From the NCBI GenBank assembly GCA_030066775.1, contig JASJAY010000012.1, forward strand, positions 1-64,000: a stretch of 64,000 bases of DNA. Direction: 5' to 3'. The DNA is from Planctomycetota bacterium. Lineage in GTDB: Bacteria; Planctomycetota; PLA2; JAEUHO01. Position numbers and translations under genes: made by a program. Positions 1 through 64,000 of the stretch are shown one piece after another. How positions within the stretch are numbered: the first letter of the stretch is position 1; each line of letters starts with the position of its first letter. Below the pieces are notes generated by a model. The model had not been told where the DNA came from. It ran no database searches and saw only the letters and a program-made list of their open reading frames with translations.

Positions 1-1043
1 AACGTGGCGGCCTCGAGCAGCAGGGCCGTGGTGTCCCCCACCATCCCCGAGTCCTCGCCGCCCATGACGCCCGCCAGGGCCACGGGGCGCTCGGCGTCGG
101 CGATGACGACGTCCTCCGGCCCCACGGGGCGCTCGACGCCGTCGAGGGAGCGCAGCACCTCGCCGTCCCGGCCGCGCCGCACGACGATCTTGTCGCCGCG
201 GACATGGCGCAGGTCGAAGGCGTGCAGCGGCTGCCCCTGCTCCAGGAGCACGTAGTTGGTCAGGTCGACCAGGAGGTCGATGCTGCGGACGCCACACAGC
301 TCGAGCCGGCGGCGCATCCAGAGCGGGGCCTGGCCGTTCGTCACGCCGTCGAGCGCGAGGCCGAGGTAGCGGCGACAGCCCTCCTCGTCCTCGATCGTGA
401 CGTCGTAGGGCTCGCCTTCCGCGGCCTCGAGAGCGGACTCGGCTGCGCCTGCGTCCGGGTAACGCACCTCCGCGCGCAGGACGGCGCCCAGGTCGCGGGC
501 AAAGCCGACGTGGCCCCAGAGGTCCGGACGATGCGTGATGGCCGTGTTGCCGATGTCGATCAGCGTGTCGGTGAGGCGCAACGCCTCGCCGATCGGCTCG
601 CCGACCGGCGCGTCCTCCGGCAGCACGAGGATGCCGCTGTGGTCCTCGCCGAGGCCCAGCTCGTCCTCGGCGCAGATCATGCCCGCGCTCTCGACGCCGC
701 GGATCGCGCGGCGCTCGAGGACGATCGGGCCGTCGGGGCCCTGCACCGTCGTGCCGACGGGCGCGAAGCAGATGCGCTGGCCCGCGGCGACGTTGGGCGC
801 GCCGCAGACGACGGTGTGCGTGCCGACCGGGCCCGCGTCCACGGTGCAGACCCGCAGGCGGTCGGCATCGGGATGCGGCTCGACGCTCGTGACGTGGCCG
901 ACGACGACGTCGGCGAGTTCCGCGCCGACGTGCTCGACCTCCTCCACCTCCGCGATGTGGAAGGTGATGATCTCCGCGACCTCGTCGGGCGTGCGGTCGC
1001 CCAGGTCGACGAGCTCCGTGAGCCAGCGATACGAGAGGATCAT
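1..1043 (-). CDS. pheT: Phenylalanyl-tRNA synthetase beta subunit, partial (N-terminal part)
   Basis: This gene encodes the beta chain of the alpha2-beta2 synthetase that charges tRNA-Phe in the cytoplasm. Only the first ~347 codons are in the window and the 3' end lies beyond position 1. The start MILSYRWLTELVDL is typical of PheT. It is followed by the EMAP/OB tRNA-binding region (VVGHVTSVEPHPDADRL, about residues 46-62, then CGAPNV), and later by DLTNYVLLEQGQPLHAFD and ALAGVMGGEDSGM, both signatures of the B3/B4 core. The ATG overlaps the pheS stop as ATGA, so the two subunits are translationally coupled and made in equal amounts. No oddities are visible. Confidence 0.97.
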   Translation of the reverse strand, partial: MILSYRWLTELVDLGDRTPDEVAEIITFHIAEVEEVEHVGAELADVVVGHVTSVEPHPDADRLRVCTVDAGPVGTHTVVCGAPNVAAGQRICFAPVGTTVQGPDGPIVLERRAIRGVESAGMICAEDELGLGEDHSGILVLPEDAPVGEPIGEALRLTDTLIDIGNTAITHRPDLWGHVGFARDLGAVLRAEVRYPDAGAAESALEAAEGEPYDVTIEDEEGCRRYLGLALDGVTNGQAPLWMRRRLELCGVRSIDLLVDLTNYVLLEQGQPLHAFDLRHVRGDKIVVRRGRDGEVLRSLDGVERPVGPEDVVIADAERPVALAGVMGGEDSGMVGDTTALLLEAAT

Positions 1044-2056
1044 CCCTCCACCCCCTCTCGGAACTGGCGCAGGAAGCGCAGGTCGCCGGACATCAGGTGG
1101 CGGATGTCCTCGATGTCGTGGCGCAGCATGACGAGGCGGTCGACGCCCAGGCCGAACGCGAAGCCGGACCACACGTCCGGGTCGATGCCGCCGGCGCGGA
1201 GTACGCGCGGGTGCACCAGGCCACAGCCGAGGAGCTCCATCCAGTCACCCTGGAAGCGAACGTCCATCTCGAAGCCCGGCTCGACGAACGGGAAGTACGA
1301 GGGCCGGAGGCGCACGTCGACCTTCTCGCCGAGCACGTTCTCGAGCAGGGTCTGCAGCACGTAGATCATGTGGCCCACGCTGACCTCGCGGTCCACGTAG
1401 AAGCCCTCGATCTGGTGGAACGTGTTCTCGTGGGTGATGTCCACCTCTTCGTGGCGGAACACCCGGCCGATGGCGACGGCGCGGATGGGCGGCGGGCCGC
1501 TCTCCATGGCGCGGATCTGTACGGGGCTCGTGTGCGTCCGGAGCAGGTTGCCGTCCGAGAGCCAGAAGGTGTCGTGCATGTCCCGCGCGGGGTGGTCCGG
1601 CGGGATGTTGAGCATGCCGAAGTTGTGCTCGTCGTCCTCGATCCAGGGCCCGTCGAGCAGGTCCAGGCCCATGCCGACGCAGACGTCCTCGAGCTCGCGG
1701 ACCACCTGCGTGACCGGGTGGATCGTGCCGCCGGTGCGGTCGACCGAATAGCCGGGCGGGGGCGGCATCGTCGTGTCGACCCACTCGGTCTCGCCGAGCT
1801 CGGCCTCGGCCGCGGCGATCAGCGCGTCGCGGCGTAGGCCGGCGGCACGTTCGATGGCCGTCTTGACCTCGTTGGCCTTCTTGCCGACGGGGCCGCGTTC
1901 CTCGGGCGCGAGCTTGCCGATGGAGCGCAGGACCTCCTGCACGGCGCCCTTCTTGCCGAGGAACCGGCCGGTGGCCTGGTCGACGTCCGCCGCGGTCGCG
2001 GCGCCTTCAATGCCTTCCAGCGCTTCGGCGAGGAGGCTCTCGAGCCGTTCGAGCAT
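1040..2056 (-). CDS. pheS: Phenylalanyl-tRNA synthetase alpha subunit
   Basis: This is the catalytic class II subunit of PheRS, 338 residues, which is a normal length. An N-terminal coiled coil (about residues 1-85) precedes the aminoacylation domain. Motif 2 is visible as FRHEEVDITHENTFHQIEGF (about 200-220), where HxxFHQ-type residues bind ATP and Phe. Motif 3 is GLGVDRLVMLRHDIEDIRHL near the C-terminus. A GGGAAG stretch lies about 10 nt before the ATG. It is the fifth gene of the thrS-infC-rpmI-rplT-pheS-pheT order also found in E. coli, and it is separated from rplT by a 351-bp spacer, so it may have its own promoter. Confidence 0.97.
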   Translation of the reverse strand: MLERLESLLAEALEGIEGAATAADVDQATGRFLGKKGAVQEVLRSIGKLAPEERGPVGKKANEVKTAIERAAGLRRDALIAAAEAELGETEWVDTTMPPPPGYSVDRTGGTIHPVTQVVRELEDVCVGMGLDLLDGPWIEDDEHNFGMLNIPPDHPARDMHDTFWLSDGNLLRTHTSPVQIRAMESGPPPIRAVAIGRVFRHEEVDITHENTFHQIEGFYVDREVSVGHMIYVLQTLLENVLGEKVDVRLRPSYFPFVEPGFEMDVRFQGDWMELLGCGLVHPRVLRAGGIDPDVWSGFAFGLGVDRLVMLRHDIEDIRHLMSGDLRFLRQFREGVEG

Positions 2057-2407
2057 CGGACTGCGCTTCCCGGGTCGGGGGGATCTGGACGACGCGCCCT
2101 GTCCCTCCCCTCAGCGGCCGAGTCTACGGTCACGCACGTGGAGGCAAACAGAGCGCATGGGCCACGTTCCGTCCCGTCGTCGCCCGACCCGGATCGACGA
2201 GGGTGGCGGAGCGGCCCGGGCGACCTCGCTCTGCGGCGTGCGCGTCCGCGAGCAGGGCCGTCGACTCACGGCTGCGATCGGGTCGCTGGGGCGAAGGCGT
2301 CGGGAAGCCACGGAGGAGACCGCGTGGTCTGCCCACGCAACGACGACGGGGCGATCCGACGCCTCGCATCCAGAGAGCCGGACGTGCCTGCAGGCAGGTT
2401 CTACGCT
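2057..2407. other. 351-bp rplT-pheS spacer, no gene seen
   Basis: I see no convincing coding frame here. The one structure I can point to is a short hairpin at 2322-2338, with a GCGTGG/CCACGC stem of 6 bp and a 5-nt loop. It has no following T tract, so it does not look like an intrinsic terminator. A T-box is not apparent. The spacer could carry a pheS promoter or leader, but nothing in it is diagnostic. Confidence 0.4.
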
Positions 2408-2767
2408 CTACGCAGCGAGGGCGGCTTGGGCCACGCCAAAGACCTCGTCGAAGGCCTTGGGGTCGTGGATGGCGAGCTCGGAGAGCTGCTTGCGGTCGAG
2501 CTCGATGCCGGCCTTCTTGAGGCCGTTCATGAAGCGGCTGTACGCCAGGCCGCGCGCGCGGGCGGCGGCGTTGATGCGCATGATCCACAGCTTGCGGAAG
2601 TCGCGCTTGCGCAGGCGGCGGTGCTGATAGGCGAAGACCCACGCGCGGTGGACCGTCTCCTTCATGACCTTGAACTGGCGGCTGCGGGCACCCCAGTAGC
2701 CCTTGGCGAAGCGCATGAGGCGACGCTTGCGAGCGAGACGGACCGGACTGCTTCTGACGCGCGACAT
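2408..2767 (-). CDS. rplT: 50S ribosomal protein L20
   Basis: L20 binds 23S rRNA early in 50S assembly, and in E. coli and Bacillus it also represses its own operon by binding the mRNA. The 119-residue product has the family length and signatures: a long basic helix [20 protein letters not shown], then [18 protein letters not shown], then [18 protein letters not shown]. An AGGAG Shine-Dalgarno lies 6 nt before the ATG. It follows rpmI by 27 bp. Because L20 is the usual autoregulator, the structured spacer between infC and rpmI is a candidate target. Confidence 0.98.
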
Positions 2768-2794
2768 GGCTGGCTCCTGCTCTCCGTCCGGGCC

Positions 2795-2992
2795 CTACTT
2801 GCCCATGTACCGGCGGTACGACTTCGCCTGGGCGCCCGTGATCGCGGTGGGCTTGCGCAGGCGGCGGCGACGCTTGGCGTCCTTCTTGCTCATGATGTGG
2901 CTCATGAACGCGGATCCGTAGGGCAGCACCTTGCCGTTCTTGGTGACCTTGAAGCGCTTGGCGATGGACTTGCGGGTCTTGAGCTTGGGCAT
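2795..2992 (-). CDS. rpmI: 50S ribosomal protein L35
   Basis: L35 is a small basic 50S protein of 65 residues, which is the usual size. The start MPKLKTRKSIAKRFKVT is nearly invariant in the family, so the internal ATG at 2992 is preferred over the longer upstream reading frame. A GAGG Shine-Dalgarno lies just upstream. The basic patch KKDAKRRRRLRK is typical. It sits between infC and rplT as in most bacteria. A 202-bp structured spacer precedes it. Confidence 0.97.
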   Translation of the reverse strand: MPKLKTRKSIAKRFKVTKNGKVLPYGSAFMSHIMSKKDAKRRRRLRKPTAITGAQAKSYRRYMGK

Positions 2993-3098
2993 GGGTTGTC
3001 CTCGGGATTCCCGGGCGGAACGGCGCAGGGTAAGGCCGTCCGGGAGGCCCCCCAAACGGAAATCGGGCCCGACGGCGGCGCCGCGGGCCCGACGAAAC

Positions 3099-3187
3099 GG
3101 TGTCAGGACAGTTGTCGCCGGGGACGCCTTCGCGCGGTCCCCAGGCACGTGGGAAGGCCCTAGATGGGCGAAAAGTGTCCTGACACC
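3099..3187 (-). repeat. Structured inverted repeat between infC and rpmI
   Basis: A perfect 12-bp inverted repeat (GGTGTCAGGACA at 3099-3110, TGTCCTGACACC at 3176-3187) encloses two smaller hairpins. One pairs 3117-3125 with 3137-3146 with one bulged base. The other pairs GCCC 3157-3160 with GGGC 3166-3169. As RNA this could form a three-way junction. It lies in the infC-rpmI spacer, where E. coli keeps its L20 translational operator. The outer arms also resemble the dispersed palindromes (REP-like units) seen in some GC-rich bacteria. I noticed no second copy in this window, so either reading remains open. Confidence 0.6.
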
Positions 3188-3194
3188 AAGTTGG

Positions 3195-3734
3195 CTACTT
3201 CTTGGCCAGGAGCATGTGCATCCGGCGGCCCTCCATCCGGGGGGCCTGCTCGACCTTGGCGATGTCCTCGAGCGCCGCCGCCACCGCCTTGCAGTGGTTG
3301 CGGCCGAGCTCCTGGTGGGCCATCTCGCGCCCGCGGAAGAGGATCATCAGCTGGACCTTGTCGCCGCGCTCGAGGAACTCCCGGGCCATGTTGATCCGGA
3401 TCTCGAGCATGTGCGGGTCCGTCTTGGGCCGGAGCCGGACGGTCTTGAGCTTGGAGCGGTGCTGCTTCTGGCGGGATGCCTGCGCCTTCTTGCTCTGCTC
3501 GTACTTGTACTTGCCGAAGTCGAGGATCTTGCAGACGGGGGGCCGGGCCTTGTCGTTGACCTCGACCAGATCGAGCCCGCGTTCCTCGGCCAGCTGCCGG
3601 GCGAAGTGGGTCGGCACGCGGCCGTGGTTCTCCCCCTTGTCGTCGATCAGCTGGACTTCGCGGATGGTGATGCGTTCGTTGATCCGAGGCCCCGTGATGC
3701 GGGGCATCGAGTAGTCGCGCCTACGTCGTCGGAT
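3195..3734 (-). CDS. infC: Translation initiation factor IF-3, probably starting at ATC
   Basis: IF-3 binds the 30S subunit, prevents 50S joining and checks the initiator codon-anticodon pairing. The body from PRINERITIREVQLIDD through the N-domain, linker (DFGKYKYEQSKKAQASRQKQ) and C-domain (RPKTDPHMLEIRINMAREFL, FRGREMAHQELG) is canonical. The ATG at 3707 lacks a Shine-Dalgarno. Nine codons upstream, an ATC at 3732-3734 has a perfect GGAGG 8 nt before it and adds IRRRRDYS, the basic N-terminus expected of IF-3. Many bacteria start infC at AUU, AUC or AUA so that IF-3 represses itself, and I choose the ATC on that basis. The product would be 179 residues. Confidence 0.9.
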   Translation of the reverse strand: MRRRRRDYSMPRITGPRINERITIREVQLIDDKGENHGRVPTHFARQLAEERGLDLVEVNDKARPPVCKILDFGKYKYEQSKKAQASRQKQHRSKLKTVRLRPKTDPHMLEIRINMAREFLERGDKVQLMILFRGREMAHQELGRNHCKAVAAALEDIAKVEQAPRMEGRRMHMLLAKK

Positions 3735-3792
3735 GTCGTGTTCCTCCAGTGGGTTGGGTCGGGTGCGGCGAAGGGTGCCGCGGGGTCCCGGT

Positions 3793-3808
3793 CGCCCCGT
3801 CGGGGGCG
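3793..3808 (-). promoter_or_regulatory. Hairpin in infC leader
   Basis: A 6-bp GC stem (CGCCCC/GGGGCG) with a 4-nt loop lies about 60 nt upstream of the infC ATC, in the 137-bp thrS-infC spacer. A leader structure controlling infC is possible. No T tract follows it, so it is not an obvious terminator. Confidence 0.3.
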
Positions 3809-3871
3809 TACCGCATCAGGTTGCCATGAACCGGGCCCCCGGGGCACCTGCTTTCCGGGTTGCGAATCGGC

Positions 3872-5791
<1,920 letters not shown>

Positions 5792-5933
5792 GGTGTGGTT
5801 CCTCCGAAGGGAAAGGGGGGTTTTCGCGTCACGGCGATTCCATGACGACGCACCAAAGTAGCCCACGAACGCCACGATCGGACAGAAGCCCCGGCCCCTC
5901 TAGGCCGCCGGCGGGTCGCTGCTGCTAGCGCGG

Positions 5934-7196
5934 CTAGCGTTGCTCCTCGCGCTCGCGCTCGATGCGATCGATCTCGCGCCGGATCCAACGGGCACGCCGC
6001 GCCAGGGCGTCGTCGCCCCCGAGCAGGGCCTCGAGGGCCTGCTTGGCCACCGGGCCGGAACCGATGAGCGCCGCCGCCAGGGGCGTGCGCAGCCCCTGGG
6101 GCGTGGTGCTGCCGAGGCGGCCGATGACGGGTCGCGTGAGCGCACCCGGGCGGATGGCGCTGACGATCCGCTGGAGGACTGCGTTGGCTCCCGGATCGCT
6201 CCGGAGGCCCACCGCGGTGTAGCGCAGGGCGTCAGCGTCCTTCGGCATCGGAAGGGTGAACTCGAGGCGGTAGTCCACGAGCACCGCCAAGGGCTGCCCT
6301 TGGTGCCGCGCGCAGAACGCGTCGAGCGCCTCGCGTCGCTCGGGCTTCACGGCGAGCTCGAGAATCAGCTGTCCGGACTTGGGATCGCGCTTGCCCGCCA
6401 CGGTCACGTCCTCGTGCGTGAAGCGTTCCGCGCGATCGACCGGGCGGTGGATGATCACGGCGTCGGCGATCCCGTCGCCGCGCGCGGTCGGTCGACCGAC
6501 GACGCGGAACGGCCCGTCGCCCTGGGGCGTGAAGTCACCCGTGGCCGCGGCGGCTTCCAGCGCGGCCCGGTGCTTCGCGAGGTACGCGTCGTAGGCCGCC
6601 GCGTCTTCCTTCCAGAGCGTCGTCCCGCCTTCGGACTCGTTGCCGGGGCGCTCCACGACGGGCACGAGGTCGAGCCGCCCGGGACGCGTCACGACGTCGA
6701 GCAGCAGCTTCAACGCCTGATCGGACGCCTCAGGGTCGGTCGTGTCGCGCAGGACGCGCAGGCGGATGCGCGCGATGCCGTCCTTGGCGACGCTCTTGAA
6801 GTCGGCCTGGGTGTGGCGGCCCTCGGGATGCTGCCCCAGCCGCGCCAGGATCACGTCGCTCAGGGCGCGCGCGTCTTCCTTCTGCGCCTCCCGGTCCAGC
6901 TTCGAGTCCGAGTAGTCGATGTCGATCTCGATGAAGCCGAAGCGGGGGTCCACCCGCTCGGTCCGCAGCCGCTCGACCAACACGGGCACCACGGCGTCGG
7001 GGTTCTTACGCGCGAGCGCGCCGATCTTCTCGATGACCTCCGAGCGCTCGACTTCCTCGTCGGTCGTCCACAGCGCCTGCAACCGCTCGATCAGCGGTTC
7101 GAGCTCGGGGGACGGCGTATTCGCGGGCTCGCCGCACGCGGCGAGCAAGCCGAGCCCGATGACGAGAGCGGACGTGGGAAGCCAGCGCGCGCGCAT
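5934..7196 (-). CDS. Secreted lipoprotein with SecD-like P1 segment
   Basis: The protein begins with a signal peptide and lipobox (LGLLAACGEP), so it should be an envelope lipoprotein of about 400 mature residues. An N-terminal HEAT-like helical stretch (SEVIEKIGALARKNPDAVVP) is followed by a middle region resembling the periplasmic P1 domain of SecD: FTHEDVTVAGKRD, then LILELAVKPERREALDAF and GQPLAVLVDYRLEFTLPM, which resembles the SecD pattern ending in AIVLDG and AP. No SecD membrane segments are present. It lies between thrS and aspS on the same strand. The function is unknown, and the SecD resemblance is my reading by eye. Confidence 0.75.
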   Translation of the reverse strand: MRARWLPTSALVIGLGLLAACGEPANTPSPELEPLIERLQALWTTDEEVERSEVIEKIGALARKNPDAVVPVLVERLRTERVDPRFGFIEIDIDYSDSKLDREAQKEDARALSDVILARLGQHPEGRHTQADFKSVAKDGIARIRLRVLRDTTDPEASDQALKLLLDVVTRPGRLDLVPVVERPGNESEGGTTLWKEDAAAYDAYLAKHRAALEAAAATGDFTPQGDGPFRVVGRPTARGDGIADAVIIHRPVDRAERFTHEDVTVAGKRDPKSGQLILELAVKPERREALDAFCARHQGQPLAVLVDYRLEFTLPMPKDADALRYTAVGLRSDPGANAVLQRIVSAIRPGALTRPVIGRLGSTTPQGLRTPLAAALIGSGPVAKQALEALLGGDDALARRARWIRREIDRIEREREEQR

Positions 7197-7271
7197 GATG
7201 GAGATCCTCCGACCGACGTGCCCAGGATACGCCTCGGACGTCGAGCCACCGGAGGAACGCAGGGCGCGCGC

Positions 7272-9095
7272 CTAATCGTCCTCGCCGTCGGGGTCGGCCG
7301 TGCTGGCCAGATGGAGCTCCGCCATCTGCAGATCGTCGACCTCGGCCGGCGCGCCGCACATCAGGTCGCTCGCGTTGAGCGTCTTGGGGAAGGCGATCAC
7401 GTCCTGGATGCCCTCTTCGCCGAGGAGCGTCATCACGAGCCGGTCGAAGCCGATCGCGAAGCCGCCGTGGGGCGGGGTGCCGTACTGCAGGGCGTCCACG
7501 AACCAGCCGAACCGGCGCTCGACGTCGTCGGGCGTGAGCCCGAGCAGGGCGAACGCGGCCTGCTGGATGTCCTGGCGGTGGATCCGGACGCTGCCGCTGC
7601 CCATCTCGACGCCGTCGATGACGAGGTCGTAGGCCTGGGTACGGATCGACTCGAGGGTCGCCTTGTCCCAGCCGTCCGGCCCCTTCTCGGCGGCCTCGAA
7701 GACGAGCGGCACGTCGTCGGCGGCCGGCATGGTGAACGGGTGGTGCTGGGCCTGGAAGCGCTCGCTCTCGTCGTTCCACTCGAGCAGCGGGAAGTCCGTG
7801 ATCCAGAGCACCTCGGTGCGGTTCGTGTCGACCAGGTCCAGGCGCTGGGCCACGCGGTCGCGCAGTGCGGAGAGCACGCGGTTGACGACGACGGGCGCAC
7901 CGGCCGCGCAGAGGATCAGGTCGCCCGGGCTCGCCTCGACGGCCCGCAGGAACGCCAAGCCGGCGTCGCCGATCAGGAACTTGCCGAGCGGTCCCGTGGC
8001 GCCGTCCTCGGTGACCTTCGCCCAGGCGAGGCCGCCGGCCCCCATGGAGCGCGCCTCGGCCTCCAGGCCGTCGATCTCCTTGCGCGAGAACGACGCGGCG
8101 CCGGGTCCGACGAGGCACTTCACGAGACCGCCGCTCTCGACGGCGGACTCGAACACGCGGAAGCCGAGTGCGGCCGCTGCGTCGTTCACCACGCGGAGCT
8201 CCAGCGGGTTGCGCAGGTCCGGCTTGTCGTTGCCGAAGCGCTCCATCGACTCCGCGTACGGCATGCGCCGGAACGGCACGGGCACCTCGCGCCCGTGGAA
8301 CGCGGCGATCAGCTCGGCCACGACGGGCTCCAGGAAGCCGAACACGTCGTCGGGGCGCACGAAGGACGCTTCGATGTCGATCTGGGTGAACTCGGGCTGG
8401 CGGTCCGCGCGCAGGTCCTCGTCGCGGTAGCAGCGCGCGAACTGGTAGTAGCGGTCCTGGCCGCCCACCATCAAGAGCTGCTTGAAGATCTGCGGCGACT
8501 GGGGCAGCGCGTAGAAGCGGCCCGGATGCACGCGGCTCGGCACGAGGTAGTCGCGCGCGCCCTCGGGCGTGGAGCGCACGAGGGTGGGCGTCTCGACGTC
8601 GATGAAGCCCTGGGCATCGAGCCCCTTGCGGATGATGGCCATGATCTTCGCGCGGTCGCTCAGGATCTTCGTCATGCGCGGCCGGCGCAGGTCGAGGTAG
8701 CGATGCCGCAGCCGGATCTCGGGCGTCACCTCGGCCCGCTCACCGAGCGGGAAGGGCGGCGTCTGGCTCTCGGAGAGGATCTCGAGCGCGGTCGCCTCCA
8801 CCTCCACATCGCCCGTCTCGAGGTTCGCGTTGCGGGCCTCCTCGGGGCGCGCGATCACCGTGCCCGTGACGCGCAGCGCCCACTCGGGCCGGACGGGCTC
8901 GGCGGCCGCGAGAAGCGCCGCGTCCTTGTCGCCCCGGAAGGTGACCTGCGTGACGCCGTAGCGGTCGCGCAGATCCACGAAGAGCACACCGCCCTGGTCG
9001 CGGACGGCGTTGACCCATCCGCAGAGGTGGACGGTCTGGCCCTCGTCGGTGAGACGCAGGGCCCCGCAGGTGTGGGAGCGATACGTGGTCTGCAT
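7272..9095 (-). CDS. aspS: Aspartyl-tRNA synthetase
   Basis: This class II synthetase charges tRNA-Asp. Whether it also charges tRNA-Asn cannot be judged here. The 607 residues contain the OB-fold anticodon domain (THTCGALRL-type start, CGWVNAVRDQGGVLFVDLRD), motif 1 (RHRYLDLRRP), motif 2 (YQFARCYRDEDLRADRQPEF), the bacterial GAD insertion (about 300-420) and motif 3 (GFAIGFDRLVMTLLGEEGI). The start was set at the ATG at 9095, which matches family N-termini. The Shine-Dalgarno is weak. The last residues are acidic. It is adjacent to the lipoprotein gene, with a 75-bp spacer. Confidence 0.96.
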   Translation of the reverse strand: MQTTYRSHTCGALRLTDEGQTVHLCGWVNAVRDQGGVLFVDLRDRYGVTQVTFRGDKDAALLAAAEPVRPEWALRVTGTVIARPEEARNANLETGDVEVEATALEILSESQTPPFPLGERAEVTPEIRLRHRYLDLRRPRMTKILSDRAKIMAIIRKGLDAQGFIDVETPTLVRSTPEGARDYLVPSRVHPGRFYALPQSPQIFKQLLMVGGQDRYYQFARCYRDEDLRADRQPEFTQIDIEASFVRPDDVFGFLEPVVAELIAAFHGREVPVPFRRMPYAESMERFGNDKPDLRNPLELRVVNDAAAALGFRVFESAVESGGLVKCLVGPGAASFSRKEIDGLEAEARSMGAGGLAWAKVTEDGATGPLGKFLIGDAGLAFLRAVEASPGDLILCAAGAPVVVNRVLSALRDRVAQRLDLVDTNRTEVLWITDFPLLEWNDESERFQAQHHPFTMPAADDVPLVFEAAEKGPDGWDKATLESIRTQAYDLVIDGVEMGSGSVRIHRQDIQQAAFALLGLTPDDVERRFGWFVDALQYGTPPHGGFAIGFDRLVMTLLGEEGIQDVIAFPKTLNASDLMCGAPAEVDDLQMAELHLASTADPDGEDD

Positions 9096-9218
9096 GGTGG
9101 AAATCCGATCCGGAATCGAGGCAGCGTACGCCAACCGGCGTTGGGCCGGACGGCTTTCGCACGCCGAAACTTCACGAGCTCACTGCCGTCGATCCGGTGC
9201 CCCCACCGGAGCCGACCG

Positions 9219-9821
9219 ATGACCACGCCCCGAAGCACCGACCTTGCCTTCACCCCCGCCGTCAAGTCGATCCAGACCCGCCTGGGGTCGCGATCGATCT
9301 ACGAAGGCGTGGAGCGCCGCGGCGGCTTCCAGACCGAGATCACGCAGGACCTGGCCCGCTTCATCGCCGCACGGGACTCGCTCTACCTCGGCACGGCCAG
9401 CGCCGACGGGCGCCCCTACATCCAGCACCGCGGCGGTCCGAAGGGCTTCCTCAAGGTGATCGACGAACGCACGCTCGCGTTCGCGGACTTCAGCGGCAAC
9501 CGCCAGTACCTCTCGATGGGCAACCTCAGCGAGAACGACCAGGCGTTCCTCTTCCTGATGGACTATGCACAGAAGAAGCGGATGAAGCTGTGGGGCCGCG
9601 CGCGGTTCGTCGAGGACGACCCGGCCCTGCTCGCGGCCGTGAGCGACCCCGCCTACCGCGCGACGCCCGAGCGCGTGCTCGTGTTCGAGCTGGAGGCCTG
9701 GGACGCCAACTGCCCGCAGCACATCCCGCGGCTGTTCACCGAGGACGAGGTGGCCGAGCGCGAGCGCGTTCTCCGTGCACGCATCGCCGAGCTCGAGGGC
9801 GCTCAGGCTTCGAGCGCTTAG
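9219..9821 (+). CDS. Pyridoxamine 5'-phosphate oxidase-family FMN protein
   Basis: The 200-residue product fits the split-barrel FMN-binding family. It has SLYLGTASADGRPYIQHRGG and FLKVIDERTLAFADFSGNRQ, then QAFLFLMDYAQKKRMKLWGRARFVED, the pattern of the PNPOx-like flavoproteins that reduce or bind flavins and small oxidised substrates. It is not the vitamin B6 enzyme itself, as far as the sequence shows. GGAG lies 7 nt before the ATG. It is transcribed divergently from aspS and convergently with hslU, so it is a single-gene unit. The substrate is unknown. Confidence 0.85.
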   Translation: MTTPRSTDLAFTPAVKSIQTRLGSRSIYEGVERRGGFQTEITQDLARFIAARDSLYLGTASADGRPYIQHRGGPKGFLKVIDERTLAFADFSGNRQYLSMGNLSENDQAFLFLMDYAQKKRMKLWGRARFVEDDPALLAAVSDPAYRATPERVLVFELEAWDANCPQHIPRLFTEDEVAERERVLRARIAELEGAQASSA

Positions 9822-11206
9822 AGCACGTACCGGCCGAGGTCGCGGTCCTCCAGGAGATCGCCGACGCGCTCGCGCACGTAGGCCTCGTTCACCTGGATCT
9901 TCTGCTTCTTCAAGTCGGGCGCGTTGAAGGAAACGTCTTCGAGCACGCGTTCCATCACCGTGGCGAGGCGGCGCGCGCCGATGTTCTCGTGCTCCGCGTT
10001 CGCCTTCGCGGCGACGCGGGCGAGCTCGACGATGCCGTCCTTGGTGAAGCCGATCTTCAGCCCCTCCGTGTCGAGCAGCGCCTCGTACTGGCGGGTGAGC
10101 GCGTTCTTCGGCTCCTCGAGGATGCGCACGAAGTCGGCCTCCGTGAGGTCCTCGAGCCGCACGCGGATCGGGAAGCGGCCCTGGAGCTCCGGCAAGAGGT
10201 CCGAAGGCTTGCTGACGTGGAACGCGCCGGCTCCGATGAACAGGATGTGATCGGTGCGCACCGGCCCGTGGCGCGTGCTCACGGTGCTGCCCTCGACGAG
10301 CGGCAGCAGGTCGCGCTGGACGCCCTCGCGGGAGACATCGGGCCCCGAGCCCTGGCTCTTGCCGGCGACCTTGTCGATCTCGTCGAGGAAGACGATGCCG
10401 GAGTTTTCGACGAGTCGGATCGCCTCTGTGCTCACGCCCTCTTCGTCGACGAGGTCCTCCGCCTCTTCGGCGGCGAGCGTCTCGAGCGCCTCGGACACCT
10501 TCATCCGCCGGCTCTTGACGCGCGAGGGATTGAGGCGATCGAACATCCCCTGCAGGTCCATGCCCGTCTGCGCGAACGACTGGTTCGAGAAGATGTTGGC
10601 GAGCGCCTGGCTCGTGTCGCGCACCTGGACGGCGACCTCGCGGTCGTTGAGCGCACCGGCGCGCATGCGTTCGCGGATGCGCACGCGTGCGGCGGCCAGA
10701 TCCTGCATGCTCGGGCCCGTCCCGTCGCTTGGCAGCATGCCCAGCGGGTCCAGCTCGGGATCGCCCGGGTTGCTCTGAAGCTCCAGGACCAGTGAATCGA
10801 GCACGCGGCTCTCAGCCGCTTCGCGCGCCTTGCGCTCGACCTTCTTGCGCGCCTCGCCGCGCACGACGCCAATGGCCGCCTCGACGAGGTCGCGCACGAT
10901 CTGCTCGACGTCGCGCCCGACGTAGCCGACCTCGGTGAACTTCGTGGCTTCGACCTTGGTGAACGGTGCGCCGATGAGCGTCGCGATGCGGCGCGCGATC
11001 TCGGTCTTGCCGACGCCGGTAGGGCCGATCAGGAGGATGTTCTTCGGCAGCACCTCTTCGCGCATCTCGGCGGAGAGCTGCATGCGGCGCCAACGGTTAC
11101 GGATCGCGACGGCCACGGCGCGCTTGGCGTCCTTCTGGCCGACGACGTAGCGGTCCAGCTCCGCGACGATGCGCGCGGGCGTCAGGTCGGACTCGGCGAT
11201 GCTCAC
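9818..11206 (-). CDS. hslU: ATP-dependent protease ATPase subunit HslU (ClpY)
   Basis: HslU is the AAA+ unfoldase of the HslUV protease in the cytoplasm. The 462-residue product shows Walker A ([13 protein letters not shown]), the pore motif GYVGRDVE, the long I-domain (about 110-240), Walker B ([11 protein letters not shown]), sensor regions and the C-terminal tail DRDLGRYVL that inserts into HslV. The GTG start at 11206 overlaps the hslV TGA as GTGA. No ATG suits better, and the N-terminal [17 protein letters not shown] then falls at the expected distance. Its 3' end overlaps the convergent FMN-protein gene by 4 nt. Confidence 0.96.
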
Positions 11207-11733
11207 GACGCCGCCCCCGCCTCGAGCACCGTGATGCGCTCGTTGGTGTAGAGGTCCATCTCGCCCGCGATGCCCAGCGAGGCCTCGCAGATCGCGCGCG
11301 CATCGAGCTCCGTGTTGCGCAGGAGCGCCCGCGCCGCAGCCGCGGCGATGGCGCCGCCGCTCCCGGCGCTCAGCACGCCGTCGTCGGGGGCGAGCACGTC
11401 GCCGTTGCCCGAGACGAGCAGGAGCTGCTCGCCATCGGCCAGGATCAGCACGGCCTCCAGCCGCCGGAGCACACGGTCCGTGCGCCAGTCCTTGGCCAGC
11501 TCCACGGCGGCCTTCTGCAGGCGGCCGGCCGTGCTCTCGAGCTTGGCCTCGAAGCGGTCGAGCAGGGCCAGGGCGTCGGCGGCCCCGCCGGCGAAGCCGG
11601 CGAGTACGCGGCCGCCCTCGAGCTCGCGCACCTTCACCGCGCCGTGCTTCTGCACGCTCTGGCCCAGGGTCACCTGGCCGTCGCCGCCGAGCACGGAGCG
11701 GCCGTCTCTGTGGATCGCGAGGATGGTCGTCAT
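11203..11733 (-). CDS. hslV: ATP-dependent protease peptidase subunit HslV (ClpQ)
   Basis: HslV is the threonine peptidase of HslUV, a two-ring dodecamer. The 176-residue product begins [11 protein letters not shown]. Removal of Met exposes the catalytic Thr, and the following [10 protein letters not shown] and [17 protein letters not shown] motifs are canonical. An AAGGGGA Shine-Dalgarno precedes the ATG at 11733, which excludes the longer upstream frame. hslV is the promoter-proximal gene of the hslV-hslU pair. In proteobacteria the pair is heat-inducible, but no heat-shock promoter is evident to me here. Confidence 0.96.
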
Positions 11734-11875
11734 TCGGTCCCCTTTCGCCGGGGCCGAGCACCGTATGCGCCGGGTGCGGGGGCGGCAACGAGGGTCCGGG
11801 CCCCGTCTTTCCCTTCGTCTCGGGATGAGCGACTCGACAATCCGCGGCATCCAGTCCCGGATTCCAGGAACCCCC

Positions 11876-12337
11876 ATGCAGACCACGCTCGTTCTCGTGA
11901 AGCCCGACGGCGTCCAGCGCGGCCTCGTCGGCGAGGTCATCTCCCGGCTCGAGGCCAAGGGCCTCCAGCTCGTCGGCCTGAAGCTGATGCAGGCTCCGCG
12001 CGAGCTGCTCGAAGCCCACTACAGCGACCACAAGGAGCGGCCCTTCTTCCCCGGGCTCGTGGCCTTCATGGGCAGCGCCCCCGTCGTGGCGATGGCGTGG
12101 CGCGGCAACGGCGCGATCGGTGTCGTGCGCGGCATCATGGGCACCACGGACGGCAAGGAAGCCGCCCCCGGCACGATCCGCGGCGACTTCGGCATGAGCC
12201 GCTCCTACAACCTGGTGCACGGCTCGGACGGCGAAGAGAGTGCTGCGAAGGAGCTCGGGCTCTGGTTCAGCGAGGGCACCGTCGACTACGACCTCGCCCG
12301 CCTCGGCTGGGTGTACGACGCCAGCGAGGACGCATAG
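11876..12337 (+). CDS. ndk: Nucleoside diphosphate kinase
   Basis: Ndk transfers the gamma-phosphate between nucleoside triphosphates and diphosphates through a phospho-histidine. The 153-residue product has [20 protein letters not shown] at the start, the Kpn-loop region and the active-site NLVHGSDG, where His is the phosphorylated residue. The length is slightly above the usual 140 because of a C-terminal extension. AGGA lies about 7 nt before the ATG. The stop TAG overlaps the next gene's probable start as ATAG, which suggests translational coupling with the RqcH-like gene. Confidence 0.97.
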
Positions 12338-13812
12338 CCCTACCGCGGCTGACCGCCGCGCTGCTGGCCGCGCTCGTCGATGAGATCGACGCGCGGCGGG
12401 GCGACCGCGTACGCGCCGTCCACCAGGACGGCGCGCTCGACTTCCGTCTCGCCCTCGAAGGGCGAGACGGCCGCGCCGACCTGTGCGTATCGATCGAGCC
12501 GGCGCTGCCGCTCGCCTACCTCGCACCGCCGAAGCCTGCGCCTGGCGAGCCCAGTCCCCTGGCCAACGCGCTGCGCGCCGCGCTCAAGCGCGCGAAGCTG
12601 CTGGGCGCCGAGGCCGTCCCCGGTGAACGCGCGTGCGTGATCCGCTTCGAGCGTGCAGGCACGCGAGCGGATCTGTGGCTCGAGCTCTTCGGTCGCGAGG
12701 CCAACCTGTACCTCGTGGGCGACGACAAGCACGTGCTCGTCACGCCGCGGGGCAACGTCGCGGCGCGTCGCGATGCCTCCGTCGGTGCCGCGTTCGTGCC
12801 GGCGCCGGCCACCCCGGAGCGCATCGAGCCGCTCACGCTGGCGGAGGGCCAGACCGCCTCGGACGTCCTCGCCGCGATGCGCCATGGCGCGTCGGCCTCC
12901 GAGCAGCTCCGCACCGCCCGCGGCGCCATCGGCCGCATCGTGAAGCGCGGCCTGGATACGGCCCGCCGCCGCGTCGAGCGCTTGGATACGGACGCGCGCA
13001 AGGCTCTGGATGCCGACGCCTGGCAGGCCAAGGGCGAGCTCCTGCGCGGGTCGTTCCATCTGCTGAAGCCGGGGCTCGCGTCCGTCCGCGTCCCCGACTA
13101 CACGACCGATCCGCCAACGGAGATCGAGATCGAGCTCGATCCCAAAGTCGCGCCCGGGGATCAGGTCGGCCGGTGTTTCCAGCGCGCGCGCAAGCTGCGA
13201 GGTGCAGCCGACCGCGCGGCGCAGGAGCGGCCCGACGCAGAGGCGGCGGTGCAGGCGCTCGAGCACGCCCGCGAAGCCGTCAAGGCGCTCGAGGACCTCG
13301 AGGCGCTCGAGGCCTTCGCCCGCGCCCTGCCGGACCCGGTTCGCGCCAAGGCCGTGGGCGCCTTGGCGTCCCTCGGCGGGCGTCGCAAGAGCAAGCGACC
13401 GGCCGAGCGCGTGCCGTGGCGCAGCTACCGCTCGAAGGACGGCTGGGAGATCCGTGTCGGCAAGAGCGCGGCGGACAGCGATGCGCTGACGCTACGCGCC
13501 AGCCGCCCGCACGATCTGTTCCTCCACGTGCGTAGCGTGCCCGGCGCGCACGTCATCGTGCCGACGCCGCGCGGCAAGACCGTGCCGAAGGAGACGCTGC
13601 TCGATGCGGCGGAGCTCGCGTGCCTGTTCAGCAAGCGCAGCGAGGCCGAGACCAACGAGGTCGACTACACGGAGCGGCGCTACGTGCGGAAGCCCAAGGG
13701 CGCCAAGGCCGGCCTCGTGCTGGTGGAGCGGGCCAAGACGCTCTCGCTACGCAAGGATGACACGCGCCGCGACCGCCTGAAGCGCTCCCGCCAGGAGCCC
13801 GAAGGCGAGTAA
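12334..13812 (+). CDS. RqcH/NFACT-like ribosome quality-control protein, start codon non-canonical
   Basis: NFACT proteins such as RqcH bind obstructed 50S subunits and, with tRNA-Ala, add C-terminal alanine tails. The product shows the NFACT-N pattern (LLAALVDEIDAR, RADLWLELFGREANLYLV), a helical and coiled-coil middle (about 200-330) and a clear C-terminal NFACT-R/DUF814 domain (DGWEIRVGKSA, DALTLRASRPHDLFLHVRSV, PGAHVIVP). The family begins right at LLAALVDE, yet the frame has no ATG, GTG or TTG nearby. The available starts are ATA 12334 (overlapping the ndk stop) or CTG 12349/12361. The function assignment is good and the 5' end is unresolved. Confidence 0.82.
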   Translation: MALPRLTAALLAALVDEIDARRGDRVRAVHQDGALDFRLALEGRDGRADLCVSIEPALPLAYLAPPKPAPGEPSPLANALRAALKRAKLLGAEAVPGERACVIRFERAGTRADLWLELFGREANLYLVGDDKHVLVTPRGNVAARRDASVGAAFVPAPATPERIEPLTLAEGQTASDVLAAMRHGASASEQLRTARGAIGRIVKRGLDTARRRVERLDTDARKALDADAWQAKGELLRGSFHLLKPGLASVRVPDYTTDPPTEIEIELDPKVAPGDQVGRCFQRARKLRGAADRAAQERPDAEAAVQALEHAREAVKALEDLEALEAFARALPDPVRAKAVGALASLGGRRKSKRPAERVPWRSYRSKDGWEIRVGKSAADSDALTLRASRPHDLFLHVRSVPGAHVIVPTPRGKTVPKETLLDAAELACLFSKRSEAETNEVDYTERRYVRKPKGAKAGLVLVERAKTLSLRKDDTRRDRLKRSRQEPEGE

Positions 13813-13938
13813 CCCGTTGCCCCCAGGGGCCTTGGGACTCCCTCTCACGAATCGCCTTAACCTGTTCCAGGGCAACGGCGTATGACGACGCGATGACCCG
13901 TCGGGGGCATACTTTCGCGAACCTGTCGGAGTTGATCC

Positions 13939-15114
13939 ATGCGCTTCGTGTCGAGCCTTGCGCTGCCCCTCACCATCCTGGCCACCTTCCTTCTCGGCGG
14001 ATGCCAGAGCGAGGACATCCCCCTCACGCGCGACTACCGCGACGAGGAGGAGGACAACGCCGCGCGGATGGAGTACTACGAGACCGCCGCGCTCACGTAC
14101 TACGAGGGCGGCCGCTTCGCCGAGTCGGTGGGGATGTGGAACAAGGTCCTCGAGATCGACGCGAACCGGAAGAAGGCCAAGTGGGGCGCCGCGCGCGCAC
14201 GCATCGGCCAGGGCGACATCCAGTCGCTGCGCTACGCCGAGGCCTACCTGAAGGAGGTCGTCAACCTCGACTGGACGCACCCGCAGCTGGGTGACCGCAG
14301 CTTCGAGGTGAAGCGCGACCTCGCCAACACGTACGGTCTCATCGCGGACTACTACGACCGCGACGTGCGCAACCTCGAGAACAAGCTCGCCACGGATCCG
14401 AACGCGGACGTGCGCACGACCGAAGACCAGATCGCCATCCAGCGCGGCAAGCGCGACACGTACCTGCGCCGCGCCGTGCCGCTCTACCGCCAGGTGTTGA
14501 ACTCCTCGCAGGACAACCCCTACGCCCTCGCCGGCCTCGCCAAGACCCACCTGAAGCTCGAGAACGAAGACCTCGGCATCATGTGGGCCGAGCGCTACCT
14601 CGGCCTCAGCCAAGAGAGCCAGCGCAAGTGGAAGGAGCGCATGGGTTGGTGGGAAGAGGAGGTCGGCGCCGCCAACGTGACCTCCGATCAGCGCAACCTC
14701 TTCATCGACCGCATCCAGGGTGCGCGCGACAAGGAGAAGAAGCTGCGCCTGCTGCTCGGCTCGGTCTACTTCCGCCGCGGCGAGTACGACATGGCCTCGA
14801 AGCAGTACAGCGAGGTCATCCGCCTCGACCCGGCGATTCCCGCCGCCTACATCGAGCGCGCCCAGACGTACGCCGCCCTGCGCCAGTACGGCCGCGCCGT
14901 AGAGGACGTCGAGGAGTATCTGAAGATCACCGACCCGCAGCGCCACCGCGAGGAGCGCATCAGCGCCGCGGAGCTCTTGGACCGCTACCAGCGCATCCTG
15001 CGCCGCGGTCCGCTGATCCAGCCTACGGGCTCGTCCCCGGCGCCGCGCGGTGCCCCGCCGGCCGGCGCCCCGCGCCGCAACCCGGTCGTGGGTTCGGGCA
15101 GCCCGGACGGCTGA
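13939..15114 (+). CDS. TPR lipoprotein
   Basis: A signal peptide with lipobox (LLGGC at about residues 18-22) marks an envelope lipoprotein of 391 residues. TPR-like helix pairs are visible at about 48-90 (AALTYYEGGRFAESVGMWNK), 180-215 (PLYRQVLNSSQDNPYALAGL) and, strongest, 270-335 (LGSVYFRRGEYDMASKQYSE and AYIERAQTYAALRQYGRAVE). The tail is Pro/Ala/Arg-rich. Such proteins are usually scaffolds, and the partner is unknown. GGAG lies 8 nt before the ATG. A possible -35/-10 pair (TTAACC at 13857, TATGAC at 13881) lies upstream. The next gene is also a secreted repeat protein. Confidence 0.85.
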   Translation: MRFVSSLALPLTILATFLLGGCQSEDIPLTRDYRDEEEDNAARMEYYETAALTYYEGGRFAESVGMWNKVLEIDANRKKAKWGAARARIGQGDIQSLRYAEAYLKEVVNLDWTHPQLGDRSFEVKRDLANTYGLIADYYDRDVRNLENKLATDPNADVRTTEDQIAIQRGKRDTYLRRAVPLYRQVLNSSQDNPYALAGLAKTHLKLENEDLGIMWAERYLGLSQESQRKWKERMGWWEEEVGAANVTSDQRNLFIDRIQGARDKEKKLRLLLGSVYFRRGEYDMASKQYSEVIRLDPAIPAAYIERAQTYAALRQYGRAVEDVEEYLKITDPQRHREERISAAELLDRYQRILRRGPLIQPTGSSPAPRGAPPAGAPRRNPVVGSGSPDG

Positions 15115-15244
15115 TCCGCGCACACCTGGGGCCTCTGCCCCACCCTCGCGGGAATCGCCTTCCGAGGCCGGAATTGCGCCTTCCGGGCGCCCCTGCCGAC
15201 GTTCCGTACAGTAGACGGCACGCCAGGACCCCCGGATCCCCCCC

Positions 15245-16321
15245 ATGCGCATCGCGACTCGCTGCTTCCTGATCCCCGCCCTCCTGGCCTGCGTCTGCGT
15301 CGGCGCGACGCCCGCTCATGCCGGCGACGAGCGCCCGGTCGAGCTGCCGCTCGTCAACGGCAAGACGCTCAAGGGCGTCGTGCAGCAGATCGCCGGCGAC
15401 GAGGTCCTCATCGCCCTTGGCGGCGGCAAGCTGCGCCGCATCCCCTGGAGCCAGCTGACGCCCCTGGCCGTGTACCGCGTCAAGGCCGCCCTCGCCCCCG
15501 TCGCCGAGGGAGAGGCGCGCAAGAAGCTCGCGCTGCTCGCGGCCGACCTCGGCCTCTACACCGAGGCACGCATCGAATACGAGAAGGCCCTGGCCCTCGG
15601 CGCGCTCACGCAGAAGGAGTACAAGCACCTCGTGGCGAAGGCCGAGCGCCACGCCGTCGAGGCGGGCGTCAACCATGCGCGCAAGATCGCGGAGGCCGGT
15701 GACCTCGAGCGCGCGCTCGACATCGCCACCGATCTCCGGCTGCACTTCGCGGGCGCCCCCAACGCCAAGGCCGTCGGCAAGCTGATCCAGGATCTCCTGC
15801 GCCTCGTCGAGAAGCTCGACAAGGAGGCCGCCAAGGCGCAGAAGGAGCTCGAAGACGCGCTGGTCGACCTGCAGAAGAACAAAGAGATCATCCGTCGCAA
15901 GACGGAGGCCCTGGCGCAGGTCAAGAAGGGCATCGCCCTGACGGGCGACTCGGAGAAGGCGCAGAAGAAGGGCCAGGTCTCGCGCGCGCACCGCAACGCG
16001 GAGAAGGCCGACGCCGAGTTCACCAAGGCGCGCCGCAACCTGGGTCGTCTCCGCCGCATCCTGCCGCGCAGGAGCGAGATGCGCCGCGACGTGCTGGCGA
16101 AGCTCGTCGAGCTCGACAAGGCGCAGTTCGACCTGCTCTTCAACATGGCGTGGTTCATGTGGGAGTCGAAGGTGTGGAGCCGCGCCGAGCTCTACGCCGC
16201 GAAGGCGTCGTACATCGATCCCGTGCACCCGGAGCTGATCGAGCTGCGCGACGAGCTCGCGTCGAGCCGCATCAAGTACCGCCTCTCGGACATGACGAAC
16301 GCCCGGCCCATCGTCCGCTAG
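15245..16321 (+). CDS. Secreted coiled-coil protein with SHD1-like N-terminus
   Basis: The 358-residue protein has a cleavable signal peptide ending near PAHAGD. Residues about 30-75 (VNGKTLKGVVQQIAGDEVLI, then KLRRIPWSQLTPLAVYRVK) resemble the small beta-barrel SHD1-type module common in planctomycete secreted proteins, but here with GGGKLRRIPWSQL in place of the usual ending. The rest is alpha-helical. A Lys/Glu-rich coiled coil (about 195-270) is followed by a TPR-like end (AELYAAKASYIDPVHPELIE). I do not recognise a specific function. It may form a unit with the TPR lipoprotein 130 bp upstream. Confidence 0.75.
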   Translation: MRIATRCFLIPALLACVCVGATPAHAGDERPVELPLVNGKTLKGVVQQIAGDEVLIALGGGKLRRIPWSQLTPLAVYRVKAALAPVAEGEARKKLALLAADLGLYTEARIEYEKALALGALTQKEYKHLVAKAERHAVEAGVNHARKIAEAGDLERALDIATDLRLHFAGAPNAKAVGKLIQDLLRLVEKLDKEAAKAQKELEDALVDLQKNKEIIRRKTEALAQVKKGIALTGDSEKAQKKGQVSRAHRNAEKADAEFTKARRNLGRLRRILPRRSEMRRDVLAKLVELDKAQFDLLFNMAWFMWESKVWSRAELYAAKASYIDPVHPELIELRDELASSRIKYRLSDMTNARPIVR

Positions 16322-16364
16322 GACGTCGCTCCGCAGCCGCACCGCGGGCGCATACGATGCCCGC

Positions 16365-17483
16365 ATGGCCCTCTCCGATCACGACCGCGAGCGCCTACGC
16401 CGCGCGTTCGCTCTCGCCCGCAAGGGGCGCTTTGCCGTCGAGCCGAACCCGATCGTCGGGTGTGTGATCGAGAGCGACGACGGCGTCGTCGGCGAGAGCT
16501 GGCACAAGGCCTATGGCGGCGCGCACGCCGAGGTCGAGGCACTTCGAATGGCGGGCAAACGCGCCCGCGGCGCAACGGCCTACGTCTCGCTCGAGCCCTG
16601 CTGCCACACCGGCAAGACGGGGCCATGCACGGACGCGCTGATCGATGCCGGCATCGGACGCGTCGTCTTCGGTGCGGTCGATCCAAACCCGGCCGTGGCC
16701 GGGAAGGGCGCTGAACGACTGCGAGGCGCCGGCATCGAGGTCGAGGGCCCCCACCTGGAGGACGAGGCAGAGGCCCTGCTCGGCCCCTTCCGCGCGGCGC
16801 TCGAGCGCGATCGGCCGTGGGTCATCGCCAAGTGGGCCATGTCGCTGGACGGCGCGATCACGCCGAAGGCGGGACGCGGCGGGGCCATCACGGGCATCCG
16901 CGCGAAGCGCCACACCCACGAGCTGCGCGGCCGCGTGGACGCGGTCGCCGTCGGCATCGGCACGATTCTGGCCGATGACTCCGACCTGACGTGTCGTCTG
17001 GCGGACGGCGTTCCCGATGGCCGCGCCCAGCCGCTACGCGTCGTGCTCGACTCCTCGCTGCGCCTGCCGTTGACCTCCAAGCTCGTGGTCAGTGCGGGTG
17101 CCGTGCCCGTGCTGGTCTACTGCGCGGAGGGTGCACTGGGCGCTCGACGACAAGCGCTCGAGAGCGCCGGCGTGCGCATCGAGGCCATGCCCGCGACGCC
17201 CGCAGGCATCGACGTGGCGGCCATGTTGGCCTCGCTCAAGAGCCACGGGGTCGACCGGCTGCTGGTCGAGGGCGGCGCGTCGCTGCACGGCACGCTCCTG
17301 CGCCGCGGCCTCGTCGACCAGGTCACGGCCTGGGTCGCGCCGCGGATCCTGGGCGGGTCGGAGGCCGTCTCCGCCGTCACCGGGACCGACATCGATCGCG
17401 CAGAGGAGGCCCTGGTCCTGGCCGAGCCCATGTGGCGCAAGGTCGGAGACGACCTGCTGCTCCAGGGCTATGTACCTTCTTGA
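16365..17483 (+). CDS. ribD: Bifunctional riboflavin biosynthesis deaminase/reductase RibD
   Basis: RibD performs the deamination and then the NADPH-dependent reduction of the pyrimidine intermediate in riboflavin synthesis. The 372-residue protein has the zinc deaminase domain first (PNPIVGCVIE, the HAE triad and EPCCHTGKTGPC) and the reductase domain from about residue 148 (KWAMSLDGAITPKAGRG, DAVAVGIGTILADDSDLT, LLVEGGASLHGTLL). No other rib genes are adjacent, so the pathway is dispersed. The Shine-Dalgarno is weak. A second ATG lies 7 nt upstream, out of frame. Confidence 0.95.
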   Translation: MALSDHDRERLRRAFALARKGRFAVEPNPIVGCVIESDDGVVGESWHKAYGGAHAEVEALRMAGKRARGATAYVSLEPCCHTGKTGPCTDALIDAGIGRVVFGAVDPNPAVAGKGAERLRGAGIEVEGPHLEDEAEALLGPFRAALERDRPWVIAKWAMSLDGAITPKAGRGGAITGIRAKRHTHELRGRVDAVAVGIGTILADDSDLTCRLADGVPDGRAQPLRVVLDSSLRLPLTSKLVVSAGAVPVLVYCAEGALGARRQALESAGVRIEAMPATPAGIDVAAMLASLKSHGVDRLLVEGGASLHGTLLRRGLVDQVTAWVAPRILGGSEAVSAVTGTDIDRAEEALVLAEPMWRKVGDDLLLQGYVPS

Positions 17484-17515
17484 GGCGTGAAGGCGACCGG
17501 GAGGCACGAGCGGCG

Positions 17516-18787
17516 ATGCGGATCTTGAGAGGCGCCGCGTTCGGCATCCTGCTCCTGCTCGCCTTGGCGGCCCCCGACGGGCGCGCCGACGAGCGCAAGG
17601 GTCGGGTGCCCGCGGGCAAGGAGCTCGTGCGCGTCGTCGAGGGATACCTCGACGCGAACTTCGGCACGCGCGAGAAGCTGCGCGAGGCGTGGGACGAGGA
17701 GCTCGCTCCGCTCAAGCGAAGCCAGCTCAAGAAGCTCCGCGCCGACCTGCTGAAGATCCTGCGCAAGCGCGGGAAGAAGCTCGCCCGCTCCGGCTCGAAC
17801 TACTGGTTCGGCGAGGAGAGCAAGCGCGGCAAGTACATCGTCCAAGGCCGTCCGGGGAAGGCGCTCTTCATCGGCCTGCACGGCGGGGGCGTGGGCGCCG
17901 GCTCCGCTGAGAGCGCCGCGGGCGCCATGGGCGGCGGCGGCTGGATGTGGATCTTCCCGGAGGTCCTGGAGAAGACGGAGCGCGGCTGGACGGACGCCGG
18001 CACCGAAGAATGGGTCATGGAGCTGATCGAGGCGGCCAAGCGATCCGGCAAGGTCGACCCGAACCGCATCTACATCACCGGCCACAGCATGGGCGGGTTC
18101 GGATCATGGACGCTCGGCGCGCATCACGCGGACGTCTTCGCCGGTGTGGCCCCCTATGCGGGCGCGCCGATCCCCGAGTTCGAGTCGCGCCTCATGCAGA
18201 GAATCAAGCGCATCGAGCCGGGCATCCTGCCGAGCTACTTCGCCCTGCCGCTGCACTTCTACCAGTCCGGCGACGACAAGAACGTGCCGCCCGACGTGAA
18301 CGACTTCACGTTCGAGGCGCTCAAGAAGCTGAAGGCCAAGTGGCCCGACGGCTTCAACTTCCGGTACGACCGCGTCGAGGGACGCGGCCACGCCGCGCCG
18401 AAGGAGGGCTACCTCCCCTCGCAGAAGTGGCTGGCCTCGCACCCGCGCGACCCGCGCCCGAAGGCCTTCCTCTGGCAGCCGGTGCTGTCGTGGAAGCGCC
18501 AGATGTACTGGATCTACTGGGGCCGCGCGGAGCTGGAGGCGCTCGTCGAGTTCCGCGCCCCGGGCGGCAACCGGATCGAGATCACGACCCACGAGGGCTC
18601 CGGCGACGTCTCCGGCATGTCCATCCTGCTCGGCGAGCCGCTCGTCGATCTCGATCAGGAGGTGGTGGTCCGCGTCAACGGCAAGGAGCGCTTCCGCGGG
18701 AAGGTCGAGCACAGCTTCTCGACACTCATGATGACGCTGCCCCGGGCCGATCCCTACCTGCTCTTCGACGCGCGCATCGACCTCTAG
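17516..18787 (+). CDS. Secreted alpha/beta-hydrolase (esterase-like)
   Basis: The 423-residue protein starts with a signal peptide (MRILRGAAFGILLLLALAAP) and belongs to the PHB-depolymerase/feruloyl-esterase type of alpha/beta hydrolases. The nucleophile elbow is GHSMGGFGSW (Ser191), preceded by an oxyanion-type LHGGGVGAG. Likely acid and base residues are in QSGDDKNVPP and EGRGHAAPKEG. About 80 residues of basic helices precede the hydrolase fold, and an extra C-terminal beta-rich part (EFRAPGGNRIEITTHEGSGD) follows it. The substrate cannot be told. GGGAGG lies 11 nt upstream of the ATG. Confidence 0.85.
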   Translation: MRILRGAAFGILLLLALAAPDGRADERKGRVPAGKELVRVVEGYLDANFGTREKLREAWDEELAPLKRSQLKKLRADLLKILRKRGKKLARSGSNYWFGEESKRGKYIVQGRPGKALFIGLHGGGVGAGSAESAAGAMGGGGWMWIFPEVLEKTERGWTDAGTEEWVMELIEAAKRSGKVDPNRIYITGHSMGGFGSWTLGAHHADVFAGVAPYAGAPIPEFESRLMQRIKRIEPGILPSYFALPLHFYQSGDDKNVPPDVNDFTFEALKKLKAKWPDGFNFRYDRVEGRGHAAPKEGYLPSQKWLASHPRDPRPKAFLWQPVLSWKRQMYWIYWGRAELEALVEFRAPGGNRIEITTHEGSGDVSGMSILLGEPLVDLDQEVVVRVNGKERFRGKVEHSFSTLMMTLPRADPYLLFDARIDL

Positions 18788-18821
18788 CTACCGCCCTCTC
18801 CACTGCCTTCGGAGCCGCACC

Positions 18822-19178
18822 ATGATCCTGAAGCAGACGCTGATCGTCCTGCTCGGACTGTTCTTCATCCTGAACGGCATCAACCACTACTACAACCAGC
18901 GCGTGCTGGAGGGCTATGCGCGCAAGCGCAAGCTGTTCATGCCTACGCTTTCGATCCGCGTGACCGGTGTCGTCCTGATCCTGGGCGGGGCGACGTTCAT
19001 CTTCGCCGACACGCGTCTCTACGGGACGCTCGCCCTCTGCGGGTTCATGGTGATGGCGACGGCACTCATGCACCGCTTCTGGGAAGAGAAGGACAAGCAG
19101 GTGCGCATGCTCGAGACCCAGCACTTCGCCAAGAACCTGGTGATCCTGGTCGAGCTCGTCTACATCCAGTGGGCCTGA
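18822..19178 (+). CDS. DoxX-like small membrane protein
   Basis: The 118-residue protein has four hydrophobic segments (about 4-17, 45-60, 65-85 and 100-115) and the DoxX-family pattern: FFILNGINHYYN in helix 1, then ALMHRFWEEKDKQ and a final helix. DoxX-like proteins are inner-membrane proteins linked in some bacteria to quinone or thiol redox chemistry, but this branch has no settled role. It lies 34 bp after the esterase gene and may be cotranscribed. Its stop is 1 bp from the convergent stop of the small secreted peptide gene. Confidence 0.75.
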   Translation: MILKQTLIVLLGLFFILNGINHYYNQRVLEGYARKRKLFMPTLSIRVTGVVLILGGATFIFADTRLYGTLALCGFMVMATALMHRFWEEKDKQVRMLETQHFAKNLVILVELVYIQWA

Positions 19179-19179
19179 C

Positions 19180-19371
19180 CTAGCGGGCGGTCGGCGCCTC
19201 GGGGCGTTGCGCCGTGCCGCCGCGGGGGGTGTTCGCGGGGGTCTCGATCCGCTTCGACGCCGGCACCACCTGGGTGTGGCTCGTGCGCGGCTTGGTCGAG
19301 TGGATGCCGGTCGCATGGGCGGCGCTCGTGGCGAAGATCAGTAGGGCGGCGAGGAGCAGGACGTAGCGCAT
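19180..19371 (-). CDS. Small secreted peptide, unknown
   Basis: This 63-codon gene has GGAG 7 nt before its ATG and a clear signal peptide (YVLLLAALLIFATSAAHA), leaving a mature peptide of about 43 residues rich in Thr, Pro, Ala and Arg with no Cys. I recognise no family. The good Shine-Dalgarno plus the signal peptide make it more likely real than a chance frame. It is convergent with the DoxX-like gene. Confidence 0.5.
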   Translation of the reverse strand: MRYVLLLAALLIFATSAAHATGIHSTKPRTSHTQVVPASKRIETPANTPRGGTAQRPEAPTAR

Positions 19372-19553
19372 CGGGGGTCTCCAGGGCGCGCGACGCGTCG
19401 CGCTGGAGAGTCAACTGTGAAGCCACCCGCCATGGAGACCGCGCCTCCCGGCCGCATGAAACAGGGCCTGATGGCGCACTCGGCCGCTGCAGCGCCCACC
19501 GGGTCGGCTCCCCCCAGCCCCAGGGTGCGCTCGATTTGTCCGATCTTGCTGCC

Positions 19554-19590
19554 GCCTTCACCGAGCCTTCACAGGCGGTTCTTCTAATAC
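19554..19590 (+). promoter_or_regulatory. Pho-box-like direct repeats with -10 element
   Basis: The 8-mer GCCTTCAC occurs at 19554-19561 and again at 19565-19572, giving an 11-bp period as in PhoB/PhoP/SphR sites. After 12 bp comes TAATAC (19585-19590), a good -10. In phosphate-regulated promoters the box replaces the -35 at about this distance. Transcription would begin near 19596, at the 26-codon ORF. A similar box precedes the kinase gene and weaker ones lie in the pstS-nptA spacer. This is inferred from layout only. Confidence 0.5.
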
Positions 19591-19594
19591 AGCC

Positions 19595-19675
19595 GTGGAA
19601 TTCCGCTCGTCCTATCTCTGGGTCCGCCTGCTGATCGCAGTCGCCCTCGCCGCCGGCCTCTACGTTCTGCAGTAA
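19595..19675 (+). CDS. 26-residue single-span membrane peptide
   Basis: A GTG start opens a 27-codon frame ending in TAA. The peptide is MEFRSSYLWVRLL followed by a hydrophobic stretch (LLIAVALAAGLYVL), a plausible single membrane helix with a short basic N-terminus. The GTG sits 4 nt after a -10 box, so the mRNA would be nearly leaderless. The rest of the 320-bp spacer (19372-19692) has no other feature that I can support. It could be a phosphate-starvation small membrane protein, or a chance frame over a noncoding RNA. Confidence 0.4.
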   Translation: MEFRSSYLWVRLLIAVALAAGLYVLQ

Positions 19676-19692
19676 CGCCTGACGGCGCCCTG

Positions 19693-20382
19693 CTACACGC
19701 GGACCGGACGCGCGATCAGGCCTGCGTCCTCGCGCTCGACGACCATCGCAAAGGGGAAGTGGTCGATCCGCGACGCGTGCTCCAGGTCCCCAGGCGTGAC
19801 GTGATCCTGAGCGGGATCGAGCGCAGCTCGGCCGCCGCCGCTCTCGCGCACGCGGCGAACGATGGTGTCCAGGTCGATGTCGCGATCCTCGAGTCGTGCC
19901 TGGAGCAGGTCACCACACGCGTCGTCCTCGACGCCGTCCTTGCCGTGCATCGATGCCATCGCGCAGATGGTCACCAGGTCCGGCTGCTCTGCCTTCAACC
20001 AGGCAACGGTTGCACCCGCAACGACGAGACTCGCCAGCACGATGCGGTCCGCCTGCGTCGCGTGCACGGCGCCACGTACGCCGTTGCTCGACCGGAACAC
20101 GATCGTGCGCCCCTCCAGGTCGACGTCCGCAAGGCTCTCGGGCGAGTTCCCTAGATCGAAGCCGGGGATGGGCCGTCCACCGACCTCCCCCACCAGCAGG
20201 ACGTCGGGGTCGCGTTCACGATACGCGAAGGCTTCCTCGATCGTCTCCACGAGGATGGCCTCGCGGGCCCCGCGGTCGAACGCGTACGCCAACGTCGTGT
20301 ACGCACGCATCACGTCGATCACGACCACGTGTCCCCGCGCGTCGCGGGCACAGTCCGAACCTCGGACCCGTACGATGTCCAC
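19693..20382 (-). CDS. 2-phosphosulfolactate phosphatase-family protein (ComB-like)
   Basis: ComB-family enzymes hydrolyse 2-phosphosulfolactate in coenzyme M synthesis in methanogens. Bacterial homologues are common and mostly unassigned. The 229-residue protein shows the family pattern: VVVIDVMRAYTTLAYAFDRG, LLVGEVGGRPIPGFDLGNSP, IVFRSSNGVRGAVHA and MHGKDGVEDDACGDLL, with acidic Mg-binding residues. The start is GTG at 20382. It follows a 2-phosphoglycerate-kinase-like gene on the same strand by 152 bp, which hints at a shared 2-phospho-hydroxyacid substrate. Confidence 0.85.
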   Translation of the reverse strand: MDIVRVRGSDCARDARGHVVVIDVMRAYTTLAYAFDRGAREAILVETIEEAFAYRERDPDVLLVGEVGGRPIPGFDLGNSPESLADVDLEGRTIVFRSSNGVRGAVHATQADRIVLASLVVAGATVAWLKAEQPDLVTICAMASMHGKDGVEDDACGDLLQARLEDRDIDLDTIVRRVRESGGGRAALDPAQDHVTPGDLEHASRIDHFPFAMVVEREDAGLIARPVRV

Positions 20383-20534
20383 CGATCTGCTGCCCCCAGC
20401 GCAAGTAGCCGGATCGTACGTGCGGGGCGCCGATCCCGATCATCTTCCGATCGACGACCTGAACATCGCACGAAGCACGACGGGCAATGCGTACCTGTGC
20501 GCAGCACCGGATCTGCTCCGCAGGCGCTTACCCC

Positions 20535-21710
20535 TCAGGCAAGGACGGCTTCGGGGCTCGTGTCGAACTGCTTCGAGAGCACGCGCAGGATCGCCAGGAT
20601 CACGTCCCGCACCGTCTGCTCGATGTCGTCGTTCGCCACGATCGGCACGCCCGTGCGGTCCGCCTCCGCCAGCAGGAACGTCTGCAGCGTCCAGATGTCG
20701 TCGAAGCTGTCGAGGTACCGCTTCGCCCGTCGTGCGGGGATCGTGCTGCCCCGCCCGCGAATGCGCCGCTTCAGCTCCTTGGGTTTCAGGACGCCGAGGA
20801 TCACAGGCACGACGACCGCATCCGCGTAGTCCTCGACCTCGGAGAGCAGGCTCGGGTGCACGTGGATCCCCTCGAGCACCATGGACAGCCCTTCCTTGAG
20901 GGCGCGCCCGAGGACCGCGCCGCACGAGACCCGGAGCACGTTGGTCTGCGCGAGGTAGCCGGCCGCAATCTTGTCCTCGTGGGATGCCCACGCGCGAGCG
21001 GGCAGGCTCTCCCAGGCATCGAACGTCGAACGATGCAGCACGGGAATCAGGCGCTCCGGAATCATCATCCGCATCGCCTCGCGCAGCATGTCCGTCGACT
21101 GCGTACGCGTGACATCCAAGACGTGGCTGAGCTGCGCTGCGATCGTGCTCTTGCCGGTGCCCGTCGCGCCGCCCACCAGCACGATCAGCGAACGCCCGCT
21201 CCGGCGCATCGCCTGCCACGTGAGGTAGCGCTTCGCCGCCTTGGGGCCACTCGCCTCGCGCAGCAGCCGATGGGTCGTCCGGCGCAGCTCGTCATGGTGG
21301 ATGCGCCGAATGTCGTTCCCGATCAGGTGCGCGTGGATCTGGGCGGCCACGGAGACGGCCTTCTCCGCGCGCAGGCCGGCGCACAACAGACCGAGCCGCT
21401 GGCGCCCCCGGGAGTACTGGGCCTCGCTCCCATCGCCGTACTCGACGACGATCGCGGCAGGCGCCCCGTTGCGCTTGCCGTAGCGGTCTGCGATCTGCCC
21501 CCCGTTGAAATCGAGGTGCTTGGCGACGCGCACGCGCAGCTCCGCCGCGGTGATCTCCTGGAGGTCTTTCAGCTCCTCGCGGACGCTCGTGGCGATCTCG
21601 TACGCCTTGTCGAAATCGACGCCTGCGCGCTGCAGGGAGCGGACGAGGATGCCGCGCAGGAAGGGGACCCGCACGTCCTCGGCTTCGTTGAGGACCAGGA
21701 GCTTGGACAT
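20535..21710 (-). CDS. ATP-cone plus 2-phosphoglycerate-kinase-like P-loop protein
   Basis: The 391-residue protein has an N-terminal ATP-cone-like region (about 1-95: VRVPFLRGILVRSLQRAGVD, then AYEIATSVREEL) and a C-terminal P-loop kinase domain with Walker A GGATGTGKST (180-189) and LEGIHVHPSLL. This layout matches the 2-phosphoglycerate kinase family known from cyclic 2,3-diphosphoglycerate synthesis in methanogens. Bacterial members are poorly studied. The start was set at the ATG at 21710. In place of a Shine-Dalgarno, two CCCTTTAC 8-mers with an 11-bp period lie immediately upstream. It lies 132 bp after pstB1 on the same strand. Confidence 0.8.
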   Translation of the reverse strand: MSKLLVLNEAEDVRVPFLRGILVRSLQRAGVDFDKAYEIATSVREELKDLQEITAAELRVRVAKHLDFNGGQIADRYGKRNGAPAAIVVEYGDGSEAQYSRGRQRLGLLCAGLRAEKAVSVAAQIHAHLIGNDIRRIHHDELRRTTHRLLREASGPKAAKRYLTWQAMRRSGRSLIVLVGGATGTGKSTIAAQLSHVLDVTRTQSTDMLREAMRMMIPERLIPVLHRSTFDAWESLPARAWASHEDKIAAGYLAQTNVLRVSCGAVLGRALKEGLSMVLEGIHVHPSLLSEVEDYADAVVVPVILGVLKPKELKRRIRGRGSTIPARRAKRYLDSFDDIWTLQTFLLAEADRTGVPIVANDDIEQTVRDVILAILRVLSKQFDTSPEAVLA

Positions 21711-21712
21711 CG

Positions 21713-21731
21713 GTAAAGGGATTGTAAAGGG
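21713..21731 (-). promoter_or_regulatory. Pho-box-like direct repeat before the kinase gene
   Basis: Read on the minus strand, CCCTTTAC occurs twice with an 11-bp period, ending 2 nt before the ATG of the kinase gene. The spacing and sequence match the pair at 19554-19572. Because it abuts the start codon it cannot act as a normal activating box for that ATG. It might repress, or the true start may lie further in. Confidence 0.4.
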
Positions 21732-21842
21732 AGCGAGCCCCAATGCACCCGTCCGGCCGAAATGCGGCGCGGCAGACGCAGGCCGCCGCGCGGGAAGGCC
21801 CAGGAGGCGCGGGCGCTGCTCGTTCGAAGCGCGTGACCGCGC

Positions 21843-22634
21843 CTAGCCGTAGCGCCCCTCGATGTAGTCGGCCGTCTGCTGCTGCTTGGGCGTGACGAAC
21901 ATGTCCTCCGTGGGCTCGTGCTCGATCACCTCGCCCAGCAGCATGAAGATGCACTCTTCGCTCGCACGACGCGCCTGCGCCATGTTGTGCGTCACGATGA
22001 CGATCGTGTACTCGCCGCGCAGCTGCCAGATCAGCTCCTCGACGGCCTCCGTGCCCTTCGGGTCGAGCGCGGAACACGGCTCGTCCATGAGCAGGACCGT
22101 GGGCTTCACCGGCAGCAGCCGCGCGATGCAGAGCTTCTGCTGCTCCTCGAGGGAGAGCGAGGTCCCCTTGTGACGCAGGCGGTCCTTGACCTGGTCCCAG
22201 AGCAGCACCGTCTTGAGGGCATCCTCGACGACCCGATCCTGGTCTTCCTTGCTCGGCTTGGGGCCCTTGTTGTGGATGCCGTAGCCGAAGAGCACGTTGT
22301 CCCGGATCGAGATCGGCAGCGGATTGGGCCGCTGGAACACCATGCCGACCTGCTTGCGGACCTGCACCAGCTCGACGTCGGGGGCGTAGATGTCGTGCCC
22401 GAGCACCTCGATGCGTCCCGTCGTGCGCACATAGCCGAGCCGCTCGTTGATCCGGTTGATGCTGCGGAGGAACGTCGACTTCCCGCAGCCCGAAGGCCCG
22501 ATCAGGGACGTGATGATGCCCTGCTTGATCTGCAGATCGACATCGAAGAGCGCCTGGAAGCTGCCGTACCAGAGCGAGAGCTTGTCGGTCTGGATGGCGA
22601 AGTCGCTCGTGACTGTGGCTGCCGGACTATCCAA
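21843..22634 (-). CDS. pstB: Phosphate ABC transporter ATPase PstB1, altered signature motif
   Basis: PstB drives high-affinity phosphate import through PstCA. The 263-residue protein has Walker A GPSGCGKST (46-54), Q-loop MVFQRPNPLP (Gln101), Walker B LLMDEPCSALDP (Asp184, Glu185) and switch His216 (VTHNMAQARR), all intact. The ABC signature LSGGQ is replaced by LSLEEQ (160-165). I chose the TTG at 22634 because GGAGG lies 6 nt upstream and it overlaps the pstB2 stop. Its partner PstB2 has the opposite set of losses, so an asymmetric heterodimer is likely. Confidence 0.92.
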   Translation of the reverse strand: MDSPAATVTSDFAIQTDKLSLWYGSFQALFDVDLQIKQGIITSLIGPSGCGKSTFLRSINRINERLGYVRTTGRIEVLGHDIYAPDVELVQVRKQVGMVFQRPNPLPISIRDNVLFGYGIHNKGPKPSKEDQDRVVEDALKTVLLWDQVKDRLRHKGTSLSLEEQQKLCIARLLPVKPTVLLMDEPCSALDPKGTEAVEELIWQLRGEYTIVIVTHNMAQARRASEECIFMLLGEVIEHEPTEDMFVTPKQQQTADYIEGRYG

Positions 22635-23412
22635 AGCGCCCCTCCACGTACTCCCTCGTGCGCTGGTCGCGGTCGGGTGCCTCGAACATCTCTTCCGTCG
22701 GACGCACCTCGATGCAGTCACCCGTGAGGAAGAAGGCCGTACGATCGGCCAGTCGACGTGCCTGCTGGACCAGGTTCGTGACGAGCACGATCGTGATCTC
22801 CTTCTTCAGCTCCTTCAGCACGTCCTCGATGCGCATCGTCGTGACCGGGTCCACGGCGATCGAGAACTCGTCGAGCAGAAGCAGATCCGGCTCCTGTGAG
22901 AGCGCGCGTGCGATCGTCAGGCGCTGCTGCTGACCGCCGGAGAGCAGGCTGCCGAGCGAGTCGAGGCGGTCCTTCACCTCGTCCCACAGCGCGGCTCGCC
23001 GCAGGCAACGCTCGACGATCTCGTCCAGCTGCTGCCGATTGCGGATACCGCGCAAGCGCGGCGACAGGGCCACGTTGTTGTAGACGGTCAGCGGCAATCC
23101 GACGGGGAGCGGGAACACGACACCGACGCGGCTGCGAAGGCCGTAGAGATTGCGGACCTTCCGGATGTCGCGGCCCGCGAACGTGACGTCGCCGTCCCAG
23201 CTCATCCCGGTCGTCATCTGATCCATCCGGTTGAGCACGCGGAGGAAGGACGTCTTTCCGCTACCGGCCGGCCCGATGATGCCGAAGATCTCGTGCTCGC
23301 GAACCTCCAAGCTCACGTTGCGGAGCACCGCCTCCGTCCCGTACCGGATGGTCAGATCGCGGACCTCGACCATGGCCTCGGTCGCCGGACTCTGAAGCTC
23401 TTGGCCTACCAC
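22627..23412 (-). CDS. pstB: Phosphate ABC transporter ATPase PstB2, altered Q- and H-loops
   Basis: This is a second PstB-type ATPase of 261 residues. Walker A GPAGSGKT (47-54), signature LSGGQQQRL (157-165) and Walker B LLLLDE (Glu182) are intact. The Q-loop Gln is Pro101 (VVFPLPVGLP) and the switch His is Asn213 (VTNLVQQARR). The GTG start at 23412 has GGAGG 5 nt before it and overlaps the pstA stop by 7 nt. Pairing with PstB1 would give one complete ATP site (PstB1 Walker/Q/H plus PstB2 LSGGQ) and one dead site. Confidence 0.9.
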   Translation of the reverse strand: MVGQELQSPATEAMVEVRDLTIRYGTEAVLRNVSLEVREHEIFGIIGPAGSGKTSFLRVLNRMDQMTTGMSWDGDVTFAGRDIRKVRNLYGLRSRVGVVFPLPVGLPLTVYNNVALSPRLRGIRNRQQLDEIVERCLRRAALWDEVKDRLDSLGSLLSGGQQQRLTIARALSQEPDLLLLDEFSIAVDPVTTMRIEDVLKELKKEITIVLVTNLVQQARRLADRTAFFLTGDCIEVRPTEEMFEAPDRDQRTREYVEGRFG

Positions 23413-24275
23413 TTCTTCCTCCCGCGCAGCCAGGTGCGGAAGCCGATCGAAACGGCGTTCATCGTGAGCACCATGCCGATCAGTACGAGCGCGACCCCGT
23501 AGGGGATGCCTTCGGGCATGTTCGGGACCTGCGTCGATACGACGAACAGGTGCAGCGACATGGCCATCGTTTGGTCGTAGACGCTCTCCGGGAGGAACGG
23601 CAGGATCGCCGCGGCGCCCGTGAACATGATCGGCGCCGTCTCGCCCGCCGTACGCGACACCTCGAGGATCACGCCCGTCAGGATGCCGCTGACCGAGTTC
23701 GGCAGCACCACGCGCCGAATCGTCTGCCAGCGCGTCGCGCCCATGTTCCAGCAGGCCTCGCGGAAGGACTGCGGCACCGCCTGGAGAGACTCACGCGTAG
23801 CCACGATGACGACCGGCAGCGTCATCACGGCCAGGGTGAGACTCGCCGCCAGGATGCTCGTGCCGAACTCGAAGAACAGCACGAAGGCGCCGACGCCGAA
23901 GAGCGCATGCACGATGGACGGCACGCCGGCGAGGTTGATGATCGCCAGGTTGATCGCGCGGGTGAACCAGTTGTCGGGCGCGTACTCGGAGAGGTAGAGC
24001 GCCGCCGCGACCCCGAGCGGTACCGACGCGATCAGGGCGACCGTGACGAGCCAGACGGTGCCCACGAGCGCTGGCAGGATGCCACCGGCGGCGCCGTTCT
24101 TGGTCGGCATCTCGAACAGGAACTCGAAGGAGAGCACCGGCCCGCCCTTGTAGATGAGCACCCCGAGGATGATCATCACGGGCAAGATCAGCAGCACCGT
24201 CATCATCAGGAAGAAGATCTTCACGAGCGACTGCTTCTTGCGGTTGCGCTCGTTCAGGGACGTGGATTCGAACAT
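23406..24275 (-). CDS. pstA: Phosphate ABC transporter permease PstA
   Basis: This is an inner-membrane permease subunit, 289 residues with six predicted membrane helices. The EAA-type loop that contacts PstB is visible as SLQAVPQSFREACWNMGATRWQ cut by family-typical residues, and a conserved GETAPIMFTG follows. It lies 3 nt after pstC and overlaps pstB2. The N-terminus is cytoplasmic and basic (NERNRKKQSLVK). Confidence 0.95.
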   Translation of the reverse strand: MFESTSLNERNRKKQSLVKIFFLMMTVLLILPVMIILGVLIYKGGPVLSFEFLFEMPTKNGAAGGILPALVGTVWLVTVALIASVPLGVAAALYLSEYAPDNWFTRAINLAIINLAGVPSIVHALFGVGAFVLFFEFGTSILAASLTLAVMTLPVVIVATRESLQAVPQSFREACWNMGATRWQTIRRVVLPNSVSGILTGVILEVSRTAGETAPIMFTGAAAILPFLPESVYDQTMAMSLHLFVVSTQVPNMPEGIPYGVALVLIGMVLTMNAVSIGFRTWLRGRKKW

Positions 24276-24278
24276 CGA

Positions 24279-25226
24279 TCAGCCCTTCTTCCGTACGCCG
24301 CGAACGAAGATGTCCGCAAGCAGGTTGATGATGAACGTGACGATGAAGAGGAAGATGCCGAGCGTGAACAGCACGCGGTAGTGGTCCGACCCATGCGCCG
24401 TCTCGCCGAGCTCCGCCGCGATCGTCGCCGTGAGCGCGCGAACGGAGTCGAACACGCTGGTCGGCAGGTTGACGGAGTGACCGCTGGCCATCAGGACCGC
24501 CATGGTCTCGCCGAACCCACGGCCGACGCCCAGGAGCACGGCCGCCACGAGCCCGTTCTTGGCTGCCGGCAAGACCACCTTGAAGACGACCTGCAGCTTC
24601 GTCGCCCCCATGGCCTCGGCCGCCTCGCGGTAGCCGTCCGGGACGGCCTTGAGCGCATCCTCGGCGATGGTCGTCATGATGGGTGCGGCCATCAGTCCGA
24701 GGATCAGGCCGGAGTTGAGCACCGTCAACCCAACTGGGACGTTGAACATGTCGATGATGAGGGGGTTCATCACCGTGAGCCCGATGAAGCCCCAGACGAC
24801 GGACGGAATCGCGGCGAGCATCTCCACGAGGACCTTGAGCACCTCTCGGGTGCGGCCCTGGGCGAACTCCGCGATGTAGATCGCAGCCCCCAGCGAGAAG
24901 GGAATCGCGATCAACATCGCCAGGCCGGTCACGCTGGCCGTGCCGACAATCAGCGCGAGCGCCCCGTACGTGGGATTGTGGTCCGACGTCGGGTTCCAGC
25001 GGGGCGAGCCGAAGAACTCGGCGAAGTCCAGCGTGTCCCGGATGAACGGCCATCCCTCGCGGGTGATGAACACGAAGATCCCGACCACGAAGATGATCGC
25101 GGACGTGCCGCCTACGAAGACGAGGACCTGTACGCCCTTGTCGATGAACCAGGACGCCCCGAGGCGATCCCAGTTCGCACCGGGCCCTGCTTTGGGCCCC
25201 CCCGGCTTGTCGCCCCCATTCCGCAT
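24279..25226 (-). CDS. pstC: Phosphate ABC transporter permease PstC
   Basis: This is the second permease subunit, 315 residues. A glycine/proline-rich cytoplasmic N-terminus (about 1-28) precedes six membrane helices. The coupling loop ALKAVPDGYREAAEAMGATK and the GRGFGETMAVLMASGH motif are characteristic. It starts 1 nt after the phoU stop. An extracytoplasmic loop of about 40 residues (FGSPRWNPTSDHNPTYGA) is typical of PstC. Confidence 0.95.
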   Translation of the reverse strand: MRNGGDKPGGPKAGPGANWDRLGASWFIDKGVQVLVFVGGTSAIIFVVGIFVFITREGWPFIRDTLDFAEFFGSPRWNPTSDHNPTYGALALIVGTASVTGLAMLIAIPFSLGAAIYIAEFAQGRTREVLKVLVEMLAAIPSVVWGFIGLTVMNPLIIDMFNVPVGLTVLNSGLILGLMAAPIMTTIAEDALKAVPDGYREAAEAMGATKLQVVFKVVLPAAKNGLVAAVLLGVGRGFGETMAVLMASGHSVNLPTSVFDSVRALTATIAAELGETAHGSDHYRVLFTLGIFLFIVTFIINLLADIFVRGVRKKG

Positions 25227-25227
25227 G

Positions 25228-26319
25228 TCAGCTGCCGTTCTCGCCGTGGAGGGTGTCCATCAGCTCGTGCAGCCGATGGGAGATCTCCTTGGCAACGGCG
25301 TCGAGCATGTCTGCCGAGATCTCGTTCCCGTGCTCGGCTTGGGCCGGGATCACGTCCCACCCGAGGAACACCGTGCGGAACGGAAGCTCGGCGAGGTGCT
25401 CGCGCGGGAACAGGCCCAGCCCGATGATCAGATCGTAGTCGTCGAGCTGGTCATGCGTGGTGGGCAACGGCGTCGGCTCGAGGTCGGATCGATCCAGCCC
25501 CTTGTCCTCCAGGAAGCTCCCGAGGACGGGCAATGCCTCCGATGCCGCGGCGTAGCCCGCGCTCTCGTACGTCCCGCTCTCGGGGAACGCCTTCTTGGCA
25601 AGGGACTCGGCCAGCAGGCCCCAGCAGTCGTTCTTCTCGTCGACGAAGAGGATGCGCGGCTGCTTCGGGCGCGTGAGCTCGCCTGTCTCCGCGAAGACCA
25701 CTTCTTCGCAGATGTTCTTGGCCTGGTCGCTGATGCGCTCCAACCGGTTGAACACGATCAGGGTGCCGAAGAGGTCGTGCGTCTTGAGGTCGTCCTTCTC
25801 ACCATGTTCCGTCAGGCTCTCGAAGACCCTGTCCATGGTGTGATCGATCTGGCGCGCGATGGAGCGCGTGCCCCGCGCCAGCTCCGCGTTCTTCTCCCGA
25901 AAGGCCTTCATGGCCTGCGCGAACATGTCCTGCGACTGCTCCGCCATGAGCTCGATGTCGCGCAGAACGGACTTGGGTGGGAGCGTCGTGAGCTGTACGG
26001 CCTCGCGCGCGATCGTGACGGCGTAGTCGCCGATCCGCTCCAGGGCCACGTTGAGACGCAGCACAGCGGAGATCGTGCGCAAGATGCCGGCGCTCGGCAG
26101 GTGCCGCGCCACGAATGCATGGCAGAGGCGATCGCTCTCGCGGACGCGCCGGTTGATGCGCTGATCCGCGAGGATCGCCTCTGCTGCCGCCGAACGGTCC
26201 AGGGCCAACAGGGCGTGGACCGCGCTGGTGACGTTCTCCGCCACCAGCGCGCCCAGCTGATCCGCATGGGTGTAGATGCGGTCCAGGTCGGCCTGCAGCC
26301 GTTCCTCGTAGTGACTCAC
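25228..26319 (-). CDS. phoU: PhoU fused to a catalytically dead LMW-phosphatase-like domain
   Basis: PhoU links Pst transport to the phosphate-sensing kinase. Residues 1-215 form the two PhoU three-helix repeats (LRLNVALERIGDYAVTIARE and VFNRLERISDQAKNICEE, each with the metal-binding E/D-rich signature). From residue 222 a Rossmann-like domain resembles low-molecular-weight tyrosine phosphatase or ArsC: ILFVDEKNDCWGLLAESLA, then DDYDLIIGLG. In active enzymes the motif is C-x5-R. Here Asp227 replaces Cys and Trp233 replaces Arg, so catalysis is not expected. It may act as a binding or sensing module. The gene lies between pstS and pstC. Confidence 0.88.
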   Translation of the reverse strand: MSHYEERLQADLDRIYTHADQLGALVAENVTSAVHALLALDRSAAAEAILADQRINRRVRESDRLCHAFVARHLPSAGILRTISAVLRLNVALERIGDYAVTIAREAVQLTTLPPKSVLRDIELMAEQSQDMFAQAMKAFREKNAELARGTRSIARQIDHTMDRVFESLTEHGEKDDLKTHDLFGTLIVFNRLERISDQAKNICEEVVFAETGELTRPKQPRILFVDEKNDCWGLLAESLAKKAFPESGTYESAGYAAASEALPVLGSFLEDKGLDRSDLEPTPLPTTHDQLDDYDLIIGLGLFPREHLAELPFRTVFLGWDVIPAQAEHGNEISADMLDAVAKEISHRLHELMDTLHGENGS

Positions 26320-26354
26320 GACGCCTCCCTTGCCCGTCGCGGGCTCAGTCTCAA

Positions 26355-27230
26355 TCAGTCCGTGACGTTACGAACGGGCGCATAGCCGTTCTTGACGAGG
26401 ATGCGCTGGCCCTCGTCGCTGAGGATCCAGTCGAGGTACTCCTTGACCTTCCCCGTGGGCTCGCCGGCCGTGTACATGAGCAGCGGACGCGCGATCGGAT
26501 AGCTGCGGTCGCTGGCCGTCTTGACCGAGGGCGCGATGTACGGGCTGTTCTTGTCCTTGGCGATCCGCGCCATCTTGACGTGGTCCGTGGCGTACGCGAG
26601 ACCGCTGTACCCAATGGCACAGGGCGTCTTCTCCACGAGCTCGACGACGTCCTTGCTGCCGTGGAGATCGTTCGTCCCCATGCGGTAGTCGCGCTTCTTG
26701 CCTAGAATCGCCTTCTTGAAGTAGGCGTACGTGCCGGAGTTGTTCTGGCGGCTGACCACGACGATCTTGTCGCTCTCGCAGCCGGACATGCGCACATCCA
26801 CCTGGGACCACTTCGTGGTCTGGGCACCCTCGCCGTAGATGTCGGCGAGCTCGGCAATGGTCCAGTCTGTCTTCGTGTTCTCCTTGTGCAGGAACACGGC
26901 CAGCGCGTCGTAGCCGACGATGAACTCGACGGGCTCGACACCATTCGCCTTGGCGGCCTTGATCTCCTTGTCCTTCATGCGCCGACTCGCGTTGGCGATG
27001 TCGACGGTGCCGTTGATGAGCGCGGAGATCCCGGTGCCCGAACCGCCGCCGCTCACGGCAATCGCGAGATTCGGGTCGACCTTCGCGTAGGCCTCCGCCC
27101 ATGCGCCGGCCACGTTCACGAGCGTGTCGGAGCCCTTGTTCTGGAGCATGGGCCGCGACGACCCCCCGTCGCGCTTGCCACACGCCCCTACCAAGGCCAA
27201 CGCCGCGATCACTACACAGATTTTTCGCAC
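26355..27230 (-). CDS. pstS: Phosphate-binding lipoprotein PstS
   Basis: PstS is the periplasmic phosphate-binding protein of the Pst transporter. The 291-residue protein has a lipoprotein signal (ICVVIAALALVGACGK) and the phosphate-site segments GSDTLV, VSGGGSGTGI and ANASR, followed by VSRQNNSGTYAYF and IGYSGLAYA. GGAG lies 8 nt before the GTG at 27230, which excludes the longer upstream frame. It is the first gene of pstS-phoU-pstC-pstA-pstB2-pstB1. The spacer upstream carries Pho-box-like repeats, so induction by phosphate limitation is likely (inference). Confidence 0.95.
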   Translation of the reverse strand: MRKICVVIAALALVGACGKRDGGSSRPMLQNKGSDTLVNVAGAWAEAYAKVDPNLAIAVSGGGSGTGISALINGTVDIANASRRMKDKEIKAAKANGVEPVEFIVGYDALAVFLHKENTKTDWTIAELADIYGEGAQTTKWSQVDVRMSGCESDKIVVVSRQNNSGTYAYFKKAILGKKRDYRMGTNDLHGSKDVVELVEKTPCAIGYSGLAYATDHVKMARIAKDKNSPYIAPSVKTASDRSYPIARPLLMYTAGEPTGKVKEYLDWILSDEGQRILVKNGYAPVRNVTD

Positions 27231-27687
27231 GATCTTTACTCCCTGGTCAGGCCGGGAGCCACGCCGAAACCCATGCCGCGCAGAACCCCGCACCCGCTGC
27301 TGCGGCGACCAGAACAGCAGAAAGCGATCCGGACAAGCCCGTTCCGATCGGCGCGCGCCCGCACTGCGGCACCCCCGCACACCCCGCTCCAAGAGGAGTT
27401 CTGTTAAGGGCGCCTAAAGCCGCCCAGATCAGGTGTTTCTGGCCTTTGCGGCGGAGGAGCCCCGCGACGCGCGCAGCGCGCTTTACCCAATTTTCATACT
27501 CCGGAAGGCCCGGGGCACCTTGTGCCGTGGGCCGCCGCCGCATGCGAGATCCCACGCAGTTCCTGTGGAGCCGTACGCACTTCGCGAATGTAGTTGGGGG
27601 AAAACGAAGCGACGTCGAAGCGGCTGTTTAAACGCAGCGTAAAGACGCCTAGGCTGCCGCTTTCGTCGAGGGAGTGAGGGACTGCCG
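27231..27687. promoter_or_regulatory. Divergent pstS-nptA regulatory spacer
   Basis: No gene is evident in these 457 bp. Three AT-rich islands stand out from the GC-rich background, and each holds an 11-bp-period pair resembling CCCTTTAC. On the minus strand 27421-27403 reads GGCTTTAG then CCCTTAAC. On the plus strand 27479-27497 reads CGCTTTAC then ATTTTCAT. On the minus strand 27646-27628 reads GTCTTTAC then GCGTTTAA. Individual pairs are imperfect, but three of them between two phosphate-uptake units make a shared Pho regulator plausible. Clear -10 hexamers at the expected distances are not obvious. Confidence 0.45.
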
Positions 27688-28839
27688 ATGACGCCCGTGA
27701 AGGCACCCATGCCGTATGAGGAGCGCCAGCTCCCGGTCTGGGCCCGGCTCCTCTTCCTGCTCTTCCTGCTGTGCGTGTTCCTGACCGCGATCCAGCTGAT
27801 GAGCGGTGCCTTCAAGCTGCTCGGGAAGGACCAGGCCAAAGCGCTCTTCGACGGCGTGAGCAACCCATTCGCCGGCCTGGCGGTAGGCATCTTGGCCACG
27901 GTGCTTGTGCAGTCGTCCTCGGTGACGACCGCGACGGTCGTCGCTCTCGTAGGCAGTGGCGAGCTCTCGATCACCTATGCGGTCCCGATGGTGATGGGCG
28001 CCAACATCGGGACGTCGGTGACGAACACCCTGGTGTCCATGGGACACATTGCCCGCAGGACGGAGTTCCGGCGCGCTTTCGCCGGCGCGACGATGCACGA
28101 CTTCTTCAACGTCATGGCGCTGGCGGCGCTGCTCCCCATCGAGATCGCCACGGGGATCCTCGAGAAGGGCGCGCGCTGGCTGACGAGCATCCTCGCGTCG
28201 GATCCCGACGCGGCCGCGGAGAAGTTCAGCAGCCCCATCAAGAGCTTCTTCAAGACGCTCTCGAAGGGCATCGAGAGCGTCGTGACCGAAGGCATCGGCC
28301 TCGTGGGCTGGCCGGCGGCACTCGTGATCCTCGTCATCGCCCTCGCCATGATCGTCCTGGCCCTGATGAACATCACCAAGACGATGCGCTCGCTCATGGC
28401 CGATCGGGTCGAGCGTGCGCTGAACGAGGTGCTCGGACGGCGCGGGATCCTCGCCATGGCGGTCGGCGCACTCATGACCGTGCTGGTCCAGTCGTCGAGC
28501 ATCACGACTTCGCTGCTCGTTCCCATGATCGGGGCCGGCGTCCTGTCGATGGAGGCGGCCTTCCCCATCACCCTGGGCGCGAACCTGGGCACGACCGTGA
28601 CCGGCCTGCTCGCTGCGCTCAGTGCGGGCCCCGCCGGCCTGACGATTGCCCTCGTGCACCTGTTGTTCAACCTCGTGGGCATCGGCCTGATCTATCCGAT
28701 CCCGTGGCTCCGTCGTTTCCCGATTCGCTGCGCAGAGTTCCTGGCCGAGCGCGCGAGTCGCAACCGGATCTGGGTCGGCGTCTACATCATGGGCGTGTTC
28801 GTGCTCATGCCCCTGCTCGGTATCCTGCTGTTCAAGTAA
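27688..28839 (+). CDS. Na/Pi cotransporter (NptA/PhoU-associated type)
   Basis: The 383-residue polytopic protein belongs to the Na/Pi cotransporter II family. The two inverted repeats are clear: GILATVLVQSSSVTTATVVA with MVMGANIGTSVTNT, and ALMTVLVQSSSITTSLLVP with ITLGANLGTTVTGL. The paired QSSS motifs bind Na and phosphate in this family. About eight membrane helices are visible. It is divergent from pstS and 20 bp ahead of a PhoU-like gene, a frequent pairing. It would supply low-affinity or regulated phosphate transport beside Pst. Confidence 0.92.
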   Translation: MTPVKAPMPYEERQLPVWARLLFLLFLLCVFLTAIQLMSGAFKLLGKDQAKALFDGVSNPFAGLAVGILATVLVQSSSVTTATVVALVGSGELSITYAVPMVMGANIGTSVTNTLVSMGHIARRTEFRRAFAGATMHDFFNVMALAALLPIEIATGILEKGARWLTSILASDPDAAAEKFSSPIKSFFKTLSKGIESVVTEGIGLVGWPAALVILVIALAMIVLALMNITKTMRSLMADRVERALNEVLGRRGILAMAVGALMTVLVQSSSITTSLLVPMIGAGVLSMEAAFPITLGANLGTTVTGLLAALSAGPAGLTIALVHLLFNLVGIGLIYPIPWLRRFPIRCAEFLAERASRNRIWVGVYIMGVFVLMPLLGILLFK

Positions 28840-28859
28840 AGAGAAGAGAGGCAACGGCC

Positions 28860-29639
28860 ATGGCAATCTTCAGCTGGCTGCGCTCCATGGGGGCACCCGA
28901 CGAACCGCTCCAAGAGCTCGTGAGCCGGTTCGGCCTCATGGTTGGACACGCGCGGCACTCCTTCGACCTCGCGACCGACGCGTATCTCATTGGTGCGGAT
29001 GCCAAGACCATCGAAGGCGATGTCAAGGCGACCGACGAGAAGATCAACGAGATCCATAGCAGCATCCGACGCGGCCTCGTGATCCACGCGTCCCTGCGCG
29101 GCGCCGGGGAGGTGGCGTCGGCACTCGCGATGATCAGCGTCGCGAAGGATGCGGAGCTGATCGGCGACTACACGAAGCACATCGCCAAGCTTGCCGTCCG
29201 TTGTCCGAAGCAACCCGACGGCCCCTTCCACGCCATCCTGCTCGAGATGAAGGGACGCATCTCGAGCATCCTCGCCGAGGCACGCGAGCTGTACGAGAGC
29301 GAGGACGAGGACGGCGCACGCGCCTTCATTGGGCGCGCCGAAGCGCTCAAGGACGAGTGCGATGCCGCCACGCGCGAAATCCTCACCTCGCTCGACGAGC
29401 GCACAGTGCAGCCGGCTGATCCTGCGGCGACCGTGCTCTGCTTCCGGTACTACCGGCGCATCGTCTCGCACTCCCTGAACATCGTCACGTCCGTCGTCCT
29501 GCCCGTCGACCACCTGGACTACTACGACGAGGACAAGGAGTCTCGCGGCCCGCTCCCGGTCGAGAAGGCGACGAAGCGCAAGAAGCGCCGCAAAAAGGGC
29601 AAGAAGGACAAGAAGAAGCGCAAGAAGGACAAGAAGTAG
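28860..29639 (+). CDS. PhoU-like protein with polylysine tail
   Basis: The 259-residue protein has a PhoU-type helical body (about 10-225; DLATDAYLIGADAKTIEGDV, ASALAMISVAKDAELIGDYT and VSHSLNIVTSVVLPVDHLDY). It usually partners the adjacent Na/Pi cotransporter as a regulator. The last ~25 residues are almost all Lys, Arg, Asp or Gly (KRKKRRKKGKKDKKK), an unusual basic tail that could bind the membrane surface, nucleic acid or polyphosphate (inference). The ATG at 28860 has GAGAGG upstream. No phosphatase-like domain is attached, unlike the other PhoU. Confidence 0.82.
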   Translation: MAIFSWLRSMGAPDEPLQELVSRFGLMVGHARHSFDLATDAYLIGADAKTIEGDVKATDEKINEIHSSIRRGLVIHASLRGAGEVASALAMISVAKDAELIGDYTKHIAKLAVRCPKQPDGPFHAILLEMKGRISSILAEARELYESEDEDGARAFIGRAEALKDECDAATREILTSLDERTVQPADPAATVLCFRYYRRIVSHSLNIVTSVVLPVDHLDYYDEDKESRGPLPVEKATKRKKRRKKGKKDKKKRKKDKK

Positions 29640-29918
29640 GGAACGCGGCGCCCGACCCGTGCGGCTCGATACCGATCGAAGAGGCGGCGAGCTCGACCAC
29701 GCGCAGCCCGTGACTCGCGCACGAGACTTCGTCGCCCCCCGTCGCAGGCGTGGTCGTGAGGTTGCGGACATGTACGGCATCGCAGCCCGGGACTTGAACC
29801 CGAAGGCCCACAGCGCGACGATCGTGGCCATGCGCAGCACGTCGAGAGTTCGGCCCTCGTTCCGGGCCGCTCTGCTGCCGCGCCGGTCGTACCGCGCACG
29901 CATCACCGAGGACGTCGC

Positions 29919-31877
29919 ATGAGCGCCACCGAGCGCCGGCCACCGGAAGACGGACTGCGCACGGAGCTCGAGTTCACCCAGGCCGCGCTCGACGCCCTGC
30001 GCGACACGTACTTCGTCTTCGAGCCCGACACGGGCAGAGCCGTTCGGTGGAACCGCGAGTTCCGGGACGTTTCCGGCTACTCGGACGAGGAGATCGCCGA
30101 GCTTCCCGCGCCGGCGTCGTACTACAGCCCCGAGGACATCGAGCGCGCCTCGGCCTTCATCCGCGACGTCCTGGAGCAGGGCTCGGGAATCATCGAGCTG
30201 GAGCTGATCTGCAAGGACGGCCGGAGGATCCCGACCGAGTACAAGGTGGCGATCATCCGGACCCCGGACGGCGGCCCGCGCTACGTGATCTCCATCGGAC
30301 GCGACGTGACGGAGCGCCGGCAAGCGGACCTGGAGCTGCGCGTCGAGCGGGAGCGTCTCCTCCGCTTCATGGACGCGGCGACCGACGGGTTCCACCTGCT
30401 GGACCGCGATCTGCGCATCCTGGCGATCAACCAGATGGCGCTCGACCGGATCCGCATGGCCGTGCCCGAGGTGACGAAGCCCCAGGACGTCACGGGCAGG
30501 CTCCTCGTGGATGTCTATCCGTTCCTGCGTGAGCAACGCCTGGATGAGCGCTTTCGACCGGTGTTCGAGTCCGGGGAGCCCGTCGTCTACGACGACTCTG
30601 TCGAGCATCCGACGCTCGGCACGGTGCACATGACGATCAAGGCCTTCAAGGTGGGAGACGAGATCGGGCTGATCGCCACGGACGTCACCGAACGCACGCG
30701 CGCAGCGGAGCAGCGGCTGGATCTGGAGCGCCAGATCCAGCACGCCCAGAAGCTCGAGAGCTTGGGCGTGCTCGCAGGCGGCATCGCCCACGACTTCAAC
30801 AACATCCTCGTCTCCATCCTCGGGCATGCGGACCTTGCCTTCGAGGAGATGTCGCTCACTGCACCCGGACGCCGACACCTGATGGAGATCGTGAAGGGAT
30901 CGCGGCGCGCGGCGGACCTGGCCACGCAGATGCTCGCGTACTCGGGCAAGGGCCGTTTCGAGCTGCGCACGATCGACCTGAACGAGTTCGTCGAGGAGAT
31001 GGCGCACCTGCTGACGGTCTCGACGTCGAAGAAGTCGGTCGTGCAGTACGAGTTCGCCGACGCGCTGCCGGCCATCGAGGGCGACGTGACCCAGGTCCGC
31101 CAGGTGATCATGAACCTGATCACCAACGCGTCCGAGGCGCTGGGTGCCGACAGCGGCATCATCTCGATCCGCACGGGCGTGACGCGACTCGATCCGACGA
31201 AGACCAGCGAGCTGCAGGTGGCGGAAGGGGATCCGGAGGGCACCTACGTCCATCTCGAGGTCGTGGACACGGGGTGCGGCATGGACGAGGCGACGCTGCG
31301 ACGGCTCTTCGATCCCTTCTACAGCACCAAGTTCACGGGCCGCGGACTGGGCATGGCGGTCGTGCAGGGCATCGTCCGCGGCCACAACGGCGCCATCCGC
31401 GTCCGCAGTCGACCCGGCGAGGGCACCGAGGTCCGCGTCATGTTCCCCGCCGTCGAAGGCGCCGCCGAACCGCTCGCACGCGAGCCGAAGACGGACGCCG
31501 CGACGTGGCGCGCTTCGGGCACGGTGCTGCTCGTCGACGACGAGGAGAGCATCCTGTTCCTCGCGCGCGAGATGCTCGAAGCGACGGGGTTCGATGTCGT
31601 GACGGCGGCGAACGGACGCGAGGCGCTCCAGATCTTCAAGGCACAGCCGGAGGCGTTCGAGCTCGTCCTGCTGGATCTGACGATGCCGGAGATGGACGGC
31701 GAGGAGTGCTTCCGCGAGCTACGGAAGATCAGGGCCGACGTGCGCGTGGTCATGTCCAGCGGCTACAGCGAGCAGGAGATCACGCGGCGCTTCACGGGCA
31801 CGGGCCTGCGCGGCTTCATGCAGAAGCCCTACCGGCTGACCGCCCTGCGAGCCAAGCTGCGCGAAGCCCTCGAGTGA
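29919..31877 (+). CDS. PAS-PAS hybrid histidine kinase with receiver domain
   Basis: The 652-residue soluble sensor has two PAS domains (about 20-135 and 140-255), a HisKA domain with the phospho-acceptor in LAGGIAHDFNNILVSILGHA (His291), an HATPase_c domain (NLITNASEAL, DTGCGMDE and GRGLGMAVVQGIV) and a C-terminal receiver (VLLVDDEES; Asp586 in LLDLTMPEMDG; KPY). It has no membrane segment, so it senses a cytoplasmic cue. It lies 279 bp after the PhoU-like gene. A link to phosphate is possible by position but is not shown by sequence. Confidence 0.93.
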   Translation: MSATERRPPEDGLRTELEFTQAALDALRDTYFVFEPDTGRAVRWNREFRDVSGYSDEEIAELPAPASYYSPEDIERASAFIRDVLEQGSGIIELELICKDGRRIPTEYKVAIIRTPDGGPRYVISIGRDVTERRQADLELRVERERLLRFMDAATDGFHLLDRDLRILAINQMALDRIRMAVPEVTKPQDVTGRLLVDVYPFLREQRLDERFRPVFESGEPVVYDDSVEHPTLGTVHMTIKAFKVGDEIGLIATDVTERTRAAEQRLDLERQIQHAQKLESLGVLAGGIAHDFNNILVSILGHADLAFEEMSLTAPGRRHLMEIVKGSRRAADLATQMLAYSGKGRFELRTIDLNEFVEEMAHLLTVSTSKKSVVQYEFADALPAIEGDVTQVRQVIMNLITNASEALGADSGIISIRTGVTRLDPTKTSELQVAEGDPEGTYVHLEVVDTGCGMDEATLRRLFDPFYSTKFTGRGLGMAVVQGIVRGHNGAIRVRSRPGEGTEVRVMFPAVEGAAEPLAREPKTDAATWRASGTVLLVDDEESILFLAREMLEATGFDVVTAANGREALQIFKAQPEAFELVLLDLTMPEMDGEECFRELRKIRADVRVVMSSGYSEQEITRRFTGTGLRGFMQKPYRLTALRAKLREALE

Positions 31878-31891
31878 CCCGATCGCTGCCG

Positions 31892-32266
31892 TCAGGCGGT
31901 CGTGAGCTCGCGCGAGGCCTCGAGCGGGCGCCGATGCGCACAAGATGACATGGCGGGATGGAAGTGCGTCGCCTCGGCGTCGCCGTGCGCGTAGCACACG
32001 TAGCCGATCTCGCCCTCGACTTCGGCCAGGAAGTCAATGCGGACGGGCTCGTACGAGCGCAGCGTGCCGCCCAGCCTCTCCAGCTCGGCGACGTACGCTT
32101 GGATCTCGTCCAGAGCGCGGTCGATGTCCGCCATGAGTGCGCGGCTGGGCTCGGCGTCCACGAACGTCTCCGCCCTGGCGTACGCCTTGGCGATGTCCAC
32201 GGCAATGCCGGAGACCAGGGGGATCATGGCCGTGATCGTCTCGGGTCGGGAGATGCGGGCGTGCAT
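31892..32266 (-). CDS. DUF2203-family protein
   Basis: The 124-residue protein has the DUF2203 pattern: an N-terminal helix pair (IPLVSGIAVDIAKAYARAET), a long helix (LDEIQAYVAELERLGGTLRS) and the C-terminal box VRIDFLAEVEGEIGYVCYAH ending in an H/P-rich AMSSCAHRRPL. The function of the family is unknown. GGAG lies 6 nt before the ATG at 32266, which fits better than the longer frame. It is convergent with the hybrid kinase gene. Confidence 0.75.
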   Translation of the reverse strand: MHARISRPETITAMIPLVSGIAVDIAKAYARAETFVDAEPSRALMADIDRALDEIQAYVAELERLGGTLRSYEPVRIDFLAEVEGEIGYVCYAHGDAEATHFHPAMSSCAHRRPLEASRELTTA

Positions 32267-32386
32267 GGCTGCTCCAGGTTCGGCGGGCTCGCTTGCCGCC
32301 TCACCAGGGAAAGAGGCATCTGGCCGCCGAGGTTCACGCAGAAACCCGGAATTTCTCGCGAGGCCCAAGAACTGCGCGTCTCAGGG

Positions 32387-32848
32387 CTACGGGTTGAGCC
32401 GCCAGAGCTCGAAGTTGAGTGCCGAGGCCAGGGTGAGCCAGGCCAGGTACGGCACGAGCAACACGCCGGCGAGGCGCGTCTGGCGCCAGAAGGCGACGAG
32501 CGTGGCCGCGACCGCGAGCCACATCAGCACGATGCAAACGAAGGCCACCAGCATCGCGTGGACACCGAAGAAGAGCGGCGTCCATGCTGCGTTGAGGGCG
32601 AGCTGGACGAGGAACAGGCTCAGCGCCGTCCGGGCACCTGACCATCCGGCCTTGCGCCACACCAGCCAGGCAGCGATCCCCATGAGCGTGTAGAGCGTGG
32701 TCCAGACCGGACCGAACACCCAACCCGGAGGCGTCCAGGCAGGCTTCTCCAGTGCGGCGTACCACGCGCCGGGGCGGAAGAAGATGCCCGTCAAGGACGG
32801 GACGAAGGAGAGAAGCACCCAGAGGACGAGGGGGCGGAGGGCCTGCAC
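32387..32848 (-). CDS. tspO: TspO/MBR-family membrane protein
   Basis: TspO proteins are five-helix membrane proteins that bind porphyrins and are linked to stress and tetrapyrrole traffic. The 153-residue product shows the signature WYAALEKPAWTPPGWVFGPV followed by TTLYTLMGIAAWLVW, then LALNAAWTPLFFG and the final LNFELWRLN. The GTG at 32848 gives the family length. The reading frame continues upstream without family similarity. It is a single gene between a DUF2203 gene and hsp20. Confidence 0.93.
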   Translation of the reverse strand: MQALRPLVLWVLLSFVPSLTGIFFRPGAWYAALEKPAWTPPGWVFGPVWTTLYTLMGIAAWLVWRKAGWSGARTALSLFLVQLALNAAWTPLFFGVHAMLVAFVCIVLMWLAVAATLVAFWRQTRLAGVLLVPYLAWLTLASALNFELWRLNP

Positions 32849-32959
32849 GGGACAGAGGGTACGGCGCCGACGGGAGCGCGGACCGCCGGAATCGAGCACG
32901 CCCGGCCCCAGGGAGGCCGGGCGGCGTGGCGGCCCCTCGCGGGCCGCTGACAAGGGACG

Positions 32960-33427
32960 CTACTTGATCTCGATCGGAAGCGGCTTCGCAGCCGGGATCT
33001 TCGGCAGCTTGATTCGGAGCAGGCCGTTGTCGAAGAAGGCCTCGACCTTCTCGAAGTCGACGTCGGTCGGCATCTGGAAGGTGCGGAAGAACGAGCCGAA
33101 GCGCCGCTCGACGCGGAGCCAGTTCACGCCTTCCATCTCCTTCATCTCACGCTTGCCGGAGAGGGTCAGGACGCCCTTCTCGAACGTGATCTTGATGTCC
33201 TTCTTGAAGACGCCGGGCAGCTCGAAGATGAGCAGGTAGGCGTTGTCGTCCTCGCAGAGATCGAAGACGGGGAAGAACATCCGCTCGCCCTCTTCCGTGA
33301 AGCGCGGCGGGCTGAACCAGCTCGTCTCGAACATCCGGTCGAAGGGCATGAAGCGGTTGAAGAAGGGCCGCTCGAAGGGTTCGAAGCCGAACATCTTCTC
33401 GGGCGCCTTCACTTTGAGAGTCGTCAT
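32960..33427 (-). CDS. Hsp20-family small heat-shock protein
   Basis: This is an ATP-independent holdase chaperone of 155 residues. The alpha-crystallin domain spans about 50-145, with AYLLIFELPGVFKKDIKITF, VLTLSGKREMKE and the closing FDNGLLRIKLPKI. The N-terminal arm is Phe-rich (MFGFEPFERPFFNRFMPFDR), typical of substrate-binding arms. The final LPIEIK resembles the IxI oligomerisation motif. AGGAGG lies about 10 nt before the ATG at 33427. I found no CIRCE element upstream. Confidence 0.93.
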   Translation of the reverse strand: MTTLKVKAPEKMFGFEPFERPFFNRFMPFDRMFETSWFSPPRFTEEGERMFFPVFDLCEDDNAYLLIFELPGVFKKDIKITFEKGVLTLSGKREMKEMEGVNWLRVERRFGSFFRTFQMPTDVDFEKVEAFFDNGLLRIKLPKIPAAKPLPIEIK

Positions 33428-33677
33428 ATAGGCATTTCCTCCTGGGGCCGTGCGTGACATCACGTGCACAGCCCCCCGTGGCCCAGACCGGGCCGTCCGG
33501 CTGCGCGCAACGGGTGTGCCGTTGCATTGCCCGCACCGAACAGGCCCCGCGGCGTCAGGGCTGGGGAGGCCCGCGCAGCGCCGTGCGGAGCCGTCCTCCG
33601 TGGCGCGGCCAGAGGCGCCGAAACCCACCCGCACCCCGGCGCGTCAGGGATGCGCGCCCACGATGGAGGAACGCCCC

Positions 33678-35063
33678 ATGCCTGCCACGCCTTACGACCT
33701 CGTCGTGCTCGGAGGCGGCAACGCCTTCGGCCTGGTCACGGAAGCCGCGAACGCGGGGCTGCGGGTCGCCCTGATCGAGAAGGACCTCCTGGGCGGCACC
33801 TGCCCCAATCGCGGCTGCATCCCCACCAAGCTGCTCCTGGGCTACGCGGACGTCGCCAACGCGGTCCGCCGCGCGGACCGGTTCCACGTGGACGCGGACC
33901 TCAAGGGCATCGACGGGCGCGCCCTGCTGGCCGAGACCTTCGGCGCGACCCGCCAGACTGACGGCAAGCTCGAGCGCGCCCTGCCGGACAACGTGACCCT
34001 CTATCGAGGGCGGGGCCGGTTCGTCGGCGAGCGAGAGCTCGAGGTGAACGGCGAGCGGGTGCGTGGCGAGCGCGTCGTGGTCTCGACCGGGAGCCGTCCG
34101 CGGCGCCTGGACGTGCCCGGGCTTGCCGGCACCCCCTACTGGACGAGCGACGACCTGTTCCAGATGGACGAGCTCCCGCAGTCGATCGCGATCGTGGGAG
34201 GCGGCTGCATCGGCGTGGAGATGGGCAGCTTCCTGAACGGCGTCGGCGTGGACGTCACCGTGATCCACCGCGATGCCCAGCTCTTCGACTACGCCGATGC
34301 GGAGCTCCGCGCGAAGCTGACGAAGGCCTTCACGGCCCGCGTGCCCACGATGCTCGAGTCCACCGTGACGCGCGTCGAGCACGACGCGCGGGGATTCACG
34401 ATCCACGTGGAGGGCCCCGATGGGACCACGACCGCGCGGACCGTCGAGCGCCTGCTCTACGCCGTGGGGCGCGTCCCCAACGCCGACGACATCGGACTCG
34501 AGCTCGCGGGCATCGAGACCACCGAGCGCGGCCACCTGAAGGTCGACGGCCACCTCCAGACGACCGCCGAGGGCGTCTACGGCCTTGGCGACGTGGTCGG
34601 GAACTACATGCTCACCCACACCGCCACGTTCGAGGGGGCTTACCTCGCGCGGACGTTCCTCGAGGGTGAGACCGCCCCCATCGACTACGGCGCCGTGCCC
34701 GCGGCGTGCTTCACGACGCCGGAGCTGGCCTGGGCCGGTCCCACGGAGCAGCAGCTCCAGGCGAAGGGCATCGAGTACCTCAGCGCGAGCGTGCCGTACA
34801 CCTCGGCAGCGAAGGGCCGCGCGCTCAAGGAAGAGCACGGCCTGTGCAAGCTGCTCTTCGAGCCCGATGGGACGCTGCTCGCCGCTCACATCGTGGGCGA
34901 GCACGCCTCGATCCTGCTGCACGAGGTCATCCCCGTCCTGAAGTGGCGGCCTCACATCAGCTCGTTGACGGACATCATCCATGTCCACCCGAGCCTCTCG
35001 GAGGTCGTGCGCAACGCCGCGCGCAAGGCCAAGGCCATGCTGAAGGAGGCCGTTCCGGCCTAG
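33678..35063 (+). CDS. Pyridine nucleotide-disulfide oxidoreductase (class I flavoprotein)
   Basis: The 461-residue FAD enzyme has the N-terminal dinucleotide fold (DLVVLGGGNAFGLVTEAANA), the redox-active disulfide in GGTCPNRGCIPTK, an NAD(P) fold (SIAIVGGGCIGVEMGSFL), the second FAD segment (GVYGLGDVVGNYMLTHTA) and the C-terminal base HVHPSLSE. It could be a dihydrolipoyl dehydrogenase, mycothione reductase-like or mercuric reductase-like enzyme. No lipoyl complex or mer genes are nearby. The start ATG 33678 has GGAGG 8 nt before it. Confidence 0.9.
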   Translation: MPATPYDLVVLGGGNAFGLVTEAANAGLRVALIEKDLLGGTCPNRGCIPTKLLLGYADVANAVRRADRFHVDADLKGIDGRALLAETFGATRQTDGKLERALPDNVTLYRGRGRFVGERELEVNGERVRGERVVVSTGSRPRRLDVPGLAGTPYWTSDDLFQMDELPQSIAIVGGGCIGVEMGSFLNGVGVDVTVIHRDAQLFDYADAELRAKLTKAFTARVPTMLESTVTRVEHDARGFTIHVEGPDGTTTARTVERLLYAVGRVPNADDIGLELAGIETTERGHLKVDGHLQTTAEGVYGLGDVVGNYMLTHTATFEGAYLARTFLEGETAPIDYGAVPAACFTTPELAWAGPTEQQLQAKGIEYLSASVPYTSAAKGRALKEEHGLCKLLFEPDGTLLAAHIVGEHASILLHEVIPVLKWRPHISSLTDIIHVHPSLSEVVRNAARKAKAMLKEAVPA

Positions 35064-35099
35064 TGCTTCTCGACCAGCGGATCCGGTAGGCTCTCGCCC

Positions 35100-37208
35100 G
35101 TGGGCGACGCTCTGGACGACACACGCTACGGCTACCTGGAGCTCGAGGGCGAGGTCCGCGGCCCGTACGACGGCGACGAGCTGCGCGAGCAGGTCGACGA
35201 AGCGCCGGACGCCGCGTGGCGATACAGCGTGCATGGCGTCACGTTCGGACCCCTGCCTTCCCAGCTGGGGCAATCCGCCGCGTCCGATCGCCGGCCCCGG
35301 ACGCCGGTCCCGTTGCCCGTTCCTCGCACCTGGCCCGACAACGGGGACTGGCACCGGCGCACCGTGACGCGCGGCGCCCTCGCCGTCTTCATCGGGTTCT
35401 GGCTGCCCCATGTGATCCTGGCCGGCGAGCGGACGCAGTGGGTCCCGATGTGGTCCGGGCTGGGCCGGCCGGGTTGGCATGCGTACGGTCTGTTCGCGCT
35501 CGCGTCGCTCCTGCTCTTGGGTGCACTGCTCCCGCTGCTGCTCACAAGGGACGCGAACGTCGGGCGGCGTGCCCTGCGCAGCACGTGGGTGTCGGGGATC
35601 GCGCTCTACGTCTACGCGCTCAGCGACCCTCCGGCCCTGGGCTTCGGCGACCTGCTCTTCGCCGGGCTCTTCGGGCCGGCGCGACTCGCGATGGTCCCGG
35701 GAACCGATGCCTTCGCGTTTCCGGCGGGAGCGAGCTTCACCGTCTTGCTGCTCCTTGCCGGCTGTGTCCTCATCGCCGCCGGGACGCGCGTCGAGTCCAG
35801 GTATCTGGGACGTAGCGTCCCCCTGCTCTCCCGAGCGGGGGGTTGGATCGTGCTCCTCACCTTCGTGCTGCCGCTGCGAGAGGGATCCGTGGCGGAGCTC
35901 GTCTGGCTCGAGCCACTAGGCGCCGAGGACGAGGTGCCGTTCTCCTTCGTTTGCTTGGCCGTCTTTGCCCTCGGCGCCATGGGCGCACTCGCAGGTCGCT
36001 GGCCCGCGGATCGCCGTGTCGGCTGCCACGCCCGCCGCCTCCTCATCTACATCATCGCGATCGGGGCGCCCCTCGCCGCCTATGGCGGGCTTGCCGCCCA
36101 CCACGGCCACGGCTTCGCGCTGGCAGCCGGGCTCCTGCGCGACGTGATGGTCGTATACGGGGTATTGAGCGTCGTCGGATGCAGCCTCGCGGCGTGGGCC
36201 CTCGACGCCGTCCCCGACCAGCCGCGCACCGCAGCTGACGGCGAGCCGTCGCTCCAACAGAAGCGTCAGTCCACGCTGGCGCTCTGTCTCGCCCTGGTCG
36301 CCATCGCACCGCGGCCCGACTGGGCGACGGACGAGCTCGGCAGACCTGTACTGGAAGCCCGCTGGCTGTTCGAGCGCGTGTTCGATCCCTTCACAGAGCC
36401 CGGTTTCGGGGGGCCCGAACGTCCGGTGACCGTGCTCATCCTGATGCTCCTGCCCTTGCTGTCCGCGCTTGCGCTGTACCTCGTAAGCCGCCGCCGCTCA
36501 CGCCGTGGTGCAGCGGTTGCCGCCCTCGTGATCCTCGGCGTAGCGATCTGCCATGGATCGACGGCGTTGACCGCCGGTATGGGCCGCTACCTCCCGTACG
36601 CCGTCGAGCTCTCGATCCTCGTGGGGGATCCTCCCGGCCCCATCGAGGAGTGGGCAGCGATCAGCCACCTCGGTCCGCTGGCAAGTGTGGCGCTTGCCCT
36701 CCTCGCCGCGGCCGCGCTGCGCGCGCGGGGGGAACCGCCGCAGTCGGGCTGGCGCCACGGCGTGGCGATCGGCGCTGCCACGCTCTTGGCCATCGGCCTC
36801 ATCGTGCCCGTGGGCGGTTCGGTCTCGGGCCTCTATCTGGTGGCGGCCTCGGCCGCTGGGGAGACGTGGGTCTGGGGTGCCATCGGACTGGCGATCGCCG
36901 CATTCGGCGCCGTCGGCCTACGGACCGCTCGCGCGCACGCGAACGAGCCGCACGCACGCGCGCTCCTCGCGCGGCTGCTCCACTTCGGGCTGTGGTTGTT
37001 CGCGGGCCTGACGATCCTCGGCTTGATGCTGACCGCTGTTGACATGGCCAAACAGGATGCGGCTGGCGCTGAGGTGACCTGGATCGCCGGCGGCCGCATT
37101 CTGGTCGAGGATGTTCTGGTCACGGTGCTGCTCGTGCTCTGGCTGGACGAGGCCATGCGCTGGTTCGCAACCACTCCGCATCGACAGATGGAGCAGGTGT
37201 TCGAGTAG
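35100..37208 (+). CDS. Large polytopic membrane protein with GYF-like N-terminus
   Basis: The 702-residue protein begins with a small GYF_2-like module (about 10-50: YGYLELEGEVRGPYDGDELR, then WRYSVHGVTFGPL) and continues with about 14-16 hydrophobic segments. I recognise no transporter or enzyme motif. GYF_2 modules at the start of membrane proteins usually bind proline-rich partners in the cytoplasm. The GTG at 35100 lies 36 bp after the flavoprotein gene. Function unknown. Confidence 0.75.
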   Translation: MGDALDDTRYGYLELEGEVRGPYDGDELREQVDEAPDAAWRYSVHGVTFGPLPSQLGQSAASDRRPRTPVPLPVPRTWPDNGDWHRRTVTRGALAVFIGFWLPHVILAGERTQWVPMWSGLGRPGWHAYGLFALASLLLLGALLPLLLTRDANVGRRALRSTWVSGIALYVYALSDPPALGFGDLLFAGLFGPARLAMVPGTDAFAFPAGASFTVLLLLAGCVLIAAGTRVESRYLGRSVPLLSRAGGWIVLLTFVLPLREGSVAELVWLEPLGAEDEVPFSFVCLAVFALGAMGALAGRWPADRRVGCHARRLLIYIIAIGAPLAAYGGLAAHHGHGFALAAGLLRDVMVVYGVLSVVGCSLAAWALDAVPDQPRTAADGEPSLQQKRQSTLALCLALVAIAPRPDWATDELGRPVLEARWLFERVFDPFTEPGFGGPERPVTVLILMLLPLLSALALYLVSRRRSRRGAAVAALVILGVAICHGSTALTAGMGRYLPYAVELSILVGDPPGPIEEWAAISHLGPLASVALALLAAAALRARGEPPQSGWRHGVAIGAATLLAIGLIVPVGGSVSGLYLVAASAAGETWVWGAIGLAIAAFGAVGLRTARAHANEPHARALLARLLHFGLWLFAGLTILGLMLTAVDMAKQDAAGAEVTWIAGGRILVEDVLVTVLLVLWLDEAMRWFATTPHRQMEQVFE

Positions 37209-37258
37209 CGCGCCCCGGGGGCGGCCGGGCTACGATCCCCTGTTCGGGGAGGACGGCG

Positions 37259-37525
37259 ATGTCGAACTGGCGTTTCGTGGAGCTGTGGTGCGCGGGCTAC
37301 GGTGCGTTGTGGGCGATCCTGCTGCTGTTCGCCTTCCTGAGCCAGTCGCACATCGACACGGGGATGTTCGGGCTGATCGGCTTCCCCATCCTTGCCCTGC
37401 TGTACGCGGCTGCGCGCTGGCCGCACGTGAGCGGCAGCGCGGGCGCTCCCAGTCGCGTGGACATGCTCGAGCGTGAGGTGTTCGAGCTACGGCGTCGCCT
37501 CGAGCGGGATCAGCCCCGCTACTAG
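37259..37525 (+). CDS. Small two-helix membrane protein, unknown
   Basis: The 88-residue protein has two hydrophobic helices (about 12-30 and 35-52) and a C-terminal charged helix with coiled-coil character (DMLEREVFELRRRLERD). GGGGAGG lies 6 nt before the ATG. It follows the 702-residue membrane protein gene by 50 bp and may be its partner. Its TAG stop and the convergent miaB TAG share the palindrome CTAG at 37522-37525. No family is recognised. Confidence 0.7.
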   Translation: MSNWRFVELWCAGYGALWAILLLFAFLSQSHIDTGMFGLIGFPILALLYAAARWPHVSGSAGAPSRVDMLEREVFELRRRLERDQPRY

Positions 37526-38979
37526 GCGTCGGGCCAGCGCTCGCCGTCGCCCTCGACGCGCACGAGGTCGCCGATGAAGGAGTGCGCGCCCGCCTCGGCG
37601 ATCTGCACGTCGGCCATGCGGCCGCTCATGGAGGCGTCGCCCGGGGCGTGGACGATGCGGTTGCAGCGATCGCGGCCTGAGATGCGCGTGTCGTCGCTCT
37701 TGCTGATGCCCTCGACGAGGATCCGCACGGTCTCGCCGATGAGGCCTTGGTTGCGCTTCGTGGCGAGCGCGTCCTGCACGCCCAAGAGCTCCACGTTGCG
37801 GCGCTTCTTGACGTCCTCGGGCACGTCGTCGGGGAGGCGCCGCGCGGAAAGCGTCTTGGGCCGCACGCTGTACTTGAACACGTAGGTCTGCAGGAAGCCG
37901 ATGTCCTCGACGAGCCGCTTCGTGCCCTCGAAGTCCTCGTCGGTCTCACCGGAGAAACCCACGATGAAGTCGCTCGTGATCTCGACGCCGGGGATGTGCG
38001 TGCGCGCCCAGCCGACGACCTCGTGATACTGGGCCACGGTGTAGGTGCGCTGCATGCGCCGCAGCACCTCGTCGGAGCCGGACTGCGCGGGGATGTGCAG
38101 CCAGGGCATGACCTTCTCGACGGCGCCGAAGCGGCGCATCATGTCCTCGGTCATGTCGAAGGGGTTCGAGGTGAGGAAGCGGATGCGGTCGAGGCCCTCG
38201 ACCTCCGCCGCATGCTCGAGCAGCGTGCAGATCTCACCGGTGTGCTTGCGCTTCGGGTGCAGGTCCTGGCCGTAGGTGTTGATGTTCTGGCCCAGGAACG
38301 TCACCTCGCGGGCGCCATCGTCCACGAGGCGCTTCACCTCGTCGAGGATCTCGGGCAGCGGCCGGGAGACCTCCTTGCCGCGTGTGTGCGGAACGATGCA
38401 GTAGGTGCAGCTGTGGTTGCAGCCGCGCATGATCGTCACGAACGCGCGGTAGGCGTCGGGGCGGACGGTGACGTTGCGGTCCGCGTCGGGCAGGAACACG
38501 GGATCGGGCCGGTTCGAGGTCCGGACGATGCGGCCTCCGCCGTCGAAGAGATCGTCGAGGTCCTGCACGGCGGAGCGGAAGCTCGACGTGCCGAGGACGA
38601 GGTCGACGTGCGGCGCGCGGTGGACGATCTCGTCCTTCACCCGTTGGGCCATGCAGCCCATGACGCCGATCTTCATCTTGGGCCGGGTCTCTTTGACCTG
38701 GCGCGCGCGACCGAGGAGGCTCCAGACCTTGTCCTCGGCGTGCTCGCGGATCGAGCACGTATTGATCAGGACGACGTCGGCGTCCTTCATCTTGTCCGTG
38801 CGGCCGTAGCCGTTGCGGTCCAGGTCGCCCAGCACGAGCTCCGCGTCGAGCACGTTCATCTGGCAGCCGAAGCTGACGAAGAAGACCTTGCGCCCCTCGC
38901 CTCCCGGCAGGCTGCCGTGCGCACCCGTGTGCGTCACGGGGGTCGGGTGCACGGTGTGGGTCGGGTCGGCTGCGGGCAT
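37522..38979 (-). CDS. miaB: tRNA-2-methylthio-N6-dimethylallyladenosine synthase MiaB
   Basis: MiaB is a radical-SAM methylthiotransferase that modifies A37 of tRNAs reading UNN codons. The 485-residue protein shows the N-terminal cluster domain (KVFFVSFGCQMNVLDAELVL, later INTCSIREHAE and GVMGCMAQR), the radical-SAM CxxxCxxC in RGCNHSCTYCIVPHTRG, a WLHIPAQSGSDEVLRRMQR segment and a C-terminal TRAM domain. The fixed Cys residues support MiaB over its paralogues MtaB and RimO. It is probably monocistronic. Confidence 0.94.
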   Translation of the reverse strand: MPAADPTHTVHPTPVTHTGAHGSLPGGEGRKVFFVSFGCQMNVLDAELVLGDLDRNGYGRTDKMKDADVVLINTCSIREHAEDKVWSLLGRARQVKETRPKMKIGVMGCMAQRVKDEIVHRAPHVDLVLGTSSFRSAVQDLDDLFDGGGRIVRTSNRPDPVFLPDADRNVTVRPDAYRAFVTIMRGCNHSCTYCIVPHTRGKEVSRPLPEILDEVKRLVDDGAREVTFLGQNINTYGQDLHPKRKHTGEICTLLEHAAEVEGLDRIRFLTSNPFDMTEDMMRRFGAVEKVMPWLHIPAQSGSDEVLRRMQRTYTVAQYHEVVGWARTHIPGVEITSDFIVGFSGETDEDFEGTKRLVEDIGFLQTYVFKYSVRPKTLSARRLPDDVPEDVKKRRNVELLGVQDALATKRNQGLIGETVRILVEGISKSDDTRISGRDRCNRIVHAPGDASMSGRMADVQIAEAGAHSFIGDLVRVEGDGERWPDA

Positions 38980-39010
38980 CGCGAGATTCTCGGCGGGCCG
39001 TGGCCCTTGT

Positions 39011-39838
39011 CTAGGAGCGGGATGCGACGATCGGCTTCCCGGGGCCGCCGAGCAGGCGCGCCATCATCTCGCGCACGCTGGTGAGCGCTTCGACCTCGGC
39101 CGGGAGCAGCTCGCGGCGCGCGGCGATGACCTCCGCGCGGTCGGCGGCCTGGCCGAGGGCGCGTCCCGCCTGCGCCAGGAAGCCCGACTTCTCGAAGGAC
39201 GCCGCCGCCGCCAGGAAGCCGCGGATGGCTCCCCCTTCCGGGTACATGCGCTCATAGAGCGCGTGATGCCCGCGGCCATAGGCGCGGCGGGCGATCCGCT
39301 CGCCGAAGAGGTAGGCCGAGCGCTTCACGACGCGCTCCTCGCACCAGATGGGCAGCAACTCGTCGAGGCGCTTGCTTGCGTTCGTGAAGAAGCGGCGCAC
39401 GCGCCGCAGACGCGTCGGGTAGTAGCCGCTCACCTCGGCGAAGAGGTCGCGGTACCGGCGCGGGTCGTGGTGCTTCACGAAGCGCCCGACGCTCAGGTGC
39501 TCCTCCGTCAGGATGGAGACCTCGGCCAGGATGTGGCCGCAGTACGCGTCCAGCAGGCCCTCGTCGCCGCGCTCACCGAAGATCTTGCCGGTGAGCCGCC
39601 GCATGGGCGTGAGGCGCTCGTCGCGCAGGTGCTCGAGCCGCGGCAGGTAGAAGAGCGCCCACAGCTCCCGGGGCGGCAGCACGAGCTCCATGCGGTCGAC
39701 GCCGCGCTCACGGGCCGCGCGCAGGACTCGCCGCTCATAGCGCTTGTAGACGTTCAGGAAGAGCGCCCGCGCCGAGACGAAGTGCTGGAAGAAGTCCCAC
39801 AGCTGCGAGCCGCGGTTGCGATAGGCGCGTACGGCCAT
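39011..39838 (-). CDS. Basic helical protein, unrecognised
   Basis: This is a 275-residue protein without signal peptide or membrane helix, rich in Arg and aromatic residues and probably all-helical (DFFQHFVSARALFLNVYKRY, YYPTRLRRVRRFFTNASKRL). I recognise no family or catalytic motif. GC-skewed codon use matches the neighbours, so it is a genuine resident gene. It lies between miaB and rplQ on the same strand. Confidence 0.7.
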   Translation of the reverse strand: MAVRAYRNRGSQLWDFFQHFVSARALFLNVYKRYERRVLRAARERGVDRMELVLPPRELWALFYLPRLEHLRDERLTPMRRLTGKIFGERGDEGLLDAYCGHILAEVSILTEEHLSVGRFVKHHDPRRYRDLFAEVSGYYPTRLRRVRRFFTNASKRLDELLPIWCEERVVKRSAYLFGERIARRAYGRGHHALYERMYPEGGAIRGFLAAAASFEKSGFLAQAGRALGQAADRAEVIAARRELLPAEVEALTSVREMMARLLGGPGKPIVASRS

Positions 39839-39925
39839 TAGACGGCCGCCTCACCGGAACGGATCCCACGCGCGGCGCTGGTCAGCTGTCGAGCGCGGCA
39901 CGTCATGCGGGGATGGGGCTCCGGG

Positions 39926-40363
39926 CTACTTCTTCTTGGACTTGCCTGCGTCCTCGTCCTCGTCCATCTCCGGCGGACGATCCACGAACTCCCAGACCAC
40001 GCGCGGACCGTTGTCCCCGAGCCGGTTCTTGGCGTCGCGGATGATGCGCGTGTAGCCGCCGGGCCGGTCGGCGCACATGGGCGCGATCCGGTCGACGAGG
40101 AGGCTCAGGATGGCGCGGTCCGGGATGTCGCGGGCCAGCAGCCGGACCTGGTGGACGAACGCCGAGCGATCGCTGTCGCGAAGGGCGTGGGCCTTCTTCG
40201 CGCGGGTGATCAGGCGGTCCACGAAGCGACGGGTCGCCTTGGCCTTCGCCTCGGTCGTGATAATGCGACCGTTGGTGAAGAGCGCGCGGGCGAGGTTCCG
40301 CCGAAGCGCGATGCGGTGCTGGGTGTCCGCCGTCAGCTTGCGGCCTGCAACGCGGTGTCTCAT
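39926..40363 (-). CDS. rplQ: 50S ribosomal protein L17
   Basis: L17 lies near the peptide exit tunnel. The 145-residue product has MRHRVAGRKLTADTQHRIAL and LARALFTNGRIITTEAKAKATR, both diagnostic, plus an acidic/lysine-rich C-terminal tail (PPEMDEDEDAGKSKKK). It is the last gene of the ribosomal superoperon, 64 bp after rpoA, as in E. coli. Confidence 0.97.
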   Translation of the reverse strand: MRHRVAGRKLTADTQHRIALRRNLARALFTNGRIITTEAKAKATRRFVDRLITRAKKAHALRDSDRSAFVHQVRLLARDIPDRAILSLLVDRIAPMCADRPGGYTRIIRDAKNRLGDNGPRVVWEFVDRPPEMDEDEDAGKSKKK

Positions 40364-40427
40364 GGCTTCGTCGCTCCGTGTCTCGCGGGGTCCATTCTAC
40401 CCCGGCTTCGCTGCCGCCTCGGGGGCC

Positions 40428-41549
40428 CTACCGGGCGCCCAGTGCGTCCGTATCCATGCCCAGGGCCAGGCCCATCTCGTCGAGCTTCTTGGTGATCTCC
40501 TTGAGGGAGGTCCGACCGAAGTTCTTGAGCGCCATCAGCTCGTCCTGCGTGCGGCTCACGAGCTCGCCGATCGTCTGGATGCCCTCGGCCTCCAGGCAGT
40601 TGCTGGCGCGCACCGAGAGGTCCATCGCGGCGATCGGCAGCTCGAGCTTGCGACCCACGTCGTCCGTCATGCCGCCGAGCGGGGCCGGGGGCGGGGTCGA
40701 GGGGCCGCCGAGCAGAACGGTCGACGTCGCGGCCGCCGGGGCCGGAGCGGCCGGCGGGGGCATGCTCGGGGCCGCCGGGGCGCCGAAGGTCAGGCCGCCG
40801 AGGCCGCCCGTGTCGAGGCCCGCGTCGCCGAGGAGCTCCTTGCCGACGTCGAAGAACTGGATGAAGGGGTTGAGGTGCTTGCGGTAGATCTTGCTGGCCT
40901 CGACCAGCGCCATCTCCGGGGTCACCGTGCCATCCGTCCAGACCTCGAGGATCAGGCGGTCGTAGTTCGTGAGCTTGCCCACACGGGTGTTCTCCGTGCG
41001 GTAGCGGACGCGCTGGATGGGCGAGAAGATCGAGTCGATCGGGATGACGCCGATCTCCTGCTCCTCGCGCGCGTTCTCTTCGGCCGTGACGTAGCCACGG
41101 CCCTTGCGCACCTCGATCTCGGCCTCGAAGGACCGATCCGTGGTGATGTTGCAGATGTAGAGGTCCTTGTTGACGATGTCGGCGTCGGCGCTCGTCTGGA
41201 TGTCGGCCGCCGTCACCGGGCCCTGGCCCTGCTTCTCGATGCGCAGGACCTTCGGGTCGTCAGTGTGGAACTGAACGCAGAGGCGCTTGAGCGCCAGGAT
41301 GATGTCGGTGACATCCTCCTTGATGCCCTCGAGCGACGAGAACTCGTGCTTGACGCCCTGGATCTTCACGGACGTCACGGCCGAGCCCTCGATCGAGGAC
41401 AAGAGCACGCGCCGGAGACCGTTCCCCACGGTCACGCCGTACCCACGCTCGAACGGCTCGGCCGTGAACTTCGCGTAGGTGTCGGTCCGTGTCGCCGAGT
41501 CGGCCACGACCTTGGTGGGCAGCTCAAGGTTCCGCCAACGGATCCTCAT
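40428..41549 (-). CDS. rpoA: RNA polymerase alpha subunit
   Basis: RpoA dimerises to seed RNA polymerase assembly and contacts UP elements and activators. The N-terminal domain includes EPFERGYGVTVGNGLRRVLL and the later TVTPEMALVEASKIYRKHL. The C-terminal helix-hairpin domain is ASNCLEAEGIQTIGELVSRT then KNFGRTSLKEITKKLDEMGL. At 373 residues it is about 40 longer than E. coli RpoA, because of an Ala/Pro/Gly-rich linker of about 45 residues (about 255-300). It follows rpsK without an intervening rpsD. Confidence 0.97.
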   Translation of the reverse strand: MRIRWRNLELPTKVVADSATRTDTYAKFTAEPFERGYGVTVGNGLRRVLLSSIEGSAVTSVKIQGVKHEFSSLEGIKEDVTDIILALKRLCVQFHTDDPKVLRIEKQGQGPVTAADIQTSADADIVNKDLYICNITTDRSFEAEIEVRKGRGYVTAEENAREEQEIGVIPIDSIFSPIQRVRYRTENTRVGKLTNYDRLILEVWTDGTVTPEMALVEASKIYRKHLNPFIQFFDVGKELLGDAGLDTGGLGGLTFGAPAAPSMPPPAAPAPAAATSTVLLGGPSTPPPAPLGGMTDDVGRKLELPIAAMDLSVRASNCLEAEGIQTIGELVSRTQDELMALKNFGRTSLKEITKKLDEMGLALGMDTDALGAR

Positions 41550-41671
41550 TCAATCCTCCGTGATCCCCGCTTGATTCCCGACGTCTCGGGTGTGTTCCGC
41601 GGAGCAAGATGCCTAGCGTTCAGTTCCGGTACGCGTTCGTTCTCGAGTGGCAGCAGCTGCGAACGCGTCGG

Positions 41672-42046
41672 TCAGACGCGCCGCCGCTTGCGGGGCCGGC
41701 AGCCGTTGTGCGGCAGCGGGGTGACGTCTTCGACGGCGCGGATCTTCAGGCCGCGCGCCTGGAGGCTGCGGATGGCCGACTCGCGGCCCGCGCCCGGGCC
41801 CTTGACCCGGACCTCGACCTCGCGGACGCCCATCTTGATGGCCTTCTCCGCGCAGCGCTCCGCGGCCTTCTGGGCGGCGAAAGGCGTCGACTTGCGGCTT
41901 CCCTTGAAGCCGATGGTGCCGGCGGAGTCCCAGCAGAGCGTCTCGCCGTTGGGTGCAGCAACGGTGACGATCGTGTTGTTGAAGGACGCGTGGATGTGCA
42001 CCACCGCCTTCGGGACGTTCCGACGGACTTTCTTCTTACCGGCCAT
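41672..42046 (-). CDS. rpsK: 30S ribosomal protein S11
   Basis: S11 lines the 30S platform near the E site. The 124 residues include [57 protein letters not shown] and [18 protein letters not shown], all canonical. A 166-bp spacer separates it from rpsM, much larger than usual. That spacer has a possible promoter (-35 TTGCAG complementing 42167-42172, 16-bp gap, -10 TACCCT complementing 42145-42150) and a CCCCC/GGGGG hairpin, all low confidence. Confidence 0.97.
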
Positions 42047-42212
42047 GGGGCCTCCGACCGTGCTCGCTCAGCTAGAGAGGGACCGATTCGCCCCCTCCCA
42101 GGGGGGATTTCGGACTTGTGCGCTGGAACGAAATCGAACGGGACAGGGTAGCGCGGGCCCTGACCCCTGCAACTTTCTGGCCGACCGCCCGAAGCGGAGG
42201 CCGGAAAAGGAC

Positions 42213-42596
42213 TTAGCGAAGTTGCTTGACGCTCTTCTTACCGGCCACCGTCTTGCGCGGACCCTTGCGCGTGCGGGCGTTCGTGCGGCTCCGCTGGCCC
42301 CGGACGGGGAGCCCGCGGCGGTGCCGCATGCCGCGGTAGCAGGCGATCTCCTTCAGGCGGGAGATGTGCTGCTGGGTCTGACGGCGCAGGTTGCCCTCCG
42401 TGACGAGGGTCTCCTCGATCTGGTTGGCGATCCGGGCCAGCTCCTCGTCCGTGAGGTCCCGGGCCCGACGATGCGGGTCCAGCCCGAGGGACTTGCACAG
42501 CTGGATGGCCTGGTAGCGGCCGATGCCGTGGATGTACTGCAACGAGATGTAGGTCTTCTTCTCGTTGGGAATGTCGACGCCGACGATACGGGGCAT
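42213..42596 (-). CDS. rpsM: 30S ribosomal protein S13
   Basis: S13 sits in the 30S head and contacts 50S and P-site tRNA. The 127 residues carry [19 protein letters not shown], the [19 protein letters not shown] helix-turn-helix region and [20 protein letters not shown]. It follows rpmJ in the operon. The C-terminus KSVKQLR is lysine-rich, as usual. Confidence 0.97.
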
Positions 42597-42632
42597 GGGT
42601 CTGCTCTCTCTCTCTGGAGGTAGGCCGGAGGC

Positions 42633-42746
42633 CTACCCCTGAACCTGCTTGTGACGGGGGTTCGTGCAGATCACGCGGACGCGGCCGTGCCTGCGCACGA
42701 TCTTGCAGTTCTCACAGATGCGCTTGACGCTCGATCGAACCTTCAT
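42633..42746 (-). CDS. rpmJ: 50S ribosomal protein L36
   Basis: This is a 37-codon gene on the minus strand reading [20 protein letters not shown] followed by [17 protein letters not shown]. It is the zinc-ribbon (C+) form of L36 with CxxC, then C and H ligands. It starts 10 bp after the infA stop and precedes rpsM, its normal place. Its presence as the Cys form implies zinc-replete expression. Confidence 0.96.
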
Positions 42747-42756
42747 CTCGTCACTC

Positions 42757-42972
42757 CTAGTCGCGGTAGACGATCCGCCCCTTCGTCAGGTCGTAGGGGC
42801 TCATCTCCACGGTCACTCTGTCTCCCGGAAGGATCCGGATCCAGTGCATGCGCATCTTGCCGCTGATGTGGCAGAGGATGCGATGTCCATTCTCGAGCTC
42901 GCAGACGAACATGGCGTTCGGCCGCGCCTCGACCACTTTGGCGTCCAGGCGGAGATTGTCATCCCGCGCCAT
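42757..42972 (-). CDS. infA: Translation initiation factor IF-1
   Basis: IF-1 is an OB-fold protein that occupies the 30S A site during initiation. The 71-residue sequence [20 protein letters not shown], then [20 protein letters not shown] and [20 protein letters not shown], is canonical. Its ATG overlaps the adk stop by one base (TGATG). map, often found between adk and infA, is absent. Confidence 0.97.
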
Positions 42973-43544
42973 CAGGACGCCCCTACCTGGCCACAGCCGG
43001 CGATCGCCTCGGCGATGCGCCCGGCCACGTCGTCGATCGTTCCAAGCGCATCCACGGTCCGAAGGAGCCCGCGCTGCTCGTAGAACGCGATCAACGGCGA
43101 GGTCTCCTCGCCGTAGACCTTGATGCGGTTGCGGATGACCTCTTCGGTGTCGTCCTTGCGTCCGCGCTTGAGCAGCCGCTGCACGATCTCCTCGTCATCC
43201 AGCTTCATGTGGACCACACAGTCGATGGCGTCGTCCCCCACGTCCGCGTGGAGCGCCACCGCCTGCGCCTCGTTGCGGGGGAAGCCGTCCAGCAGGTAGC
43301 CCTGGCCGTCCTCGACCGCGCGCAGCCGCTCGGCGACCAACGCACAGACCAGCTCGGCCGGCACCAGCTCGCCGGCGTCCATGAAGCCCTTGGCCTTCAC
43401 GCCCAGCTCGCTCTCGGCCGCCACGGCGGCCCGGAGCATGTCGCCGGTCGAGAGGTGCAGGAGCTCGTGCGCGGACACCAGGCGCTCGGCCTGCGTGCCC
43501 TTGCCGGCCCCGGGAGGCCCAAGAAGGATGAGTCGCATGGCCAT
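42972..43544 (-). CDS. adk: Adenylate kinase
   Basis: Adk interconverts ATP + AMP and 2 ADP. The 190-residue product is the short-LID form without a zinc finger ([20 protein letters not shown]). Walker A is [14 protein letters not shown], the AMP site [12 protein letters not shown] and the [14 protein letters not shown] motif are present. It lies between secY and infA as in many bacteria, 4 bp after secY. Confidence 0.96.
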
Positions 43545-43548
43545 CCTC

Positions 43549-44871
43549 CTAGTCCCTGCCCCGGCCGCCGCGGCCGCGGCCGCCTCGGAGGAAGCCCTCG
43601 TAGCTGCGCATCATCAGCGCGCTGTTGAGCTTGTCCACGACGTCGAGCGCCACGCTCACGACGATCAGGATCGACGTGCCGCCCAGGAAGTAGGCGATCT
43701 CCGGCGGCGTGTTCGCCGACAGCACGGTGGCGAGCCACTGCGGAATCACGGCGATCACCGCGAGGAAGGTCGCACCCGCCAGGGTGACGCGCGTCATGAC
43801 CTTCTCGAGGAACTCGGCCGTGCGCTTGCCCGGGCGGATGCCCGGAACGAAGGAACCGCTCTCCTTCATGTTCTTCGACATCTCGACCGGGTTGAACATC
43901 AACGAGGTCCAGAAGTAGCTGAAGAAGTAGATCAGCAGCACGCTGAAGAAGGTGTAGAAGAACGAGTTGAAGCCGAGCGCGTTGGTGAGCCACTCGCTGC
44001 CGATCGCGTTGCCCAGGAGGCTCGGGAACGACAGCAGCGCCGAGGCGAAGATCACGGGCATGACGCCCGCCTGGTTGACCTTGATCGGCAGGAAGTGGCG
44101 CTGACCGCCGTAGACCTTGCGGCCACGCGTCAGCTTCGCGTACTGCACGGGAATTTTTCGAGTTCCCTTGCTGATGTACACGACGACCACCACCACCACG
44201 ACGAACAGCACCAGCAGCATGAAGGGCAGGAACGCGCCCTCCTCCGACTGGATCAGGTAGCCAACCGCCTGCGGCAGCCGGGCCACGATGCCCGCCATGA
44301 TCAGGAGCGAGATGCCGTTGCCGACGCCGTACTCGGTGATCTGTTCACCGATCCACATCAGGAAGATCGCGCCGCACGTGAGCGTCAGAATCGACCAGAG
44401 CGCGGGCAGGAATCCTGGTTCGAGCAACGTCTCGCCGCTGACGATCGCACTCTCCCGCTGGTAGACGTTCACCGTGAGCAGGATGGCCTGGAACATGGCG
44501 AGCGGGACCGTCGCGAGACGCGTCCACTGGTTGATCTTCCGCTGACCCGAGGCGCCTTCCTTGGCGATCTTCTCCAGGCTGGGCATCACCTTCGTCAGAA
44601 GGCTGAAGATGATGCTCGAGCTGATGTACGGCATGATGCCGAGGCTGAAGAGCGCGGGCGAGAAGAGCTGGCCGCCGGACAGGATGCTGAAGATCGCGCC
44701 GAACTGGCCACCGCTCTCCCCCGCTTCGCCGGCCTTGCCGAGCGCGTGCAGATCGATCCCGGGGATCGGGATGTTCCAGCCGACCCGGTAGAGCAGCAGG
44801 AACCCGAACGTGATGAACAGCCGTTTCCGGATGTCCGGGACGCGGAAGAGGGCGTTGAGGGATCCGATCAC
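43549..44871 (-). CDS. secY: Protein translocase subunit SecY
   Basis: SecY is the channel of the Sec translocon. The 440-residue protein has ten predicted membrane helices. RVGWNIPIPGIDLHAL follows helix 1, the plug region has GIMPYISSSIIFSLLTKVMP, and the cytoplasmic loops include KGTRKIPVQYAKLTRGRKVY and PGIRPGKRTAEFLEKVMTRV. The C-terminal tail is Gly/Arg-rich (FLRGGRGRGGRGRD), which is unusual but short. It follows rplO by 5 bp. Confidence 0.97.
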   Translation of the reverse strand: MIGSLNALFRVPDIRKRLFITFGFLLLYRVGWNIPIPGIDLHALGKAGEAGESGGQFGAIFSILSGGQLFSPALFSLGIMPYISSSIIFSLLTKVMPSLEKIAKEGASGQRKINQWTRLATVPLAMFQAILLTVNVYQRESAIVSGETLLEPGFLPALWSILTLTCGAIFLMWIGEQITEYGVGNGISLLIMAGIVARLPQAVGYLIQSEEGAFLPFMLLVLFVVVVVVVVYISKGTRKIPVQYAKLTRGRKVYGGQRHFLPIKVNQAGVMPVIFASALLSFPSLLGNAIGSEWLTNALGFNSFFYTFFSVLLIYFFSYFWTSLMFNPVEMSKNMKESGSFVPGIRPGKRTAEFLEKVMTRVTLAGATFLAVIAVIPQWLATVLSANTPPEIAYFLGGTSILIVVSVALDVVDKLNSALMMRSYEGFLRGGRGRGGRGRD

Positions 44872-44876
44872 GGTGG

Positions 44877-45413
44877 CTACTCGTCGCCTGCGCTATCGGT
44901 GGACGGCGCGGTGTCGGTTGCGGGACGGGTCTTCTTCACGCCCTTGGGGCGGTACTCGGTGCGGGTCGGCAGCAGCTCGATCGTGCCGCCGGCCTTCTCG
45001 ATCTTCTCGCGCGCGCCGGCGCTGACGCCGTGGGCGCGGATGTTGAGCGGCTTGGTGACATCGCCGAAGCCCAGGATCTTCAGGAACTTGGCCTTCTTCG
45101 GGGCCAGCCCCTCCTCCTTGGCGAGCTCCAGGTCGATCGTGCGCTTGCCGCCGAACGTCTTCTCGAGATCGCCGACGTTGACCGCGTAGAAGCTGACCTT
45201 GAAGCGGGCGTTGCTGAAGCCCTTCTTCGGCAGGCGGCGGAAGAGCGGCATCTGGCCACCCTCGAAGCGCAGCCGGATCCGGTTGCCGGAACGCTGGCCG
45301 GCGCCCTTGTGACCGCGGCCGCTGGTCGTACCCCAGCCGGAGCCCGGGCCGCGACCGACACGGTGCTTCTTGCTGCGCTTGACCTTGATCTTGCGAACGT
45401 CGGAGAGATCCAT
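44877..45413 (-). CDS. rplO: 50S ribosomal protein L15
   Basis: L15 is a late-assembly 50S protein. The family start is MDLSDVRKIKVKRSKKHRVG, then RGPGSGWGTTSGRGHKGAGQ, RSGNRIRLRFEGGQMPLFRR and LPKKGF. At 178 residues it is longer than the usual ~145 because of an acidic/Thr/Asp tail. rpmD (L30), which usually precedes it, is absent. Confidence 0.96.
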   Translation of the reverse strand: MDLSDVRKIKVKRSKKHRVGRGPGSGWGTTSGRGHKGAGQRSGNRIRLRFEGGQMPLFRRLPKKGFSNARFKVSFYAVNVGDLEKTFGGKRTIDLELAKEEGLAPKKAKFLKILGFGDVTKPLNIRAHGVSAGAREKIEKAGGTIELLPTRTEYRPKGVKKTRPATDTAPSTDSAGDE

Positions 45414-45415
45414 GC

Positions 45416-45913
45416 TTAGAGCTCCACGCCTCGGCGCGCCGCGACCTCGCGACGCGTGCGCATGGCCAGCAGCCCCTCGTAGGTGGCCTTGGCCAGGTTC
45501 ATCGGGTTCTTGCTCCCGAGCGCCTTCGTGAGGCAGTCGGTCACGCCGGCGGCTTCGAGCACCGCGCGCACCGCCGAGCCGGCCACGAGGCCCGTACCCG
45601 GGGCCGCGGGGAGCAGCTTGACGACGCTGGAGCGGAAGCGCGCCGTGTAGGGGTGCGGCAGGGTCGTGCCCTTGAGCTGCACCCGCGTCAGGTTCTTGCG
45701 GCCGTCCGAGACCGCCTTCTCGACGGCCGGGGGCACCTCACGCGCCTTGCCGAAGCCGAGACCGACGGTGCCGTTGCCGTCCCCCAGCACGACGAGCGCG
45801 CTGAAGCCGAAGCGGCGACCACCCTTCATCACCTTGGCGGAGCGGTTGATCTTGACGACGGTCTCCTTGAGCTCGACGTCGCCCGCGTCCACGAAATCCA
45901 TCTCTCGACGCAT
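45416..45913 (-). CDS. rpsE: 30S ribosomal protein S5
   Basis: S5 takes part in decoding accuracy and mRNA unwinding. The 165 residues show the dsRBD-like N-domain (ELKETVVKINRSAKVMKGGR, RFGFSALVVLGDGNGTVGLG) and the C-domain (GSAVRAVLEAAGVTDCLTKA, GSKNPMNLAKATYEGLLAMR). It follows rplR by 8 bp and precedes rplO by 2 bp. Confidence 0.97.
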   Translation of the reverse strand: MRREMDFVDAGDVELKETVVKINRSAKVMKGGRRFGFSALVVLGDGNGTVGLGFGKAREVPPAVEKAVSDGRKNLTRVQLKGTTLPHPYTARFRSSVVKLLPAAPGTGLVAGSAVRAVLEAAGVTDCLTKALGSKNPMNLAKATYEGLLAMRTRREVAARRGVEL

Positions 45914-45921
45914 GGGGTCTC

Positions 45922-46278
45922 CTAGAACTTCACGCCGGCTTCGCGGATCGCATCCGCGACAGCCTTCACACGGCCGTGGTAACGGTAGGGACCGCGGTCG
46001 AAGCGGGCTTCCGAGATGCCCTTCTCCTTGGCGATCTTGCCGATCTCGGCGCCCACCTGCTTGGCCGCATCGACGTTGCCGCCGTAGCCGAGCTTGAGGG
46101 CCTTCGAGTTGGTCGAGGCGAGGGTGTGCCCCGCGTCGTCGTCCACGACCTGGACGTAGATGTGCTTGAGGGTGCGGTGGACCGAGACGCGCGGCCGATC
46201 GGCCGTGCCCCGGACCTTCTTGCGCACACGGAACGCGCGGTTCCGGCGGCGCTTCTCGAGTCGCTTCTGAGTAGCCAC
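45922..46278 (-). CDS. rplR: 50S ribosomal protein L18
   Basis: L18 binds 5S rRNA. The 118-residue sequence has [50 protein letters not shown] and [20 protein letters not shown], all family hallmarks. It lies 3 bp after rplF. Confidence 0.97.
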
Positions 46279-46281
46279 GAT

Positions 46282-46833
46282 CTACTTCTCCCCACCCACG
46301 AAGGACTTGCCGGCCTTCTGGATGATCTGCTCACCGAGGTAGCGGATGCCCTTGCCCTTGTAGGGCTCCGGCGGCCGCACGCGTCGGACACGCGAGGCGA
46401 ACTCGCCGACCTTCTGCTTGTCGGCGCCCCTGACCTGGATCTGGGTCGCACTCGGGCACTCGACCGTGATGCCCTGCGGGATGTCGACGAACACGGGGTG
46501 ACTGAAGCCGACCATCAGCTTGAGCCGCTTGCCACCCTCGACGCTCGCCTGGTACGAGACGCCCACGACCTCGAGACGCTTCTCGAAGCCCTTGGTCACG
46601 CCCTCGACCATGCCCACCGCGAGCGCGCGGTAGAGGCCGTGGAGCGACTTGGACTGCTGCGTGTCGTCCTGACGCGTGAGCGACAGCTGATCGCCGTCGA
46701 CGGCGGCCGCGATACCGCCCGTGAGCTCGCGGGTGAGCTCGCCGTTCGGGCCCTTGACCGTGAACGCGCCCTCGCGGGTCGTCACTTCGACGCCGCTCGG
46801 GATCTTGACCGGAAGCTTGCCGATACGGGACAT
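46282..46833 (-). CDS. rplF: 50S ribosomal protein L6
   Basis: L6 sits near the GTPase-associated centre. The 183-residue product starts MSRIGKLPVKIPSGVEV and ends with PPEPYKGKGIRYLGEQIIQK and AGKSF, the diagnostic C-terminus. I chose the ATG at 46833, which has a GGAG-type site upstream and matches the family. The frame is open further upstream without similarity. Confidence 0.97.
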   Translation of the reverse strand: MSRIGKLPVKIPSGVEVTTREGAFTVKGPNGELTRELTGGIAAAVDGDQLSLTRQDDTQQSKSLHGLYRALAVGMVEGVTKGFEKRLEVVGVSYQASVEGGKRLKLMVGFSHPVFVDIPQGITVECPSATQIQVRGADKQKVGEFASRVRRVRPPEPYKGKGIRYLGEQIIQKAGKSFVGGEK

Positions 46834-46858
46834 GGGTTGTTCCTCTCCGCCCTTCCGG

Positions 46859-47260
46859 CTACCAGACCTGACAGAGGACCTCGCCACCGATGCCGGCGGC
46901 GCGGGCCTCGCGGTCGGACATGACGCCCTTGGAGGTGCTGACCACGGAGATCCCGAGGCCCCCGAGGACCTTGGGGATGTCGCGGACGCCGGCATAGACC
47001 CGGCAGCCCGGACGCGAGACGCGGCCGATCTTGGAGATCACGGACTCGCCGTCCATGTCGTACTTGAGCTGCAGACGAAGCGCCTGGAACCCACGCGGGT
47101 CCAGGATCTCGTGCACCTCGTTGACGTAGCCCTCGCGCACGAGGACTTCGGCGATGCGACGGTTCAGGCGCGATCCGATCACGTCGACGGAATCACGCCG
47201 CGCCTGGATCCCGTTCCGGATCCGCGTCAGCATGTCGGCAGTCGTGTCGTTCATCGACAT
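46859..47260 (-). CDS. rpsH: 30S ribosomal protein S8
   Basis: S8 binds the central 16S domain and, in E. coli, represses the spc operon mRNA. The 133-residue protein has NDTTADMLTRIRNGIQARRD and the diagnostic C-terminal STSKGVMSDREARAAGIGGE followed by VLCQVW. Its Shine-Dalgarno (AGGGG) is folded into a small hairpin touching the start codon. rpsN, the normal upstream neighbour, is missing. Confidence 0.97.
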   Translation of the reverse strand: MSMNDTTADMLTRIRNGIQARRDSVDVIGSRLNRRIAEVLVREGYVNEVHEILDPRGFQALRLQLKYDMDGESVISKIGRVSRPGCRVYAGVRDIPKVLGGLGISVVSTSKGVMSDREARAAGIGGEVLCQVW

Positions 47261-47273
47261 AGGGGCATCCCCT
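47261..47273 (-). promoter_or_regulatory. Hairpin covering the rpsH Shine-Dalgarno
   Basis: On the minus strand AGGGG-ATG-CCCCT forms a 5-bp stem with a 3-nt loop directly before the rpsH ATG at 47260. The AGGGG arm is the only Shine-Dalgarno-like sequence there, so ribosome access may depend on translation arriving from upstream or on a bound protein such as S8 (inference). Confidence 0.4.
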
Positions 47274-47345
47274 CTAGCTCGAGACCGAGAAGGCGAACGT
47301 CGCCTTCGGGGCCAGGTTGATCTTCGGGAGGCTGGGCAGGGTCAT
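47274..47345 (-). CDS. 23-codon ORF in the rpsN position
   Basis: The ATG overlaps the rplE TGA as ATGA and is preceded by AGGAGG 4 nt away. The frame encodes MTLPSLPKINLAPKATF plus six residues and ends in TAG just before the rpsH leader hairpin. It has no similarity to S14 that I can see and lacks zinc-ribbon cysteines. It may serve only to carry ribosomes from rplE to rpsH, or may be a chance frame, since the AGGAGG also encodes the rplE C-terminus. Confidence 0.35.
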   Translation of the reverse strand: MTLPSLPKINLAPKATFAFSVSS

Positions 47346-47896
47346 GCGGCCTCCTCGTCCGGGCGACGGAAGGGGAAGCTGAACTCCTCCATCAGCGCCG
47401 CGCTGTACTCATCCGAACCACCCGCGAACGTGAGCGTGATGTTCATGCCCATCGGGAACTCGAGCAGGTCCGTGCCGACCTCGGGGAACACCGACTGCTC
47501 CGTGAGGCCCATGCTGTAGTTGCCGCGACCGTCGAAGTGCCGCTTCATGCCGCGGAAGTCGCGGATACGCGGGATGACGACGTTCACGAGCCGGTCGAGG
47601 AACTCGTACATCCGCACGCCGCGCAGCGTCACGCGCGCACCGACCGCCATGCCCTGGCGGAGACGGAACTGCGCGATCGAGCGACGGGCACGCGTCACGA
47701 CGGCCTTCTGACCGCTGATCTTCTCGAGAATGGTGACGCCGTTCTCGAGCAGCTTCTTGTTGTCCTTCGCGCCGCCGATGCCCATCGAGAGGCTGATCTT
47801 CTGGAGGCGCGGAAGGGCGTGGGCGTTCTTGAGACCCAGCCGCTCCTGGAGGCGCGGGCGGATCTCGTTCAGGTACTGCTCACGGAGACGTGCCAT
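47342..47896 (-). CDS. rplE: 50S ribosomal protein L5
   Basis: L5 binds 5S rRNA and contacts P-site tRNA. The 184-residue product has QKISLSMGIGGAKDNKKLLE, SGQKAVVTRARRSIAQFRLR, IRDFRGMKRHFDGRGNYSMG and LTEQSVFPEV, all canonical. It follows rplX by 3 bp. Its stop overlaps the following 23-codon ORF. Confidence 0.97.
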   Translation of the reverse strand: MARLREQYLNEIRPRLQERLGLKNAHALPRLQKISLSMGIGGAKDNKKLLENGVTILEKISGQKAVVTRARRSIAQFRLRQGMAVGARVTLRGVRMYEFLDRLVNVVIPRIRDFRGMKRHFDGRGNYSMGLTEQSVFPEVGTDLLEFPMGMNITLTFAGGSDEYSAALMEEFSFPFRRPDEEAA

Positions 47897-47899
47897 GTG

Positions 47900-48268
47900 C
47901 TACTCCTCCCCGGTCTCGGCCTTGGCGGCCTTCTTGGCAGTGGCGGCGCCACCGGTCGACAGGGCAGCGCCGGTGCGACGCGCGACGCGCGTGCGCTTGC
48001 CGTCCGCCTCCTGCACCTTGGTGCGGGTCGGCTGGTTCGTGTCGGCGTCGATCGGCATCACGTTGCTGATGTGGATCGCCGCCTCACGACGGACACGACC
48101 GCCCTGGGGGTACTTCTGGCTCTTGCGGATGTGCTTCTGGATGTAGTTGACACCCTCGACGATCACGCGGTTGCGGTTGGGCAGGATGCGGATCACGCGT
48201 CCCCGCTTGCCCCGGTCGTTGCCCGAGATCACGGCGACCATGTCACCAGCACGAATGCGGGCAGGCAT
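47900..48268 (-). CDS. rplX: 50S ribosomal protein L24
   Basis: L24 starts 50S assembly. The KOW motif is visible near the start (IRAGDMVAVISGNDRGKRGR), followed by GVNYIQKHIRKSQKYPQGG. At 122 residues it is longer than usual, with an Ala/Lys/Thr-rich tail (GGAATAKKAAKAETGEE). The start overlaps the rplN stop by one base. Confidence 0.96.
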   Translation of the reverse strand: MPARIRAGDMVAVISGNDRGKRGRVIRILPNRNRVIVEGVNYIQKHIRKSQKYPQGGRVRREAAIHISNVMPIDADTNQPTRTKVQEADGKRTRVARRTGAALSTGGAATAKKAAKAETGEE

Positions 48269-48636
48269 CAGACCACCTCCTGTGCGAGGTTCACGATCTT
48301 CGTGAAGCCCTTCTTGCGCAGCTCGCGGGCCACGGCGCCGAACACGCGCGTGCCCTGCGGGCTCTTGTCTTCCTTGATCAGCACGATGGCGTTCGAGTCG
48401 AAGCGCACGTACGTGCCGTCGGGGCGACGATGCGGGTTGCGGGTGCGGACGACCACGCCACGCACCACGGTGCCCGTCTTGATCGGGCTCGAGGGGATGG
48501 CCTTGCGCACGGACGCGACGACGACGTCGCCGATCTCGGCCGTGTGCTTGTTGCCGCGCCCCACCACCTTGATGGCGTGACAGCGCTTGGCGCCGCTGTT
48601 GTCAGCGACGTCGAGCCAGGTGCGAAGTTGGATCAT
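48268..48636 (-). CDS. rplN: 50S ribosomal protein L14
   Basis: L14 contacts 16S rRNA in an intersubunit bridge. The 122-residue sequence begins [20 protein letters not shown] and contains [20 protein letters not shown] and [17 protein letters not shown], all canonical. It overlaps rpsQ by 4 nt (ATGA). Confidence 0.97.
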
Positions 48637-48950
48637 GCCTCACCTCCCTGGGCCTCCGCCTCCAGGCGGCCAAGGCGGTCTCGACGCACGACGCGGACGA
48701 GGCGCCAGCGCTTGGACTTGCTGAGCGGGCGGGTGTGCGCGATCTCGACCACGTCACCCTCGCGGGCTTCGTTGTTCTCGTCGTGCGCCTTGTACTTGAT
48801 GGACCGGCGGATGTACTTGCCGTACAGCGGGTGCGGCTTCAGGCTCTCCTCGGCGACGGTGATGGTCTTGTCCATCTTGTCGCTGAGGACACGCCCGACG
48901 ACGGTCAGCCGTCGCCCGCGACCCGACTCATTGCTCGTTTCGGCAGCCAT
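48633..48950 (-). CDS. rpsQ: 30S ribosomal protein S17
   Basis: S17 is an OB-fold primary binder of 16S rRNA. The core is [20 protein letters not shown], then [20 protein letters not shown] and [20 protein letters not shown]. At 105 residues it has short extra N- and C-terminal tails. It follows rpmC by 2 bp. Confidence 0.97.
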
Positions 48951-48952
48951 GA

Positions 48953-49174
48953 CTACTTGGCCTCCTGGTCGGCGCCCGTGCGAATGCCGAGCTTCCGTTC
49001 CCTGAGAATGGTCTTGATGCGCGCGATGTCGCGCTTGGCCTTGCGCAGCGCACTCGGGTCCACGGTCTCTTCGCTCTGGCCGTGGAAGCGACGCTTGAAG
49101 ATCTCCTGGCGCAGACGAACGAGCTCCTGCTCGAGGTCGTTGTCCTCGCGGCGACGGATGTCACGAGTCCTCAT
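48953..49174 (-). CDS. rpmC: 50S ribosomal protein L29
   Basis: L29 is a two-helix protein at the tunnel exit. The 73-residue product has [20 protein letters not shown] and [20 protein letters not shown], the family pattern. I chose the ATG at 49174, which overlaps the rplP stop as ATGA. The longer frame has no family similarity. Confidence 0.95.
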
Positions 49175-49587
49175 GCCTTGGCCCTCCGCCGGACGAACCG
49201 GCACTTGATCGGCATCTTGTGCGCCACCTTGTTCAGGGTGCGCTTGGCCTGCTCCTCGTTCACGCCCCCACCGACCTCGTAGAGGATCGTGCCGGGCTTG
49301 ACGGCAGCCGCCCAGTAGTCGGGCTCGCCCTTACCGGTACCCATGCGGGTCTCCTCGGGGGTCGAGCTGATCGACTTGTGCGGGAAGATGCGGATGTAGA
49401 TCCGACCATCGGGAGCGCCGCGGACGGCGGCCACACGACCGGCCTCGATGACGTTGGCGGGAATCCAGCCGTGCTCGAGGGCCTGGATGCCGTAGTCGCC
49501 GAACGCCACGGTGTTGCCGCGAGCCGCGTTGCCCTTGAGGCGACCGCGCTGCTGCTTGCGGTACTTGACGCGCTTGGGCATCAACAT
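49171..49587 (-). CDS. rplP: 50S ribosomal protein L16
   Basis: L16 helps position A-site tRNA. The 138-residue protein begins [20 protein letters not shown] and contains [20 protein letters not shown] and the canonical [20 protein letters not shown]. The ATG at 49587 overlaps the rpsC stop by one base (TGATG) with GGAGG about 10 nt upstream. This matches the MLQPKRTKFRK N-terminus of E. coli L16. Confidence 0.97.
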
Positions 49588-50246
49588 CAGTACATCTCCT
49601 CCCGGCGCTTCGGCTCGGCCTTCGGCAGCGTGCCGAGGTAGACCCAGCACTTCACGCCGATGACGCCGTACGTGGTGCGGGCCTCGGCGGTGCCGTAGCT
49701 GATGTTCGCCTTCAGGGTCGAGAGCGGGATCGAACCCCGCGACTGCTTCTCGGTACGCGCGATCTCGGAGCCGCCGAGGCGACCCGCGATGATGATCTTC
49801 ACGCCCAGGGCGCCGCGCTCCATGGTCTGGGTGACGGCGCGCTTGAGCGTGCGGCGGTACGCCGCGCGCTTCACGAGCTGCTCGGCCACGCCCTGCGCCA
49901 CGAGGGTGGCGTCGAGCTCGGGCCGCGAGACCTCGACGATGTCGAGGCCGACGCGACGGCCGGTCAGCTTCTCCATGCGCTTCTTGAGCTCTTCGGCCTT
50001 CACGCCCTTGCGGCCGATCAGCACACCCGGCTTCGCCGTGTGCACGATCACGCGCAGCTGGTCGGCCTTGCGCTCGATCTCCACCTTCGGGATGCCGGCG
50101 CCGTAGAACTCCTTCTTGATGAAGTTCCGGATCTCCCGGTCTTCACGAAGCAGGCGAGCGAAGTCCTTCTTGCCGGCGTACCAGCGGGACTTCCAGTCCA
50201 TGTAGATGCCGGTGCGGAACCCGACGGGATGCGTCTTCTGCCCCAT
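49587..50246 (-). CDS. rpsC: 30S ribosomal protein S3
   Basis: S3 lies at the mRNA entry and has helicase activity with S4 and S5. The 219 residues include [20 protein letters not shown], the KH domain ([20 protein letters not shown]) and the C-domain ([34 protein letters not shown]). It lies 3 bp after rplV. Confidence 0.97.
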
Positions 50247-50249
50247 CGA

Positions 50250-50630
50250 TTACTCCTTCTCCGCCAGACCCACGGTGATGTGGCTCGTGCGCTTCATGAT
50301 CGGGAACGCGCGACCCATCGCGCGCGGCTGCCAGCGGCGACGCCCCTGGAGCAGCCCGGCCCCATCGACGCGGGCGTCCGCGACGACGAGGTTCTTGAGG
50401 TTGACGTCGAGGTCGTTCGACGCGTTGGCGAGCGCGGAGCGGATGACCTTGCGGATCATCGGCGCAGCGCGCTTGGGCTCGAACTCGAGGATGCTCAGCG
50501 CCTCGTCCACGGGCTTCCCGCGGACCATGTCGATCACCAGCCGCGCCTTGTACGGGCTGATGCGTGCGTCCTTGTGCGACGCCCGGAACATCTTCGGGCC
50601 GGGCGCGGCAGCTTTCTTTCGCTTGCCCAT
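50250..50630 (-). CDS. rplV: 50S ribosomal protein L22
   Basis: L22 lines the exit tunnel. The 126-residue product shows RISPYKARLVIDMVRGKPVD, MIRKVIRSALANASNDLDVN and the beta-hairpin region RRRWQPRAMGRAFPIMKRTS. A basic N-terminal extension (MGKRKKAAAPGPKMFRAS) is somewhat longer than in E. coli. Confidence 0.97.
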   Translation of the reverse strand: MGKRKKAAAPGPKMFRASHKDARISPYKARLVIDMVRGKPVDEALSILEFEPKRAAPMIRKVIRSALANASNDLDVNLKNLVVADARVDGAGLLQGRRRWQPRAMGRAFPIMKRTSHITVGLAEKE

Positions 50631-50639
50631 CGGTGCCCC

Positions 50640-50903
50640 CTACTTCTTGCCCGCGTGACCGCGGAACAGGCGGGTCGGCGCGAACTCGCCGAGCTTGTGA
50701 CCCACCATGTCCTCGGTGACGTACACGTTGATGAACGTCTTGCCGTTGTGGACCTGGAACGTGTAGCCCACGAACTCCGGCACGATGTCGCAGCGACGCG
50801 CCCAGGTGCGGATCGGCTCCTTGCGCCCGGTGTCGGCCTGATGCATGACCTTGTCGAAGAGCTTGTCGTCGACGAAGGGTCCCTTTTTGAGGCTTCGGCT
50901 CAT
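50640..50903 (-). CDS. rpsS: 30S ribosomal protein S19
   Basis: S19 is in the 30S head and contacts S13. The 87 residues read [20 protein letters not shown], then [20 protein letters not shown] and [20 protein letters not shown] with [17 protein letters not shown], all canonical. The spacing to rplB is 3 bp. Confidence 0.97.
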
Positions 50904-50906
50904 CGG

Positions 50907-51755
50907 TTACTTCCCTACGAACTTGCCGCGCTTGCGACCGCGGAGAATCAAACGGCTGGACGTCTTGCGCGGGTTGCGGGTGTTGCCGCCCTTCGACAGC
51001 TTGCCCCACTTCGAGCGCGGATGACGGCCACCGGCACGGCGCCCCTCGCCGCCACCCATCGGGTGCGCGACCGGGTTCATGGCCGAACCGCGCACCTTCG
51101 GGCGACGGCCCAGGTGACGGTTGCGACCGGCCTTGCCGATCTTGATCAGGCTGAAGTCCGCATTGCCGACCTGGCCGACGGTGGCCCGGCAGCGGATGTG
51201 GACCTTGCGCATCTCGCCCGAGGGGAGGGTGAGCAGCGCGTGCCGCCCTTCCTTCGCGCTGAGGATGCAGGAGGTGCCGGCGCTGCGCGCGAGCTGCGCG
51301 CCCCGGCCCGGGACGAGCTCGACGCCGTGCACCACGAGGCCGACGGGGATGTCCTTCAGCTCCATGTTGTTGCCCGGCTTGGGCTCGGCGCCCTTGCCGT
51401 TGTGCACGGTGTGGCCGACCTTGATGCCGTTCACGGCCAGCACGTAGCGCTTGTCGCCGTCGGCGTAGCTCAAGAGGTGCAGGCGGGCGTTGCGGTTCGG
51501 GTCGTACTCGAGCGCCACGATCTTCGCCGGCACGCCGTCCTTGTCCCGGCGCTTCCAGTCGATGATGCGGTAGAGGCGCTTGTGCCCGCCGCCACGGCGG
51601 CGGACCGTCATGCGGCCCTTGTTGTTGCGGCCACCGGACTTGCGCAGACCCTGCGTGAGGCGCTTCTCGGGGCGCTTCTTGGTCAGGTCGCTCGTCACCA
51701 TGTACGAGAGGTGACGCTGCCCGTTGGTCATCGGCTTTACGCGGCGAATCGGCAT
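50907..51755 (-). CDS. rplB: 50S ribosomal protein L2
   Basis: L2 supports the peptidyl-transferase centre. The 282-residue protein starts MPIRRVKPMTNGQRHLSYMV and contains GGRNNKGRMTVRRRGGGHKR and the catalytic-region motif VAHPMGGGEGRR, where the conserved His lies. AGGGA lies 8 nt before the ATG at 51755. A 70-bp spacer with a strong hairpin separates it from rplW. Confidence 0.97.
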   Translation of the reverse strand: MPIRRVKPMTNGQRHLSYMVTSDLTKKRPEKRLTQGLRKSGGRNNKGRMTVRRRGGGHKRLYRIIDWKRRDKDGVPAKIVALEYDPNRNARLHLLSYADGDKRYVLAVNGIKVGHTVHNGKGAEPKPGNNMELKDIPVGLVVHGVELVPGRGAQLARSAGTSCILSAKEGRHALLTLPSGEMRKVHIRCRATVGQVGNADFSLIKIGKAGRNRHLGRRPKVRGSAMNPVAHPMGGGEGRRAGGRHPRSKWGKLSKGGNTRNPRKTSSRLILRGRKRGKFVGK

Positions 51756-51786
51756 GTCGGATTCCCTGTCTTCGGCTTCCAACGAA

Positions 51787-51817
51787 GAGCGGGCGCCCCT
51801 CTTCGGAGCACCCGCTC
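51787..51817 (-). promoter_or_regulatory. 10-bp hairpin in the rplW-rplB spacer
   Basis: On the minus strand GAGCGGGTGC pairs with GCGCCCGCTC (one G-T pair) around an 11-nt loop. No T run follows, so it is unlikely to be a terminator. It could be an RNA-processing or protein-binding site between rplW and rplB. Confidence 0.5.
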
Positions 51818-51825
51818 AGCGTGAA

Positions 51826-52116
51826 TCAATAGAACTCGATCGTGTCCCCGTCGCGGAGTCGGACGATCGCCTTCTTCCAGGTGCTCGTCGACCCCATCAC
51901 GCGACCGAGACGACGGGCCTTGCCGACCGTCGTGCCGGTGCGCACCGAGACGACCTTCACGGGGAAGAGCGACTCGATCGCGGTGCGGATCTGGACCTTG
52001 TTGGCGTTCAGCTTCACCTGGAACGTGTACGCGTTCTCGCGCTCGGCGAGACGCAGCGTCTTCTCGGTGATGAGCGGGCGGAGGACGACGTCCTCGGGGG
52101 CAATCGGGGTACGCAT
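51826..52116 (-). CDS. rplW: 50S ribosomal protein L23
   Basis: L23 is the docking site for trigger factor and SRP at the tunnel exit. The 96-residue product has VVLRPLITEKTLRLAERENA, TFQVKLNANKVQIRTAIESL and FPVKVVSVRT, all typical. The ATG at 52116 overlaps the rplD stop (TGATG), with AAGGGAG 6 nt before it. A GTG one codon upstream is less well spaced. Confidence 0.96.
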   Translation of the reverse strand: MRTPIAPEDVVLRPLITEKTLRLAERENAYTFQVKLNANKVQIRTAIESLFPVKVVSVRTGTTVGKARRLGRVMGSTSTWKKAIVRLRDGDTIEFY

Positions 52117-52772
52117 CACTCACTCCCTTCCGCAGCGGCGGCGGCCGGAACGCTCGCGACGCGGCCCGCGAGGGCCTCGAGCGCGCCGTCGAGCAGCACG
52201 AGGTGCTTGTGGGCGACGAGGTCGTAGGCCGTGAGCTCCGTCGCCGGCATCGCACGCACATAGGGCAGGTTGCGGACGGAGAGCACGATGTTCTCGTCCA
52301 CCTTGCCGGGCGCCACGATGAGCGCGCTGGGCGCCGCGCCGAGCGACTCGAGCGCCTTGGCGACGGTCTTGGTCGACGGCTTGTCGAGGGACGCGCCCGA
52401 CCAGGAGACGACCTCCTCGTCGCGGAACTTCAGCGAGACGGCGACCTGCAGCGCCTTCGTGAGCGCCTTCTTCGGCATGCTGTACGAGAAGTCACGCGGG
52501 TGCGGGCCGTGGGCGACACCGCCGCCCCGGAAGATCGGCGCGCGACGATCGCCGTGACGAGCGCGGCCGCTGCCCTTCTGACGCATGAACTTCGCGCTGG
52601 TGCCGGAGACGAAGCGCCGGGTGCGCGTCTGCACGGTGCCCTGTCGGCGGTTGGCCTCGTACATGAGGACCGCCTCGCGGAGCACGACCGGGTTGTGGCG
52701 CTCGCCGAAGGCCGACGTATCGACCTCGGCGTTGCCGACGTTCCCGTTCGCGAGGGATTTGATGGTGGCCAT
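52116..52772 (-). CDS. rplD: 50S ribosomal protein L4
   Basis: L4 reaches into the exit tunnel and in E. coli represses the S10 operon. The 218-residue protein has [20 protein letters not shown], the [20 protein letters not shown] loop signature and the C-terminal [18 protein letters not shown]. The ATG at 52772 has GAGAGG 8 nt upstream. Its upstream neighbour should be rplC, but rpsJ ends 19 bp away. Confidence 0.97.
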
Positions 52773-52791
52773 GGTGGTTGCCTCTCCCGCC

Positions 52792-53100
52792 TCAGACCTT
52801 GATCTTGATGTCGACGCCGGCCGGCAGGTTGAGCTTGGAGATCGAGTCGACCGTCTTCGGGGAGTACTCCTCGATGAAGACGATGCGCTTGTGGGTCCGG
52901 ATCTCGAACTGCTCACGCGACTTCTTGTCGATGTGCGGCGAGCGCAGCACGGTGTAGCGCTCGATGCGCGTAGGAAGCGGGATCGGGCCGCGCACGCGCG
53001 CGCCCGTCCGCTTGGCCGTGTCGACCAGCTCGGCAGCGCTCTTGTCGAGCGCCTCGTGGTCGTAGGCCTCCATCCGGATCTTGATGTTCGGACTGCTCAT
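52792..53100 (-). CDS. rpsJ: 30S ribosomal protein S10
   Basis: S10 is in the 30S head and also binds NusB in antitermination. The 102-residue product has [60 protein letters not shown] and [13 protein letters not shown], all canonical. The ATG at 53100 is the family start, with an AGCAGGA-type site upstream. rplC does not follow it. Confidence 0.97.
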
Positions 53101-53282
53101 CGGTTCCTGCTCGCCCCTCGGCGCTCGGTACTCGGTTACGCGCTCGGACCGCACCGGAGGCAGGGCGCCCCCGCGGACGGGATCGAGTGCTCGGGTTTCG
53201 CTTCCGGCGCCGGCCGGGGCCGACTCATTCCGGAGGTCTGTCCTTCAGGGACACGCACCGGAAAATGGACGCGAAGGGCGTG

Positions 53283-53310
53283 ATGTTAGGCGCACGGCGC
53301 CGCTTGCCCA
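53283..53310 (-). promoter_or_regulatory. Possible promoter of the S10 operon
   Basis: In the 239-bp fusA-rpsJ spacer the minus strand has TGGGCA (complement of 53305-53310), a 16-bp gap and TAACAT (complement of 53283-53288). The -10 is reasonable and the -35 is weak. No other strong candidate was seen in this spacer. Confidence 0.3.
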
Positions 53311-53339
53311 GGCGGGGCGAGGGGGATTTCCGGGGCTCG

Positions 53340-55427
<2,088 letters not shown>

Positions 55428-55480
55428 GCGGCGCGTGATGCTACGCGGGAACCTGCACCGGACGAAGGGGCGACGCGCCC

Positions 55481-56944
55481 TTACGCGACGGGCAGCTTGA
55501 AGACGAAGACCGCCCCGCCGCCTTCGAGTGGCTCGTAGTGGATGGAGCCGCCCCAGCGCTCGACCGTGATGCGGCAGTAGTAGAGGCCGAGGCCCGAGGT
55601 CCCCCCGCCCGTGCCGCTCACGAACCGGTCGAAGAGGTTGTCGCGCAGGTCGTCGGGCACCTCGTCGCCCTCGTTCTCGACGCGCACGACGAGGCACTCG
55701 CGCCGCCGCGAGACGCGCACCGTCACGCGCCCCCCGCGTGGGGTGTGCCGACGGGCGTTCTCGAGCAGGTTCGCGAAGACGCGCTCGATGCGGCTGGCGT
55801 TGCCGTGCACGAGCACGTCCTCGGCGTCCTCGTCGACGGCGATGTGGATCTCCCGCTCGATGCTCGTGAAGCCGGGCTCCATGTACGCGGCGACCTCGCG
55901 CGCACACTCGGACAGCGGCAGGACCTCGATCTCGCCCTTGCCCTCCCCGAGGCCGCCCGTCTCGCGGAACACTGCGGCGATGTCCTCGATCAGCCCTTGC
56001 TGCTTCTGACAGCCGCGCCGGGCCGTGTGGAGCATCGGCTTGGCGGCCTCCGGCAGGCCCGCCGTCTTCCCGAGCAGGTCGACGGCGCCGACGATGCCGG
56101 TCAGGGGGCCCTTGAGGTCGTGCACGATCGTGTGCAGCAGCACCTCGCGCTGGTCCTGCTGGCGCCGCAGGTCGTCGAGCGCCAGGCGCCGGTCGCGGGC
56201 GAGCTGCAGGGCACGCTGCCGCTGCCAGTACTGGTCGCCAAGGAGCTCGACGAGCAGCACCGGGCCGACGGGCGACAGGTACATCGCCGTCGCCTCGAGG
56301 TGCAGGTCGGAGCCGAACGCGCCGCTCTGGGTCCAGGGACCGGAGTGCGCCAGCCCGCTGGCCCGGCGCTCCCACACCTCCTCGGCCTGCGACACGAAGC
56401 TCTCGAGGTAGGGGAACGTCTCCGCCAGCACCACGCGCCCGGTGTCGGGGAGGAGCTCGCGGGCCCACGCCGGGACGCGCGCGAAGGGACGGAACGCGTC
56501 CTCGCCGGCCTGCTGCAGCACGAGCACGCCGAGGGCGTCGGCGAAGCCGCTGGCGTCACGCTCCAGGTCCTCGCGCATCCGCAAGGCGGCCTCGTGGCGG
56601 CGCTGCTGCTCGGCCTGGCGCTCGAGCAGCTTCATCGCCACGTCGAGCATGAGCACGCGCGTGCCGCCCTCGTGGGGAATGACGTGCACCTCGGCCGGGA
56701 GCGACTCCCCCATCTGGACGAACGGGAGGGCGAACCCCTCCCCGCCCGCAGGCGTCTGGCCGACGAGGAACGGCAGCGCGTCCTGGGCGCGGTCGCCCGC
56801 GGCGAGCGGCGCCAGCCCGTAGCGGTCGAGGTCGCCGCCGGCACTGCGGACGGTCCCGTCGGGCGCGATGTCGATCCACGCCGGGGTCCGGCGCTCGAGG
56901 GTGACCGCCTGCCAGTAGGCCGCCAGCTCGGAAGGGACGCCCAT
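55481..56944 (-). CDS. Histidine kinase of the small-GTPase operon
   Basis: The 487-residue soluble kinase has a PAS-like N-terminus (about 15-110), a helical linker, a second sensory region (about 150-250), HisKA with TIVHDLKGPLTGIVGAVDLL (His275) and HATPase_c (NLLENARRHTPRG, then SGLGLYYCRITVERWGG). No receiver domain is attached and no response regulator gene lies nearby. Its ATG overlaps the GTPase stop by one base, so the two are coupled. The GTPase or the membrane protein may provide its input (inference). Confidence 0.88.
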   Translation of the reverse strand: MGVPSELAAYWQAVTLERRTPAWIDIAPDGTVRSAGGDLDRYGLAPLAAGDRAQDALPFLVGQTPAGGEGFALPFVQMGESLPAEVHVIPHEGGTRVLMLDVAMKLLERQAEQQRRHEAALRMREDLERDASGFADALGVLVLQQAGEDAFRPFARVPAWARELLPDTGRVVLAETFPYLESFVSQAEEVWERRASGLAHSGPWTQSGAFGSDLHLEATAMYLSPVGPVLLVELLGDQYWQRQRALQLARDRRLALDDLRRQQDQREVLLHTIVHDLKGPLTGIVGAVDLLGKTAGLPEAAKPMLHTARRGCQKQQGLIEDIAAVFRETGGLGEGKGEIEVLPLSECAREVAAYMEPGFTSIEREIHIAVDEDAEDVLVHGNASRIERVFANLLENARRHTPRGGRVTVRVSRRRECLVVRVENEGDEVPDDLRDNLFDRFVSGTGGGTSGLGLYYCRITVERWGGSIHYEPLEGGGAVFVFKLPVA

Positions 56945-57444
56945 CAGCGGGCCTCCACCAGCTTCTCCACGAGCACCGCGAACGCGTCGTCGACACCGTC
57001 GCCGGTCTTGGCGCTGGACTGGATCACGCGGCACCCGGGCCGGTTCGGCCCCTGCAGGTCCTCGTCACGCAGGCGCCAGTCGGAGGTGAGGTCGCTCTTG
57101 TTGAGGAGCATGACCATGGGGATCTCGCCGAGGTGCGCCTCGGCCCACGACTTGAGCCGGCGCGCGACCGCCAGCGTCTCGGGGCGCGTACCGTCGACGA
57201 CCAACAGGCAGGCGTGGGCGCTGTCGATGTAGCTCGGCTTGATCGCCTGCTCGTCGTCCTCGCCCTGGATGTCCCAGATCACGAGGCGCGTCGTCTCGCC
57301 GTCGACCGTGACGTCCTTGCGGTCGATCTTCACGCCGACGGTCGTCAGGTACTTCTCGCTGTAGCGCCCCTGGACGTAGCGCGCCACGAGGCTCGTCTTG
57401 CCAACCGCGAACGCGCCGAGCATGCAGATCTTCTTCTGCTTCAC
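56944..57444 (-). CDS. Ras/Rab-like small GTPase
   Basis: The 166-residue protein is a bacterial Ras-superfamily GTPase. G1 is GAFAVGKTSLVARY (about 10-23), G2 has Thr in YLTTVGVKI, G3 is IWDIQGEDDEQ, G4 is NKSDL and G5 is SSAKTGDGVDDAF. The position equivalent to Ras Gln61 is Glu, suggesting slow intrinsic hydrolysis and need for a partner GAP. There is no lipidation motif. The GTG at 57444 overlaps the upstream stop as GTGA. It sits in a four-gene operon with a coiled-coil protein, a membrane protein and a histidine kinase. Confidence 0.92.
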   Translation of the reverse strand: MKQKKICMLGAFAVGKTSLVARYVQGRYSEKYLTTVGVKIDRKDVTVDGETTRLVIWDIQGEDDEQAIKPSYIDSAHACLLVVDGTRPETLAVARRLKSWAEAHLGEIPMVMLLNKSDLTSDWRLRDEDLQGPNRPGCRVIQSSAKTGDGVDDAFAVLVEKLVEAR

Positions 57445-59165
57445 TTGTCGCTGTCTCCCCCGGCGGGCACGGGCCGGAGTTCGCAGACTACGCGGATGCT
57501 CGCCGGTTCGGCAGCGGCATCTTCGGAGGCGGGGAACGCGCCGGTGACGGGTTGGCCGCGACGCTTCAGGTAGTCGAACAGGCGTCGCGCGAGCGTGTCG
57601 GTGCCGTCGCCCGCGTAGACGACGCGCAACCGAGCGAGCAAGCCCGCGTCCTCGGAGCCGGACGTGAGCGCCTTCATCGACCCGAGCAGCTCGGCGGCCT
57701 TGGCGTCGAAGTCGGCCTCCGCGGGCGCCATCCACACGGCGGCCTCGACCGCCTTGCGCAGATCGATGATCGCGTCGAGGCGTCCGTCCCCGACGACGGC
57801 GGAGAGGTCGAGCGTCTCGACGCCGACCGCGATCGGTGCGGTGCGGCGCGCCGCCTCGATCCAGCGGTGCGGGGCGCGCCCCGCCACGCGCAGGGTGCCG
57901 TCCTCGAGCGTCAACGTGATCGTCGGCAACGGGCGCAGCGCCTTGGTGATCCGCTCGAGCACGAAGGGTTCGTGCGACGCGTGATACGGGTCGAAGGTCA
58001 GCGCGATCTCGTTCTCGGGGAGCTCGATGCCTTCGAGCAGCGTGATCGGCTCGCGCGCCATCGGATCGCGCAGGCCACGCGCATGCAGCGCCCCGTCGGA
58101 GTCGCTGGCCCAGGTCACCACGATGCCGGGCTCGTCGCGCAGTGCTTCGAGGTAGGCGTTCCAGCTGTCGCGCCGCTCGGCGGCGCGCGTGGTCGCGACC
58201 ACCCACCAGGAGATGAGCGCGATGATCCCGCCGAACACCAGCGTCCAGAACAGGAAGGACGAGACCGTGCGCTCCTTCTTCTCCTTGCGCTGCTCCAGCA
58301 GGCACTCCTCGAGCACCGCCTCCACGCCCGCGAACTCGGAGGGATCTCCCTCGAAGCCCGCGAGCGGTACCTGGTAGTCGGCGTGGATCGTCTCGACCGC
58401 CTCGACCAGCTTGGGCCGCAGCTGCGGCGGCGGGATGCCGCGCACCACGGCCGCGAGGATGGCCCCCGAGCCCTGCTCGATCAGCAGGTTCAGGTCGCCC
58501 ACGCGGAAGGTGTCGAGCCCACTGCCTTCCTCCACGTCGAAGGAATCGTGCACGAAGTCGCGGATCGCCGTGAGCATCGCCGAGACGACCTCGGGCTCCT
58601 CCGCATCCTCGCCCGTGTTCGTGAGCTGCTGGATGAGCAAGCCGCTCTTCCGGTGGATCAGGAACATCTGCTCGACGCGATAGACGAGGTTGTGCGAGAG
58701 CGCGATCTCGCCATAGGACTTGCCCGTGCGCCAGGCCTGGATGCGCCACTTGAGGCCACGGAAGGTGAACGCCGACTCGACGGTGCGGTTGATGGAGCCC
58801 ACCATCGAGGCCATCGACTGCGAGATTGCCTTGCGGATCGCCGGACCGATGATCGGGAAGATCACGTCGACGATCGCCTGCGGGTTGCGGCGCACGGAGT
58901 CGCTGAGCGTCGCCTCGATCGTGGGCCGCATCGCGGCGGCGAGCTGACCATCCTCCTTGGAGCGGATGACGATCGCGCGTGCGAGCACCTCGCCCACGTC
59001 CTTGGCCCGGCGCTCCGGGTCGATCACCCGATCGCGGACTTCACGGACCTCGAGATGGTTGGTGCCGACGAGGATCTGGCGCAGCAGGTCGAGGTCGGAG
59101 GTCCCCTTCGCGGGGGACTTCGCACCTCGCTTGCGGGGCTTCTGCTGCGTGCCGTCCGGCGTCAC
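57441..59165 (-). CDS. Membrane protein of the OmpA/Rab-GTPase-associated type
   Basis: The 574-residue protein has a conserved cytoplasmic N-domain (about 24-295: LRQILVGTNHLEVREVRDRV, AMRPTIEATLSDSVRRNPQA, FRGLKWRIQAWRTGKSYGEI), a charged helix, one membrane span (302-325) and an extracytoplasmic part. The latter has a BON-like stretch (LTLEDGTLRVAGRAPHRWIE, about 430-470). In relatives that I recall, the C-terminus is an OmpA peptidoglycan-binding domain. Here the last ~70 residues keep only a vague trace of it. It probably links the envelope to the cytoplasmic GTPase. Confidence 0.8.
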   Translation of the reverse strand: MTPDGTQQKPRKRGAKSPAKGTSDLDLLRQILVGTNHLEVREVRDRVIDPERRAKDVGEVLARAIVIRSKEDGQLAAAMRPTIEATLSDSVRRNPQAIVDVIFPIIGPAIRKAISQSMASMVGSINRTVESAFTFRGLKWRIQAWRTGKSYGEIALSHNLVYRVEQMFLIHRKSGLLIQQLTNTGEDAEEPEVVSAMLTAIRDFVHDSFDVEEGSGLDTFRVGDLNLLIEQGSGAILAAVVRGIPPPQLRPKLVEAVETIHADYQVPLAGFEGDPSEFAGVEAVLEECLLEQRKEKKERTVSSFLFWTLVFGGIIALISWWVVATTRAAERRDSWNAYLEALRDEPGIVVTWASDSDGALHARGLRDPMAREPITLLEGIELPENEIALTFDPYHASHEPFVLERITKALRPLPTITLTLEDGTLRVAGRAPHRWIEAARRTAPIAVGVETLDLSAVVGDGRLDAIIDLRKAVEAAVWMAPAEADFDAKAAELLGSMKALTSGSEDAGLLARLRVVYAGDGTDTLARRLFDYLKRRGQPVTGAFPASEDAAAEPASIRVVCELRPVPAGGDSDK

Positions 59166-59167
59166 GT

Positions 59168-59614
59168 CTACTCCGCGGGCGCCTTCGCCGGCTCGTTCGC
59201 GAGCTGGCGTCCCATCTCGACGAGCATCTGGCCCAGCTGCTCGCGGCTCACCTTCTCGCTACGCAGCGTGTCGGCCTCGTGCGTCAGACGCGCAGTCATC
59301 TCGCGCACCTGCTTCTCGAGCGCGGCGCGTGCGTCGTCGAGCGCCTTACCGCTGTCCTTGTCCACGGCGTCGATGCGCTCGAGCGCAGCGTCCACGCGCG
59401 CGTCGAGCGCGTCGTCCTGCGCCTGCCCATCCGTCGCGACCTGCTTCAGCTCTCCCTGGAGCTGCTCGCGGAGACTGCCGAGCTCCTCCTTGAGGATCCG
59501 CTCGACGTCACCGATCTTCGTAAGCACCTCGCGGAACCGCGCGCCGAAGAGGATCTCGCGGACCTCGCTGATCCCCCCAATGTCCGGCGTGGTCGCCTGT
59601 TGCTCCTTGGCCAT
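59168..59614 (-). CDS. Coiled-coil protein, first gene of GTPase operon
   Basis: The 148-residue protein is nearly all helical. A short N-terminal region (GGISEVREILFGARFREVLT) is followed by a long coiled coil (about 35-140, LKEELGSLREQLQGELKQVA and LDARVDAALERIDAVDKDSG). The start is the ATG at 59614, which has GGAG 6 nt before it. It ends 2 bp before the membrane protein gene. It has no recognised domain and may be a GTPase effector or scaffold (inference). Confidence 0.7.
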   Translation of the reverse strand: MAKEQQATTPDIGGISEVREILFGARFREVLTKIGDVERILKEELGSLREQLQGELKQVATDGQAQDDALDARVDAALERIDAVDKDSGKALDDARAALEKQVREMTARLTHEADTLRSEKVSREQLGQMLVEMGRQLANEPAKAPAE

Positions 59615-59730
59615 CTCATGCTCCAACGGACGTCACAAGAGGACCATGGTACGGGATCCGCGCAAGTGCCGCAGCGGGATGGCGCACGTGCCCCGCCGCC
59701 CAATCCGGCCTTCGCGTCTCAGTCCGCGAC

Positions 59731-61158
59731 CTACGTGAATTGTTCGGGTACGTCCTTCGGCGGGATGTCCGCCGCCGGCCGTTTCGTGAAGGCCAGGAAC
59801 TCGAGCACCGCGGAGCGCTGGTAGAGGAACAGATAGCCCACCGCAAGGCCCATCAGCGATGCGATCGCGTAGCCCACGCCGTAGTAATGCGTGCCGTTGT
59901 CGAGGCTCCAGAATGCCAGCACCGCGTTGCCCATCAGGAAGATGCCCGCCGTCACGAGCGCCTCCGCGCGCAGGTCGAAGTACAGGAGGATCAGCACGGT
60001 CACGAGCAACAGCACGTGGAAGAACGAGCCCAGGCAGCACGCCCGGAACACCGGCGCCGCATCGGGTGGCAGCCCCAGCATCGCCACGATCTGCGGCGCG
60101 AAGATCAGCACGGCGAACGTGACCGCCCCCTGCATGCGGACGAGCCGGATGGTCCCCCACCGGAGCGTCTCCAGCATGTGCGTCTTGCGCGAGTGGACCT
60201 CCTTCAGCGGGAAGTCGTGCAGGATCGACCCGTAGAAGCTGCGGTAGCCCTCGTAGAAGTCCGTCTCCACGAGCACCAGGTTCATCACCAACGCCGGCAT
60301 CACCGTGAGGTACGCGAAGAAGCGGCACGTGTCGTACATCGGATGGATGTTCACGAGCGGCAGTACCGACACCCCGTCCGCCGACCAGAACACGATCTGA
60401 TCGATCCAGATCCCGGCGTTGTAGAAGAGCCCGATCAGCACGAGGCGCGGGTACGTCTTCATGCTCATCAGGATCGAGTTGTCGGGCACGCCGCCCACGT
60501 CCATCTCGCGCACGATGCTCACCACCAGCAGCGCGAGCGTCAGTCCCTGGCCCGCCGCATAGCCGGCGATCAAGGCCGCCGTGCCACCGAGGCCCGGGAT
60601 CTCGAGGATGTTGAATCCCAAGACGGCCATGGCGAGCAGCGAGAGCAGGCTGCCCTTCGCGTACGCCCACAGCACGGCGTTGAAGTCCTTCGTGGCGCTG
60701 AGCCACAAGAGCGCCACCCACGTCAAGCTCATGATGACGTAGAGCGCGACGCTCACGAGCGCGAGCGAGGCGGACATGCCCGAGACGATCGCGAAGAAGA
60801 CGCCGATGACGACCTGCACGACGGCCGTCCACTTGAACGCCGCCGCGAAGGCGGGCAGGACGCGCTCGTAGCGCTTCGCGAAGAGCAGGTCGGCGATGCG
60901 ACGCGTGAAGGACATCTGCACGACGCCCACCACGACGAGGCTGAACGCGAAGCCGTAGGTGACGAGCGCGCGGAACGCCTCGTACTCGACGCGGTCCGCG
61001 AAGAAGGGCGCGAACACCGTGACGATGCTCAGCGTGATGATCGTCATGATCCACGGGCCGGCTGCCACGAGCCCGGCGGACGCGTAGCCGCGCACACGCG
61101 AGAGCAGGTCGCCCTCGTCGCGGATCATGCGCCTGAGCTCGAACCCGATGCCGGCCAT
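59731..61158 (-). CDS. pelG: Pel polysaccharide inner-membrane transporter PelG
   Basis: PelG is a Wzx-like 12-helix flippase partner that moves Pel polysaccharide across the inner membrane. The 475-residue product starts with the diagnostic MAGIGFELRRMI and contains ASAGLVAAGPWIMTIITLSI and DFYEGYRSFYGSILHDFPL, all typical of PelG. It starts 1 nt after pelF. A 116-bp spacer separates its 3' end from the GTPase operon. Confidence 0.93.
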   Translation of the reverse strand: MAGIGFELRRMIRDEGDLLSRVRGYASAGLVAAGPWIMTIITLSIVTVFAPFFADRVEYEAFRALVTYGFAFSLVVVGVVQMSFTRRIADLLFAKRYERVLPAFAAAFKWTAVVQVVIGVFFAIVSGMSASLALVSVALYVIMSLTWVALLWLSATKDFNAVLWAYAKGSLLSLLAMAVLGFNILEIPGLGGTAALIAGYAAGQGLTLALLVVSIVREMDVGGVPDNSILMSMKTYPRLVLIGLFYNAGIWIDQIVFWSADGVSVLPLVNIHPMYDTCRFFAYLTVMPALVMNLVLVETDFYEGYRSFYGSILHDFPLKEVHSRKTHMLETLRWGTIRLVRMQGAVTFAVLIFAPQIVAMLGLPPDAAPVFRACCLGSFFHVLLLVTVLILLYFDLRAEALVTAGIFLMGNAVLAFWSLDNGTHYYGVGYAIASLMGLAVGYLFLYQRSAVLEFLAFTKRPAADIPPKDVPEQFT

Positions 61159-61159
61159 T

Positions 61160-62665
61160 TCAGGCGACCCCCTTCGCGTTCGCGTGGCGGCGATAGATCT
61201 CCGCGTAGCGGTTGACCATGTCCTGCTCGTCGTAGTACTGCTCGACGCGCGCGCGCATCGTCTTGCTCATCTGCTTGCGCAGCGCGTCGTCGCCGAGCAC
61301 CTCGAGCAGCGCCTCGGCCAGCGCGCCCGGGTTGTAGATCGGGACCACGCGGCCGCCCTTGCCGAGCTCGCGGTCCGCGGGCAAGCGGCCGAAGAGCAGC
61401 TCGCTGCACGAGCCCACGTCGGTGGCGACGGTCGGCACGCCGACGGCCCCCGCCTCGAGGATGACGAGCGGCTGCGCCTCCGAGATGCTCGAGAGGACGC
61501 ACACGTCGACCTTGGGCAGCTCCTCGATCACGTTCACCGAGCCGTCGAAGGTGACGTTGTCCCCGAGCCGGAGCGCCGCGGCCATGTTCACACACGCCTC
61601 GGCGTACTCCGGGTCCTCGTCGGCCGGACCCATCACCCGGAAGCGGACGTCGGGCATCTTGTCGAGCACGAGCCGCGCCGTGCGGAGCAACGTGCGCACG
61701 TCCTTGATGGGACAGACCCGGCCGATGAAGCCGACGGTCAGCGGGCGCTTGCCCGGCGGATCGTCGGGCTTCACCTTGAAGCGCGAGAGGTCGATGCCGT
61801 TCGGCACCACGAAGACGCGCTCGGGATCCGCGCCGTCATCGACCTGCAGCAGCTTGTTGCCCTCGTAGAGCGTGTAGATCTCGTCCGCGTGCTCGTAGCA
61901 GACGCGGCTCATCATCGCGAACTGACGCATCCAGAAGCGCTTGAAGTACGGGACGTCGCGCATCGACACGCGGCTGTCGATCTCCCCACCGGGGATCCAG
62001 GTCGCACGCTGGATGTCGATCCGGCGCTCCTTGGCATAGATGCCGTGCTCGGTGAGGAACATCGGGCGCTGCTGGCGCAGCTTCGCGCCGGCGGCCAGGA
62101 TGCCGGCGTAGCCGGTGCACACCGTGTGATAGCAACGCGCCGGCGGTAGCTTCGCGGTCAGGACGTTCACGAGCGGCAGGAGCGCAAAGCGCCAGGTCCA
62201 GAAGAACTGGAGCAGCCCCTCGTCGCCGGCCTCGGCCTTGTAGGTCTCGAGCATCACCTCCCAGCCCTCGGGCGAGTCCAGGAGCGCGCGCTTGAGCTGG
62301 AGGATGTCCTCCTCCTCGTTGACCGCCTTGAAGAACTGGTCGAAGGCACCGGATGCGCCCTCGCGCAGATCCTTCATCATCTTCTGGAAGCGCCGGATCA
62401 CGGGGCGCCAGTCGCGGTTGTCCGCCTTGGCGCCGCGCTCGATCTCGTCCTCCGGCTGGAGGTAGACCTCGCGCACGTCCACGAGGTTCTTGGGCAGCTC
62501 GTACTTGGGCCCGTTCGGGTACGCGCCCTTGCTCGGGCTCAGGTGCAGCACGCTGAACGTCAGGTCGTCGATGCGCGTGACGAGGCGATGCACCCACGAC
62601 GACACGCCGCCCGTCACGAACGGGTACGTGCCTTCGAGGATCAGGCAGACGTCGGCCTTCTTCAT
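61160..62665 (-). CDS. pelF: Pel polysaccharide glycosyltransferase PelF
   Basis: PelF is a cytoplasmic GT4-family transferase that uses UDP-GalNAc/GlcNAc to build Pel. The 501-residue product has the start VCLILEGTYPFVTGGVSSWV, TEHGIYAKERRIDI, VGFIGRVCPIKDVRTLL and the EX7E-type motif SEAQPLVILEAGAVGVPTVA. Its ATG overlaps the pelE-like stop by 4 nt. It is followed by pelG. Confidence 0.94.
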   Translation of the reverse strand: MKKADVCLILEGTYPFVTGGVSSWVHRLVTRIDDLTFSVLHLSPSKGAYPNGPKYELPKNLVDVREVYLQPEDEIERGAKADNRDWRPVIRRFQKMMKDLREGASGAFDQFFKAVNEEEDILQLKRALLDSPEGWEVMLETYKAEAGDEGLLQFFWTWRFALLPLVNVLTAKLPPARCYHTVCTGYAGILAAGAKLRQQRPMFLTEHGIYAKERRIDIQRATWIPGGEIDSRVSMRDVPYFKRFWMRQFAMMSRVCYEHADEIYTLYEGNKLLQVDDGADPERVFVVPNGIDLSRFKVKPDDPPGKRPLTVGFIGRVCPIKDVRTLLRTARLVLDKMPDVRFRVMGPADEDPEYAEACVNMAAALRLGDNVTFDGSVNVIEELPKVDVCVLSSISEAQPLVILEAGAVGVPTVATDVGSCSELLFGRLPADRELGKGGRVVPIYNPGALAEALLEVLGDDALRKQMSKTMRARVEQYYDEQDMVNRYAEIYRRHANAKGVA

Positions 62666-63627
62666 GCCGCACCCTCCCGTTGGTCACCGGCGACGTAGTC
62701 CAACCAGCCCGGCAGCTCCTCGCCGCGCTGGAGGAGCTCCTCGGCGAGGCGCCGGACCGTGTCGAAGTCGCGCTGTGCGAAGGCCTCTTCGGCCTGTGTG
62801 CGCAGGAGCGCCGCCGGCGCCTCCTCGCCCTCGGCCCCGCCTTCGGCCGCAGCCGGTGCGGTGGCGGCGTCCACCAGCGCGCTGCGTACGCGCTCGGCCT
62901 CGGCGTCGTGCCACTGCGACATGGACTCATCGAGCGCACCACAGGACGCCAGGGCGGCATGCGCGTCGGCGTAGGCCGCGCGCATCGCCGGATCGTCCGG
63001 GTGCTCCTCGAAGTCGATGCGCGCAGCGTCCAACACCTCGCAGAGCCGCTGCTCGATGCCCTCGAGCTGGCCGTAGGCGAAGAGCCGGATCTCCGGATCG
63101 GAGGCGCCGAGACACTGCCGCAGCAAGCGGATGTGCTGCGGCTCGCCGAGGTCGGCCAGCCGCCGGAGCGCACTCCGCTTGTGGTCGGGTGTGCCGAACT
63201 CGAGGATCGCGCTGTAGCTCTCCGCGTCCGTCAGCACCTCGATGTCGCGCTCGAACTCGCCCGTGAACGGGCTGCGCTCCGGGCGCGGTTCCTCCGGCTC
63301 CAGGAACTGAGCGTGGAAGCGCGCTAGCTGCGCACGCTCATGGCTCCGGGAGCCGGCGTGATGGTTGCGCGTCGCCCAGGCGAGCATCGGTCCAACGACA
63401 GGTACGCACAAGGTCATGACTCTTGCGAGCTGTCGTTTCGCCTCACTTCGCTGAGCGACGCGCGCTGACTCCGGTACCCACCCCGAAAGGTACGTTGCCA
63501 GCCCGTGGAGAGCGGCCGCCAGCGCCAAAGTGGCGCTGGGACCAGCCCATGCCAACACAACAGCAAGGGTGTCCACCCAGGTGGCCAGTGCACATCCCAT
63601 GCGTGCCGTGATCGCGCGGCCGGTCAT
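62662..63627 (-). CDS. pelE: PelE-like membrane-anchored helical-repeat protein
   Basis: The 321-residue protein has two hydrophobic N-terminal segments (about 20-40 and 65-85), like PelE of Pseudomonas (about 330 residues). HEAT- or TPR-like helices follow (GTPDHKRSALRRLADLGEPQ, LRQCLGASDPEIRLFAYGQL, and a final TQAEEAFAQRDFDTVRRLAE). PelE scaffolds the PelD-PelG complex. The ATG at 63627 overlaps the pelD-like stop as ATGA. Similarity is by layout more than residues, so the name is tentative. Confidence 0.65.
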   Translation of the reverse strand: MTGRAITARMGCALATWVDTLAVVLAWAGPSATLALAAALHGLATYLSGWVPESARVAQRSEAKRQLARVMTLCVPVVGPMLAWATRNHHAGSRSHERAQLARFHAQFLEPEEPRPERSPFTGEFERDIEVLTDAESYSAILEFGTPDHKRSALRRLADLGEPQHIRLLRQCLGASDPEIRLFAYGQLEGIEQRLCEVLDAARIDFEEHPDDPAMRAAYADAHAALASCGALDESMSQWHDAEAERVRSALVDAATAPAAAEGGAEGEEAPAALLRTQAEEAFAQRDFDTVRRLAEELLQRGEELPGWLDYVAGDQREGAA

Positions 63628-64000
63628 TCGTCCGCCTCCACGAGCTGGAGCAAGGTGAGGGGGGCAAGTCCCTCGGCCTCGCATGCAACGATTTGGGGTT
63701 CCGGAATCAGTGAGAGTTCAGGTCCACCCGCGTCCCGCAACACTGCGAGGACACGTGCAGCCGCTACGTCCGCGCTATCGCGATCCGTGTTCGGCATCAG
63801 GAGGACCAGGGAATCGGGGTCGAACCAGTACAGGCCGTCAGAGGGGCGCAGCTGCTCGAGCGCCTGGCGTGCACCGGTGGGCCACGGACGACCGCCGTCG
63901 GGCGAGACGCCGTGGAAGATGGCGAGGTGACAGGGCGCGCCCGTCTCCTGTGCGACGCGCGCCTCGACGCGCAGGCGACGCAGCAGCCCATCGAGATCAC
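63624..64000 (-). CDS. pelD: PelD-like degenerate GGDEF domain, C-terminal part only
   Basis: The 3' ~125 codons of a gene enter at the right edge (frame GAT-CTC-GAT) and end in TGA at 63624. They encode a GGDEF fold: CHLAIFHGVSPDGGRPWPTG, then EQLRPSDGLYWFDPDSLVLL followed by MPNTDRDSADVAAARVLAVL. RPSD lies exactly 5 residues before DPDSL, which occupies the GGDEF position. So the c-di-GMP inhibitory-site RxxD remains and the catalytic motif is gone, as in PelD, the c-di-GMP receptor of the Pel system. Confidence 0.75.
   Translation of the reverse strand, partial: DLDGLLRRLRVEARVAQETGAPCHLAIFHGVSPDGGRPWPTGARQALEQLRPSDGLYWFDPDSLVLLMPNTDRDSADVAAARVLAVLRDAGGPELSLIPEPQIVACEAEGLAPLTLLQLVEADE

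Follow-up and report, generated by a model that had tools for sequence, protein, structure and literature searches.

The 89-bp feature behind the infC gene of this planctomycete is very probably a miniature mobile element, made of two inverted transposon ends of the TIRYT type (Y1/HUH) that enclose no gene and sit 7 nt behind the infC stop codon. It belongs to a repeat family within its genome, one copy of which is full length and carries a transposase gene; copies of the family lie directly behind stop codons, and the family is absent from genomes of the same taxonomic family. The transposase of the full-length copy, on contig C165, appears to have spread the others. An earlier note on the window (the whole 64,000-nucleotide stretch of DNA analysed) had described a three-way-junction element that might be either an operator for ribosomal protein L20 or a REP-type repeat. 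The features of the window are:

3099..3187, no strand assigned: non-autonomous element, 89 bp, inverted dimer of two ends, 1 of 10 two-ended copies
3099..3119, plus strand: left terminal inverted repeat (TIR), 30.7 bits, more diverged than any other of the genome's 25 ends
3167..3187, minus strand: right terminal inverted repeat, near the family consensus GGTGTCAGGACACTTTTCGC (39.5 bits)
3090..3098, plus strand: left outer flank CGACGAAAC, fitting the semi-conserved flank consensus CG[AC]CAAnnn
3188..3196, minus strand: right outer flank AGCCAACTT (read on the minus strand), fitting CG[AC]CAAnnn
3195..3707, minus strand: infC (IF3); the element starts 7 nt past its native stop codon
2795..2992, minus strand: rpmI (bL35), the downstream gene
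3027..3055, minus strand: rpmI promoter-like motif TTGGGG-N17-TACCCT, lying between the element and rpmI, a degenerate form of the family motif

The perfect 12-bp outer stem described in the earlier note is present (arms at 3099-3110 and 3176-3187), and the true inverted repeat is longer, with 21-nt arms (3099-3119 and 3167-3187) that are 90% complementary and separated by 47 nt. The left outer flank is able to pair with TTGTCG inside the arm, and the right outer flank shares two bases with the infC stop codon. Folding of positions 3060-3230 gives a z of -5.2, which 0 of 200 shuffles equalled, and the element forms a stable hairpin of about -55 kcal/mol. Its minimum-energy fold is a single long imperfect hairpin with internal loops and not a three-way junction. 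A second strong GC hairpin (TCGGGCCCG...CGGGCCCGA, window 3063-3092) stands between the element and the promoter-like motif of rpmI; it overlaps the element's left flank, is followed on the minus strand by TTTCC, and is perhaps a weak infC terminator.

If the arm occurred many times in the genome, the earlier note reasoned, it would be REP-like. The exact 12-mer occurs 12 times forward and 12 times in reverse in the 4.84-Mb genome, versus 0 times in the reversed sequence used as control; with 2 mismatches allowed, matches number 76 + 64 versus 50 + 45 in the control and are mostly due to chance. A profile of 33 positions built from 25 sequences finds exactly 25 ends in the genome and 0 in 11 same-family genomes, and an 18-mer search of 58 relatives matched in only 2 distant genomes, once each with 2 mismatches, the control also giving 2. 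The suggestion of a dispersed palindromic repeat is thus borne out by these 25 ends, with one copy carrying a Y1 transposase. Six places with a single mismatch to the arm (C172, C202, C83, C72, C104 and C154) have no second half and were left out of the family. The ends, with consensus GGTGTCAGGACAC, resolve into 10 two-ended elements, 1 single end and 4 ends at contig ends, or about fifteen copies:

Two-ended copies: C48, C60, C130 (twice), C132, C147, C157, C165, C194 and the window
Single end: C79
Ends at contig ends, where the assembly is broken: C77, C134, C155 and C222

Apart from the C165 copy, the two-ended copies (nine, including that of the window) are inverted dimers of 53-89 bp without a gene. 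Among the four contigs that stop at an end, some have G/C-rich low-complexity tails resembling assembly artefacts. No empty site was found among the family relatives, none of which is of the same genus and whose infC-rpmI spacers look unrelated up to the promoter-like motif, and a literature search for the end sequence returned 11 papers, perhaps lists of primers, none with a title that points to repeats.

The full-length copy (C165:422-1564) is a 1,143-bp element in which 23-bp perfect TIRs (GGTGTCAGGACACTTTTCGCGCA) surround an ORF of 325 aa. The ORF matches Pfam Y1_Tnp (E 1.8e-6) and scores 63.4 bits against NCBIfam REP_Tyr_transpos, below the cut-off of 80. In an alignment of 14 members, which leaves out 12 of the 32 transposase loci, Y1_Tnp is found in 14/14 homologues, and both the HFH motif (H60-F61-H62) and the Y---NP motif (Y119, N123-P124) are invariant in all 14. 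The profile of these 14 proteins matches PDB 4er8, the solved REP transposase TnpA_REP, over positions 10-142 (E 3.3e-4). A helix-turn-helix is not found in the C165 protein at E<=1; HTH_23 is found in 3/14 homologues and Sigma70_r4_2 in 4/14. The C165 product is a candidate tyrosine transposase of the Y1 (HUH) type, and its family profile relates it to TnpA_REP.

The element is a further member of a kind already described, the TIRYTs or TIRtrons (Di Nocera, De Gregorio and Rocco, 2013; PMC3733652), which are relatives of RAYTs; TIRYTs have been placed mostly in TnpA_Y1 subclass 2.1 (Quentin et al., 2018; PMC6006769). The shared features are a Y1/HUH transposase with a Y---NP motif, a gene lying between terminal inverted repeats (here 23 bp and perfect) rather than GTAG REPs, and ends that also occur singly or as dimers at other places in the genome (here 25 ends, 10 elements two-ended). 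The ends here differ in lacking GGGGWSAS, the motif of the majority of described TIRs, although that motif is not strict for TIRYTs and other TIRs are unrelated to it (PMC3733652); the protein, at 325 aa, is longer than the subclass 2.1 median of 238 aa (PMC6006769); and the C-terminal helix-turn-helix of the kind is not detected in the C165 protein itself. In the literature searched, the name TIRYT is used only in these two papers, the available portions of which give no end-recognition mechanism for TIRYTs. The gene-less copies also resemble MITEs in being non-coding, 53-89 bp long and bounded by TIRs in common with a full-length transposase element of the same genome, but differ from them in that the transposase is of the Y1 type; no target-site duplication was seen in the flanks of the copies.

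In the window the element lies in a minus-strand operon that, with gene names taken from the translations, we read as thrS-infC-rpmI-rplT-pheS. The earlier note's placement between infC and rpmI was right in gene order, while the operon is actually on the minus strand; the gap between the two genes is 202 bp (infC end at 3195, rpmI start at 2992). The infC stop codon is native, the C-terminus ending at the same position in 11/11 family relatives. We found rpmI in 18 of 30 loci (own, 11 same-family and 6 others) and left out the remaining 12. A motif TTG[AC]C-N16-TAnCnT stands upstream of rpmI in 11/11 same-family relatives (loci L108-L118), 9 found by a script pattern and 2 by eye (TTGCC), which suggests a separate rpmI-rplT transcript in these genomes. 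The window has the corresponding TACCCT at 3032-3027 and a weak TTGGGG at 3055-3050; this -35 is degenerate, and a generic promoter scan reported no promoter there. Since the promoter-like motif separates the element from rpmI, the element is probably part of the infC 3' UTR, and if positions 3027-3055 are the rpmI promoter, the element falls outside the rpmI leader.

This arrangement bears on the L20 operator, in which an RNA structure between infC and rpmI would be bound by L20 to repress rpmI-rplT. In E. coli, L20-dependent control is located between these two genes, and the element matches that site in position. Position is what the two share; the element differs in being multicopy, with copies adjoining unrelated genes, in being absent from relatives (the arm, with <=2 mismatches, is in 0/11 same-family infC-rpmI spacers) and in being placed upstream of the promoter-like motif of rpmI, which leaves it out of the likely leader of that gene. 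Compared with Rfam, the sequence has no match that reaches a gathering score; relaxing the limit to E <= 10 brings up only four unrelated sub-threshold matches. The copy number, the absence from relatives, the Rfam outcome and the position led us to reject the operator, which we regard as extremely improbable. The other half of the earlier suggestion comes nearer, since the repeat behaves in a REP-like manner, yet the TIR-associated (TIRYT) kind is a closer fit to it than a canonical GTAG-type REP or REPIN moved by a classical RAYT, which we consider very unlikely. Extragenic inverted dimers of a short palindrome, together with a related transposase, are common to both. Against a canonical REP, no GT[AG]G or CGTC foot stands directly beside the palindrome in any of the 25 ends, where the flank consensus is CG[AC]CAAnnn, and on this missing foot we rejected it; the transposase is 325 aa long and falls short of the REP_Tyr_transpos cut-off, and its gene is bounded by long TIRs. 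Many REP families are also larger than the about 15 copies counted here.

A miniature TIRYT-type element might also have been domesticated, the infC copy being kept as an mRNA 3'-end stabiliser or as a terminator that uncouples infC from rpmI-rplT, and how the copies are built bears on this. In the nine gene-less copies the inner sequence is specific to each copy. Their inner arms (positions 19-28) agree between left and right at 78% within a copy versus 63% between copies (permutation p 1.5e-4), so each copy behaves as one palindrome; the copy on C147 and one of the two on C130 (C130b) are near-perfect palindromes past the 23-bp TIR. We infer that duplication of one end by fold-back, or joint maintenance of the palindrome, fits these copies better than simple internal deletion. 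The window copy looks old, because its inner arms agree least of the nine (4/10 positions) and its left end is the lowest-scoring in the genome. A stable hairpin 7 nt after a native stop, with a promoter motif of its own downstream of it and before rpmI, speaks for domestication. But no end in the genome is more diverged than the left arm (30.7 bits), the low agreement of the inner arms resembles decay rather than selection, and no terminator-like pattern was found on the minus strand. We consider domestication unlikely; what the element does at infC is probably incidental, although it may act at the RNA level on the 3' end of infC.

Transposon ends of this type recur in other planctomycetes. 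Transposase homologues at E <= 1e-20 are present in 44 of the 294 genomes of a phylum sample (own genome included), and in a second collection the named relatives are led by Planctomycetota MAGs. The closest homologue in the phylum sample (G207, 47% identity) is flanked by a related end, GTGCCGGACACTT[TC]GTCG, which occurs at 13 places versus 0 in the control; transposase and end appear to travel together, since the nearest transposase has the nearest ends. The window's genome carries a second TIR-transposase family (F2; the window family being F1), which has ends GGTACCGGGGAAAACTGC around a transposase on C9 (L030, L058-L077), and these ends, with up to 3 mismatches, occur at 14 + 11 places versus 0 + 2 in the control. 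Further distinct end families with transposases occur at 24 places in G102 (F3), 64 in G019 (F4) and 33 in G241 (F5), with a control of 0 for each. A third Y1 transposase of the window's genome, on C16 (L029), has 12-bp inverted repeats GGGTACCGGGTT.

The position behind stop codons is common to these families. With open frames taken from a G+C-by-codon-position rule rather than from annotation, 15 of the 25 ends of the window family lie no more than 25 nt past a stop codon that faces them, compared with 0 of 657 random positions, and the window copy begins 7 nt past the native infC stop. The corresponding counts are 10/20 ends (control 2/305) for F2, 12/24 (4/404) for F3, 18/37 (1/507) for F4 and 10/31 (3/454) for F5. 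For the most part REPs likewise lie at most 20 bp from the 3' end of an ORF, and some termini supply stop codons, according to PMC3733652; the end of the window family, read inwards, contains no stop codon in any frame. In the C9 family the distance from stop to end is exactly 11 nt for 7 of 20 ends, because the conserved flank AA can form part of a TAA stop. The G019 family (L241-L270) has a conserved outer stretch AA[CG]TGACGCA that carries stop codons, and its facing genes end 4 nt (9/37 ends) or 8 nt (4/37) before the core.

We tentatively propose, while thinking it somewhat more likely wrong than right, that TIRYT-type transposons may pick their sites by base pairing between 6-7 nt inside the end and host sequence outside it. 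IS200/IS605 and REP transposases use a comparable guide logic; here the guide would differ in lying inward of a short palindrome. For the window family, a possible guide pairing is that of TTTTCG inside the end with CG[AC]CAA outside: the two are complementary bar one common mismatch, and the flank varies among copies while the arm hardly varies. Such outer/inner complementarity is seen in four of five end families (F1-F4) from three planctomycete genomes and may be new. Tested in the best register against column shuffles, it gives p = 0.026 for F1 and 0.032 for F2, values that are not independent of the idea, which arose from these two families, and p = 0.006 for F3, 0.008 for F4 and 0.75 for F5, three families picked afterwards by the analyst from those with clear TIRs; F5 is without the pattern. 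The ends used were 25/25 for F1 (after two chance matches, in phylum genomes G050 and G057, had been taken out ahead of the complementarity and covariation tests), 20 for F2 (from the 20 of 25 places given loci), 24/24 for F3, 37 for F4 (from 30 loci of 64 places) and 31 from 33 places for F5. The outer and inner stretches show no covariation beyond column independence, and single ends as DNA fold no better than shuffles (z -0.5 to 0.4), so that neither covariation nor single-end folding speaks for a guide.

The C165 transposase most likely recognises the conserved end, a small GTGTC-AG-GACAC palindrome together with TTTTCGC, as single-stranded DNA, and would mobilise full and miniature copies alike. 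Immediately behind genes, copies may be either tolerated or targeted. The infC mRNA would carry the element as a stable hairpin in its 3' UTR, which could protect the transcript end or lower read-through, and rpmI-rplT would probably be transcribed from their own promoter downstream of it. A candidate ribosomal-protein switch is thereby removed, and its place is taken by a family of mobile repeats that is well bounded and has a candidate transposase within its own genome. Several planctomycete genomes carry distinct end families, at 13-64 places each, with a transposase of their own, which allows comparisons between families, or direct assays, of how ends are recognised, of the location behind stop codons and of the proposed guide.
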